Assembly (NCBI RefSeq): GCF_918797505.1
Contig: NC_092793.1
Span: forward strand, 89,540,411 to 89,604,410
Length of the DNA stretch: 64,000 bases
Source of the DNA: Bemisia tabaci
Taxonomy: Eukaryota > Arthropoda > Insecta > Hemiptera > Aleyrodidae
Reading direction: 5' to 3'
Position numbers and translations under genes: made by a program. Of the stretch, positions 1 to 64,000 are shown one piece after another. The notes below the pieces were generated by a model. That model was not told where the DNA came from. It worked only from the letters and a program-made list of their open reading frames with translations, and made no database searches. How positions within the stretch are numbered: position 1 is the stretch's first letter; every line of letters starts with the position of its first letter.

Positions 1-204
1 GTAAGCGCAAAATTTTTTAAATCGAGTTTTCTTCAAAATTCGTCTAAACTCTTTTAGATGAAATTACTGAGACAGCGAAAACAGCAAAATTCATCCTAAT
101 TTAATGAAAACGAGACGTATGAGAAAGCCGTAAGTGCACAAAAAATGATTATGGTTTTTTTCAAGATAGCCGTAGGTGCATGAGAGCCAATAAAAACAGT
201 GCTT
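1..204. other. No gene seen
   Basis: AT-rich sequence without a convincing reading frame. The motif agccgtaag near 127-135 recurs inverted near 2808-2816, so this may be outer flank of the repeat complex that follows. Confidence 0.4.
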
Positions 205-634
205 TCCAGTAGGGCGCCCGGTGCCGGACACGGGAGCTGTCAGCAATAGATTTCGGGTGCACTGCAGATTGCGAAACGACAGGTGGCGCGACTGCGGATT
301 GCACAGGAGTTAGGGCGCTCGTATGATGTAAACAAACTTTGGCCGCGGGATTGAAGAATTGAATCTCTAAATTGAATCGGACATCTGAGGAACTAACGAA
401 CAGCTTGTGGGCTGTAAAAATTGACGACCTGTAATACAGATGGACAAGATTCTAAAAACTCTCTGACTTTTAAAAAAAGATGGCGGGGGATTCAAAACAA
501 GTTGATGCTGTACATGCTAAAGTAGGTTTTATATATGAAGCGGAAAATTTATTAAAAATTAGAAATTTAGAAAATATTGACTCATCAAAAATTAATTAGC
601 AATAAATGTATATACATGAATTATGATTTGTGTT

Positions 635-837
635 GTAACGTCACCATCAACTGGTACCCTGGATGTGACCTCAAAATGCCATTATCAAGACGTCATCCAA
701 GGATGACTCCATGACGTCATCAACGAGACTCGTTTCCATCGACGTCATCGACAGGTGCCTCCATGAAGTCATCAACGGATGAGTCTATGGCGTCCTTGAT
801 GGGTGTCCCGATGACGTGATCGGGGGGGGGGGGGGGG
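635..837. repeat. Minisatellite with TGACGTCA-type sites, then a G run
   Basis: About six imperfect copies of a ~25-bp unit resembling gacgtcatcaac...ctccat lie from ~685 to 820. One copy holds the perfect palindrome TGACGTCA and others differ by a base (CGACGTCA, TGACGTGA). The array ends in a 16-base G run. TGACGTCA is the known CREB/ATF consensus; any function here is inference. Confidence 0.6.
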
Positions 838-930
838 ATTGCTGGTAGATATAGGCCTTGTCTCGACGGCGCAACTGTTGAGGGAAGCTGGCGCAACTGT
901 TGAAGGAAGGAAGTGTCTCAAAAATGTTTC

Positions 931-1893
931 ACTTAGGCCTTGTCTCGACGGCGCAACTGTTGAGGGAATCAGGTGCAACTGTTACGAGTTTGTTGCACCA
1001 ACCGAAGTTCCCTGTCTCGACGCACAAGCATGTGTTCCTGGAACTTTTAGGCGGGAATATTTGAACAACATTAATATTTTTAGGTTAAATGATGTCAATT
1101 GAGGTAACTGAACTGACAATTATGAACGGGAGGTGAATATTTTGCGATATTTCGACCAGGTATAAAACAAAAAACAATAACATAACACAGATTTGGATAA
1201 AAAGAAAATATATTCGATAAAATTTTATTTTCTTGCTGTAGTGATATGCTACAAACGAAAATATAAAATTAATACTGAAATGTATACAAATATTTCTAAG
1301 TAATAACCGCTCCGGAATAAAACACCCGTAATAAACTCCCGCTTCACGTGTAACCAGCGTTTATCAATTCAAAATACTATTATAAGTGAAACTTTCAAGG
1401 TCAGAAACCTGGAACCTCAACAGTTGTTTACCTTCGTGTGTTGAATTGATAAACGCTGGTTACAACTTACACGTGAAGCGGGAGTTTATTACGGGTGTTT
1501 TATTTCATTCGGAACGGTTATTATTTAGAAATATTTGTATACATTTCAGTATTAATTTTATATTTTCGTTAGTAGCATATCACTACAGCAGGAAAATAAA
1601 ATTTTATCGAATATATTTTCTTTTTATCCATATCTGTGTTATGTTATTGTTTTTTGTTTTATACCTGGTCGAAATAACGCAAAATATTCACCTCCCGTTC
1701 ATAATTATCAGTTCAATTACCTCAATTGACATTGTTTAACCTAAAAAAATTAATGTTGTTCAAATATTCCCGCCTAAAAGTTCCAGGAACACTTGCTTGT
1801 GCGTCGAGACAGGGAACTTCGGTTGGGGCAACAAACTCGTAACAGTTGCACCTGATTCCCTCAGCAGTTGCGCCGCCGAGACAAGGCCATAGA
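931..1893. mobile_element. Foldback element, arms ~445 bp (GGCCTTGTCTC termini)
   Basis: 931-1372 and 1436-1893 are inverted copies around a ~60-bp loop. The ends read GGCCTTGTCTCGACGG and its complement. Small differences between arms (extra taattaccgct-type changes, short indels) indicate some age. Open frames in the arms mirror each other and are not genes. A partial third copy of the terminus lies at ~852-885. Confidence 0.8.
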
Positions 1894-1941
1894 ATTGTCA
1901 TTTTCTCAACTTAGGGAGATTAAAATACAAGAGGAGAAAGG

Positions 1942-2369
1942 TAAGGCCTTGTCTCCACGGGACGTTTTCATAAGATTTGTCCCAAGTTCGAATCGCAGGA
2001 ATGAAACTTCTGGGATTTTTCCCAGTTACCGTCTCCACGGGACGGGGCTCATACAGTCCTGCGACTAGTTTGCGTGAGAAGATAAATTAGATAAAGTCGA
2101 GTATTTAACCGGGATTAAAATACTAATTGCACTCAATTGACAATTATACACATTATTTTAACGAAACAAACATTAACAATGGAGTAATGAATAAAATATC
2201 GCACAATTCGTTTCACTTCTTCCTCTCCTCTCAGTGGGTCCTAGGGGTACAAGTACCATACTTGGTACTGGGAAAAATATTGATTAACTCAATATTTTTC
2301 TCAACTTCGTAAGTGGAATTTAACGCTGGGACAAATCTCGTGAAACGGCCCGTGCAGACAAGGCCTAAA
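1942..2369. mobile_element. Small inverted-repeat element, AAGGCCTTGTCTC termini
   Basis: AAGGCCTTGTCTCCACGGGA at 1943-1962 pairs with the complement at ~2349-2368, and the adjacent cataagatttgtccca pairs with tgggacaaatctcgtg at ~2328-2345. The terminus matches the foldback at 931-1893, so the two belong to one family. No coding capacity. Confidence 0.65.
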
Positions 2370-2735
2370 GAAAAAAGTAAAAACATTTAGAGCGAAAAGA
2401 ATCACTCTCAAAAATGGGCAACCACTGTTTGACCAGTTATTCCGATTAATCAGTCCACTGCCTCTTCTTTTATATCGACACAATTCCCCTTTACCTGCAC
2501 TTCTCTGTAATATACCGTTAAAAAAAGGCAGCGTTCGGCCCGCAGTCCGGACAAGAAAACTTCTAAAAGTCAAAATTCTAAAATGAGCCACACGCTTCAT
2601 ATGGGTATTGTTCATATATTCTCGCGGAGCGCCCTAACTCCTGTGCAATCCGCAGTCGCGCCACCACCGTCGTTTTGCAATCTGCACCCGAAATCTATTG
2701 CTGACAGCTCCCGTGTCCGGCACCGTAAAGCGGTG

Positions 2736-3127
2736 CCCTCTTCTGCCAATTTCTAACCTGAAAATGTGTTTGTTGTGCGTCCAAAACACGAAAGCATGCA
2801 GGAGATAGCACTTACGGCTGTCTTGCCTAACAATAACCTAACACGAAATTGAATTTTACCTTTTTCATGCACTTTAAAATAAAATCGGTCGAGTTTTAAT
2901 CCCCCAAATGATTTCTAGGAGTCTTCCGGACGAATTGTGGCAATTTGACAAAGAACGGAGGCTTCTTTGAATAAAATGTTCCGGTCACAAGCTTCTGAGC
3001 CCGTTTTCTCAGAACTTCATTTTTGCAGTTACGGCTCTCTTCGCTATCACGGCAGGGCCGTTCGAAGTTTTACGACGAACAGTGCTGCCACTATAGCCGC
3101 TTGAGCACATGCTATATTAATATTATA
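2736..3127. other. No gene seen
   Basis: Intergenic sequence between two repeat complexes; no repeat or credible coding frame recognised. Confidence 0.4.
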
Positions 3128-4452
3128 CAGGGTTATCCAAAAGTCACTGACCACCCCTGTAACTTTTTTCCAAATTGAGATAGAAGTTTGAAACTTTGGG
3201 AATGTTCCTCTGTCTAAGGTAGCAACTTTTTGGTCCCCCCAAAATTTTGGGGGCGGCCCCCCTTAAGGGGGGCGGGGGCTAACTTTTTTTTTCAAATGGC
3301 AACCCCCCCTTTGTGATACCTCATTCGGAAGATAATAAAAAAAGAAAATTATTGGCGCAAACCGCAGGTCGAAATGTTCATTTTTGACAAAATGGCGGCC
3401 GGTCAAAGTTCAAAATGGCGGAAATTCGGCATCTCCGTTGTTTATTGACGGATTGGTGTGAAACTCTGAATCCTAGGGTTTTTCGGGATGAGAAAAACGA
3501 TTCTGGCATTGGTTTTCCAGAAAAGTCTGTCCTTTTCAAAATGGCGGCGGTCAAAATGGCGGCCTCGAGCGGGAAGTGGATATTTAGGCTGCATCATATC
3601 GTTGGATTTGCATGAAACTTGGTATCTGGGGGTATTTCGGCAGGAGAAGAACGAATCTTCCATTGGATATCTGAAATTTTGACAAATTCCAAAATGGCGG
3701 CGGGAAAATGGCGGGAAATCAGTGTTACGGCTGTTTACTGATGGATTAGCATGAAATTATTTGATATTTCAAGAATCTAATGAAAGATTCCTTTTTAGCC
3801 AGTCTAAAAACCGCAGAATCGAATTTCATGCAAATCCATCGGTAAACAGCCGTAACACTGATTTCCCGCCATTTTCCCGCCGCCATTTTGGAATTTGTCA
3901 AAATTTCAGATATCCAATGAAAGATTCGTTCTTCTCCTGCCGAAATACCCCCAGATACCAAGTTTCATGCAAATCCAACGATATGATGCAGCCTAAATAT
4001 CCACTTCCCGCTCGAGGCCGCCATTTTGACCGCCGCCATTTTGAAAAGGACAGACTTTTCTGGAAAACCAATGCCAGAATCGTTTTTCTCATCCCGAAAA
4101 ACCCTAGGATTCAGAGTTTCACACCAATCCGTCAATAAACAACGGAGATGCCGAATTTCCGCCATTTTGAACTTTGACCGGCCGCCATTTTGTCAAAAAT
4201 GAACATTTCGACCTGCGGTTTGCGCCAATAATTTTCTTTTTTTATTATCTTTCGAATGAGGTATCACAAAGGGGGGGTTGCCATTTGAAAAAAAAAGTTA
4301 GCCCCCGCCCCCCTTAAGGGGGGCCGCCCCCAAAATTTTGGGGGGACCAAAAAGTTGCTACCTTAGACAGAGGAACATTCCCAAAGTTTCAAACTTCTAT
4401 CTCAATTTGGAAAAAAGTTACAGGGGTGGTCAGTGACTTTTGGATAACCCTG
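3128..4452. mobile_element. Near-perfect foldback element, 631-bp arms, TA target site
   Basis: 3128-3758 and 3822-4452 are inverted copies of equal length around a 63-bp loop. Ends are CAGGGTTATCC...GGATAACCCTG, bordered by TA on both sides (3126-3127, 4453-4454), consistent with Tc1/mariner-type target duplication. I saw very few mismatches, mostly near the loop, so the arms are young or homogenised. Mirror-image reading frames (e.g. 3415-3615 and 3965-4165) are by-products of the symmetry. No transposase. Confidence 0.88.
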
Positions 4453-5194
4453 TAGAAAAACAAGCAATGATATAAATTTTTTGAGAAGTAACGATCACGC
4501 ACTTTAATTTTATGAATTCATGGTCATAATAAAGTCGATTGAATTAAAAAAAAATTTATGTATTTTAAGTAGGAAACAATAACCAGGAAGATACTAAACA
4601 ATGCTGGGGCAATTGTGTTGGCAGCGCTGTTCGTTGAAGGACCAGCGGGAAACTGCCGGCCGGCCGTGCTTCCGGAATAATGCGTCTGCGTTTATTCCGG
4701 GAAATAAGAAGTTTTTCAGGGATATCATGCCCATCCGGGTCGGGTGAATAGCCGCAAATTGGAGGATAAATCAAAAAAAAAAAAACCTCGAGATCTTCAT
4801 CCAAACAAGGACAACGACAAAAAAAAGGAATGAATCTGAAGTTTCAACACATGAAGGCCTTATCCTGATCAATGTACAGAAGTCAACTTTTGGCAAAGAA
4901 TGAGGTTGAGAGTTTGCAAAATTCGTCAAAAAATTTCCGCATGGCTGTGTATACTACTTTCTTTTCTTGAAAACTATCGAAAATGAAGAGGATGTGATAC
5001 AAAATTTCTGAGATACCTCTCTTATCGGGAACATTCCAACACTTTTTCCGATTTTTAGACCCCCCCCCCCTCCCTCATAAGGCATCCCTCCTCCCCCTCC
5101 CTCCTTCATTAGGCACCGAAAGGCATCCCTCCCCCTCCTCTAAAAATTAAGTAAGGCTCGACTGACTTTTTTTTGCATTTTCTTCGGATGTAGG
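4453..5194. other. No gene seen; pyrimidine-rich tract
   Basis: Unassigned sequence. A C/T-rich stretch with cccccccccctccctc-type runs spans ~5055-5140. The 79-codon frame at 4565-4804 has no recognisable domain. Confidence 0.4.
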
Positions 5195-5594
5195 CTGAAA
5201 TAGAGTACCTTTATAGACAAGATGGCCATTCGTATCTTTTTACTACAGGAAAACTGTTCCGCTTTTTGATTGGTCAACGAGTTTTTAGGCTTCATGATGC
5301 TCTTATGCCCCGATCACACGCTGAATGTGGGAGCTGAATGTGGCTTGAATGTGGAAGTCATCGGCCTGATGCCTGAATTTTGCGCGTGACGCGCAAAATT
5401 CAGTAACGATTCTCAGCAACCATCGAACCAATTTTGAATTTGTTTTTGAACTATTCGAGTAGATTTGATAAGCCCGCATCAGTTAGGGGCAATCACACGA
5501 TTAATATCTCATCAATATAGAGCGGCGCCGCTGTATATTGATGCCTCGAAGAGCTGTGATTGGTCGTACAAGCTGCGCGCGCATTATGACCTCG

Positions 5595-5981
5595 CTAGAG
5601 TACCTGTATAGCGAGAGTAAAGACAGATGTGAAACTCCGAAAATCCATCAGGCCTTCACCGATGTCTCCGCGAATAAAGTTAGGGCCCAGAAATGCAGCT
5701 AACCTATGAATCTCAATCATCCAGAGCGCTTTACTAATACAATTGTTACGAACCATCGTTTATAAAGCGCGTATTTGACTTAGTTTTTGCACAAATTTAC
5801 TCATTTTTGCGGAAGAACGCTCATTTGTGTACATTCTTAGCCATCTTGGTTAGAATTGGAATCTGCAGACTGGCAGGGAAATTTTGTGCGTTAGAAGTTG
5901 GTTAGAAGGGTGGCTGCACTTTTGGGCCCTAAGCCCTCCATGAAGCGATCTGTCCATACTCTCGCTATATAGGTACTCTAG
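5595..5981. mobile_element. MITE with ~25-bp TIRs and 6-bp target duplication
   Basis: CTAGAGTACCTGTATAGCGA at 5595 pairs with the complementary end finishing at 5981. ACCTCG flanks both sides (5589-5594 and 5982-5987), fitting a target duplication. The 387-bp interior has no frame. A partial relative of its left end lies at 6741-6815. Confidence 0.7.
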
Positions 5982-6324
5982 ACCTCGCCATATTGATACC
6001 TCATATTGATCGTGTGCTAAGGGCTATACACATCTGGATGAAAATCTCTCGAATTTACTAAATTTCAGCCGTTTGGCGATGACTGTTGACTTCCACATTC
6101 AGCTGTTAAATTCTCTGATTGCGGCATGACGGCCGTAAATAAACAAACAAGATGGCGGCTCACCGTAACATCGATAAGAAGCTATATATTTGACAAGAAT
6201 TTCAATTATACGGCAGTAACAATTTAAATTAGCATACTACTAATAACACACGAAACACATGAAAACATTGTTAAATCGCCTTTCACCTTTATCACAGGAG
6301 GATGTAAGATGTGCATAACCTCAA

Positions 6325-6326
<2 letters not shown>

Positions 6327-6361
<35 letters not shown>

Positions 6362-6610
6362 GTTTAGTGGCTTATATTCTGTTGGAACCTACAGCCATCG
6401 ATAGACAGTATTTATTGTCCTTAAACATCATGGGATTTAGGCACATCCATGCTCCAGGCTTTCAAATTTTTAAGGATTAAGGCCGAGTGGAATCTGTTTC
6501 TGCAGATCCACTCGTCAGTTCCATGAAAATTTGTCACCACCACTGGGATTCGAACGCGGGACCTATTGGCCTAGAGTCAGACGCGCTGACCACTAGGCCA
6601 ACTGGCCGGC
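6327..6610 (-). mobile_element. tRNA-derived SINE with 10-bp target duplication
   Basis: On the minus strand the element starts at 6610 with a tRNA-like head holding an A box (TGGCCTAGTGG) and a B box (GTTCGAATCCC), the pol III internal promoter, and ends in an ~31-base A run (T run 6327-6357 on +). AACCTCAATC repeats at 6317-6326 and 6611-6620. It interrupts an inverted-repeat element. Confidence 0.88.
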
Positions 6611-6954
6611 AACCTCAATCTTGCTTGCTGATAACAGCCATCTTGTTTGTTTATTTACGGCCGTAAGAACATCGTGTATCAGGCGGTGTCAGCCTATTTT
6701 TACGCGACCAATGAAAAACCGGAACAGAAATGGCCATACTCTGTCTAGAGTAGGTACCTGTATAGCCATACTATAGACAGATGTGAAACTCCGAAAATTC
6801 ATCAGGCCTTATGCCGGTAATTTGCCTATGTTAGCCCCGATAAACATTTAAATCGATTTGTTTTCCAGTAGGTAGCTAAATAGAATCGTTATCCTCTTGG
6901 CTTAAATGACTTGGTAGACACTCTACTTCTAGAATCTGAAGAATTTTTGCTTTT

Positions 6955-7380
6955 GACTCTTCAAAAAATTTAAACTTGTTCCGGCAAACCATGCCGGGAG
7001 AATGTTACGAACAATCGACGAAATCGCACGATGTGGCCACTTTGGAGGGGAAAAGGGGGCATTTTAAAAGTAGCACGGTAAATTTTGTTATCTTTTTCGT
7101 AAAGTACTGTAAAAATTGTGCTACTCCAGAAAATTTCAAAGCCGTAGCAACAATTTAAAGGTAGAAAAAAGACACACCGTGAGGGGAGATTGTTATAGGG
7201 ACAATCGGCAAATTCGCAAGACGTGGTCACTTTGAGGGGAAGAAAAGAGCATTTTAAAATGGTCGAGGATAGTTCAGTTATTTTCCCCGTAAATTACTTA
7301 GTAAAAAGTGTTGCCTCCAAAAATTTCAAAGCCGTGGCAACATTTAAAAGGGGGAAAAAAATTGCGAATTGACGGGGAAA
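6955..7380. repeat. Two diverged tandem copies of a ~190-bp unit
   Basis: Copy one (~6985-7170) and copy two (~7180-7370) share acaatcg...aatcgca...gtggtcact, gggcattttaaaa-like and aatttcaaagccgt...gcaac blocks in order. No protein domain is seen in the overlapping frames. Confidence 0.65.
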
Positions 7381-7740
7381 CGCGTCTTCGCACGCCAAGC
7401 GCGCAACTTTAGGCTCATTGCGGCACCATTTAAATTTTTTTTTCTCCATTTGTATTTTTTTTCATTTATTTCCTCATCAAAAGGAACCATTTGCAGGGTT
7501 TCACACTTTGAATTTGCGAAAAGTAAAAAATAAGGGCCACTGCTAGGGGGGGGGGGGGGGGGGGCTTGAGCCCCCAAGCAAAAAGAAAAAAAGCAAAAGG
7601 AGGGAAAGAGTGAAGGAAAGAGGAGACAATAGATGAGAAAAGAAAAAGTTTGAGACCTTCGAAGATATTTATCTCTTTTAATGTAGAGTCTTAAATACAA
7701 TCACAGTTTTCATTAATTTTTGTAAAATTTTCGTCAAAAA
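7381..7740. other. No gene seen; long G run
   Basis: Contains a G homopolymer of roughly 16 bases at ~7548-7564 and purine-rich flanks. The minus-strand frame 7344-7700 runs through low-complexity sequence and is unlikely to be a gene. Confidence 0.4.
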
Positions 7741-7990
7741 ACGCGTCCAAATAGAGTTGACATTTCATAAACTTTCTAGATTTGTTGATTGCAACAATTC
7801 AAAATTATTTTATGTTAAAGGGGGAAAAAACGTAAATTTTCTGCGGAAATTCATGAAGAGCTGTGTTACGGTGGCATCGAAATGCGTCCAAACAGAGATG
7901 ACATTTCAAAAATTTTCCAGATTTGTTAAATGCAACAGTTTGAAAAAAGGTACGAAAGCGTAATTATTCTGGATTTTTCGATAAATCTGC
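7741..7990. repeat. Two diverged tandem copies of a ~140-bp unit
   Basis: gcgtccaaatagagttgacatttc (7743 on) and gcgtccaaacagagatgaca (7883 on) begin matching stretches that continue through a ccagatttgtt-like block. Non-coding. Confidence 0.6.
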
Positions 7991-8246
7991 GTTATGGAAG
8001 CCTCGAACTGCGTCTAATAAGATTACAAGATATGTGATCTAATTATAGTGCAGGCGCAAATGTCATCCCGTGGCACTATTAGAGATTGAAGTGTGGAAGA
8101 TGTCTTAATCTCTTCGTATTGATGTCTAGAAACAGAATTCCGATGTTGGCATTCTCAATTTTCAAAAAGTCACCCCCTATCCAAGAAGGCGGCTAAAATC
8201 AACCCCGGGGGGATGATATTTACAAAAACAACCCTATTGATCGCTG
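7991..8246. other. No gene seen
   Basis: Unassigned sequence between two tandem-repeat blocks. Confidence 0.4.
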
Positions 8247-8870
8247 AGGTGTCGATTCCTACGTACTTGTGGTCATAGAACTCAAATCTGCAGTCCAAAA
8301 TTCACTCAGAGTATTTCCCCAATCCAATGCCCCAAATCCAAGATGGCGGCCAAATTTGGGCCAAGAACGGGGTAGGGGACACGTGCTCCTCAAAGTGCCG
8401 AGTAGGGTGTCTATCCTTCGATTATTTGGGTCGTAAAATCCAAAAATAAAATTATATTTAGGTACATTATCGGGGCACGGGGGAGCTCCAGGCCCCAAAA
8501 TGGCGGCAAAAATGGCCGACGCTGAGAGTAAAAAATTTGCAATAGTCAAGTTACGTCATGATAGGTATCGATCCCTATGTTCTTTTGGTCGTAGAATTTA
8601 AATATGTCGTTCAAAATTATCTCTCACCTTTACGGAGGCCCGAAATCCAAGATGGCGCCCAAATTTGGCTCTAAATTTGAGGATGGAGGGGCGTCAGGTC
8701 CTAATGATGGCGTGTTGGGTGTCTTTTCCTTGGGTTTACTGGGTCAAAAAAGCAAAATATGAGGGTAAAATAACTGTTCCTACTCCATGAAAGACATGTG
8801 GGTCCAAGATTGCGACCGAAGTAGCGAAGATGATGTGAAAAAAAAATGAAAATACGCGCGGTATTGCAAG
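8247..8870. repeat. Two diverged tandem copies of a ~310-bp unit
   Basis: 8247-8550 and 8551-8870 share the order: tcgat(t)cctac/atgt, ggtc(a/g)tagaa, atccaagatggcg(g/c)cc, gtgttgggtgtct-like, ggg-tcgtaaaa. Similar 'aagatggcggc' blocks occur in other repeats of this window. No coding domain. Confidence 0.55.
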
Positions 8871-9518
8871 TCAAGTATCGATTTATATAATACTAGGGTC
8901 TCAGGTAATAATTCATCCACGAGCTTCAAAACTTACCATTCTCTCCACTATAAAGATAGACCTTTACCACTTCATGAGGGGCCTCTAACCCTAAAATGAC
9001 CGATACAAACTAGTAAAAATGTAACTAAATATGGATCTATTTTATCCGTCAGCTCTGTAATATAAAATAGTTAAAAAGCAAACATTTATGAAATCGTAAT
9101 GCCATGCTCTTTTTTAGCTGGTATCATATTCAGTCTTATTCATCAACTTATTTCAGTAATATTTAAATTATTCTCCATACAATAAATGCCTTTATATGCA
9201 TAAGAATACAAAAGGTGTACCAAAGAAGCAGAGTCTTGCAGGCCTGCCTGCAGTGAATGAACCATTGAAGATATTGAAAAACGGTTTGCAAAATCTTGTA
9301 GCTTATTTCGTTAGCTTTATAATGAGATCTTATTAAGTTATTGAGCTCATCAAGTGAAAAATTCACGATTCTCAGCCTATCCGAGAGTGCCATCCACGCC
9401 AATGTGTGTTTACAGATGAGAGTTTTCTCCGATGAGTTTCCCTTGAGAATTTAAACTGCGGCAGGTATTTCTGTTTTACCCTCAACTTAATGTGCCATAG
9501 TATAGGTATAGGTAGTAC
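8871..9518. other. No gene seen
   Basis: AT-rich intergenic DNA. The minus-strand frames at 9163-9402 and 9372-9584 have no recognisable domain. Confidence 0.4.
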
Positions 9519-9699
9519 CCCAAGTAGCATTTTGCAACGAAAAAATTGCAATTTAAATGAAATAAAATTTCCAGATGATTTCAACTTTCTTGCAAGAAAA
9601 TTGCAATTATTTTACAACATCTGACCCCCTCATTGTAAAAAAGTTGCAATTTTTTTTTTTGCAAAGAAATTTAAATATTGACGACCTTTAAATTTCAAC

Positions 9700-9853
9700 C
9701 CCTAAATTTTCCGGGGAAATTATAATAATTCGAACCCATGCTTACCTAATGTCCTACGACGTTTAGCAGCATAAAATACCGGACGCCCTTGAGTGGGCTT
9801 GAACCCGACCCGCGAATGTCATAGCGGAGCACTCTTCCACTGAGCTACAGGGA
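9700..9853 (-). mobile_element. tRNA-derived SINE remnant
   Basis: Read on the minus strand from 9853 there is a tRNA-like head with an A box (TAGCTCAGTGG) and a B box (GGTTCAAGCCC) about 35 nt apart. The acceptor stem does not close properly and no A tail is clear, so this is a decayed SINE rather than a tRNA gene. Confidence 0.65.
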
Positions 9854-10114
9854 GCTGATGATGAGCTGGGTTGAAATCACGCCTGTTAAGGCTGTTATCG
9901 CATGCATTGCGTCAGTGCGTGGCTCAACATTCATCATAGATTTGATTAACGCCGTTTTTCTCAGGCTTCTTTCTTTTGCCTATTATTTATTTTTTTTCGT
10001 GTTATTTATTTTTTTTCATATTTTTTTTGTCTGATTTTTTTTTCGATATCACGTAATAGGTACTCACACTAAATTTACACCGGTGTAAATTACACCACAT
10101 ACTAACTTGAGAAC

Positions 10115-10340
10115 TTAAAAATATTTTCAAAAAATATTTTTAAAATATTTTCAAAACTTTCTTAAGGAATATTTTTAACATGCATGTTTACAGGCAATAT
10201 TTTTGAATTATTTTAAAAATATTTTTTGTAAACATTTTCAAAATATTCCTTTAAAATGTTTTAAAAATATTTTGAAAATATCTTAATTACAATATTGCCA
10301 TGAAAATATTTTGATAAAGGTGACAATATTTTCAAAATAT
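10115..10340. repeat. Iterated aaatattttc/gaaaatattt motif block
   Basis: A self-complementary AAAATATTTT core recurs around ten times with spacer changes, giving strong inverted and direct self-similarity. Just upstream is the palindrome tttacaccggtgtaaa (~10075-10090). Confidence 0.6.
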
Positions 10341-10636
10341 GTTGGGCTATATGGGTTAGGTGAGACATTTAAGTCGAAAAAACTTTGAAACAACTAGAGA
10401 ATTGGATGCCAGGCACATGGCGTGAATTTGTTACAACATGATTGCACCGAAATTGCAGTCTTTATAGTGCCTTGAAAAAGAAGGTTAGGCAACAAGCATA
10501 ATCTACATTTCTTGCAAACTTATTGCAATAAAATTGCAACTTTTTAAGCGCCTTCAAATGAACGTATAGGCAACAAGCAAAAATTGCAATCAACTCACAA
10601 TCCATTGCAATGAAATTGCAATCCATGCTACTTGGG

Positions 10637-11342
10637 ACAGGTACCTCTAAAATGTTGAGAGGTATGACAGTTAATGGGTGGATAACATTGATTAGGTTGT
10701 AAGCACAGCTTTCAGGTGGTCCAGGGGTGCAGAATGTTACCTCGATCACGTGATTATGATCGCGTGGCCGCTCGCGTGAGAATTGGGGAAGGCCGTAGGA
10801 ATTGGTAAAAATTGGGGAAGACTTTGGTCCCCCTTGTTTTTGGGGATCGAACAAGGAAGCACATTGTTATTTGAGATATGTAGATGTCTTTCAAGGAAAA
10901 TGTCAAGCAAGTTGCATTTTCTGGAAGTCTTTCAAGCGCTTTGCTTTTGGGGAGGGAAACTTTTATGCGCGCTGTTTCATGTGCCGGGGGTCTTTCAAGC
11001 GCGCTACTTTTGGGGAAGGAGGCTGTTTAGCGGGTTGTATTATATAAAGGCGCAATTAATTGTAGCAAAACAGCAAATTTTGGGGAAGGCAACTTATGAA
11101 GTGAGGAAGGCCATGAATTTTCTGCACCCCTGTGTGGTCCAAAGACTCCAAAGAGGCACAAAAAGTCAGCATGTCAGCATCTTCGCGCATAAAAAATCTG
11201 GCTTAGGCCGTCAATTTCTCCACGATATTTTCTGAACGCCTAATGGAAGGAAATGTTCAGTTTTCAAGAACACTGAAGCATATTAGTCTCGTACTCGTAA
11301 AAGGCTCTAGACAATCTGGAACTTGTGCATCCACATAATCAA
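10637..11342. other. No gene seen; short internal repeats
   Basis: Three imperfect copies of a ~65-bp unit starting gtctttcaag lie at ~10885-11040. The 150-codon plus frame (10783-11235) spans these repeats and matches no domain I know. Confidence 0.4.
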
Positions 11343-11481
11343 TGTTATTGAAAACCATTATCCCTCTCAACACTATGACGGAAGAGAGGGTAAAAGAAAT
11401 AATAGGTAAATTAAAGAAGAGTCTAGGGGGCTATCCAGTGTGTTCCACAGTAGTTAAGGAACATAAAGGAAACCTAATTTA

Positions 11482-13069
11482 CAGTGGACTCTCGATAATT
11501 CGAAATTGAAGGGAATCGGTTTTTCTTCGAATTAACGAGGTTTCGAAATAAAGATAGTTCGAATTAAAGAGATTCATGCGGAGGGATTTCGAATTAGAGA
11601 GGTTCGAATGTAGAGAGGCAAATGGACGGATTTACGTCAAAAGGAACCAAATATATCAGTTTATTTCTTTACGGAGGCGAAAATTACACTAAGTAATTAT
11701 TACCCAGATAGCACAGGAATATTCAGAGAATATTCTGAGGACATTCATTGATAAATCCAGAACATTCTCAGAATATTCTGAGAATGTTCTCGGAATATTC
11801 TCAGAACATTCTGAGAAAGTGTGAATGAAACAAGTTCAGAACATTAGGAATATTCTAGGAATATTCTGGGAATGTTCCATCAAAGAACATCCGTGGGACA
11901 TTACAGAGAAGAAAATTCCACATAAAAATTTCCACGGACATTTTATTTTTTAACGATTGAAGAACAGGAAATGTTCAAGATTTTTTTTTTAAATTTTGAT
12001 AGAAAAAAAATTGAACATTTTCTATGGCATTCAAAAAAAGGAAGGAAATCAAGACACTTTTAAAATTAAATACATTTGCGTGTTGAATGATCATTTGCGA
12101 CTTTGACACACATTTAATTTTAAAATCATGATTATTTTTCTGGTCATTACAAATTGTAATATTTTTTTTAAGAAAGAATTGACAGTACAGGGATTTCTCG
12201 TAACAGGGGGGAACAAAAAATGTCGGTGGAAATTCATGATTCTACGGTAATTGAAGCTGGCAGTGGAAACTTTGAAATAAGATACCATAAAATCTAGAGA
12301 GGAAAAACGAAAGAAGTATCTTTATTCAAAAATCAAATTTAGCAAATAAGCTGTAGGCGATTGAGAACAGAACGCTGATGATAGCTTGAACTGGAGAAGT
12401 GGTCAAATGAGAAAATAAAATTTACAATTCGAACGCCAAAAATAACACCTACTTGTGCGCTTTGACATTGCTTAGCTGCGCCTTTTTTTAGGAAGAAAAC
12501 ACAAATTTGGGGCTCTTATCACAAGGATTTCCCCTGAGAAACTCTTACCTACTAGAAAAAATAAAGAAAATGAAAAACATAATAAATTTAATATAAATTA
12601 CCCCTGAGAAACTCTTACCTACTAGAAAAAATAAAGAAAATGAGAAACATAATAAATTGAATATAAATTACCGAAAGTCACAAAACAGGTAACACAATTG
12701 AGTATTAATTATTTATATTTAATTTTAAAATTATTAATTACATGTTTACATTTTGACAATCCTATCAGCTCTTTCAGACACCCAGGTACATAAACAGTTG
12801 ACTTCGAATTGTAGAGGGAATGTAACGCCTTATTTCGAATTATAGAGGGAGGACCATATTTACTTCCCGCACTTCGAATTACAGAGAGAATTTTCGTCGC
12901 AATTTCGAATTATAGAGGGTCGAGCCAGCTTAAAAATTTCGAAATAACGAGGGGAGAGAAATACATTGATTTTCTTCGAATTATCGAGAGCTTTCCTAGG
13001 GAAACAGACTTTCCTTCGAATTAACGAGGTTTTCGAATTATCGAGGTTCGAATTATCGAGAGTCCGCTG
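11482..13069. mobile_element. Tigger/pogo-like non-autonomous DNA transposon
   Basis: Ends CAGTGGACTCTCGATAATTC and the complement finishing GAGAGTCCGCTG are flanked by TA on both sides (11480-11481, 13070-13071), as expected for pogo/Tigger-type elements. Both sub-terminal regions repeat variants of ttcgaattatagagg. No transposase frame survives in 1.59 kb. The interior has a ~70-bp tandem duplication at ~12530-12670 and a gaatattc-iterating block at 11702-11890. Confidence 0.85.
11702..11890. repeat. Iterated gaatattc/gaatgttc block
   Basis: After CCCAGATAGCAC at ~11703 the palindromic motif GAATATTC and its variant gaatgttc/gaacattc recur more than ten times. Resembles in design the blocks at 9519-10636, 16465-16620 and 29365-29725. 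Confidence 0.6.
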
Positions 13070-14640
13070 TATTTTGAATTATGAATTACTGAAATATTAA
13101 ATAAGTCATTTAAGGAAGAGAAAATTCCTGAGGTACCTATTAATAAAGGCGATAGTAACACCTATGCCTAAGGTAAAAAATACGAAGAAAATTGAGGAAA
13201 TGAGACCTACTAATTAACTCGTTACCAGAGGTGGAAAGTAAAAGAAGGGGTAGTAATTAGAGAAATTTTAAATCACATTGAAAAGAAAAAAAAAATTAAT
13301 TGAGGAACAAAGAGGCTTTAGGGAGGAGAGAGGGGCGGAGGAATTAATTTAAATATTGTTCAAAGAATGGTGAGAAGGGGAAGAGAAAGATAAGGGTTTT
13401 GTAGATTTAAAGAGGGCTTTTGAGACTATCAATAGAGAGATATTAATTAAGAGACTTGAAAAAATTGGGATTGGAGACAAGGCATTAGCCTGGTTGAAGG
13501 ACTACCTACAAGAAAAAGAGCAGGCAGTGAAGGGGGGGGGGGAACTTTCCGACGAAAGTGTTGAATTGGGAATACCACAGGGGAGTAGGCTACGGCCAGT
13601 ACTGTTCTTAATTTATATAAACGATTTAAAAAGTGTATTGAGGGAATGCAAAACTGAGAATGTTCGCTGATGACACACTTTGATATATCTGAGAGGAGAA
13701 ATAGTTGAGAGATTACAGGAAAAGCTGCTTAAAGAATTGACAAGGGTTGGGGAATGGGGAATGGCTGAAGGTAAATAAACTTAAATTAAACACAGAAAAG
13801 TCGAAGTTTGTGGTATTTAGCTCTGAGGAAGAGAAAAGTGGTATGGAGGCGCAGATAAAAATAGGGGAGGAGAAAGTGGAGAGAGTTAATGAATACAAAT
13901 CATTGGGGGTATTAGCAGGAAAAGACCTGAAATGAGATAAGCAAATTAAGAAAATAACCAATGATTATAGAAGTAGAGTTTGTTTTATTATGAAGGGTCA
14001 AAAACACATTGACAATGAGGGGAAGAAATTGTTATGCCTACTAAGTATGCAGTGGTAAATTACTCCATAACAATATTATTTGAGGTGAGCAAAAGCGTTA
14101 TTGAAAGAATACAAGTGGGGCAGAACATCACGATGAGATACATATTACATAAGGGGTAGAGAAGAAAATATTGGGGTAATGCTTAATGAACTTGGGGGGT
14201 TATGTATGGAATTATTTGTAAAATATAGGGTGTTTATATTTATTTATAAAATGAAGAAGGATTATATTAAGGGTGTGGACAAAGGAATGAAAGAACTAAT
14301 ATGGTGTAAAAATACAAAGGAAACGAGAAATGGAGATAAGGTATGGACATATCATGAAAAGGTTGCTGTTGATAAAATGATATTCTATAAAAGAGTGAGG
14401 AAGTACAACAGATTCAAGTGCTACAAATTGGAAGACCTGGGACTGGGGGTGTTCAAAAGGAACTTACTATTTAAACTAAGGGTATATCAAAACAACAACT
14501 GGGGAGGAGGGAAGATTACTGAGGTACGAGGATAAGGAGGTATTATGTAAGAAAAGGGGGAACGAATGGGAGCATAGAGTGTGTAACCTCAGAGAAAAGT
14601 GGGAACAGGACGGGTTAGCCAATGGCTATTTGAAGCCCTC

Positions 14641-15212
14641 CCCCCCCCCCCCAAAAAAAAAGATCTAGGAAGAATCCAATTTAAAGGCGGTAAAATTATC
14701 GAGAAAGGAGATGACTATGAAACTGTGGGTGTCATCACTACTGATCTGATAAATGCGTTCCATCAGATGCCAACATTCATGTCATGCAGGCTCTAGCATT
14801 ATTGGTTTGCTTTCTTCATATTTTTTCCTACATATTGTATGTCTTTTACAAGTAGTTTTTTCATAAACTAAACCTAAACATCCCTATTTTCCACAACTAA
14901 AAATATTATCACACTTTAAGTTGTTATCAAGTGTTTTTTTTGTTCAGCTGCAGGCAGCTGTAACCCTATGTAAAAAAAAAATGGTTCAATTTTTTCAAGT
15001 TTCCCCCATTTTTTATGCGTAAAGTACTCCCCTGCACAAAGCTTTGTGCTTGTAATGGTTCCCACTGGATGATTTTTTAATTTTGTATGCTTCTTTGTTT
15101 TTCAAATAAATTCAATTCAGTTCAATGGTGTAAACTTCGATGACTGGTGTGAATTAATAACTTCCAAAATGTTGCAGCTCTATCTGAGCATTGAGCAAAT
15201 CCCCTTGCTGTA
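14641..15212. other. No functional gene seen
   Basis: Starts with a C run followed by an A run (14640-14662), perhaps the retrotransposon tail. The plus frame continuing to 14796 (GVITTDLINAFHQMP) is short and unidentified. The rest is AT-rich. Confidence 0.4.
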
Positions 15213-16460
15213 AGTAGTGCAGTTTATTTTAGGAATTAAAAGGAGAAAATCTGCATATTAATTAAAATGATTCGCTACTTGGTGGTATTAAACCAATTTT
15301 TTGCACAGCGAGAACATCTCATGAGTTATTACAGGGCAAGAACCTCCCATAGAGAAAAAAAAGGTGTTTGCATCTTGAGGTTTGTTTAACCTGTGACGTA
15401 GGTCGTCACAACCTGGCCAGCGAAATCCGGAATTCAAAATATAAAAAATGGACCATGATGTTGTCCGATTTTTTTACTTGAATCAACTCATTATATAATT
15501 TCAAGCACTTTTTATAGATAACTTTTTTCCTTAAATTACACCATTTCCAAGAAAATCGACAGGATAAACGTCGCTGTACCGACCTACGTCATCAAATCAT
15601 CAAAAAATTCCAAGATGCCCGAAATGCAAACACCTCCTTTTTTTTCTCTATGAGAACCTCCTGCAGTAACAGGATGCTCTGGCTGTGGCAAATGTGTGCG
15701 GTTTATTTTTACCATGTGACTTGTCATTTTCATTAAGGTGATTCGATGGACGCCATATTTTTTGTCAGAACGACATGCGATATATCGCATTGATTGGTCC
15801 CATTTTTTCAGCTAATTGTCATTTTTCTCATACTTTGAGATCGCAATTCTGTTGCCAGGAGGTTAAAGAATTCACATATCAGTTCTGACAACCACATTCA
15901 ACGTATTAAAGGCGTGGTTTTTACTGACGAAAAATATCGCATTCGAGTGCAGTTTCGATATCAGTGTCGAATGCGATAGTTTTCCTCTAAAAATCACGCC
16001 TTTAAAGCGTCCAGCCCACGTACAAACTGGGGCTCTCAAACTGGCACTAATTCTTCTATTTCTCAGCCATTTCTGCACGGAATGCCTTGAAAATTTCAAG
16101 ATCTGATCTGTGATGTATCCCGAACACATCGGTTACCCTCAAAGATCGTCGGCCCGACGATCTTTGAAAGGCAACAGTCAGCAGTTCCATCGATGAGCCT
16201 TTTTGAGGCCCCTAGTTTGTAGGTGGGCTGGACGCTTTATACGTTGAATGTGGTTGTCAGAATTGATATGTGAATTCTTTGAACTCCTGGTAACAGAATT
16301 GCGATCTCAAAATATGAGAAAAATGACAATTAGCTGAAAAAATGGGACCAATCAATGCGATATATCGCATGTCGTTCTGACAAAAAATATGGCGTCCATC
16401 GAATCACCTTAAGATGCAGATTTTCTCCTTTTTTTCCTAATTCAAACTGCACTATACCTG
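15213..16460. repeat. Outer inverted pair around nested palindromes
   Basis: gtgcagtttattttaggaatt at ~15215 and the following ggagaaaatctgcat are inverted at ~16413-16457 (atgcagattttctcc...aattcaaactgcac). Between them lie 15261-15734, with no gene seen, and the nested foldback. Confidence 0.6.
15735..16411. mobile_element. Nested foldback element
   Basis: 15735-15914 and 16229-16411 are inverted copies (~180 bp, ends AAGGTGATTCGATGGACGCC). Inside are a second hairpin (~15908-16014, aaaggcgtgg.../...cacgccttt), a third inverted pair (16016-16042 with 16209-16236) and, near the centre, a 25-nt perfect palindrome at 16141-16165 with 12-bp arms. Confidence 0.75.
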
Positions 16461-16464
16461 CAGG

Positions 16465-16620
16465 ATAATTTGATCAGATAATCGTAGGATATTCAGTGGT
16501 AGGATATTTGTGGAATATTCATAGGATATTCGTTGGTAGGATATTCATAGGATATTCTACTTTTGCCATTGAGTATATCCTTCGAATATCCTATAAATAT
16601 CCTACTGCTAGCTGGGTGCA
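16465..16620. repeat. Iterated aggatattc block ending in GCTAGCTGGGT
   Basis: The 9-mer aggatattc and its complement gaatatcct recur about eight times. The block ends with gctagctgggt, the inverse of an ACCCAGCTAGC-type end. Confidence 0.55.
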
Positions 16621-17014
16621 GTTTGTGGGTGTAGAATAAATAAAGTAGGTTCCGTATCTTAAAGAAATTTATTTTCTGTATTTGATGAATAAAATACATC
16701 CACCATCGTCTCAGCAATAAGAATGAGTCAATTAACAAGTACATAATATTAAAAATGTATGTTAATTTTCACTCTGTATCTATAGCTTTGTGACTCGTTG
16801 AAAATTTAAAATATGCTTTTAGCACTTAAAAAGTACAATAAAGAATTATAAGTGCAACCAGTAAAGTGAACATTCATTCAACTTACACCCACGCATGTAC
16901 ACAGTTACTCACGAAAATTAATGGAACTAAAAAAGTTCAGGGTTACTTCTAGGTTCCAGGCTAGAGTCAAGGAAGTAAGTAAATATTCCCATTCCAGATT
17001 AATCATATTTCAAT
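16621..17014. other. No gene seen; downstream of bioA
   Basis: Presumed 3' flank of the bio locus on the minus strand. No terminator hairpin of bacterial type was noticed; any polyadenylation site is undetermined. Confidence 0.4.
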
Positions 17015-18311
17015 TCACATCCTTGACTGAAGGTACCTCATAAAGATTTGATAATTTCTGCTACCTATAGTTTTGTAAGCTTCTTCAAGTTCTAAGTCAC
17101 TGATACGGTATGGCGGAAGAAAGTAAATCGTATTTCCCAAAGGTCTGAGTAAAAGTCCTTTCTCTAAAAATTTTGGCTTGAGTACCTGAGCATAGGGAGT
17201 ATCAAAGGCAGCAATCGTTCCAGTGACTCGTATATGATGAATATCAATAAAAGCTATGGAGAGTTTTTCCAGCTCTGTTTTATGAGTCATGTGAATTCTG
17301 TTTAACTTAGCCATTATGCCAGGTTGCGTCAACAACTCCAGAGATGCAATCCCTGCAGCACAGCCTAGAGGATTAGCAGTATAGGAGTGGCCATGAGCAA
17401 ACGCTTTAGTAAAGTGTTCACTTAGAAATGCATCATAGATCCGGTCAGTAGTGGCGGTAACTGCTAATGGTAAGAATCCTCCCGTCAATCCTTTGGATAT
17501 ACAAAGAAAATCAGGAACAAAGTTCACCTGCTCCAAAGCAAAACAAGATCCTGTACGACCGAATCCTGACTTGATTTCATCGAATATAATCAAAATGCCA
17601 TACTGGCGCGTGAGATTAACAGCTCTGGAAACAAATTCTGGACGACACATCCTCATACCACTTGCCCCTTGAACCAATGGCTCCAAAATTAGTGCAGCAA
17701 TTTTATGAGCATCAGCTTGCAAGTGACGCTCTAAAATCCGAAGTGCATGTATTTCTTTATTTTCCACTTGATCATCACCAATCCAAGTTTCCGGAAAAGG
17801 TATCGTAAGAACAGAAAAGAATAATCTGGAGAATAGATCATGAAATCCAGACGTGACTCCTACACTCATTGCTCCAAATGTGTCTCCATGATATGCTCCT
17901 TCAAAACTGAGGAAAACAGTTTTATCTCTTTCACCTTTATTCCACCAGTACTGATGGGAAATTTTCAATGCAACTTCAACAGCTGTAGAACCGTTATCAG
18001 AGAAGAAAAATTTACTCAATTTTTGTGGGAGCAATGCTTTCAATTTTTCACAAAGCGTCACTGCTGGCTCATCCTGGGTGTGAATCCTGCGAATATTACA
18101 TGTTCTAAACGCAGACTTTGTTCATAAATTGCTCCTGCTATTTAAGGATGAGCATGACCGTGCAGCTAGAAATTAAATCCAAGTATGCCCCATCATCCAC
18201 ATCATAAATATATGACCCCTCAGCTCTCTTGACAGCAATTGGTATCGGAGCTGTTTTTCCTTGAGTAAATGGGTGCCACAGGATATTTCTATCTCGCTCT
18301 GCTAGATTCAT
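17015..18311 (-). pseudogene. bioA: BioA, DAPA aminotransferase; 5' part broken
   Basis: BioA is a PLP enzyme (class III aminotransferase) that makes 7,8-diaminopelargonate from KAPA using S-adenosylmethionine. The 348-codon frame 17015-18061 carries NGSTAVEVALK, GAYHGDTFGAMSVG, DEIKSGFGRTG (Asp161), SKGLTGG with the presumed PLP lysine (Lys190) and HGHSYTANPLG. The N-terminal part is present but broken. From ATG 18311 the frame encodes LWHPFTQ and YDVDDGAYLDLISS, then shifts where a conserved WWVN-like segment is absent (apparent ~13-nt loss). Next, a TAA stands where HAHPY is expected, and an apparent 5-nt insertion lies near 18072. The start lies 23 nt inside bioD. Alternatives: assembly errors or an unrecognised intron; a functional copy may exist elsewhere. 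Confidence 0.88.
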
Positions 18312-18927
18312 CTTCATTCATTGCAAGCATTTCTCGCAGGTGAATTGACAAAGGCACTTTCAACAATGCTTCTTTATCAACTTGCTTTAACTGAGGCACT
18401 GTTGCCAGCACTTTCACTCCTCCGTAAAATTCTATCGCCTGAAGATTCTCTTTGTTTTCTGGCCCATTAAGAATTACTCCCAAGATAGGGATATCCCTTC
18501 TTCTAAGGGCCTCTAAACTCAGTAGAGTGTGATTGATAGTACCAAGTGTACTTCTTGCAACCAATATTGTTGCAACTCCAAGTAATTTGATTAAATCCAC
18601 CATTAATGTACTTTTGTTAATTGGTACCAAGATACCTCCAGCACCCTCTATAATTATGTTTTCTTCTTTTGGCAAGTCAATTTGACCAATGTCTATATCA
18701 CTGTTCTCTAGATTTGCAGCTACATGAGGTGATAACGGTTCTTTGAACATGAAAGCTTCCTTGTATATTAGCGTGTTTGTCAAATTACTCACTTGGTTGC
18801 TGTCCGTTCCTTGCACACTTCCAGTTTGAATAGGCTTGAAGTATGCGTAACCAGAATGAAGGCAAAGCCAGCTACAGATAGTTGTCTTACCAACATCAGT
18901 GTCCGTCCCTGTCACAAAAATACGCAT
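18289..18927 (-). CDS. bioD: BioD, dethiobiotin synthetase (bacterial type, intact)
   Basis: BioD closes the ureido ring of biotin's precursor: ATP, CO2 and diaminopelargonate give dethiobiotin. The 212-residue frame is a typical full length. It shows the P loop GTDTDVGKT (residues 7-15), the KPIQTG substrate motif (31-36), LSPHVAA (65-71), EGAGGILVP (94-102) and LGTINHTLLSLEALRRR. I chose the ATG at 18927 because bacterial BioD starts just before the P loop; an in-frame ATG at 18975 would add 16 residues (MLLCNQLRKNYRQSQP) without family resemblance. It stops at 18289-18291, inside the start of bioA. No introns are evident. Flanking DNA is insect repeats, so I infer horizontal transfer rather than contamination. 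Base composition resembles its surroundings. Confidence 0.93.
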   Translation of the reverse strand: MRIFVTGTDTDVGKTTICSWLCLHSGYAYFKPIQTGSVQGTDSNQVSNLTNTLIYKEAFMFKEPLSPHVAANLENSDIDIGQIDLPKEENIIIEGAGGILVPINKSTLMVDLIKLLGVATILVARSTLGTINHTLLSLEALRRRDIPILGVILNGPENKENLQAIEFYGGVKVLATVPQLKQVDKEALLKVPLSIHLREMLAMNEDESSRAR

Positions 18928-19025
18928 TGGCTGAGATTGTCTGTAATTTTTTCGTAGTTGATTGCACAGCAGCAAGAAAATCTAATTTTTTTTTTACATT
19001 TCAATCAACGAAAAAATACGAGCTA

Positions 19026-19032
19026 CTATATA
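19026..19032 (-). promoter_or_regulatory. Possible TATA box upstream of bioD
   Basis: TATATAG on the minus strand lies ~100 nt upstream of the chosen bioD ATG (51 nt upstream of the alternative ATG at 18975). Position alone supports it, and the region is AT-rich. A 5'-UTR 3' splice site (tctcag) just before the ATG is also conceivable. Confidence 0.25.
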
Positions 19033-20659
19033 TTTCTTTGATGTTAGTCACATGGTGTATTGAAAATGGCAAGACTAAGACATGGGTAGGTACGGATCCA
19101 GTTTCAAGTTAAGAGTGTGTTACAGAAATAATTGAGGTAGGTAGTCTTATGGAACTTGAACTATGCAACCCAGAGTGCTAGCCGTTTCATCTCTGAACAA
19201 GTTTCTCTGCTGTTATCAACATGAGGGTGAATGATGCTCTTATGACCTTATCTCAACATTGAGTACCTTTCCATTTAGTTTATCTGACTGGCAGTGATAA
19301 GAATTCAAATGAGACTGCAGCTATACCTAAGTATGGCAGGATTGATATTCTCAGAAAGTAGAATGATTGGGGGAAAATGGAAGTTTTAAAATTCTGTATC
19401 TATTGCCTGTTTGAAAATTTTCAAGTCCTGAATATCTCCATTAGGTTTGAAATGCGATTTTGAGTTGCTAATTATAGGCTATTTACTGATGTTTGTAATT
19501 TTTATTTCCACACTACAAAATATCTTATTGTTGCAAAACTAGAAAAAGTGGAAATGGGGAAAAAGAAAGATATCAGCCAGCGATGATGCTAGAGCGTAGA
19601 CTCGCATACCTATATTCAGTGGTTGACTAGAAGTCCACCTCCTTCACAAAGTGGGAGGCAAAAGTGCTGCCCTCTGTGCACTGTACTAGTGTACTATGTA
19701 ATATGTAACACTTATCTATTTAAAAGGAAAAATTTACTTTCAGAAATTTCTGGAGATTTAGTAATTTTACGTTAGCACTGCTGCAACCCCAGGGTCGCTA
19801 GTGCTTCAACTGAGTGCCAAAAATCTTTTTCATCCCTTCTAGTTACACGATCAGTCAAGTTCAAACCTCCAAGCCAAACGTTTAGCGCTAAATCTCTTTT
19901 TTTCTTCAATTTTTAGTTTGGTGACATTTTCGACATCTCAAAAATTTTGCAACAAAGGGAAAAGTTACGGAGCACATTATGCACGTATTTTTTACGTTCT
20001 TTCCGAAAAAGTACACTGATTTTAGATTAAATTAAGTTTCACAAGTAAACTTGAAATAACCCTTGAAATTGGCAACGATGGACCGTTAGGCTTTTTAAAA
20101 TTCACTGAAAGCTCTTTGTATGGCCAGAAATGAAATGCACGCAGAGAAATACCCGTGGTGCACTCCCACGGAAGGTGTCTAAGGTCAAAAAATATTCAAA
20201 AGAGCTACTCTCAAGTAAAAAAAGGCCGCTAAACACTACATCCCAGTCAATTTTCACATCGTGAAAATCCAGGTACAACTACACTTTTTAGATATGTTGT
20301 AAATATGGGTGAGAGCTGTTACATACGTCAATATAAAAGTCCTACCCCACTTTCTTGAACCTTAGGCGTGATTTATCAAATTTTTGCCATTTTGGGCTCT
20401 TGGGAAAGATTTTCCTCGAAAATTCGGCAACGTGGAGAAAATTTTCACTGAATGTTTTTTCTTCCTTTTTTTGCGTTCTTTCCAAACACGTAGGTACTCG
20501 GTTTATAGTTTAAATTGAATTCTACGTGCAAATAACTCTTGCTAAAAGAATAAAACTGATGAAAAAGTCAACAAAAATAATTATTTTTCAATGCCGGGAT
20601 TAAGGGTTGGAGGCGCTGCTGCACCTTCGCACGGACTCAGTTCGGTAAAATATTTGGCA
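19033..20659. other. No gene seen; weak ~500-bp duplication
   Basis: No credible coding frame. 19880-20100 and 20400-20560 share loosely similar blocks (cgttctttcc...gtac, ttaaattgaattct-like), suggesting an old tandem duplication. Confidence 0.4.
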
Positions 20660-20664
20660 TAAAG

Positions 20665-20885
20665 TCTACCTAGGACTAGTACTTTGAAATTATGAAACAT
20701 TTAGCGAAATCCAGGTTGGGCCGTGTAGGGAAAAGGGGGAAAGTAAAGGAAATAAGGACAAATCTATCGGGAACAGATAAGCGTGTATGAACGTGAGAGA
20801 GGATCAGAAGGACAAGTGGTGGTGCGTAACCATAGATACATACAAGAGATATATACATGATACAGTCAAAATCGTACAGGGTGCC
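20665..20885 (-). repeat. Possible 3' LTR of the BEL/Pao element
   Basis: Directly after the pol frame on the minus strand comes a G-rich tract (gggggtggcaccc, like a polypurine primer) then TGTACGATTTTGACTG, a plausible LTR start. The far end and a matching 5' LTR are not seen. Confidence 0.4.
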
Positions 20886-20898
20886 ACCCCCGGGCGGG

Positions 20899-23325
20899 CT
20901 ATGCCGGGTCAAGGACAGGGCAAATTTCAGAGATGCTACGTATCAAAGTGCCAGAGCTGGTCTTGATTGATGCTACTCTAGGTATGTTGTCATTACCTGG
21001 GTGAAGCTTTATAATTCTGCCCATTCTCCAAAGCAGAGGAGGCAAGAACTTATCTTTTAATATCACTAATGTATTGACCCTAATATTGGTTTGTTTTACC
21101 CATTTACATCTTTGTTGCTGCTGATGCAAATATTCCATTGACCAACGTTTCCAAAATTTTTCATATAATTTTTTAATTAACTTCCAATTTGTGACCGGCG
21201 AAGTTGGATATTCTGCTTTAGTATTTAATATATTGGTCATTGCAGAACCAATCAAGAAGTGTCCAGGAGTTAGTGGAGAGAGGTCATAAGGATCGTTTGA
21301 CATTGGCCAAAGAGGTCTAGAATTCAGGATTGCTTCAATTTTGTTAAGGATTGTTGAGAATTCTTCGAAATGAAGTACGTTTGTTGTTACAGTTTTGGAA
21401 AAATGATGTTTAAAACTTTTGACACAACTCTCTCATAAACCACCAAAATTAGGAGAGTAACTAGGGATGAACTTCCATTCAACCTGTTTCTCTTGCAAGT
21501 AATTTAAAATTTCAGCTGGAAGGTTATTTTCAAACAACAGGGGTTGCCTAAGATTATTTCTAGCACCAATAAACGTTTTTGCTTGATCCGAATATATTGT
21601 TAGAGGAATTCCGCGTCTAGATACATATCTTTGAAGTGCTAATAGGAATGAGTATGTACGAGGGTCATCCAAAAAGTAAGTTTCCCTACTTTGTATCTTC
21701 CGAACGAAAAGAGATAAATCAAATCGGTAAAAAGTCACATATTATGCATACTCTAAGCTTTAAAACAAGCTCAAGTTTTTAAAAATCAGCCAAGGGGTTC
21801 GCGAGTAAACTTAATTTTACTGAGACAACCTCCTGTCGCCGCGTGCCCACCTCCGGGGTCAGGATGCGCGGAGAGTCGATTATAGAAGACTCGAGTTATC
21901 GCCTCTATACATCACGTCAACAAGAAATGTTAAAGTTTTCATTGAGTAACTACCTTAATATTAGTTAGTAGTAGTTACCTTACTTTTTGACGTAGTCTCC
22001 ACATCTAATTGACATTTTTGGTATCATCACAGCAGCTTCTTGACGCCCTCCGCGTGGAAGATCTCGTCTTGGCTCCGAAACTAGTCATTGACAGCGATCT
22101 GCACTCCCAAATCAGTTGCTTTGCGTAGGGAAATTTTCCCCCAACCCTTCAAACTCTCGTACTTTAGCTTCATGTGACTTTTATTTGTTCCTGAGCGGAA
22201 AAACTTCCACGATGGAAGCGATTTTCAACCGATTCAGAGGTACAGATCGCTGTCAATGACTGATTTCAGAGTCAAGGCGAAAGCTTCTACGCGGAAGGCA
22301 TCAAGAAGCTGCTATGATGATACCAGAAATATCAAAAAAGATGTGGAGACTATGTCAAAACGTAAGGTAAGGTCTACTCAATGAAAACATTAAAATTCCT
22401 TGTTGATGTGATACATAGAGGCGATAACCCGAGTCTTCTATAATCGACTCTCCGCGCATCCTGACCCCGGAGGTGGGCACGCGGCGACAGGAGGTTGTCT
22501 CAGTAAAAATAAGTTTACTCGCGAACCCCTTGACCGATTTTCAAAAACTTGAGCTTGTTTTGAAGCTTAAAGTATGCTTAATATGTGACTTTTTACCGAT
22601 TTGATTTATCTCTTTTCGTTCGGAAGATACAAGGTAGGGAAACTTACTTTTTGGATGACCCTCGTAGTTAGATTAAATGTTATCTCCAAATGAACAGCTT
22701 TTGTAGCAAAGCATATAAATACAACAATATACAATAAATTAACAGCTATTTTGTTAGGTTACACGATCTTAATTTAGCATTATTTAACTCCTCACAAGTT
22801 AAGTGCCCAGTTCTTTTATTACTCCTTTGTAAGTTCTGCTTCAAATTTTCAATAAATCTAAGACAGTACGAGGTTACACGTAGTAACTTATTAAAACTTG
22901 AATATCTCAAAAATAAAAACATTGGCTCACAATTAACCGCACTCAAACAAACAATATCAACGTTTTGTGGCTCTACGAATATCCTAGGTGCAGCATTGGA
23001 AACAGCTTCAGCACTTCTAATGCATGGAGGACCAAACCACCATAAAGGGGATTCTCCCAGTTTTTTAGCATTGAATCCTCTAGTAAGAAGATCAGCAGGG
23101 TTCTCAGCTGAGGGTATGTAACCCCAGTTGTCAGTACATAGGTATTTTCTCATCAGTTCAACTCTACAGGATATAAATCCGTCTGTATTTGTGTTAACAT
23201 TTTTAATCCAACTTAGCGCAAATGTTGCTGTCAGACCACATCAATACATAATTTATATTTACATCTAATATACTTAAAATACGATACACTAGTTCAGCAA
23301 GCAACACCGCATAATTCCAATTGAA
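20899..23325 (-). pseudogene. BEL/Pao retrotransposon pol fragment
   Basis: Minus-strand pieces in order: RNase H region (from ~23320, with WSDSN, then 23153-22746 with ENPADLLTRG); the integrase core, whose KAVHLE motif lies just above the mariner insertion at 22664 and whose WKFIPSYSPNFGG follows below it; and the pol C-terminal domain (DUF5641-like) at 21303-20899 with SPLTPGHFLIG, WRMGRI and IRSISEICPV. Damage: the mariner insertion, a TGA at 21433-21435 where the family has Trp, frame breaks near 22750 and 23153, and loss of gag, protease and most of the RT upstream, where the Penelope-like fragment begins. Inactive. Confidence 0.85.
21659..22664. mobile_element. Palindromic mariner derivative in the BEL integrase
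   Basis: Ends CGAGGGTCATCCAAAAAGTA and its complement are flanked by TA on both sides (21657-21658, 22665-22666), as for mariner elements. Arms of ~450 bp (to ~22110 and from ~22235) are inverted copies. The inner arm translates to FYAEGIKKLL then, after stops, GDYV, resembling the C-terminal end of mariner transposase; the N-terminal and catalytic parts are missing. Thus a 1.0-kb foldback built from two 3' ends. Confidence 0.82.
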
Positions 23326-23337
23326 GAAAAGGACTTA

Positions 23338-24027
23338 CAAAGATTATACCACCTATCAATCAGCACTCTTTGGTAAAAAGCTCTGATGATAGGCAAAGCT
23401 AAGCTTATCGACGTCAGCGCGGGCATTACAAACTTGGTCCCTCATCTTGAGGATGTGGACCATTTCTAAGAGACACCGCGAAAAATCGTGCTTCTCAGTG
23501 GCCAAAATCCTAGCCCCTTCGAAGTCAAACCGATGATTTAAATTTTCTTCGTGCCGATGTAATGCAGTCTTTCCATTTTTATTGTATCGATGAGAATTCG
23601 GCCGCTTTTTAAGTACCCACTTCGTCTGACCAATGTACCCAATTTCGCAGTCCTGGCACTTGATATGGTAGACTACTCCCGGTACCTGTTCATCCTTAAG
23701 CTTAGATTTTAATTTAGACAAAAGAAAATTTAAATTATTATACAGCTTATGAACCACAGAGAAACCATAAGATTTTAAAATCCCAGCAAATACTTCAGAT
23801 AAAAATGGTACATATGGCAAAGAAATTAACTTCCCAAAATCCAGATTTCGTTGTTTGGGAGGCACAGTTTGTTTCCTTTTACTCGATGTTAAAACCTTGT
23901 GAAACTCTTGGTCAATAAGAGATGGAGGGTAGCAATTTTCGATTAACAAACGTTTTCCCGTTTCCATCACCTCATTGTGATACTTTGCATCACTGAGACG
24001 AATACAATAAAAATGAAAAGACTGCAT
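23338..24027 (-). pseudogene. Penelope-like element 3' part with GIY-YIG endonuclease
   Basis: The 223-codon frame 23356-24027 ends in a GIY-YIG domain: GVVYHIKCQDC, then GYIGQT and LKKRPNSHRYN, an LNHRFDFEGARIL block and LLEMVHI. The upstream ~100 residues resemble the thumb/linker part that precedes this domain in Penelope-like elements, which nick DNA with GIY-YIG and use an unusual reverse transcriptase. The RT itself is missing: the frame runs into an inverted partial copy at ~24020, so the first residues are probably chance. It abuts the BEL fragment on its other side. Confidence 0.85.
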
Positions 24028-24440
24028 TACATCGGCACGAAGAATATTTAAATCATCGGTTTGACTTCGAAGGGGCTAGGATTTTGGCCACTAAGAGGCA
24101 CGATTTTTCGCGGTGTCTCTTACGAATGGTCCACATCCTCAAGATGAGGGATCAAGTTTGTAATGCCCGCGCTGACGTCGATAAGCTTAGCTTTGCCTAT
24201 CATCAGAGCTTTTTACCAAAGAGCGCTGATTGATAGGTGGTGTAATCTTTGGAAATGCCGGTTTGGCTGAACTTTGTTTACCTGTTTTCAGTCTTACCTT
24301 GCTGTTAAGCGGCGGCTCATTTATGTGTAAATAACTTGTGTTTTTTTGTTTTTTTGGCGGTTGAAAAAGGGAATGTGAACCCCGAAACGTCCAGTCCAAA
24401 TTACTATTATTTACAGCCTGCACCACGTGTTCCTCTCATT
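24019..24440 (+). mobile_element. Inverted partial copy of the Penelope-like element and 3' region
   Basis: 24019-24246 is the inverse of ~23338-23570. Translated on + it repeats RFDFEGARILAT to the end LPKSAD. The following 3' region (24247-24440) contains CCCGAAACGTCC at 24381-24392, which resembles the GAAAC-GUC side of hammerhead ribozymes known in Penelope-like elements. A clear CUGAUGA partner is not seen. Confidence 0.7.
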
Positions 24441-25302
24441 TCATTTATGTATGTATGTGTGTACGTAACACTCAGATTTGTAAATTATGAGGAATAGGTG
24501 GATGTACATAATTTGGTATTACCTAATAGAGGCAGTGTATTGACGGTTAAACTAGGGAAACATGTACCTCAATTTGCGACGTCGTATACTTCTCGTCATA
24601 CTTTTACGTTATTAATTTAATTATTTATTAATTAATATTAATAAAATAATATTAATAGAAATTCGGCAATCAAGTATTGACCAATGCCACAATCGAAGCC
24701 GAAAGAATCAGGAAAAATAGAGTGAAAACCTTATACCTTAGACCTTGAACCCTGAGCGATGCGCCGCCGTTCCTCAACTATCGGAATGAGGAGCCCTACA
24801 CGAGTGTCCTATTGTTCTATTGTTTATTCGAGTCACTCAGGTAGAATCCCACACCTCGACGTTTCTAGCGGAAACGTCGTATCTCTCACGCTAATAACAT
24901 TTGACATAAGTGACATGAGCTTTGAAAGCTCTACAATATTGAAAATTTGGGGTTTCATAATTTTTTGCACGTCTACAGCTACTACAGATAACATACATGT
25001 AAGGATCATCCTTATCGGTCCGGTAGTTCATTAGAAATAGTGCTTCCAAGATTTTGCTTGTAGCGGTATAATATAGACTAGCCGTGATTAGCTCGCTTTG
25101 AGAGCTGACACGCCTAGCCGGGGAGTGCCCCTGGGCCCCATTTCTTCCCTTCGCGATTGAATTGCGACTCGCTCCGCGAGCGACCATTGCCCCACATAAT
25201 TTTTAACATTGATGAGAAGCCAAAATCTTCGTCTTCATCTTCTTTTTCACCAATTTTCACAGAGATCAATGTTCCAGGAGCCGAGACCGCATTATAGAGC
25301 GC
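24441..25302. other. No gene seen
   Basis: Includes a short tgtatgtatgtgtgtacg microsatellite-like stretch at ~24446 and AT-rich ttattaatta sequence at ~24610-24660. Frames at 24759-25034 and 24891-25187 overlap on opposite strands and match nothing known. Confidence 0.4.
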
Positions 25303-25800
25303 GGCCGCCACCTTCGATTTCGAAATGTTGAAAATCAGACCAAAACTTCGAGTTTCCCGTTGAAAAATACCTCTTGATACCGAATTTCACGAAAATCGAT
25401 CGAAGTAAAGCCAAAACATCATATGAGGCCACGGTTGCCATCGTGGATTTTAAAAATTATGAAATCGGACCAAGAGTTTGAGTTTCCCGTTGAAACATAC
25501 CTGTTCATGCAGAGTTTCACGAAAATCGATCAAACAGGAGTCGACTAAGCATTTTAGGCCACGGCCGCTATCTTGGATCTTGAAATTTTGAAAATCTGAC
25601 CGAAAATTCGAGTTTCCCGTCAAAAAGTGCCCTCAGATACCGACTTTCGCGAAAATCCGTCGAACTGGAGCCGACTTAGCATTTTAGGCCTTGGCCGCGC
25701 CATCTTGGATTTTGAAATATTACATATCTAACCAAAAATTCGAGTTTCCCGTCAAAAAATACACTCTCCCACTAATTTACACCAAAATCCGTCAAAAATA
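25303..25800. repeat. Tandem repeat, four units of ~125 bp
   Basis: Units begin near 25303, 25436, 25560 and 25690. Each has 'gccgc-atcttggatttt', 'gaccaaaa-ttcgagtttcccgt' and 'cgaaaatc-gtcgaac-ggagccgac'. The last unit is truncated. Non-coding. Confidence 0.75.
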
Positions 25801-26100
25801 CCCCCTAAAACCGGAAATTTCATCTATGATGCTGTGACGTCACGCGACAGGATTGAACCTGTTCGGTGCGGTGCGCGTGAACATGAACAACCGCGTATCC
25901 CCAATGCATTACTATACACAACTTTTCCCTCTTACGGGCGTCCTGGGCAACGTATTGGAATCGGAATAATTTTGATCAACTCCTCACGACGGTTGCTAAA
26001 CGTTTACCAAGTTTAAAGAAAATAGCTTCGGGCAATTTTTCTCCTGGGGGGGGGGGGGGGGCGCAGAGTGAGCCGGTACGGCAGCTTTATATAGAGTAAT
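25801..26100. repeat. Repeat related to 53800-54100, with a G run
   Basis: aatgcattactata...aacttttccctcttacg and 'tttaccaagtttaaagaaaat' have counterparts in the same order at ~53850-54000. A G run of ~16 bases is at ~26046-26061. Confidence 0.45.
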
Positions 26101-29100
26101 AGTCATTGTAAATGGACACAGATGCTACACAAAAGGAAAAAATGAAAGGAAAAGGAAATGAAATGAGTATACAATTACTTATGCAATCAGAGAGAATAAA
26201 ACAAAAACATCTAAGACATATACATGCGATGAAACTTTTAAAGAAAACACAAGTGAGCTCATAGCGATTCGGAACTCGAACTATACTATCGATGAGCAGT
26301 TTTTAGACCCCCACGCAACCAATAATCTTTTTAAAAGGAAGTAAAGATGAACTTTTGATACTTTCGCGGAAGGAGATCCAAGGTTGTCACTTTTCTCCAC
26401 CCCATGGGTCTGAGGTCCCAGTCAAATGCGTTTTTGAAAAAATGATTGATCCCAATCATTGCCTCATCTCCACATAATTATTAATGTGCAAATGATGGCA
26501 CGCTTCAGTAACAAGGTTCTGTGACAAAATCATTTTTGTCTTGAGAGTCTCCAAAATGTATAAATCATAGTGATTAGGAGTCCAACTAATTAGAAAAATG
26601 GCGAGCCGAATGTCACTCGCGTGGCGAGTGACCAGGGGTCCGGGGGGCGCTGCCCCTTAGTCAGCCGTGACGGACGCGAACGGCGAACGGCGAACGGCTA
26701 GCATTGTTAATTAGTCGTCACACCAAAAACTGCTTTCTCTGGAAAATCGTAGAAGGAGGTCCTCCCAAAAGTTGGCTACAGTACCTGGGATGAAGTAGTT
26801 CCGTGTTACGTATGTCCATCCAAACCATTCAATTTTTTATAAAACAGATGCCTGCGTTCTCCATCGTGTAAGACGTATATCCGTATACGTGATTTTTCTA
26901 GAGAATAATGAATTTCGGAGGTGAAATGTTTCAAATTTCTGTCAAATTCAGAATTTTGACGTGAGCAAGTGCACCTTAGGATACAAGGAATCAGAAAAGC
27001 CGTTCTCCAGAGAAACTACGGTACGACACGGCCTCCTTACGTTCTTATTCATGAGCATTACTCAATTTTACTTGCTATTTTCCCTTAACTTATAGCCCTT
27101 CTCACTGTTGTACCATGTACCTCAAATAAAATCTTTTCAATCTGTAAAAATTTGGTCTCCACAATCTGCCAACCCACCTTATATTTGCGATAAGAAAATT
27201 CCACACAGTACATTCATTCAAGCTGTAAAAAAAGTTATGTCATACTTGCGGTAAAAAAAGTGAGGCGGTACATTCACTCTAGCGGGAAAGAAAGTTAAGC
27301 GGTATAGTTTTATGTGCGGTAAAAAATAGTTTGGGATTTGCCATTGGGCAAGGACCACGTAACCTCAATTTCGGCTCCCATTTTTGACGTGTGAGGTGCG
27401 CTTACATCACTTGTTGCACATTAAATCAGAAAAATAACTTCAAACCCTACCCAAAATTGGCAAACTACACTTGCCATCACATGAAACTTGTAGTAATAAA
27501 TTTTGGTTGCACAAATGATTAAATTGACTAATCAATTAAAAACAATCAATATTAGTAGGAATGTACGAGCCTATCAAAACAAGTATTTCTTGGCCATATT
27601 GCCAAATAAAAAAAGGACAAATAAAAGAGAACATCTTCAATTACTTTACTGAAAAGGGGGTGATTATCATTGGTGATTTTGTTTTCTTTTTCTTTTTTCT
27701 TTCCCTTTGTAGAGAGATGATCAAGACAAGTACTAGAGTGAAGATTCAAAATAACTTATGAATACTTTCTTTATTCAAAAATTCAACATAATTCCCAGAA
27801 ATAAAAACAATGAACGAAAAAAAAAGAACATAGGTGAATAAAAAACAATATTGCGCATAAATTGTGTATAAAATAAATACCAAAATGATTTTTAAAAAAA
27901 GAGTTTTGTAAATTTTCATTCGTGAACATTCACAGCTTAGGAATGCATTAAAATCCAAAAAATTACTTTAAAAAATACAACATTCTGAGGAGATTGTTTA
28001 AAACATTAATAAGAAAATAATAACAATGAGGGATTAGGCTTTGTCAAAGAGGGCTGTTTGGTCAGTTTAGCTAAATTGATAGTACTAGTCAGAGATCAGG
28101 CGGTCAAGACTACAGGACTAAATGAGGTTAGATCATGCTAGCGAAGTACCTTTAGCAAGGTAAATTGCCTAGGTAAAGGGAACTCGGAGACGCTTTTTTT
28201 GTTGTTGATCCTCACCTCACATTTGAGAGAAAATTCAACAGGTCTTACGATGTTTTGCCATGAATATTAAAAACCGTGTACTTGCAGTTGATTCCTTCCA
28301 AACATTTGCAATGAAGATCAACGAACAAAACACCTGTAGAACTGCCTAATAGAGATCTCCTTAAAAAGGAAACTTTTTTTTCAATCTTCCTGTTTGCCGT
28401 GGCGATAAAAGATGGATTTCACTATAATTTGACGACATAGTATCGGCAACCCAAGAGATGTATTTAGCTTCTTGATAAATAAATCCTATACCGGCATGAT
28501 AATGAGGATGATTGATAGAACTGAGCAATCACATAACTCAATGCCCTTAAATCTTGTCTTGAAGACCGTCCATACATTACGTCGCCCAAGTAGAGGAGAG
28601 GGAGGGGAGTCCAGCAATGGGTGGGTCTCGCGATGGGTGGGTCTAGCGGTGGGTGACAGGGAGAGAGGAAGGGTCAAGCCAAGGCTGATGTAGGCTGTTA
28701 CATTCAGTAAAACTGAAGAGAAAATAAGAATAATAAACAAGATACCAAATGTGACAACCATGCGATCGCAGTGGGAAGCCACTGGATTGATCCTCTGGCT
28801 GAAAAGTATTTAGCAAGAGTGCTATAAATTCATAAATGAGGAAAGGAGTGAGAGAGATGACATTAAAATGATGAGCCAGCATTTTCCAGCAATAGAATAT
28901 TTTTAGAGCATTTCACCTTTTGAGTGAGTGGATCGAGACTCATTGCATGCCTACGTGTTTTTTCCATATCTTGTACTTCTTGTCATGTGACCGCGGAATG
29001 ACGTATTTATACTGAAACTGAAAATCTGGCTGAAAATAATGCTTGATTTTTATCAATTTTCTGCGTTTTCTGGAAGGGACGCTATGGATAATGTAATTCT

Positions 29101-29364
29101 TGGGGGGGGGGGGGTGTTGCCAAATTGCTGGATCCGCCTCTGCTTCATCTTAAAGTTTTATTGGGAGAGAAAATTGTCACCCTCCTGACATCGGCGGATC
29201 AAGCAAATTGGCAACATCGTCTTTTCTCCATTTAAACTTATAGAAATGCATCGATTCTTAGAGGGGCCAGGTGCTCCGATAAAACCCGATTATTTAGCAT
29301 AGGTTTAAATGGAGGCAATCCGGTTTTGCCAAATTGCTAGATCCGCCTCTGCCTCCTGACATAC
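26101..29364. other. No gene seen
   Basis: 3.3 kb without a convincing gene or mobile element. Noted: a 20-bp gcgaacggcgaacggcgaac-type repeat at ~26677-26698, an AT-rich part at 27490-28000, a short gggtgggtct repeat at ~28618-28660, and G runs at ~29102-29113. Frames at 28472-28882 overlap on both strands without a domain. Confidence 0.4.
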
Positions 29365-29725
29365 ACAAGTAGCAGTGATCGCGATAAGTTGCGATTTGAT
29401 CGGCGAATTTATCGCAATTTTATCGACGTCAATTTATTGCAATGTTATAGGATAAAAGATTTAGATAAATTGCAATTTTATCAATTTGCTATATAATCGC
29501 GAGAATATCGACGGTGATCTATCACGATATTTTCGAACAAAAAATCGTGATACATTGAGATACAATTTTGATTCTGTCAAACATAATATTATGGGGATAG
29601 AATTACGACAAGATCGGGGATAATCGGGGATCGGGATCGGGGATATAGATGATCCTATATAGCGATTTGCGACCTATATTAGCGATTTGCGACCTATATT
29701 AGCGATTTTCCTAGATAGCAATGTT
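29365..29725. repeat. Iterated TCGCGA/TTGCGAT block
   Basis: Begins acaagtagcagtgatcgcga and ends ctagatagcaatg. Between them variants of atcgcgat, ttgcgat and tatcgca recur; at 29660-29701 a 20-bp unit (agcgatttgcgacctatatt) is tandemly repeated. Same design as the blocks at 9.5, 11.7 and 16.5 kb. Confidence 0.55.
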
Positions 29726-31053
29726 TTGTCCATGACCTTTCACAAATTAAAGTTTAACATAAATAAAAGAGACGCAATAAATGTTTCAGTTCATACTCTG
29801 CCTACAACCTGAGTGCTCATGGTTTGGAGCCTGATATGATGAAGAACTAATAACCGACTTTCATGGAGGAGCTTAAATCAGACACAGCACCAATCCAAAA
29901 TAAATGCAAACAACTGCTACGCAGCAAAACTTAGAATACAAGAAAAATCAAAAGTAGAGAAAATGCTAAATACTTAGTGGAACGTTTACTTCAAAACTAC
30001 ATGATGACATTGCACTCGTGTTGCAATGCCTAATCAATAATGGACGAAAACAGCTTGGAAACGGGGAAAGGGACAAAAGACCTCACAAATGATAAAACTT
30101 CCAGTTTCTTATCTTAAACAGATAACGCAGTGTAAAAAAATATCTTGAAAGGGTAAGAACTTGGCAACATTAGATGTAAGCCCAGCAGCCAGGGTGGATG
30201 TCAAAGCGGCATAATGAGTATAAACAACATGGCATCTTGACAGTAACTGCACTTGTTCCTCTCACTGAGCATATCTTATTTGAAATGAGGATCATGATAA
30301 GACATTTAACCATGTGGGAAACAGTTACACTGTAGTATTTTTCCCTTCTCAAAATCTTTTGATACTATTTGGGATGGAGGGGGGGGGGTGTTCCTGCAGT
30401 TGATAGTGAGCATTTGAACTTCACAGAATTTTTAAGGCTGCTACGAAAACTAGATGGCTAATAACATACAGCCTACTATAGCCTGATGCAGTGTACGTAG
30501 GTAGTTACTTTTCCTTCATCTTTTTGGCTTCTCTTTTTACAAAATGATTAGTTAAGATAGCCTTAATACCGAGGTAGTTGAGAGAGAGCAATAAATGGCT
30601 GCAATTATGCTGAGTTCAAATTATTTCTTCCACTCACATCATCTGAAGGGAGCCTTGTGACAAGCTATTGAGATGAAAAATTAGCAACATCGATCACTAA
30701 ACAGAGCAGCAATTTCAACATTTTGCCCTTCTTAATCCATCAAATGATATCACTCAACTACGAATGGATTGGAAATTATTTGAGGTTTCCTAAAACTCTT
30801 TAATTTGGCTTTGTTTGTTGACTAATTTTTAGAAAAGGAAATTACAGAGCTAATCGAAAGACGACACAAGAGACATTAAATGTTAGGAAAGCTCAAAGAG
30901 TGACATATTCATTCCACACAGGAATTTTTTTGTTTAAATTAGACTTTCTTGCTTAAAACATAACTGGAAAAAAATACAACTTGGCATCCAAAAAGAAAAG
31001 AGAGAAAATCAGAGTTATAAAACTTATCTGAAGAAGTCTTGAACCAGCAGCTG
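29726..31053 (-). other. Downstream of SLC33A1; 3' UTR not delimited
   Basis: Follows the stop codon of the transporter gene on the minus strand. Part is presumably 3' UTR. A weak ATTAAA lies at 30799-30804 (minus). No other gene seen. Confidence 0.35.
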
Positions 31054-31233
31054 CTAGCTCTTGCGTCTTTTTCTTAAGCTAACACACCAGTCTGAAGTTT
31101 GTGCAGCTTGAAGTAATAGTATCCTTGATCGCATCAGGAAATACCAAACAACACCCACAAACGTACAGAAAATAACTTCAAAATAGTAACCATCGATGAT
31201 AGTTCTGCAAATTCCATCACCTCCTTGACATTG
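31054..31233 (-). CDS. SLC33A1: SLC33A1 last coding exon
   Basis: Starts after a ctttccag acceptor and ends with TAG at 31054-31056. It encodes 59 residues: GGDGICRTIIDGYY, a hydrophobic membrane segment (VIFCTFVGVVWYFLM) and a basic tail ending RKRRKS. The DGYY motif followed by a final transmembrane helix is where the family places its C-terminus. The exon begins at phase 0, matching the previous exon. Confidence 0.92.
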   Translation of the reverse strand, partial: QCQGGDGICRTIIDGYYFEVIFCTFVGVVWYFLMRSRILLLQAAQTSDWCVSLRKRRKS

Positions 31234-31617
31234 CTGGAAAGAAAAGACTAAATTAGTATGGAAAAAGTAAAGGTAGTTGCTGCCTGAAGTGCAGCTCATT
31301 TGTATGCAAAAAAGGCAGAGAAAAAGGCAGAAAATTTGAGCTCCCCAGTTTCCCATCAGTGCCAAACCAAGAAGAAAAAAAGCACCTCTAGAATTTCAGC
31401 TCCATTTGACAGACTTTAGAACTGACGCAAACAGATTTTTTAAAACAGTCGTGAATTATTTCAGGTGCCTTATGTAAGCGTAATCAACAGAAAATGCGCA
31501 GTTTTAAGTTTTCATGGCAAAACATCGTATTAGTTGTTGATTTCTCTCACCAGTGTGGGGCGAAAGTCAACAGCTAGAGAGCGTTTTCGGACTTCTAGTA
31601 CGGTTACAAATGAGCAT
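31234..31617 (-). other. Intron sequence, no other feature
   Basis: 3' part of the 8.7-kb last intron of SLC33A1. Nothing else recognised. Confidence 0.6.
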
Positions 31618-32225
31618 TTGTCTGCAGTATTGTGAAAAAGTGTGCTCTCTACATCAATCTCTTCGTCTTGATACGTAGAATCAGATTTTCGATGGTGTCA
31701 AGTTCAAAAATCAATCTGGCGCCCCCATTCAATATGGCACCCAAAAAGAGCGCCAGGGGGTGCACAAATTTTAAAATTTTTAAAAAGCCGATCAAGGTGA
31801 CGTTTTCTATGTAATTTTAGGCGCAGAATCCGAATTACACATCTAAAAAATCCTCCAACCTAAGTGGGGGACCCCAATTCCAAGATGGCGGCCAATATGA
31901 GCCCCCCCTCATCCAGTGCCATTAATTACCTGTGAAAGAACACCCCCGTCGGGGTATAAAGGAAATTCAAAAGTTTTCAACCCCCGGCGGCCATTTAGGG
32001 GGGAACCCTAAGCCCCGCCCATGGGTCCAGAACAATTTCTGACCTCATATTCGTTATTCTCGACCCAGAACACCTGTTAGCGGATCTGTCATACAGAATA
32101 TAAAGCCATCTAAGGCCATTTTCCCACTGGGGGAGGGGGGGCTCATTTTGGCCACCATCTTGGAATTAGAACCCCCAACTTAGGTCAGAGGATTTTTTGG
32201 ATGTCTCATTCGGATTTTGCGTCTA

Positions 32226-32935
32226 TAGTCTGTCCCAGATGGGAAGAGCGCTGGCTAATCAGAATAATTTGCACCATGTAGAAGCAAGGTATCGATCGTT
32301 CCATTGATAGCCAACTAATGACCGAGTCAACCCCGCACCGCACAAACGGTTGGTTATGAGCTCCGCGGCGCGTCAGCGTCTTGCGCCGGGCATCCGCTCC
32401 TGGGCCCTAGGGAAAAGCACCGTGCTGAGGCCTCGAGCATCGCGTTAGTTCCAGTGAACGCTATCTGGCTTCTTATTGGTGGATGCTAATCACAAACAAA
32501 CAAATAATTAAAAGAATATATTAAAGCAGTTTAAGCGTACGAAAAAGTCGCTATTACTCCACATTTCGTCGCTCCTATGACGTAAAGGCATATCTCAATT
32601 TTCAAGTGAGGCCTGTTGTCCATGTGGCTTCATGCTTTTTGGAGCTCAGGTAAAAATGGAGATGAGACCTTTGGTTAGAGGAGCGACGATTAATGGCAAT
32701 ATTCAGGGATTTAAATCGCCTATTCCGGTCTAGAAATGCAAAGGGAGTATGCGTTGCCTCAAGGTGGCTTGCGGCCCTCTGTACGACGCATGCGAGAGGC
32801 GACTAAATGACAGGTGACGAGGGTTGAGGTACCTCCAACCAGCCAAATTATTCTATCATTTATATATCAATCTATCAATTATATCAAAGCTAATTATTTT
32901 GATTTTCTAGCGCTCTTCCTATCTGGGACAGACTA
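32226..32935. mobile_element. MITE with TAGTCTGTCCCAGAT ends
   Basis: Ends pair over ~26 bp (tagtctgtcccagatgggaa against the complement at 32910-32935), with TA on each side. The 0.7-kb interior has no transposase frame. It interrupts the right arm of the surrounding foldback. Confidence 0.7.
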
Positions 32936-33423
32936 TAACATCACATATAAAACGACACCTTGATTGGCTATTTGAGAAAATTTAAAATTTGTTTACCCCC
33001 TGGCGCATTTTTGGGTGCCATATTGAATGGGGGGTGCCAGATTGATTTTTGAACATGACACCATCGAAAATCGAGGTAAAGAGGTATGTTCTTGGGCGGA
33101 AAAGACGTGTTGTGATCGGCTCCGCGTTTTTCTAACCTAAACCAAGTTTATACGTTGTTGCGAGACCTGATTTTAGTATCAATCGTTTCAGTTCGGAATG
33201 TAGTTTACTACTGTGAACTTTTGAACCTGTTATAAGTCCCCAGGGACTCGAAAACAGTAGTTTTTCAGTGACAGTGTAGTGGGTTTAGTGTTGTGCTATC
33301 ACTCAACATTGCCAACTCTGCCCACTCACTCGTCGATTTTTTCCGGTTCGCGCATGCGCATTAAACAGCAAATCCGGCAACATCGAAACTGATTAGCTCA
33401 AAATTATCAAATCAGAAGGAAAG

Positions 33424-35662
33424 ATGAGTAAGAAAGAGGACGATAACGCCAAATCTCTCTTAAACCTCTCCTCGCAGGAGCTGAACGAGGAAAAAGAGAG
33501 ATTAGGAAAGAAGCTTGACGGCCGGCATGGAGATGAAGATGAAAGAATGGAATGAGCATGTCAACAAATCCCCCCCTCCCGCCACCGCCAAGAAGAAAGA
33601 TGAATACGAACAATTCCTGCATGAAATGAAAGTTGTGGAAACAGCACGGATAGAAATCGAGAAGGAATTAAACAGGAGAAAATAGGCTACAGAAAGTGAT
33701 GAAGAGAAATGGAAAGCCGAAGAAGAAAAAGTAGAAGCAACCCTTAAGGAACACTTGGACACCCTGGACATTATTAGGAACATGATTTACGATTAGGATA
33801 GTGACAGCGGAAATAAGGAGATCAAAATCGGAAGGAAAACCTACAGCAAAGGAAATGACACACGGAAGAATTTAATGAACACACTGGCATACAAAAAGGA
33901 GCAAATCAAACTTGCAAAAGCGGAACTGGATAGGATAAGGAAGAAAACGGAAACCAAAGGACATGAGGAACAAATTAGCAAAATCTTAGGCACAGAAGAA
34001 ACGGAAATGGAAGTGGAGATCATCAATGAACTCAAGAGAAGAAGAAAAGAAGCCCTCGACACATCAATGGAGGATATGGATGACGATGACTTGGTTTTTC
34101 TGAGGAAATCTCAAGGTCTGAAGAGAGTGAGAACAGCGACGTCTAAAGGAGCGGGAATTGGAAAACAATCAGTTTCTAGAGGAAGCTCACCAACTGTGAA
34201 GCAAGCTTACAGGAGCAGGTGTAACTCACTGCCAACAAGGAACAGTGGCCTCAAGAAAAGAGGCGAAAAAGAAACTGAAGGAACTACCACGGAAACTCAG
34301 AAAAACATGGAACTAAAGGACCTGTTGAATGCCCTTTCGACTCAAATCAAAGAGCAAATGACCACAATGAAGAAAATAAAGGAAGATAATGAAAAGAACC
34401 ACCAGAAACTTCGAGAGGAGAATGCGAAAACTATGGAAACCTTCCTCCAACAATTGAAAGAATTGAAGGAAAACCCAAAAAATCTAACCGAAATAGGAAA
34501 ATTAGAGAAGGAGCTCCGAGATAGTAAAGAGGAGCTAAAGAAAATGAAAACAGAGAACGAAAAATTGACCAAAACAACTAAGGAGATTAAAGAAGAATTA
34601 AAAAAGCTTAAGGACAACCTCGACAAAAACGGAAAATCGCAGAAAGAAGAGAATAAGAAAACTCAGGAAAAACTGGATAAAATCGGCAAAAATATGATAA
34701 CGGAAAAAACGGTAGAAAAAGTGCTTAAAGAAACAAAGAGCAAACTTGAGATGAAGGAAACAAGGAACAAGGGTGAAAAACAGTTTAAAGAAAATATAAT
34801 CAACAGGAATGACAACATGACTAAAGTAAAGGCAACCTTGGAGGGAAAAACCGGAGAAGAAACAAAGAAAAAAGTCAACAGTGTGCTAGAAAAATATCCA
34901 GAATCGACTATAACTGCAAAAACGTTTTCGCAAGCAGTTATTCTAAATGGCCCGACTGAAGAGATAAGGAAAGTGGAAGAGGAACTAAAGCAAGAGGAAA
35001 TGAAAATACAGCCTGTCAGACCAACAGGAACTGTTTTCCGGATAAATTATGTAGATGAGGACATATCAACCGAACGTATTCCCTATCATATATACATCAA
35101 GAACATGAAAGGTATTGCGGGATGGACCGAAGAAAGAGTTAGAGAGTCTATTACTGTTTTTGCAGACAGAAAACGAACTTGGACCCGAAATGAAAGAGAA
35201 GATGTAACGAGATGGATCCTGATCAGGGCAAAAAACGGACTGGGAAGATTTCTGGCTACTAAATCAAAGATTTTTATAGGATTCAGTAACTGCCCCATCT
35301 TCCCTACAGCGGTGGTTACCCCCTGTGGGAAATGCGGATCGGTGTATCACAGCACCAAATCATGCGAAGAGAAGGAAATGTGTTGGTCGTGCGGCAGTAC
35401 AGAACATAAAAACAAGGACTGTAAGGACAGGAAAATGAAGAAATGCATAAACTGTGAGCGAGAAGGAAAGAAGGAAACAAATCATCACATGTTCGACGAA
35501 GGAAAATGCATTATATACAGGAAGGCAATGGAGAGGGCAAGGAGGCTGGCAGGCATGTTTGAAAAACCCGAGGAAGAATTAAGCACTTCAAAGGAGGGCA
35601 GTTTCCAGTATCAACGTATCAACACAGGCATGGAGACTGATGACACATCATATTCATGCTAG
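33424..35662 (+). pseudogene. LINE ORF1, coiled-coil protein with CCHC zinc knuckles
   Basis: Gag-like RNA-binding protein of the LINE. Translation begins at ATG 33424 (MSKKEDDNAKSLLNLSSQEL), changes frame between ~33505 and 33550, and then meets TAG at 33683-33685 and 33794-33796 before the long 595-codon open frame from 33875. That frame has a very Lys/Glu-rich coiled coil (about residues 130-300) and three zinc-knuckle-like clusters near the end: CGKCGSVYHSTKSC, CWSCGSTEHKNKDC and CINCEREGKK...C (about residues 486-550). The stop TAG overlaps the ATG of ORF2. Confidence 0.87.
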
Positions 35663-38600
35663 GAAACAACAACAATTGTAGAAGAGAAGACTCCATTTTC
35701 TCATCGAATCGTTTCGAAATCTTAAACACAGACGCTACTAACAGAAAACAGAATGATGAACTTATTTGTCAACACACGAGACCCATTTCTAAATGTATGA
35801 TTTGTTTCGATAGTAGAATTTATGAAGATTTAAATAGTATCTGGTGCATGCATAATCTTAAGGTGAAAAAATGCAAAAAATGCAAAGACGCCTTTCTACC
35901 GCCATTAGTATTGCCAGGTGGAAGATTGATAAGACCTTTATTGACACCTCACATTTGGTCAAATATCAGCAATAATATAGGTGACGCTGATAATATTAGA
36001 ACTCATTATAACAGTAAACACGACTCGGATCAAAGTGACGAAGACGACACGTTCCTAACAGCGAGAGATAAATTAATAAATAAAAAAGTAGATATAAAGG
36101 AAATACTGGTCTCCCACGCTCCCCCAAATAACACTTTGAACTTAACACGCTTTCAATCTGAAAATGCTGATTCAGAAAAAATATTCAAGCATAACAATAA
36201 TATAAATGATTTCGGACTTTCTCTTCTACTTGGCAATGTAAATACGAATCCTTTATCACAAGAATTACTTAAAGATATTGTAAATAAACGCAAACTAGGA
36301 GGTTGCATCATCACAGAACCAAATGCAAATAAGGCAAATTATGATAATTATTACTCAAGTATAGATCAATGGGTAACTGCTAGTACAAATAGAAGTCTTA
36401 TAGGTTCAATCAAAAATTGGGAAGCCGGCCCTTTCTACATCATTTTTGAATGGCGAGAAATCACAATTATAGGCATTTATCTTTCACCTAATAATAATAA
36501 CGTAGAACTTAAGAAAGCACTTTTCATTTTAGAAACCAGAATAAAAAGAATAAAGGGATCTTTTTTAATATTAGGAGATTTTAATGGCAGATCACCCGCC
36601 TGGGGTGATTTAAAATATAATCCAAGAGGCAGATTGATAGAAGATTGGATTTATGAAAATGAGTTAGTAATTCATAACAACCATGAAAAATTTATCCCCA
36701 CCTTTATCAACTCAAGAGGATATCAATCGATTCCAGATCTAGTTATCTCAAGTGCCGATCTTACAGAGAGAGTCAAAATTGAAGTCTTAGATTCTTATGT
36801 GCTTTCTGAACACAGAAGTATAATAGTTAATATCATAAATGAAGATGCACAGAAACATCCCACTGCTATAACTAAGAATTCAGGATGGTACATAAATAAA
36901 GAAAAATTGCCGGATTTTGTATAAACAGTTAAGGAACTTACCTCCAAATATTGCACAGATACCGAATTAACCCCCTTTTTATGTGAAAAAATTATTACAG
37001 AAGCCTCAGATGTGATTTTTGTGAAAAAGTCTTCAACTACTCCCCGTACTCCTTTATACTGGTGGAGCAAAGAAATAGGAAAAATCAGGAAAAATTGTCA
37101 ACAGCTTAGACGTAAAATTATGGAATTAAGAAGAAAAAAATTACCTCTTCTACGCAAACTAGCAGAACTAGAATCACTGAAAAAAGAACTCACGACTAAA
37201 ATAAAAGATTCAAAGAAGAAGAAATATGTAGAATTACTTAACGAATTGGATACCGACATATGGGGTAAAGGCTATAAAATATTTAGACACCGCCTAAAAA
37301 ATCCTAGAGCACATGACGAATGCACTCTCTCAGAAGAAGAACTATTAAATGAAATAACAAAACTCTTCCCAGACCACAATGAAGTGGTCTGGAGCGATAC
37401 CAAAGTAGACAAATCAGAAATTCATGAAATAACCTTAGAAGAGATGCGCCTAGCTATGAAAAAGCTCAAAAATGGAAAAGCCCCGGGCCCGGACAATATA
37501 TTACCACTAATTACTAAATTATTCATAGACACCAACTTAAAGAAATTCACTAATATGTGTAATGTTCTTCTGAGAGAGGGCGTTTTTCCTGAAGCCTGGA
37601 AAGAAGCAAAATTGATCCTATTCCCTAAAAATAAACCAGGTGCTCAAAAAAGTTATAGACCTATATGTTCAATTAAAACGCTGTCGAAAATCTTCGAACA
37701 CATTATCTCAATGAGGCTTAATAATTCTTTCAATTTTGATCTGAGACAACATGGATTTAGGAAAGGAAAGTCAACCATCACAGCCATGGAATCAGTTAAA
37801 CGAATTTATGACTATCATATGAGGAAACCACTAGGCAAAAGAGGACTCCTTGTTTAGTTTCATTAGACATTAAAAATGCATTTAATAGTATTAGTTGGAT
37901 TGACTTTATCACTACCTTATGTAAAAGAAATGTACCCCCCTATCTTATTAGAATTATGAAATCATATTTATCGAATAGATTTTTAGTGTTCCCCGAATTT
38001 AAAGTTAAGCTGAACTCCGGGGGAGCACAGGGGAGTATCCTTGGCCCCTTGATATTTTTAATTATCTTTGATGAAATTGTTAGATTAAGACTTAGTAACG
38101 GTACAGAGAAAAATGTTTACGCAGACGACACGCTCTTAGCCTTTGAATCTGAAAATAGAACCTCTCTTTTAACAGAAACAGAAATCACCACTAAAAGAAT
38201 GAAAAAGCGATTAAAAAAGAAAAATCTGAGTCTCGAGGAGAGCAAAACAGAAGCATTAATATTGGCCGGTAAAAAAGAGAATTCTAAAGCCAAAATAAAA
38301 GTAGATGAAACTGAAATCGAAACCAAAGAAACACTTAAATACCTGGGCTTCTATCTCACAAAAAATTTAAATTTTAATAAACACTTGGAAATGACTTGTA
38401 AAAAATTAAATAAAACTGCCAATTATTATAGTAGAATTCTACCTAACACGTTCGGTCCCACTTTTCATAAAAGAAAAATAATATTTCATTCCCTCTTATC
38501 AATCCTCTTTTACGGCATAACTATTTGGATAACTGCTACACAATGGAAAAATCTATAAAACTAATTGAAACTTCTATTCGACCCTTAAAAAAGACTTTAA

Positions 38601-39217
38601 TCTGCGGCTATAACTCGATATCAAACTTTGCCCAAGATGTAATATCGGGGGTTCTTCCAGCCAGGCTCCTCGTTGAACTAAAACTAAGAATAGCAAGAGG
38701 AGAGAATAAACTAACTGTAGAAAGCGAAATTAGAGACAAATGGCGAGAAATTTGGGAAAAAGAAACTGGAAACAAATGGATAAAAACAGTACTAAATGAT
38801 TTAGATGCCTGGCTGGATAGAACTCACGGCTACCCTGATTTCTATCTGACTCAGTATATGTCCGGACATGGCGCATACGGAAGCTATTTGGATAAAAGAC
38901 ATCTCACGGATTCTCCTCTGTGCTCCTGCGGGGAATTAGATACTCCTGAACACACATTTTTTGCTTGTAAATTAAACGAAAAAGATAGGGAGAAATTAGA
39001 GAAGGAAATCAATCATCAAATATGTGCAAATAACTTATTACAACTTATGTTAGAGAATAGGAAATACTGGAACTCAGGATACAATTACATTAAGAATACT
39101 TTAGAAGATAAGAATAAAATGTACAATGATAAGATAAACAATACTGTATCAAAGCCACCCCCTCACCCACACCCCGACGTAATGCCAACAGGCGGTTCCG
39201 GGGTCTCCATATTATAG
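35656..39217 (+). pseudogene. LINE ORF2, endonuclease-reverse transcriptase
   Basis: Starts with ATG at 35656, overlapping the ORF1 stop. Order of parts: a Cys-rich N-terminus (CMICFDSR, CKKCKDAF); an apurinic-type endonuclease (LILGDFNGRSPAWGD at ~residue 302, SEHRSIIV at ~383); then reverse transcriptase (LKNGKAPGPDNI, HGFRKGKST, GGAQGSILGPLIF, catalytic YADD at 38118-38129); and a C-terminal CCHC knuckle (CSCGELDTPEHTFFAC). Breaks: TAA at 36922-36924, a frameshift at ~37850-37860 within the RT and another at ~38540-38555. HGAYGSYL plus the CCHC tail favour the R1/jockey superfamily. Confidence 0.92.
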
Positions 39218-39410
39218 ATATAGACTTAGATTAGATAATTAGGATAAAATATAAAATTAAGAATCATCAACTGTATTAATGTATCTTTAAACTATAATAA
39301 AGAACTTCTAAAAAAAAAACAAAAAAACCATCGAAAATCTGATTCTTCGTATCAAGACGAAGAGATTGATGTAGAGAACACACTTTTTCACAATACTGCA
39401 GACAGTCACC

Positions 39411-39977
39411 TTTAATGTTTATCTGTAACTGCAATGATCAGCACCACAATCTGTGGGCAAAATCTCGGGCATTCCTGCTAGAGTTGTAGTGTGGAGCTAC
39501 TCTGTGTGGCGGGAATCAGTGTGGTCGATAAGTCATATGTAAGTATTTTTTTTATTAATTCATGAAGTATTGGCCCTTGTCAACATTATTGGACAAGGCT
39601 TAACAAAGTATTAGCAATGTCTTACAGGATCATACTTGTTACTAGAGTTCAACCATGGATGCAGCGGCAATTTCCTCACTGCCCCTCTACAATACTGCCG
39701 TGCTAAGGAATAACGCCACATGAACCTTCAGAGGTTGCCAAATTTCCTTCGATAAAACCCGAATTTCCCGGCAAATTTAAGGATATTTTTCTTCCAATTT
39801 TTCAGATAATTTCGTTCCCCAATTTTACCCAAGGTTCCTGAAAATTTTAGGAAAAATATTCATAAATTTCCTTTAAAATTGAAATTTTAGTGAAGGAAAT
39901 TAGGCAACTCTCGAATGTTCATACGGCGTTCTTCCTTAGCACGGCAGAATACATGAACAACATGGTACTATACATAC
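39411..39977. other. Intron sequence, no feature
   Basis: 5' part of the last SLC33A1 intron, between the foldback end and the exon donor at 39977. No repeat recognised. Confidence 0.5.
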
Positions 39978-40193
39978 CTCCTGCAAAGTCACAGTACTGC
40001 AGTCATTGGCCGAATTGTTGGAACAAGACTTCCAAGTTAAAGAGTCAACAAACCACAAAGCGACAGTTGAGGTCCACGTACCCCCAAGATTGCACAAAGT
40101 ATTCAGCAGTGTCATGTAAGTCCCGCCGACAGCTGGATCTGATATTCTGGCAAAAAAGGCCATTGCAGAAACAAACATGCCGTACAATGTAAT
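39978..40193 (-). CDS. SLC33A1: SLC33A1 coding exon (penultimate)
   Basis: 216 nt, phase 0 at both ends, with acceptor ctccacag and donor gtatgta. Encodes 72 residues: YGMFVSAMAFFARISDPAVG, then GGTYMTLLNTLCNLGGTW, the most conserved signature of this transporter family, then a membrane stretch and a Cys-containing luminal-type loop (CSNNSANDC). It continues the frame of the neighbouring exons exactly. Confidence 0.95.
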
Positions 40194-43191
40194 CTGTGGA
40201 GATTAATAAATGTATCTAGAGCTAAGCAGATTTGATGCAGGAACAAGTTTTTTAAAGTTGTACGTCTACAGAAAAGATCATTTCTCTTGAAAAGGCAGAG
40301 AATTCTTAATATTCTAATTTAGACCTTCTGGTAGGATCAAGATCTTCCACAAATCCAGTGCATGGAAAGATTCATTCTAGTACCGCAGTATGCGTGACTA
40401 TTATTATTCCTTTATAGGACGATGCAGACCACCCATTTTTTATCTTGTTCTGGAAAACAACTCGAAAAAGAGCTTTAAAACCAAAACTTTCATGATCTAC
40501 TCCGATCCTAAAGAGTTCAATAAATATGTTTTTTCAGCCTGTAGATTTTCATGTGGGACACCCACCCATTTTACGAAATTTTCCGAAAAAAAGGATACTC
40601 CTTGACCTGAATTATAAGAACGTCAAGTTCTAACAAGGAAAGGCCTTTTGGTAGGGTGGCACTTATTTTTGAGGGTTGAGAAAAGTTCGGATCTCCTCCA
40701 CCCAAAATATGCTAAAATGTGGTTAGATCAAAGATCTTTTCGGAAAAAAAAATTTCCGTGGTTCCGGTGGTTTCCGCGCCTCAACTGGCAGTTTGCGGCT
40801 TTTCGGCTGTAGGTGCAGTGAAACGAACAAATTTATTGCCCTAGATAGAGAGCCGAAATTTGATTATTTCCATTGAGAAATGACCCCACTTTTGCATAAT
40901 GCCAATTATTAGATGCGGGCCCTTCAAGCAAGGTTGCCAAAGAAATTAGAAGATGAAATTCCCTGACAATCGAAGATATGCCAGATGGCCAGCAAGACAC
41001 TATTAGAAATAGTTTTCAGCCAAAATGTGTTGTTCGAATCGTCGAAAGGACAACAAGTAAAGGTGATCCGACAATTGTTCCCTGACATTTTCGTCATTTT
41101 TCTTGACATTTCCAGGTTTTCCCTGGTTTTTTAAAATTGCCTGACATTTCCCGGTTTTCCCTGACTAAGGCAACCCGGTTTAGGGCGCTCGGGACACCTT
41201 TAAAAGAATTTTCAAATTTTTTCTTCAAACAGATCCTTGATTTGGCCATATTATAGCATATTATGAGTGGAGGAGACCTGAACTTATCTCAAATTTCAAA
41301 AATAAGAGCCCCCCCTAGCCTTTTGCTGACCTGCCTGGATTTTGATAAGAATGGGGCCAAACGTTTTCTCAAATGAAACTATTAGATTCCTATTTTTTCA
41401 TTCTAGCACATGAGTCCTGAAAGACCCACAAGAGATTTAAAAAAATTGGCAAAAAGGGTCTCTTTGAGAACTGGAAAAGTACTCTCCATGCATTGCGGCG
41501 TTGAAAAAGTAGAGTGACTTGGTCCACTGCAAGCTGTGTGAGAGGAGTGCCATTCAAATTCTAGCGTTTTGACCTAAATCTTAATAGTCTCTGTGTTTAT
41601 TTTTTTGATTTTTCCTCACTTTCTCCCTACTGGGTGCTATCTTCTCTTCAGATATGCATATCATAACCGGTCCCCCTAAATTTTAGGAAAGTTACCAGCG
41701 GAATATTCCACCTCGCAAAACCAACTTTAAGCATTACATTCCAATTTTCTTCAGATCCTACAAATCATATCAGTTCATGTAAGTAAAGAAGCTCAAAGCC
41801 ATTAACTGTCTCACCTTATTTCACTAGTTGATTCCTTTACAACAAATGACTTTCCTTTCACATTCATATTAGTTTAAATCACTTTCCTTTACTTTAGTTC
41901 CTTCTTCTTCTTTACACTTCATTCACCTTAGTTTCGTGCTACTGATCTCCATTTCTCCCATATTCACTGACCGGTTTCTCCCTAGGTTCTTATTCTACCT
42001 CTTCCTCTTAGACGTAGCCCAACCAATGTCTAACCCCAAGGATGTGGATCCAGTCGGTCCTGTCCTAGATGTTGCAGTGGTGTCCTCGTCAACCTCCTCA
42101 AATTTTTAAAAAATTAGAAACAAAAAAAGGGTGCAGACTCCTTGTTAGATGTGATTACACCTAGTTTTCATTGTTTTTGAGCTATTTTGAGTGAAAAACA
42201 CCTCTCGTTATGGCTATGGCTGACAGCTACACCAACCAGACTGCAACTTTATCTAATTCCGTAAAGTTGATTTACCTCAAATCTTTGAGAATGCTTTCTC
42301 TTGGTGATTTCAAATTTCATGAAATGCCCACCTGTTGCTCGTCTGGATATTTAATGAGGAACACATCTGACATGAAAAATTAAATAAGCAGGCAGGATTG
42401 TTGTTCCTGCTAAAAATAGTTTTCCATAACCTGGCATACACTGTGGTGCAACGTTCCAGTGACCACAGAAAAGTGGCCTGCGCACAAGGTCCTCTTCAAA
42501 CACTTGACTTACCTATCGCCCGTTCAGGGAATCCTACGTTTCCCTCGTTTTTATCTTTTCCGTTTCTCCTTTTTAAGTTGCGACACTATTCACGACGACC
42601 GGCGGTTGTGCCTTCCGAGGTTGCCCTTAATTTTCATATCTATTACTCATTCATCACTGTATATCAGTAGTGTCGTAAGTTGTGAGCTGCAATGAGAATA
42701 GATTATGATTCGAGAGATGAGTGGATCAAAAATAAATGAGGATCCTTGAATGAATATTCATTTGCACAATTTTTTTTCTTCTAAATAAACGGACGGACTA
42801 GGCCGTTGCTCGTCATTAGCTTACGTCCAGGTCGGGGTAGGGGGTTTGTATCATAGGTATAGGCATAGGAGCATTTTTTTAGGGGCCTTGGCCCATCTCT
42901 TGGCTTTAGCTTGACGGTATTTGAAGTGTGGAATTTTATTTAGTATGAAGGATGGGTGGTCGTGAGGTCAGGGACGTTCCTAGGAAAAATTTTGAAACGT
43001 TGACCCTCTTTTCGGAATATTAAGGTAACTCTTAACACCAAATTTTCAATAAAAATTTGATGGATTTTGTCTGTTTGTCACTTAAAGCTAGCAGATTTAT
43101 CCAAGAGAGAAGAGAACCGAAGCAACTTAATTGCTTTGCAACGTTGCAAATGTTTATTGGACAATTTATTCATGTTCTCCTGAAAAGTTTC
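40194..43191. other. Intron sequence, no other gene seen
   Basis: Most of the 4.9-kb intron before the penultimate exon. AT-rich, with T/C-rich stretches at 41,880-42,000. Frames at 40390-40605 and 42398-42695 match no domain. Confidence 0.45.
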
Positions 43192-43834
43192 AAAGGACCC
43201 CGCACACCTCTTATGGGAAGCTGCACCATGACCGAATGCTAGTTTATTTATGTCATTCGATTCTCCTCAAGATCCTGATCAAAAGTTATAATTGCGCCAA
43301 CTTTCTACGATGCACCGTTTTTGCAAAAAAACCGCCGAGAAGATTCAATTATTCGGTGACAATGAATAAAAACGAACAAAGCATTTGAGAACAGGCCCAA
43401 TGTAAATAAGGAAAAAACGTAGCGTGTGTCCATCTTCTTATCTGTACCTGCCGACTCTGGGGCTATCTCCCTCCCGCTCTCGTCCGGTTGACGTTACGAC
43501 TTTCCTGTTCTTATGCTTCTCAAGAATCTGATTTGGATGGTCGAGTAAAACGGCGTGCGGAATCCGAGATAAGACTGCCGCTCGGTGTGGGAGTTCCCAT
43601 GATTTCCTTGTTGACACACAGCCGCTTGTCAACCAAGTACTGAAATGAGGAATCTTTCTGGCTATTCATCGCCGAATAATGGAATCTTCTCGGCGGTATT
43701 TTTGCGAAAACGGTGCATCGTAAAAAGTTGGCGCAATTATAACTGTTGATCAGCATCTTGAGGAGAATCGAATGACATAAATAAATTAGCATTCGGTCAT
43801 GGTGCAGCTTCCTACAAGGGATGTGCAGGGTCCT
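43192..43834. mobile_element. Foldback element, ~180-bp arms
   Basis: 43192-43373 and 43660-43834 are diverged inverted copies (aaaggacccc.../...gggtccttt; shared blocks: gctgcaccatgaccgaatgc and cgatgcaccgtttttgc) around a ~285-bp loop. Mirror frames at 43131-43388 and 43520-43792 are by-products. Confidence 0.75.
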
Positions 43835-44304
43835 TTTTTTCTGATTTTTTTACGTATCCTCATGATTTGATCAAAATTTCCAGTAACTTATCATGTAAAA
43901 CATTCGCTTCCGCTATCAAATGCAGAAATATATTGTCAATCAAAACTACCTATGAAACATTTCAATGCAAGTAAGTTCCTCTGTCTCTCATCTTTTCAGG
44001 AGTTCCTCATTATACAGAGTGCTACCAAATTGGGCAAATTTTTGGAGACACAAAACAACTGCTTCAGAGAATTGCAAGGCTTTGAATATTCAACTGAGAA
44101 TGCTGAGGAGAGTCAAGGTTCTGGCAGACAAAAAAGGCTAACTTTTGGCTTTAATTGCAAATTTTAGGAGTGCAGGCAATAAAAAGGAACTCTACATGTA
44201 TTCTCACAATGATTGAAACCTGATGATAAGTGTGCATGAGAGAATGCATGAGATATCTGATCGTGATGTTTCTTCAACATATAAAAAGCAACGAAGGATT
44301 AAAT
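43835..44304. other. Intron sequence, no feature
   Basis: Within the same SLC33A1 intron; nothing recognised. Confidence 0.45.
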
Positions 44305-44525
44305 AAATATTTTTTATTTTTTTTAGTTAGTTCAAGCGTCCTTTTTTGCCAACTAGGCACAACAGACAGAAATTGAAGAGAGAAAAGGATAGACAAATGA
44401 GGAAAAATGAACGTAATGAGATCTGAGACTGGCAAATCTCCTCGCCCTGGCACAGATTCCAACTTGGGATCTCTGGGTCAACCGTCACTTGCGCTAACCA
44501 GCAGACCAACCGAGGTCGTAATAGT
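44305..44525 (-). mobile_element. Possible tRNA-derived SINE remnant
   Basis: Read on the minus strand from ~44520, a tRNA-like head has CTGCTGGTTAGCGC (A-box-like) and AGTTGGAATCTG (B-box-like), followed downstream by an A-rich tail (T-rich on + at 44309-44330). No clear target duplication. Confidence 0.45.
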
Positions 44526-45096
44526 GAATTGTTATGGCTACAAAGCAGCAGCAGCTAGCTATCAGCAGGGCCAGGAGCATAGACATCATCTGCTCTTCTC
44601 CTCGATGAAATTAGACTGACGATAACAGTTACCTCACAGAGATGAATTAGCCCTCTCTCCCATAATCGGTAAAGAGGTCAACTAATTTTATTAGATAAGG
44701 TGTGCGGTCCTCGGGCTGAATTTTGTTGGCTCTTTCCCAAGGAGGTGCAACATCCGCACCACCGGCCAATCAGAGGCACTAGGTTGGACTTGAGTGCAGC
44801 CGAGACTCGTCTCAAGTATATTTAAGTACGGTGGAAGAACCGACAGAATTCGGCCCCTGGTCTTCAGGCACTCGCGATTCGATGCATGCTGCAATGAGTA
44901 GAGACGCGGCATAAGCAAAACGCAAGCGCTGCAAGAGATAGATGCCATACTAGTGAGGGTTTAAGGCTTTCTTCACAAAGAGTTCATGCCCGAACTATTT
45001 TCTGTGGTCGTCTGAATGATGTATGGCGGGTTATGGAAAACTATTTTTTGCAGGGGCAACGATCCTGCTTGTATGTGCAGCACATGAGAGACTTAC
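44526..45096. other. Intron sequence, no feature
   Basis: Between the SINE remnant and the exon at 45097. Opposite-strand frames here match nothing known. Confidence 0.45.
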
Positions 45097-45214
45097 CTGA
45101 TGAAAACAGTACATTAAGACTAGCATTGGATAGTAATATACAGGAACTATATTATTCTTAATAACTATTGATGTGAAATAAACTACTATAAGTCCAAGAA
45201 TGTTGAAAAATAAC
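45097..45214 (-). CDS. SLC33A1: SLC33A1 coding exon
   Basis: 118 nt, acceptor tgttacag and donor gtaagt. The first base completes the arginine codon begun in the preceding exon. The 39 residues hold two hydrophobic segments (LFFNILGLIVVYFTSIVI and YYYPMLVLMYCFHQ) joined by a short polar turn, matching a transmembrane helix pair of the family. Confidence 0.9.
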
Positions 45215-45545
45215 CTGTAACAGAAATTACATTGAGGCTTTTAGAACAGAAAATGTACAATGTAAACTATTGTGGAGAACCTTACAAACAGCTTCTAGTT
45301 GTGTGGCTGTCAATAACTGTGGATTTGAAAAGTTTCCAATCATTGAATTATCTAACGTTACCCTGTAAATTTAATGCAATTCGTTTAGTTTTAGTTTCAA
45401 ATCATGTGGATAGACACAAGGAAATACTTGTAGTAGTTACGTTATATTTAAATAAACTTCCTTCAAAAAAAAAAAGTTTCAAGAAAATTGTCTTTTCTCT
45501 GATCAAGGATGTGAAATTTATATCTGAATTTTAATCAACATTCAA

Positions 45546-46369
45546 AAGAGGGTTATTCATGTAGGCGAAAAATGTACCTGGCTCGTAATGTACGAAACTT
45601 TGTAGGCTAATAGTACTAGTTGAGAGAGGCTTATCCCTAGCTGGGTTTTTACAGGTACCCTAGGGAAACAGCGTTGCCCTTTTTTAAAGTTGTAATCTTC
45701 AAACATCCATAACTTTTGCAAAAATGCAGTTGTAGAAATTGTATGTATACCTGAAAAACGCAGAAAACTACGTTCTATCGATCTGTGCGGAAGAAACTGT
45801 AATTTGAGTCCACTGTTGCCACGTTTTGGCCATTTTTTATTTACGTAACTATTAAAAATCACGTTAACGCCTATTAGTGTTTGCAGTTGGTGGGGATTGA
45901 ATAAAAACCTGTCGGAATTATTGTTTGTTCCATTTCGCATCCATTGATATGTTATACTTTTCTGAGAGGCTTACGGAGTATGAGTTACAGCGATTTAAAT
46001 ATTCAGCAACACGCCCGACACCAAATTTTGACACTCGTTCCTGTACATTTTGCAACTCCGTGTTGAAGCAAAATGCCCAAACCAAACAAAATTCGAAAAG
46101 TCAGTTCATGTTTTACGCTTTTTTGAAACTTTGACATGATTTCTAGGAATTCACGTCGCGGCGGAGTTGCCGCCGATTTTCACACCGCTGCGATCACAAT
46201 TTAAAATTTTACTCATTTCATCACATCCAGCTACAGATTCCAACCTAAAGTGACCATTTTCCACATGGTATTCACAACATTTCCTAATTTCCGTAGGAAT
46301 TCACGTAGATGCGGGGTTGCCAGTTTTCAAGAAAACCACCACCGCAATCACAAAAAAATGTATTACTCG
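45546..46369. repeat. ~820-bp dispersed repeat, copy A
   Basis: Direct copy of 54950-55779, in the same orientation. Shared blocks: gagggttattcat, gtacgaaactttgtaggct, agtactagttgagagaggct, aaaacctgtcggaattattg and accgcaatcacaaaaaaa. No coding frame is conserved between copies. Lies in a different intron of the same gene. Confidence 0.8.
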
Positions 46370-48401
46370 TTTAAAAAAACGAGATATTGATATTGTATCA
46401 AGATCAATGGATGTGGGTCTCTTGCCAAAAATACTCACCAGAATCAGGGTCTCAGACAATGTATCAAAAGAATTGCATGCATGACAAAAATTTGTAAAAT
46501 TTGGTCATTTTCCCGGGAAAAAGAAGCTTTTTCGGAAAAGTGAAAGGTTAAAGGAAAAAACGAGGGTCATTTTTGGACTCAGCGGCTCAAAATACATGGA
46601 AATGGTTTTATTTTGTACCTAAGAAAAATTTTACCTACATGCTATGGGGGTCAACAGTCTCAAAAACACCAAAAATGCATGAAATATTCCACATTTCGAT
46701 GTACCGAAATGCACTCCAAAAAAAATTAATTTCGACCGTTAGGCGACAAAGAGCTACATTTAAATTGGCATCACTTTAAACTTAAGGATATACAGAATAA
46801 GATTTTTCAATTTTAAAAGCATTTAGTAGAATTAAAAAAAATTTAGAGCTACCTAAAAATTACAAATTTCACTGATTTCTATCATTTTTCGGCGTATGTT
46901 TGCAGCGTTCAAAAGCATACAAATTTGACAAAACTGGGTAAAAAGGACGTCACTTGCCATCAGGTGGACCCATGTTATCCAAAAATTTACGTAGATGAGG
47001 CGTAACTTGGTAAAATAAACACCTTGTGACGCACTACCGCATGCGGCCCATAATCAGCTAATGAAGACTTGATGCGTGCTCTGTTTTTAAGGTCCGTCAC
47101 AGTCCTATAAATCATTATCAGTCGAAGAAAATCAGATGACGATCCTTGAGAGTATGTATGATAAAACTATGGTGCCAAACTTTAATTTTGTGCACCTTCA
47201 AAATTGGAATAAAGTTCCGTTAAATACGGTGGGCCTGCGCGGCGCATGGCCCGGGGGGAGGAATTCCTGTCACGAATTTTGTGCGCGCTAAGAGCGGTAG
47301 TATAATGAGATGATCGATGACAAACAACATCCTTGTTTTAAACCCTTTGTTACATAAAAACCTCCTGACAATTCCCCCATGATACTTAATTTTAGTAAAA
47401 CTCCCTTTGTAAAATCGCTTGACAGCGTCAATTAACCCTCCATTTAAAAGCGGTTATCCAAATTGGTGATTTTACCCCCCTCATAGATTTTGCCCGGAGT
47501 TTGATATGCTGTTCTTTAACACAAAACACGCCTTTTTCCAACAACGGCAAGTTCAAAAAAAATTTTCCCGGCGCTAGTTTTCCTTACTTGAATACGAGTA
47601 TTGGCAATTCCGTAGGTGGCATTAAAATTGAGCTATGAAGTCACGGTTTGAACGAATATTTTCGATACAATGCGCAATTAAAAGATACGTTCATGTTTTG
47701 GATGTCCTTTTAATTTTGATATGCAATGTTACCAATTTTTCGGATATTAAATTCGTCAATTTTTACAAAGCTGTAATTATCTCAAAACACCACATTTTGT
47801 ATTTGAGTACAAAGTTGTCTAAACGATAGTTCCTTTGATTCCGCAACCATCGATTTATTAAACGTAGCATGAAAATTTTTTGTTCGTGAGTTATGACCGT
47901 TTTTCTAAACGGTTTTTTGGAGCAATGACGCTTGTTGAGTCCAGGCAGATAGGAATTTTAGCCCTACAGAAACTGGGTACCATTAATTCTAAGGTTTCCT
48001 GTGTAATTTGGACTTCAACTTTTCGTCAAAAAGTTTTGGCCTGAGAGTTGCCAAAAGGGTACGTGCAAAACGGGCCATTTTCGGCTCGGGGCGGATACCT
48101 TTGAGACTTGCCCTATTCATTCACCAAACGATGTCAGATCTTTTCCCAAAGTTTCGAGCCCCCCAAAAATTTTAGGGGGACGCGCAAGGGGGTCAAAGTT
48201 AAGAATCAACAAAATTTTCGCAAATTTGTTACTCGAAAACCAAGAAGTTTTGAAAAACGCGGATTTGACGAGCGTTTTCAGCAAGACAAGAGCTTTCAGA
48301 AAATGTAAAGCATCGTAGGGTTTTGTCAACTTCAGCTCGAGTTATAACCTCCAAACCACCAGAACGCTAAAAAAAGATCCCTTTTTTTTTAACGTCCGAG
48401 C
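46370..48401. other. Intron sequence, no gene seen
   Basis: Part of the 6.3-kb SLC33A1 intron. Scattered diverged repeat-like sequence (e.g. ccccccaaaaattttagggg at ~48160, recalling 3230-3250). No coding domain. Confidence 0.45.
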
Positions 48402-51222
48402 CGATGTTCGACAGTTTCACTACGTCATCATGTTAAACATTTAATATACCCAAATTTGAGCGAAATCAGATGATTTTAGTGCTGCCGCATTCCGTTTTTA
48501 GCCACGGCGAAAATTTTTGAGACTCTCATTTTAAGCGTTTTGGACACAACTTTTAAAGGCATTTAGCAGTAATTACAGGCATCCTATAATTTTTTATCGT
48601 GACTTTGATAGTACACTTACGATTGATAATGTTTGTTCTGATGTTGCAAACCTTAAAGGTTTACTTCAAACCCCTTAAATTCGGCAAAAAACTCTAATTT
48701 CCTCTCTTTAGTTCCTAGTCAAGGACTTGTATGAGTGTCAAGGGATACAATCAATATCAAGCTGAATTTTGGCATAGAGGGTCCTTACGACCCCTTCAGC
48801 CCCCCCCCCCCACCGCCCCAAGAAAAGTCTTCATAGATAGGACAGCGTGAGGGGTTTGGAATTCGGAGAGGGGGGGGAGTTTAACTGCCTCAAAATCGGC
48901 TTATCCGGCCACAACACATAAGCGGTTATTCGTATACAACGAATAGCATCATTTTCTGAATCCTCGTAAAATTTTGAAGCGATGTGCCTCGTTACCGTTT
49001 TCCCGGTGCCCCCCCCCCCCCAAAAAAAAATTGCAAAAACATCATTTCGAGACATATTTTTGACAATAATTCTGCAGGAAAAGTTTGATCAGGGCTTGTT
49101 CAACGATAAATGCTGCTTTATATGTCACTCTGAGCTGTTGGTTCTGTAAACTCATTGACTACTATACTCGCGCCAAAGTCCATGAAGGGCGGGAAGAACC
49201 CCAGAATATCGATAGAAAATGTAATCGTGGAGGAGGGGTTTTCAACGGTGTTTCTCAAAACTGATCATGCAGATTTGATTCTCTATGAGAATGATTTAGG
49301 ATTCAAAGCATATGCTAACTGAAAAATATACCAAGGGCAGGGGACGGGGGTTGTTGCCTGCGAAGAAACCCCCCACCCGTCAAAAATGGCCCCCCTCTTA
49401 GCAATACGTAAGGCGAGGAAAACAGTGAGCGTAGATGAGGATCAAAGGAAATAATGGAGTATAATCTTGGTCTGAAATGTTTTGACTTGGACCTATTTCT
49501 AAAATGAGTGGAGGAGCTGACTGAAGGGTTGATCGACTTACAAAACATGTTGTGTAAGCTTTGGTCCTCAGCTCCAAGTCAAGACTTTCCAGACCAAGAT
49601 TATACTCCATTATTTCCTTTGATCATAATCTACGCTCACTGTTTTCCTCACCTTACGTATTGCTATAGTCCACTTCACGAAACCTGTGACTTTTTATTCC
49701 GCATTAAAATCCGTAAATGGCAACCCATCAGTCTTGGACTCTGTGACCGGACCGCTCGCTAGACACCCTCTTTTGTTCAGCGATCATAGGCCGGCAACCC
49801 GTCTATTGTGAGGGTAGGAACAATGAACACCCTTCATCCCTCCTTAATGAGCCCTAGTACCGGGACCAAGATTTCTTTGCCATCGGAAAATTCATCTTCT
49901 GACGTGAAAATTTGGTTCCTGCGTGAAATGATGAAGAAAACGCGCTAAAATTCCAATTATCTTATTTTTGAGCTGATATACAACATTTGCGCGTGACCGC
50001 GATTCGCCCCAAAATACAGTACATCAGCTTGAAATCAAGATAACTGGACGGTACTTTAGTGCGTTTTTTGTGCCCTTTTTGTAAGTCGATCAACCCATTG
50101 GTCAGCTCCTCCACTCATTTTAGAAATAGGTCTGAGTCAAAACATTTCAGATCAAGATTATACTCCAGTATTTCCTTTGATCCTAATCTACGCTCACTGT
50201 TTTCCTCGCCTTATGTATTGCTAAGAGCGGGGGCATTCTTGACGGGTGGGGGGTTTCTTCGCAGGCAACAACCCCCGTCCCCTGCCCTTGGTATATTTTT
50301 CAGTTGGCATATGCTTTGAATCCTAAATCATTCTCATAGAGAATCAAATCTGCATGATCAGTTTTGAGAAACACCGTTGAAAACCCCTCCTCCACGATTA
50401 CATTTTCTATCGATATTCTGGGGTTCTTCCCGCCCTTCATGGACTTTGGCGCGAGTATAGTAGTCAATGAGTTTACAGAACCAACAGCTCAGAGTGACAT
50501 ATAAAGCAGCATTTATCGTTGAACAGGCCCTGATCAAACTTTTCCTGCAGAATTACTGTCAAAAATATGTCTCATAATGATGTTTTTGCAATTTTTTTTT
50601 TTTTTTTTGGGGGGGGGGGGGCACCGGGAAAATGGTAACGAGGCACATCGCTTCAAAATTTTACGAGGATTTAGAAAATGATGCTATTCGTTGTATACGA
50701 ATAACCGCTTATGTGTTGTGGCCGGATAAGCCGATTTTGGGGCAGTTAAACTCCCCCCCTCTCCGAATTCCAAACCCCTCACGCTGTCCTATCTATGAAG
50801 ACTTTTCTTGGGGCGGTGGGAGGGGGGGGGCTGAAGGGGTCGTAAGGACCCTCTATGCCAAAATTCAGCTTGATATTGATTGTATCCCTTGACACTCATA
50901 CAAGTCCTTGACTAGGAACTAAAGAGAGGAAATTAGAGTTTTTTGCCGAATTTAAGGGGTTTGAAGTAAACCTTTAAGGTTTGCAACATCAGAACAAACA
51001 TTAATACTCGTAAGTGTACTATCAAAGTCACGATAAAAAATTATAGGATGCCTGTAATTACTGCTAAATGCCTTTAAAAGTTGTGTCCAAAACGCTTAAA
51101 ATGAGAGTCTCAAAAATTTTCGCCGTGGCTAAAAACGGAATGCGGCAGCACTAAAAATCATCCGATTTCGCTCAAATTTGGGGATATTAAATGTTTGACA
51201 TAGTGACACAATAAAACCATCG
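48402..51222. mobile_element. 2.8-kb foldback element, ~1.1-kb arms
   Basis: 48402-49547 and 50080-51222 are inverted copies with modest divergence. The ~530-bp loop (49548-50079) contains a third partial copy of the inner arm at 49578-49668. Arms include long C/G runs at ~48800, ~49010, ~50610 and ~50820. Mirror frames in the arms are not genes. The right side is followed by gggacaccctac at ~51268, resembling the CAGGGTGTCCC end of another foldback here, without a left counterpart. Confidence 0.85.
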
Positions 51223-51547
51223 AACATTGATGATCGGGGAAATTTTTTTGGGTTGGTTCAAATTTGGGACACCCTACTGTGGGGTGCTACAAGTACATTC
51301 CTGACCTGACAGGTACCTAAGGGGAATGCAACAGGACTAATTCTTTTGGTTAACTCGTTTGATTAAATACGGGTGTTTACTACTGGCATGCTTTTACGCT
51401 TTTGTTAAGGGTGCTTTGAAGAGAATGCCATGAACGATCTAAAAACAATGAACAAGAAAGACAATTTCACTGAAGTGAAATACATCAAATGCTTGATTTA
51501 CACACTGACAATGAGTTACACCTAATAAAAAGCTGATAACATCTCAC
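51223..51547. other. Intron sequence
   Basis: Between the foldback and the exon donor. Contains only the gggacaccctac motif noted for the foldback. Confidence 0.5.
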
Positions 51548-51732
51548 CTATACGGTATGCATTTGATATAAACATTCATTGGTTCGGGGCCAGAGGTGTG
51601 TCGAGCAATGAACAAGGGCAGGACGATCTGCAAAGGTACTAGAGGCATAGCCATCAAAGCAAATTTTTCTTTGGGAACCCCATTTTCAATTAATTTCAAA
51701 GCTGTGACACCATCAGATGCACTGTAAGCAAT
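51548..51732 (-). CDS. SLC33A1: SLC33A1 coding exon
   Basis: 185 nt, acceptor atttttcag and donor gtgaga. Encodes IAYSASDGVTALKLIENGVP, a KEKFALMAMPLVPLQIVLP membrane segment and a GPEPMN loop, ending CIPY plus two bases of the next arginine codon. The GVPKE and PLVPLQI motifs are highly characteristic of SLC33A1. Confidence 0.95.
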
Positions 51733-54074
51733 CTGAAAAATAGAGAGGCAAAATTCAATTTTCCAAGTTCAGCAGTTAAAGAATGAAACAATGTAAAAGA
51801 AAGAGAGAAAAAAATAGGAGTAGATCTAGTCATCCATCGATGAGTCTAAATGGTCCGGTAAACGAAGCATTCTGATGGTCAAAAATTAACATATTGCTGG
51901 TTTTAAGTCATTGCTGGGTATTAATGTCCTCATTAATGTCCTCGGGGGATTCAGAGCAATGGTCTGATGAAGTTGAAAATGGACATTTTAAAAAGTTCAC
52001 TGCAGAGCGAGAAATGAACTTAGAGACCTCTTTTTTTATTTTTCTTTTTTTCTTTTTTTTTGATGAAGGTAATTGAGTCTACTTTTTGAATTAGGTATGA
52101 GTCTGAATGTCAAAGTAAGTTAAATCCGAGTAAAGTTGAAAGAAATTGAAAACTGAGAATATTTGACCGGCATTTCCTGTATTGACGTCCATATACAGGC
52201 CCCGATCGAAAAATACCTTTCACTAAAAGTTGTAGATCGTTGTCTCAGCGTAGATTTGGTACATAACCTTATGGGTTTATCTTCAAAATTCGAGGCACAA
52301 GAGAACAAAAACGGAGCGGATCGACACGTGGCATCCTATGTTCAGAATCGGAAACTGGCAATTTTGGGTGGCACATGATAGCAAATATGGTTGATTCGGC
52401 TCTGTTCGTCTACCGACGACTAAAATGAATCATTTCCATTAAAAAGGCTCTCTTCAAAGGCGCCATTTTTGCCAGTTTTCAGTTTACTTTTTAGCTGTTC
52501 CCTAATTTGTTCTGACAGTCAGTCAAGTAATACGTAAGGTTTTTTGGACAACTTTTTCAACCTCAACCCCTTTCAAAGCAACAGTGCAATGACGTTTCAA
52601 CCCCCTTGGAAGTCAAATAACTGCCCTGATCTCCTTCCTCCACCACCCAATTTTTCATAAGGTAACAGAGAAAGTGTGAAAGCCGGTTGATTTTTTTTCC
52701 GATTCAAAATCATTATTTTTTCTTAAAGTGAGAGGCTTATGTAAGACTTGACTTGACTCTCCTCTCCCTTCGTAAGACCCCCCAAGCCAAAACAAAGCAA
52801 CTTTGCAGATTTTCATCTATTGAATGTACTGGTGCTCCTCTTTACAATTCTACATAAACCTCTACTCCAAGTACCAATTGATCTAAAATAAATAAAGTAG
52901 GTGTGGTTGCAACTCAGAATGAAACTAAAAAAAATGCTGCTCCTAGCTGCAAAAGCATAGAAGAGAAACTAACAAAATAGTTTCCATCATAATAGTTGCA
53001 ACACTCAACCCGAAGTGACTGAGCAATAGGGAGTGGTCAGATGCTGCAACATGGCAATCTGACTTAGACTTCAAATGCGAAATGTTCGTTCTCCAGGCTA
53101 TGACGAATAGAACTCAAAATGGTGCCAGAAACATCAACATGGTTAGTCTGGTAACTCACTTCGCACTCAATACAAAAATTCGGTAATAGGTGACAACAAT
53201 GAGGTCTACCTGTTGATACTTGCCAGAACTCGCGAGCGTCCAAAGGTGGGTTTTAGCCGCACCTGAGAGGATCCTTTAAAGGGTCAAGACCATAGACGCA
53301 ACATGCCTTTCTTGTCTCGTCTTAAATGTCTCTCGCATTGTGACTCAAAAAAATCTCACCGAGGAGTTAGCTCATAGATTCAGAACCATAGGCGTGACAT
53401 GCCTTTTTAGTTTTGGCTTGAGGACTCCTGGATTTATCTCAAGAAGCTAATGACGAAACTTGAAGCACGTGCTCTGGCAACAGTGTCTGGTGCGGGCCTC
53501 TCTTCAAACAGAGGTGACAGGAGATAGATAGGAGCAACTTACGTGCAACTATCGCCGTTTTGGCCAAGAGCTACTGGGCAAAAATGGCACTAATACACCT
53601 GGAAATTCGCAAGATCTAGAAAAGTGTGCTTCAATTGAGAAAAATTGACGAGGAAAAAGGTACAATATTTCTAGCTCTCAGGCTGGTGATCTTCACGTGA
53701 TCTACCGGTTGAAAGTGGATCTACATGGTCGCAATTTCAGCTGCAATACAGTTAGTGTAATATAGCCAATACGGAACATCTCACAAGAATTGATTGAACA
53801 GGAGCCGAACCAACACGTTCGGCGCTGTGCATATATACATCCTCGTATAACTAATGCATTAGTATAGGGAATAACAACTTTTCTCTTTCTTACGCTTCGA
53901 CGACAATTTTTTCAAAACTTGATTTCATAAACATGCTTGGATGGTTCATAGCTTCCTCATGGCTCTTTCCTTGCCAAGTTTGAAAGAAATTGCCACAGCA
54001 GTTTGTTGTAAAGTGTTGATGATCTATTGGTGGCGTATCTTTATATATTTAATGGGCAATATCGAATATGTAAA
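51733..54074. other. Intron sequence, no gene seen
   Basis: Most of the 2.6-kb intron. 53800-54070 is related to the repeat at 25801-26100. No coding domain. Confidence 0.45.
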
Positions 54075-54097
54075 CATACTTTCTGGATGACCCTCGT
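54075..54097. repeat. Solo mariner-type terminus
   Basis: tactttctggatgaccctcg closely matches the right end of the mariner derivative at 21659-22664 and is followed by TA. No left terminus was found nearby; probably the remains of a degraded element. Confidence 0.5.
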
Positions 54098-54337
54098 AAG
54101 TATTAAAAAGTTCTTCCTACATTATTGCGATGCCCATCTTGGCATCAGAGCCTCATTGCTGCTGTATAAAACCAAAATACAAAAATGAAATATCAAATTT
54201 TAACCATTTGGCCACAGTGTAGGTTATTGGGTAACAGTGTTAACTAAAACATGAAAACCTCTTGTACATAAACTTGATTGCAAGAAAACATAAGAATACG
54301 AGGAATAAAAAAGTTGGTGAATCATGAAAAGAAATAC

Positions 54338-54522
54338 CTTTGCAGTTAGTAGAATAAACGCTAGTAATTTTACATTGGGCAAACTTATTATTTTTTGCAG
54401 CAGTAAGTATGTTTCTTTTATACTCATATCATCCTCTTCAAGTGTATGCCTGTCCTCTTTCTTGAAAATAGCCACTAATGTAGTTATCAAAAGGAATGTG
54501 AGTCCCCAAAATCCTAAGAAAC
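54338..54522 (-). CDS. SLC33A1: SLC33A1 coding exon
   Basis: 185 nt, acceptor tttctctag and donor gtattt. Two bases complete a glycine codon, then FLGFWGLTFLLITTLVAIFK forms a membrane helix. It is followed by an acidic cytoplasmic-type loop (EDRHTLEEDDMS) and LPNVKLLAFILLTAK. Frame and motif order agree with the family. Confidence 0.94.
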
Positions 54523-54703
54523 CTAGAGAAAAAAAAAGAAAATATCAAATATTTCACAAGTTCAGCAGTACATTCGAATCAATAAGTTCTAGAAAAATTT
54601 ACTTCATTGGTAATTTTGTGAACATTTTTCTTCTCTTTTAAAGAAGAAGGGAAAAATTTTGCAGAGGAGAGAACATCTGAAAATCAAGTTTGTGATTTAA
54701 TAC

Positions 54704-54858
54704 CTGAGATTTTCACTAGGCCTTCATCAGATGGAACACTACGCAGCCAATAGTTACAGAAATCAGCAGACTCCAGAGCGATAAATATTACGTAGCCAAG
54801 AAAATAACCAGCAGTCTGACCCACGCTGTTACACGTTGATGCATAACCTACATTTTCC
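54704..54858 (-). CDS. SLC33A1: SLC33A1 coding exon
   Basis: 155 nt, acceptor gtattgcag and donor gtatta, separated from the next exon by only 181 bp. Encodes ENVGYASTCNSVGQTAGYFL, ALESADFCNYWLR and a short loop ending VKIS. ENVGYAST and the GQTAGYFLG helix are near-invariant in SLC33A1 proteins. Confidence 0.96.
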
Positions 54859-54949
54859 CTGCAATACAAACAAAGTTCATTTCGATATGCATATTAGGTT
54901 CTAAATTAGATTACTAGCTGTGGCACATACCATAGTTGACATTTCGGTA

Positions 54950-55779
54950 AGAGGGTTATTCATATAGGCGAAAAATGTACCCAGCCCGGAATGTACGAAA
55001 CTTTGTAGGCTGATAGTACTAGTTGAGAGAGGCTTATCCCTAGCTCCGTTTTTGCAGGAACCCCAGGGAAACAGCGTTGCGATTTTTTAAAGTCGTAACC
55101 TTTAAACATCCATTATTTTTGCAAAAATGCAGTTACAGAGCTCGTATTTACACCAAAAAACGCAAAAAATTACGTTCTATCGACCTATGCAAAAAAAATT
55201 TAATTTGACTCCACTGTTGCCACGTTTCGGTCATTTTTTTAATTTTCGTAATTATTTAAAATCACGTTACCGCCTAAAAAAGGGTTTGCGGTTGGTGGGG
55301 ATTGAATAAAAACCTGTCGGAATTATTGTTCGTTCTATGCCGCATCCATTGATATATTATACTTTTCTGAGAGACTTAGGGAACACGAGTTATAGCGATT
55401 TGAAAATTCCGCAACTTGCCCGACGCCCGATATTGACGCTCGTTTCGGTTCGTTTCGCGACTCCGTGTTAAAGCAAAACGTCTAGACCAAGCAAAATTCG
55501 AAAAGTCAGCCCATGATTTGCACTTTTTTGAAACTTTTACACGATTTTTAAGAATTCAAGTAGCGGCGGTGTTGCCGGTTTTCGATGAAAACCACCGCTG
55601 CGATCACAATTTAGAGTAGTACTCATTTAATCACGTCCAGCTACATTTTTTAACCTAAACTGACCATTTGCGACATGGTGTTCACAACATTGCCTAATTT
55701 CCGTCGGAATTCGCGTAGAGGCGGGGTTGCCAGTTTTCATGGAAACCGCCACCGCAATCACAAAAAAAAATGTATTACT
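54950..55779. repeat. ~830-bp dispersed repeat, copy B
   Basis: Direct counterpart of 45546-46369. Differences are scattered substitutions and small indels. Starts ~90 bp upstream of the SLC33A1 exon acceptor at 54859. No coding frame. Confidence 0.8.
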
Positions 55780-55849
55780 TATTTTATCACGTTCAGCCTT
55801 ATTCTGTAGTTGGAATTGTTTATTTATCGAATCGATGGTTTCTGCTATC

Positions 55850-56013
55850 TCTCTGCAACGGCGGTGGTGCCCGACAGTAACGAGATATTGAAAAAGCCCA
55901 CAAATCACTCAAGTGGTCCGATGAGTAGTTTTGGCAGGGGACCTAGATCCATTGCTCTTGATCTCTATACAATATCGATATCTCGTTACTGTCGGGCACC
56001 ACCGCCGTTGCAG
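55850..56013. repeat. Palindrome with ~37-bp arms
   Basis: The arm at ~55853-55889 (tgcaacggcggtggtgcccg...) is inverted at ~55976-56012. The loop of ~90 bp includes ctcaagtggtccgatgagta. Non-coding. Confidence 0.75.
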
Positions 56014-58001
56014 ATATCCAAAAATAGATCCAGTATTTGGTGCTTCAATGAGCTTGTTCAGCAATTCGTAATTCTTGCATTTTTGGAAACTTGAGAGTGC
56101 ACAGAGCTCACAGGAATTTTCCCCGATTTTTTTGAGCAATATTAACCCACAATATACGAGTCCAAAAGTCCGTATTTTGGGCTCCCATTTAAACGCGCGG
56201 CGCTTGGGCCATCTCAAAATGGCGCCCATTCGATCCGTCCGGCGGTGGCCACACTTTTGACCCGGCGTGCCGGCGAGGTACCTCTGCATGCCTCTGCCGT
56301 GTGTGGGTCGTATAAACAAACGAAGATTGATAATGCAAATGATCCGAACAACTCGAAATCTTTTAATTTTAATTAATTTAAATCCATTTTCGACTTCAAC
56401 CAAGCATTTGGCAATAATATTCATCGTATTTTACAACCAGGAGCCACGGCCTATCGGCTCATTTTAGGGTGCATTCTGAAAATCAGTCTTACAAGTCCAG
56501 TGTCCAAACCCAGACTTTCTTCTTTTACTTTTTTTTGACCATTCTCTTTTCATTTTCGCTTCAAATCAAATGTTTTGCAGTTTCTTTGTCTTAAGTATGT
56601 GGTCCTGAATTCATTCAAGAGTTAGAAGTTCACGATTTATTTAGTATTATAGCCTTTTGACCTCTCAAGCTTTACCGATATGATCTCATGTAGTTCGAGG
56701 TTTCTTTGGCCCAAACCAAGTGATTACACATCTGATGTGTGTCTTATGGCTCTTCAAATTCGCAGTTTAGAACTAAATCAGAGACTACAGTCACTTAATC
56801 CAGTTCTGCTCTCTTGTTCAATGTTTGTCATAAGTGTTTGTTCGTGTCTGTTCTTTATAAGTGACCACTGTAGTGCATATAGACACAGTTATGCTATCGG
56901 TACAGGTATTATTTCTTGTTTTCTACAGTCAGGACTTTCTCTTAAACGCAATAATTTACCAAAGAAATTCACCTAGTTGAGTAAATAATTTGGTGTATAG
57001 ATATTCTGTTAATGTCTCCTTGCGGTGATGCAAAGTTTCTGAGATCTGTCATAAGTGGATTTTGCATTTAGACGGTCACTCTTGTCTGATAAAATTACTG
57101 CTCTAGCAGCTTGAAATTTATACTTTGATCTCTGATTCATCACTTAATGACACTTGTGCGGTGTCATTTATCTTTAATCAGTTCAAAGCTATTTCGACAA
57201 TGAATCATCAAAGGTCCGATCGAAGAAGGAATTTTCTGGTGAGTGCTGCGGCTGAACCGATATCACAACTCTATTATCGAAAGCATCAACCAAGACATGA
57301 TCATTCGTCTGGAAGTGGAAATATTTTGCAACTCATCAGCAGGCCGATTATTGAAGGCTTAGAGCAACCCGACAAGACATCAAATTCCGATATATTGCAT
57401 GGATAAGATGGAGCTATGTCTTTTCATGTCGGACTGACATAGTTTCAATAATCGGGCAGCTGGTAGTTTAACAGGTAAGATTTGTAAAGTTATTTAGGTA
57501 TCACAAGTTACATTCGCATCTCTTGTGGAACAGTTTTTGTAAGTATGCTTACCTTCGTGGAGATTAATTGATAACAAAACGAGCATATCAATGTCATAGC
57601 CTAACTAGAAAACCACTTACGTAGATTTACAAAGTTTCAGACTTTCTGTTTCTCTTCGATTATAAAATCATTCAACGAAATGTTACAAATGTCATCCCCA
57701 GATAATCTTAACCATGTTCCTGACTTATTCTTATGGGAGGATGTAATTCTATGTCTTTTCAAAATCCTTCCATCCGTCTGCACCTGAGAAATTCAGTAAA
57801 CCAACCGACTTTCGGACTTAAAACAAGAATTGTCGGCAACTTTACCATTGAAATGATTCTTAGGTGTTTTTGAACAGAGGGATTTTATTAAAATTTTTGT
57901 TGGACAGGTTTGATTCACCCTGAAATCTTAAATAGAGAGAAAAAAAATATTTTCTTCACTCTAGAAAGACATGAAACTGACCAAGCTGTAGGTAAGTAAG
58001 T
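56014..58001. other. Intron sequence, no confirmed gene
   Basis: Part of the 4.2-kb SLC33A1 intron and less repetitive than its surroundings. Plus frames at 56680-56976 and 57125-57406 have no known domain. Within the latter, ATG 57200 is followed 39 nt later by a good donor (ctg/gtgagt), which could be chance. Confidence 0.4.
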
Positions 58002-58242
58002 AGTTTTTGATTACTTCATTCCATGAAATATGATGAGCCTTGTTGCTGCAGGAAACACAACATACTAGCAGGAATCCTCAAATAAATTTTCTGTCTTGCA
58101 CAATATCTGTTGTCATCAAATACTTAAGTATCAACAGATATTGTACAAGACAGAAAATTTATTTGAGGATTCCTGCTAGTATGTTGTGTTTCCTGCAGCA
58201 ACAAGGCTCATCATATTTCATGGAATGAAGTAATCAAAAACT
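58002..58242. repeat. Near-perfect 111-bp-arm hairpin
   Basis: 58002-58112 and 58132-58242 are inverted copies with one mismatch seen (tgcaca/tgtaca) around a 19-nt loop. A transcript from either strand, including the SLC33A1 pre-mRNA, would fold into a ~110-bp double-stranded RNA. No TIR signature was recognised at the ends. Confidence 0.9.
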
Positions 58243-58340
58243 TGTCGCAAAACTTCCGCAGTCGCAGGCTACTAGAGATCTGGAATTTTCACGCGAGATC
58301 TTCAGACTAGGGCGGGATCAGCGCTTGGGGGTCGGTAATT

Positions 58341-58620
58341 TGGCTCTGGCGAAGGAATGGATCGACTGATTTCAAAAGTCTCTTTGGATATCGAAAGAAC
58401 CTTTGAAGCACTAAATGTTAGACGTAAAGCACAGTTGTTTCCATCAATTTTTAAGAAAGTTGTTTTTAAACCGTGTAAGTGGTAGTTCAAAAAAGGTTTT
58501 TTGGCTCTGGCGAGAGAACAGATCAAGAGATTTCAAAAATTTCTCTGGATATCAAAAGAACATCTGAAGCACTAAATGATAGTCGCAAAGCACAACTGTT
58601 AGCATCAATATTTCTCAGCA
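58341..58620. repeat. Tandem duplication, ~162-bp period
   Basis: 58341-58457 and 58503-58620 both run: ggctctggcga, gatttcaaaa, ctctggatat, aaagaac, tctgaagcactaaatg, aaagcaca. About 80% alike. Non-coding. Confidence 0.65.
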
Positions 58621-59085
58621 AAAGTAAAAAGAAACGATTTTCTGGCGTGACGTTGACTTACCATATCGTTTTTAGGCTGCTGTTTTTGAACCCTTGGGCG
58701 GTATGAGCTGAAATTTATAGAACAATTAAGCACAATTGAAGCACTAAATACTGGACCTATTTTTGGAATCTGTGCTCCATGTTGGTCAGCAAACTTCACG
58801 GAGCTAGGATTTTCTGGACTCTTGCAATGAGCAGGATTTTGAATCTTTAGATCTGTAAACTCAGATAGAGTTGTGCAAACAATAAATGTCCTAAATAAGT
58901 TGAAATTACTTTTTCCTGTGATGAATAAACTAAATAAACTAAAATTTTCTTCTCTCCACAAATCATTGGAATGTAAACTTTCAAAAGCGCTGGAATAGGG
59001 AAGGTCTGACCTGTGATATTGACGTAAGTAACTAAATTGATTCAAGTCTCAAACAGGATTTTCTTACACATGAATGACTACAAAC
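58621..59085. other. Intron sequence
   Basis: Between the duplicated repeat and the donor of the exon at 59086. No feature. Confidence 0.5.
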
Positions 59086-59242
59086 CTCCTTAACATTGTC
59101 AGGGCCCAGCCATCAACAGCGATATCTTGAGTTGCTGCGAGAAAGTTCATACAAAAACAGAAGGCAGTGAGAACCTGAATTTTTGGCTCTGATTCGCTCA
59201 ACCAATCATCAATGAAGTAACTCAAATACAGCATCAGTGCTC
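59086..59242 (-). CDS. SLC33A1: SLC33A1 coding exon, most upstream one found
   Basis: 157 nt, acceptor cttttcag and donor gtttgt. Encodes ALMLYLSYFIDDWL, then VLTAFCFCMNFLAATQDIAV and DGWALTMLR. The AATQDIAVDGWALTML block is the hallmark of the SLC33A1 family. The last two bases join the next exon's first base to form an arginine codon. Its first codon is split (phase 1), so at least one more upstream exon must exist. Confidence 0.95.
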
Positions 59243-60325
59243 CTGAAAAGAACATATATGAAATTGGACTGTATTATATTTCTGCGAAGAGCAAATGCAG
59301 CAAGACACACCAGTCAATAGACAAACACCTACTTGGTGATGTAAACTTGGTCGAATGATCACCAACATATGTTTTTTGCACTTTTGACCAACTTTCCAGA
59401 ATGGAGAGTTATCCTTGCTGACAGATGAGCGAAGTTAATCCCTTCCTTTTTCCAGACACACAGTACATTTTAAACCCTCTCACATAATGAACTCAGACAA
59501 GATGATTATATCTTTTTATATCGATGAACATGGGAAGATACAATTTTAGACGGATTCATCTTATACTGAGTCACCTTTGCATGCAGCCACTGTAACCTAC
59601 ATTTATATCATCATTGGAGCTATTTTTGATAGCAAGACTTATTAGTTAGAGCACTTCATTAAAGAGAGAGGAGAAGGCGAAAATGGGGTGCAATTTTTCT
59701 ACATAAGACACACAGAACAAAGACGGAGGGAAGTTACTGTGGTGATCGGGGAAATTCTCTCGCGAGTTTTCGTAGCATTTCGGGCCAGAGCGAAGGGTAG
59801 GATCGTGCCTGTCCTTTTCCGCTAGAAAACACTAGTTTTTCCAGTTACAGGGCAGTGTACTGATTCGGCTACCTTCACCGCTGGCTCGCGGCGCTCCGGA
59901 GGCAACGAGGATCCCTGGTCGCAACTGCAAATTCAAGTTGGCGGGAGGTTCCGTTGTGCACAGAGCTCGATCCTCGAGATAGGCTTTTGGCTTTTTTTGG
60001 GGGTTTTATCAGTTAAGTCGGTTATAATCGGAGGCCAGGAATTGAATCCGTTAGCTTTCTCTCATTCATTTTTTTCTCTTTCGTTCATGGTTTGATCTTA
60101 CTTGGTCCGTTCCCCTTTCTGTTTTTTCCAGTACGAATTATTATCTTTCTTTTATTAAAACTTCGTCTGTTATCTCATTCAGTAAGTAGATTATTTTTCC
60201 CCTTCTTTTTTTATATGTTTTCTTTGTTTCTTGGATTATTTTTTCAGAAGTCTACTTTTCCCTTCACGGCTCTGATCATTTTATGACTTCTTTTATTTTT
60301 TTACTATCCGTTTGTTTTGAGTCTC
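59243..60325. other. Upstream intron, no exon identified
   Basis: No SLC33A1 exon or other gene recognised. 59740-59960 is more GC-rich than its surroundings; 60060-60300 is T-rich. Confidence 0.4.
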
Positions 60326-60665
60326 TTTTTTCTTCCGGAAAGGCAAGAGAAGCGGTCTGGCCGTTTGTCCTGATCGGTTTGGCCGATCAGCCTTTCCAAC
60401 CACCCTATCTTCAACTATCTTCCCTCCTTCAGGGGCATGGTCCAGCCAGTCAGCTCCCGTTTGTCCTGATCGGTCTCACCCTTTCCAACCCCCCTATCTC
60501 CAACTATCCTCCCTCCTTCAGAGCAAAGGGCGCTGTCTGGCCACTAGTCCTGATCAGTCTGGCCAATCAGCTCTGAGGACTTCTTTTTTTCATTGGATTA
60601 AAGCAAGGGGCGCGGTCTGGCCGTTTATCCTGATTGGTCAGGCCAATCAGCTCTTCTCCAGCTCT
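60326..60665. repeat. Imperfect tandem repeats with gtctggcc...cctgatcggt
   Basis: Four diverged units of ~80-100 bp share 'ggtctggccgtttgtcctga', 'tcggtctggccaatcagc' and 'ccctatct-caactatc-tccctccttca'. The 97-codon frame over it is a by-product. Confidence 0.65.
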
Positions 60666-62045
60666 TTCACCCTTTCTCTCTATCTGCTTTCTTTGAAGGG
60701 ATAGTTGGCCATTGATTTGGTTGCCACATTACTTAGCAACTAAAAACTGTACAATGTTACTAATTTTTTTACATTCTCCCCTAGAAAAAAATATGCAAAA
60801 GATTAAGAATTTTTTAAATTATTTACACTATTACATTATTATTGAAGTTTATTGTCATAGGTATCTTAATCAATGGTAACACACACATTTCAGTAGTGCC
60901 TCTTACTAGGGTGAAGTTTCATGTCCTCAAAGTGACTACTCCAAGTAATGCCATCTAATTGAATCTGACAAAATTAGATCATTTTAGATTACATTACTTT
61001 AATAGGTGATCAGTAAGTATTTTCACTTCTTGAGTGTTAAAAGCACCCCAATCTTCTGACTGAGGAATTGGGCATTCCTTCGTTACAGGGCCTGATAGTT
61101 CCAACATTACGGGGCTAGATGCACATCATACACTGGCAGCAGTCTTCTAAGTAATATTCAGAATTGAATTGAATTGGAGACATTCATTTCAAATGCTGCC
61201 AAAATCTGCTGCTGATTGTTCCACGTCTCTTGAAAATGTTGATTTGTTCAGCCTAGTTTATCACTTGGATATGATCTTGAAATCACAACGTTAGGGATTA
61301 CGCCGATAAAGTCTGCTCATCTACGGGAACTTGCAGGTACCTAGGGAGATTCTTAAAGGTCAAACCACAATCCACTCGATGAACTGAGCTCTCTGTCTTC
61401 TGCGCTCTCAGTATTTCAAGCAAAGTGAGATGCATTTGAAAGTGAAGTTCAGAGACGTTCTGTAAGTCATTTCATGATTTTTATCATGGACAGGAAATAC
61501 TGCCTCATTGTACACTATAACCACGAGAAAAACCATTTGGAAAAAAAAATTGGCAGGAAAAAAAGAGTGCAGCGTACTATGAAATCTTATTTCCATTTAA
61601 TTCAAACGGCTAAGCATTAGAAAATTATTCTTTTTAGATAATGTTTCCATTGCAAAGCAACGGTTTCGTATTGCAAATTCTGGTGTTAAATTTCAGCTTG
61701 AGAAATAGGCAATTGAAATGCAACTCGTAATTCTGGTTGAACTCGGTAGTTTCTCCTGTGTATCTGTGAATGTTGAAATGATCAAGTTTTTATGTATTTT
61801 TGTTTTTATTTTTTATTACATCTTTGCTCAATTTCCTTTCACCTCAATATTATAATTCATAATATACACGTCATTTTCTCGAACCATGACCTCATTAACT
61901 TTCTCTTTTCAGTTAGGTTCCTTTACTTTAAATTTACTTTTTATTTTTGTACGGCAAATCTCACTGCATTTGTGAATGAGACACGAGAGAATGTTACCAT
62001 TAAAGTGCGTAGTTCCGTTAATATAAACATTAACTAGTTAATGCA
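60666..62045. other. No gene seen
   Basis: AT-rich DNA upstream of the most distal exon found. No domain in either strand's frames. Confidence 0.4.
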
Positions 62046-63776
62046 CAGGGTGTCCCAGATCACCCGTGCCAGGCCTTTTTCTCAGTTGCTTAGGTCGTAC
62101 CAAGTCAGGGACTGCAGGGTTGAACAGAAAAGCGACTCCAAGGAATCCGAATTTCATGATCCCGAAACCCCCCAACTCCCCTTGGAAGGTAGAGGGGGGG
62201 GTCAAGATCTTAAAGGTTGAAGTTCCCGGTAGAATTGTGATTTGATTGCATTGAAATTGAAAAGTACGGAAACTCTCACGTGAAAATGACCCCTAAAAAT
62301 CCAAAATCGGTCCTTTTTAGGCCCAAATATTATTCCTTAAAGAGGGGGACAGTGCCATCTCCATGATTTCCTTTTGATCGCGAAATGGGAGTAGATTTTC
62401 TGGAAAAAGATAGAACTCTAGGTAATCGACCCCAAGGGATCCTATTTTCACAGACCCGAAGCCCCCCTGGGTCCCCTTAGGGGCTGAACGGGGAGGGGGC
62501 ACAATTTCAAAAGTCGGGGTTCCCTTTCGAATCGCAAATTGATGGCATCCAAATTGAAAAGTGCAACAAATTTAAACTTTACTTGATGCCTGGGAGTTCA
62601 AATTGACCCACTCAATGCCCAACAGTAACCCCCCAGGGTTTCTATTTTATTGCAACTTTCAAATTCCCTGGGTTTTCCCTGTGTTTTTCCTGTATTTTCA
62701 CTGGGTGATGGCATCATAAAGTAATTCTCTACAACAACTCATCCGACACAGAGGTGAAAAACAATCACTAACCCAGGGCTCTGATAACTGACGACTTAGA
62801 GAGGCTACCCTTCCTTGCCTTCTAAACTTGTTCACCTTCACTACCCCACAATCCTATTCAAAAAAATATTAGATTGTATTAACAAGTAAATTAATAGACT
62901 TTCAAAAACCATACTTCACAGACAAATATGGTAATTTTTGACTACTTCATGTAATCCGATAAATAGTAATTTTTCGACGACTGAACAATTGACAAAAAGC
63001 TGATTGAGTCAGGTAAAGAGGGACTAAAAGTGAAAAAAAGAAAGCAATGAGATAACTCTACCATATCTCAGACGGATTAATTCTGCAGATTTTGGCACAA
63101 AGAACTTCAAAAAATTGACTGTACCCGAGTATTTCAAAGTTAGAGAATGATAATAAGCAAACTTGAGAAATACGGAGTTCAAGTTTGGGCATTGAGTGGG
63201 TCAATTTGAACTCCCAGGCGTCAATTAAAGTTTAAATTTGTTGCACTTTTCAATTTGGATGCCATCAATTTGCGATTCGAAAGGGAACCCTGACTTTTGA
63301 AATTGTGCCCCCTCCCCGTTCAGCCCCTAAGGGGACCCAGGGGGGCTTCGGGTCCCCTAAATAGGGTTCCTAAATAGGATCCCTTGGGGTCGATTACCTA
63401 AAGTACTATCTTTTTCCAGAAAATCTACTTCCATTTTGCGATCAAAAGGAAATCATGGAGATGGCACTGTCCCCCTCTTTAAGGAATAATTTTTGGGCCT
63501 AAAAACGACCGATTTCGGATTTTTAGGGGTCATTTTCACGTGAGAGTTTCCGTTCTTTTCAATTTCAATGCAATCAAATCACAATTCTACCGGGAACTTC
63601 GACCTTTAAGATCTTGACCCCCCCCCCCTCTACCTTCCAAGGGGAGCTGGGGGGTTTCGGGATCATGAAATTCAGATTCCTCGGGGTCGCTTTTCTGTTC
63701 AACCCTGCAGTCCCTGACTTGGTGCGACCTATGCAACTGAGAAAAAGGCCTGGTACGGGTGATCTGGGACACCCTG
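62046..63776. mobile_element. Foldback element, ~580-bp arms, CAGGGTGTCCC ends
   Basis: 62046-62622 and 63186-63776 are inverted copies around a ~560-bp loop. Ends are CAGGGTGTCCCAGATCACCC and its complement. The flanks do not show a clean TA duplication on the left. Arms differ by scattered substitutions and a small insertion near 63360 (taaatagggttccta). No transposase. Confidence 0.85.
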
Positions 63777-64000
63777 TATAGAATAACGGGCAGTTTTGGT
63801 TAAAGTATGAAATGGCATTTCTATTTCATACTTTAACTAGTTATTGCATAAAATAAGTGCATATTGCATAAAAGAGGAAACTACTGTGTGAACTGAACAT
63901 GAAGATACCATTGGTTCATAAATAGAACAATTAGTGGAGGAGATATGACAAAATGATCTAATCTGCTGAAGTGCATGTGTCTAATTGGGAAATGCCACCA
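63777..64000. other. No gene; short palindrome
   Basis: ttaaagtatgaaa (63800) and tttcatactttaa form a small hairpin. taactagttattgca (~63824) resembles taactagttaatgca just left of the foldback (~62032). Confidence 0.5.

Follow-up and report, generated by a model that had tools for sequence, protein, structure and literature searches.

Can two overlapping genes of a bacterial operon both be at work in an insect chromosome? The question is raised by the window (the whole 64,000-nucleotide stretch of Bemisia tabaci DNA analysed here, on a contig of 92,276,804 bases), in which bioD and bioA sequences of bacterial type follow each other on one strand and share 23 bases:

18289..18927, minus strand: bioD, intact, a dethiobiotin synthase gene of bacterial origin (212 aa; P-loop GTDTDVGKT present)
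18289..18311, minus strand: overlap of bioD and bioA, 23 nt, with the same 23 bases in both whitefly copies of the pair
17010..18311, minus strand: bioA pseudogene, from the homologue of the BioA ATG at 18311 to the normal stop position (17012-17010), including a remnant ORF of 348 aa

The window bioD is a single, intronless open frame on the minus strand, from the ATG at 18927 to the stop at 18289. Its product scored 133 bits against the NCBIfam BioD equivalog TIGR00347 (cut-off 83.3); Pfam and the resemblance to solved dethiobiotin synthetases also identified it as a BioD. The P-loop residues G13, K14 and T15, which are invariant across an 18-row BioD alignment, are all present in this copy.

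The condition of bioA is different. The ATG at 18311 is homologous to the BioA start, and the frame that it opens closes after 57 codons. Compared with the intact bioA found elsewhere in the genome (the sister copy, described below), the window copy shows the following lesions:

18164..18165, minus strand: 13-bp deletion relative to the sister, shifting the frame and leading to its closure 57 codons after the ATG
18142..18144, minus strand: stop in the ancestral bioA frame, AAA to TAA, residue 61
18073..18077, minus strand: 5 extra bases relative to the sister
17065..17068, minus strand: 4 extra bases relative to the sister
17038..17040, minus strand: stop in the ancestral bioA frame, GGA to TGA, residue 426
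17020..17020, minus strand: 1 extra base relative to the sister

A tblastn alignment of the intact whitefly BioA to the window came out as four successive pieces that use three frames (residues 1-54, 54-82, 84-419 and 418-432). The longest ORF left (17015-18061, 348 aa) opens with GTG rather than ATG, its start corresponding to roughly residue 87 of a normal BioA of 434 aa. This remnant, with its N-terminal part missing, scored 405.1 bits against the DAPA aminotransferase (BioA) model TIGR00508 (cut-off 405), and the window has no full-length bioA frame above that cut-off. The window bioA is a pseudogene and the 348-aa frame its remnant. The sequence-only reading had described two intronless minus-strand genes with the bioA ATG inside bioD: the 23-nt overlap and the intronless bioD stand, whereas bioA is no open gene but four pieces. 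With the bioA frame broken and two further stops in it, the accompanying idea that both genes function here fails, and the striking claim of a working overlapping operon in the window has to be corrected.

A BioD family search of the 610-Mb genome identified only the window and a second place at C1:60.03 Mb. For the class III aminotransferase family there were 24 places; the intact BioA at 60.03 Mb ranked first and the remnant in the window second. At this sister locus, bioA (C1:60029945-60031249, minus strand) is intact, encodes 434 aa and scored 547.9 bits by TIGR00508, above the cut-off. The sister bioD is a fossil with an open frame of 140 codons (C1:60031443-60031865, minus strand); it lacks 2 bases at two places, has 4 extra bases at one, and has serine in place of the P-loop G13. 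This broken 140-aa piece still exceeds the TIGR00347 cut-off (89.2 bits), so the TIGR00347 score alone is no proof of function. Neither locus has the two intact frames of a working two-gene operon; each carries one broken gene. The two loci share the following sequence:

16760..19526: duplicated block, 2,805 aligned bases (~2.8 kb) with 89.6% identity to C1:60.03 Mb, in the same orientation
19527..19710: stretch missing from the sister copy, with relatives at C2:73.07 Mb (86%) and C1:36.79 Mb (77%)
19711..19805: further stretch of the duplicated block, less similar (72% identity)

The stretch at 19527-19710 is probably a repeat inserted after the duplication. The common 3′ flank of the block matched the genome at the two loci only. 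The common 5′ flank did likewise in a genome search that passes over very common words; the exceptions were the inserted repeat and, for its outer end, short weak matches. When the window was compared with a 50-kb region around the sister, the duplicated block was the sole long match. The copies lie 29.5 Mb apart on one contig, and a reading as two haplotypes rather than two loci was rejected.

Differences between the copies were compared with the residues of relatives, 69 for BioD (including two insect proteins) and 60 for BioA. The intact copy had the commoner residue at 24 of 30 BioD differences and the broken copy at 6; among the BioA differences that could be scored, the intact copy had it at 24 of 35 and the broken copy at 8, with three ties, and two more differences were the stops. 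At sites conserved in at least 90% of relatives, the intact copy kept the residue in all ten cases for BioD and in five of six for BioA, the sixth BioA site fitting neither copy. The branch lengths since duplication in the trees agree in direction, being 0 (intact) and 0.12 (broken) for BioD and 0.022 and 0.11 for BioA. Substitutions are thus biased toward the broken genes, with some changes still on the intact side.

Pairwise dN/dS between the copies was 0.52 (0.29-1.01) for bioD and 0.21 (0.12-0.33) for bioA, and the bioD value was not above the bioA value in 0.85% of 2,000 bootstraps. To convert these ratios into dead time, the dead copy was taken as neutral and the living copy was given an omega of 0.1, a choice with which the results shift. 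Under this assumed omega, about nine tenths of the period after duplication would have passed with the sister bioD dead (interval 0.42 to >1), against roughly a quarter with the window bioA dead (interval 0.06-0.50). The sister bioD was probably lost before the window bioA, with times that are not firm, given two dN/dS values, wide intervals and an assumed omega. The reading that we favour, with a probability of roughly 0.93, is that one chromosome carries two decayed copies of the pair, and that the whitefly likely obtains BioD from the window only and BioA from the sister only.

Three other explanations were weighed. The first is that both loci are dead or dying, that biotin now comes from Hamiltonella, and that the intact frames are just slower to decay. 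Low transcript levels of bioA (8.85 FPKM in bacteriocytes and 5.36 in the whole body) and the absence of bioD from the ten expressed transferred genes given by Luan et al. (2015) speak for it. Against it, exactly one intact frame remains for each enzyme and the changes are concentrated in the other copy. Functional tests of whitefly bioA, bioB and bioD were reportedly made by Ren et al. in 2020. A later paper also cites the use of whitefly BioA, BioB and BioD as compensating for missing biotin synthesis. General decay of both loci is, in our judgement, very improbable.

A working bacterial-style overlapping pair with both genes translated in the insect is a little less probable again. It could draw on the intact overlap and on the BioA-like frame still open over 348 aa, but the early closure of bioA, its scatter over three frames and its internal stops count against it, as do the presence of an intact bioA elsewhere in the genome and the description of bioA as truncated by Chen et al. 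(PMC5157087).

The surroundings of the block bear on the remaining alternative, an artefact of assembly. The following elements lie near it:

15733-16412: foldback palindrome (arms of 177 nt, 97% complementary) just outside the 3′ edge of the duplicated block
20899-24027, minus strand: retroelement-like gene pieces, matching DUF5641 (20899-21303) and, weakly, GIY-YIG (23356-24027)
35656-38558: ORFs for an endonuclease-reverse transcriptase and a reverse transcriptase, a retroelement of non-LTR type

A Pfam scan of the flanking ORFs (n = 7) gave no match for two of the seven, which lie between the DUF5641 and GIY-YIG pieces, and one reverse-transcriptase match was below the cut-off. An ORF with cysteine-histidine knuckles was also seen at 33875-35662. 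Bacterial contamination or collapsed symbiont reads, which might be thought of in a species that harbours symbionts, including a Cardinium with the same genes, are the least probable explanation of all, since the proteins of that Cardinium (cBtQ1) are merely 62-66% identical to the whitefly ones, and since the genes sit among insect repeats on a 92-Mb contig and at two places with different lesions. The earlier judgement that contamination is unlikely, made from the nearby insect repeats, is borne out by the length of the contig and by the different lesions and different insect surroundings of the two copies.

The nearest named bacterial proteins were those of Wolbachia (BioD, 70-72% identity; BioA, 74%). 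A BioA with 75% identity, deposited under the spider Trichonephila clavata and located on a contig of 40 kb, sits inside the Wolbachia clade; either the spider assembly contains Wolbachia reads or the gene was transferred recently. A concatenated BioD and BioA tree was built from 19 organisms, hand-picked where both proteins matched one organism or contig. The whitefly fell within a 13-row clade of Wolbachia, Mesenet, Cardinium and whitefly (support 98/98); its position next to seven Wolbachia had less support (85/81). A phylogeny of BioD and BioA against endosymbionts had been suggested as a check by the sequence-only reading, and in it the whitefly genes are nested among bacterial relatives. 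Nesting among bacteria in the trees, together with the insect DNA around the genes, identifies them as horizontally transferred genes of the insect chromosome. Cardinium cBtQ1 alone as the closest donor was rejected (p-AU 0.003). A grouping of the whitefly with cBtQ1 and two divergent Wolbachia was not rejected (p = 0.10). From these trees, the donor would be some member of the Wolbachia/Mesenet/Cardinium cassette lineage.

Gene order was surveyed in bacteria at 80 loci, kept from 579 that encode a relative. At 52 of the 80, bioA follows bioD on the same strand, in 47 cases within 50 nt; in the others, bioA precedes bioD (6), lies on the opposite strand (4) or is absent from the examined stretch (18). 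Among bioD-first loci with a start codon at the aligned first BioA residue (n = 13), seven have an overlap of 4-20 nt. The overlap is 10 nt in Cardinium cBtQ1 and 14 nt in the Wolbachia of Fragariocoptes. That the 23 bases are unchanged between the whitefly copies is, at ~8% divergence, not unusual by itself. The occurrence of bioD-then-bioA overlaps in living bacteria supports the proposal, already made from the letters of the window, of a single transfer of an operon segment that kept its junction; the whitefly overlap would have been inherited from the bacterial operon in this co-transfer.

The biotin cassette of Wolbachia and Cardinium comprises bioA, bioD, bioC, bioH, bioF and bioB (PMC12560110). 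The whitefly loci resemble it in that bioA comes after bioD on the same strand and the overlap is short; unlike it, they hold the bioD-bioA piece only, with an overlap of 23 nt, and whitefly bioB stands alone on another chromosome. The sole genome match of the biotin synthase C-terminal domain (BATS) was at C2:9421217-9421444, on a different chromosome from bioD and bioA. No other cassette gene was recognised in four flank pieces of the loci searched with 54 ORFs from 6 of the 80 bacterial loci, which gave 11 matches with E of 1 or less. The best of these (E 0.002) was a piece of Cardinium BioA in the upstream flank of the sister; it was treated as a chance match because the whitefly's own BioA had no match there at E of 10 or less.

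Taken in order, a symbiont of the cassette lineage would first have passed a bioD-bioA segment, overlapping junction included, to the whitefly lineage. Transcripts of bioA occur in both B. tabaci and T. vaporariorum (Luan et al.), and the transfer would therefore be old. Later, a block of ~3 kb would have been duplicated within the chromosome, and the resulting redundancy would have allowed bioD to decay at the sister, probably first, and bioA at the window, probably later. What is left is a clean example of complementary loss after duplication: an operon acquired from bacteria came apart as two genes of the insect.

The question of how a second cistron could be translated from an insect mRNA does not arise at the window, where it had been posed, for the surviving bioD is the first cistron. 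As the window bioA is dead, the question concerns the sister locus instead, and the ancestor that had a single copy; in the present genome it properly belongs at C1:60.03 Mb, where an intact bioA follows a dead bioD. There, the open frame of bioA spans 436 codons, and its own ATG is the sole one near the normal start. From the start of bioD to that of bioA there are seven AUGs. Reinitiation would not be a clean route to BioA at this locus: although 193 nt separate the end of the broken bioD frame from the ATG of bioA, the start of bioA is overlapped by an AUG frame of 10 codons. In the ancestor, neither gene can yet have been broken at the time of the block's duplication. We tentatively suggest, as a possibility held at less than even odds, that the locus before duplication ran both genes across the 23-nt overlap and yielded two enzymes; that duplication turned it into two one-gene loci, with the sister bioD dying first and the window bioA later; and that BioA is still produced at the sister, downstream of a fossil bioD holding seven AUGs, through a promoter arisen inside the fossil or through unusual translation.

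The arrangement of two loci with complementary loss has been known since 2016. Chen et al. (2016) described for MEAM1 a co-transfer of bioA and bioD in two adjacent sets, one with a truncated bioA (Bta00841) and one with a truncated bioD (Bta01938), and proposed duplication and pseudogenization (PMC5157087). Matched by description and not by coordinates, the loci described here would be those gene numbers. The species, the two-locus arrangement, the complementary truncation and the explanation are alike in the two accounts; the origin is given as ‘Cardinium-allied’ there (PMC5157087) and as the wider Wolbachia/Mesenet/Cardinium clade here. Because Cardinium biotin genes have been exchanged with Wolbachia (PMC12560110), the two placements agree at the level of the lineage. 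A 2024 paper on BioD of the cassava whitefly gives Bta01938 and Bta00840 as its MEAM1 orthologues and Wolbachia as its origin. No further account of the two-locus arrangement was found in a limited literature search. Added here are the list of lesions, the extent of the duplication, the inheritance of the overlap, the donor test and the probable order of loss.

Scale insects offer a comparison, as they too are sap-feeding hemipterans with a bacterial bioD (PMC10158165). Their BioD proteins, on a 27-Mb contig in Kerria lacca and a 21-Mb contig in Parthenolecanium corni, group apart from the whitefly gene on a separate branch. A single origin of the three insect BioDs, as one clade, was weakly rejected (AU p = 0.046). 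The separate grouping has been reported before, and independent transfers were likewise inferred (PMC10158165). Within B. tabaci, panB-panC is likewise a case of two adjacent bacterial vitamin genes moved together, but it became one fused gene with introns, whereas bioD-bioA was duplicated and lost one gene per copy (PMC5157087). In the present assembly, pantoate ligase was found on C7 in two pieces 334 bases apart, which fits the intron-bearing panB-panC gene of Chen et al. (PMC5157087).
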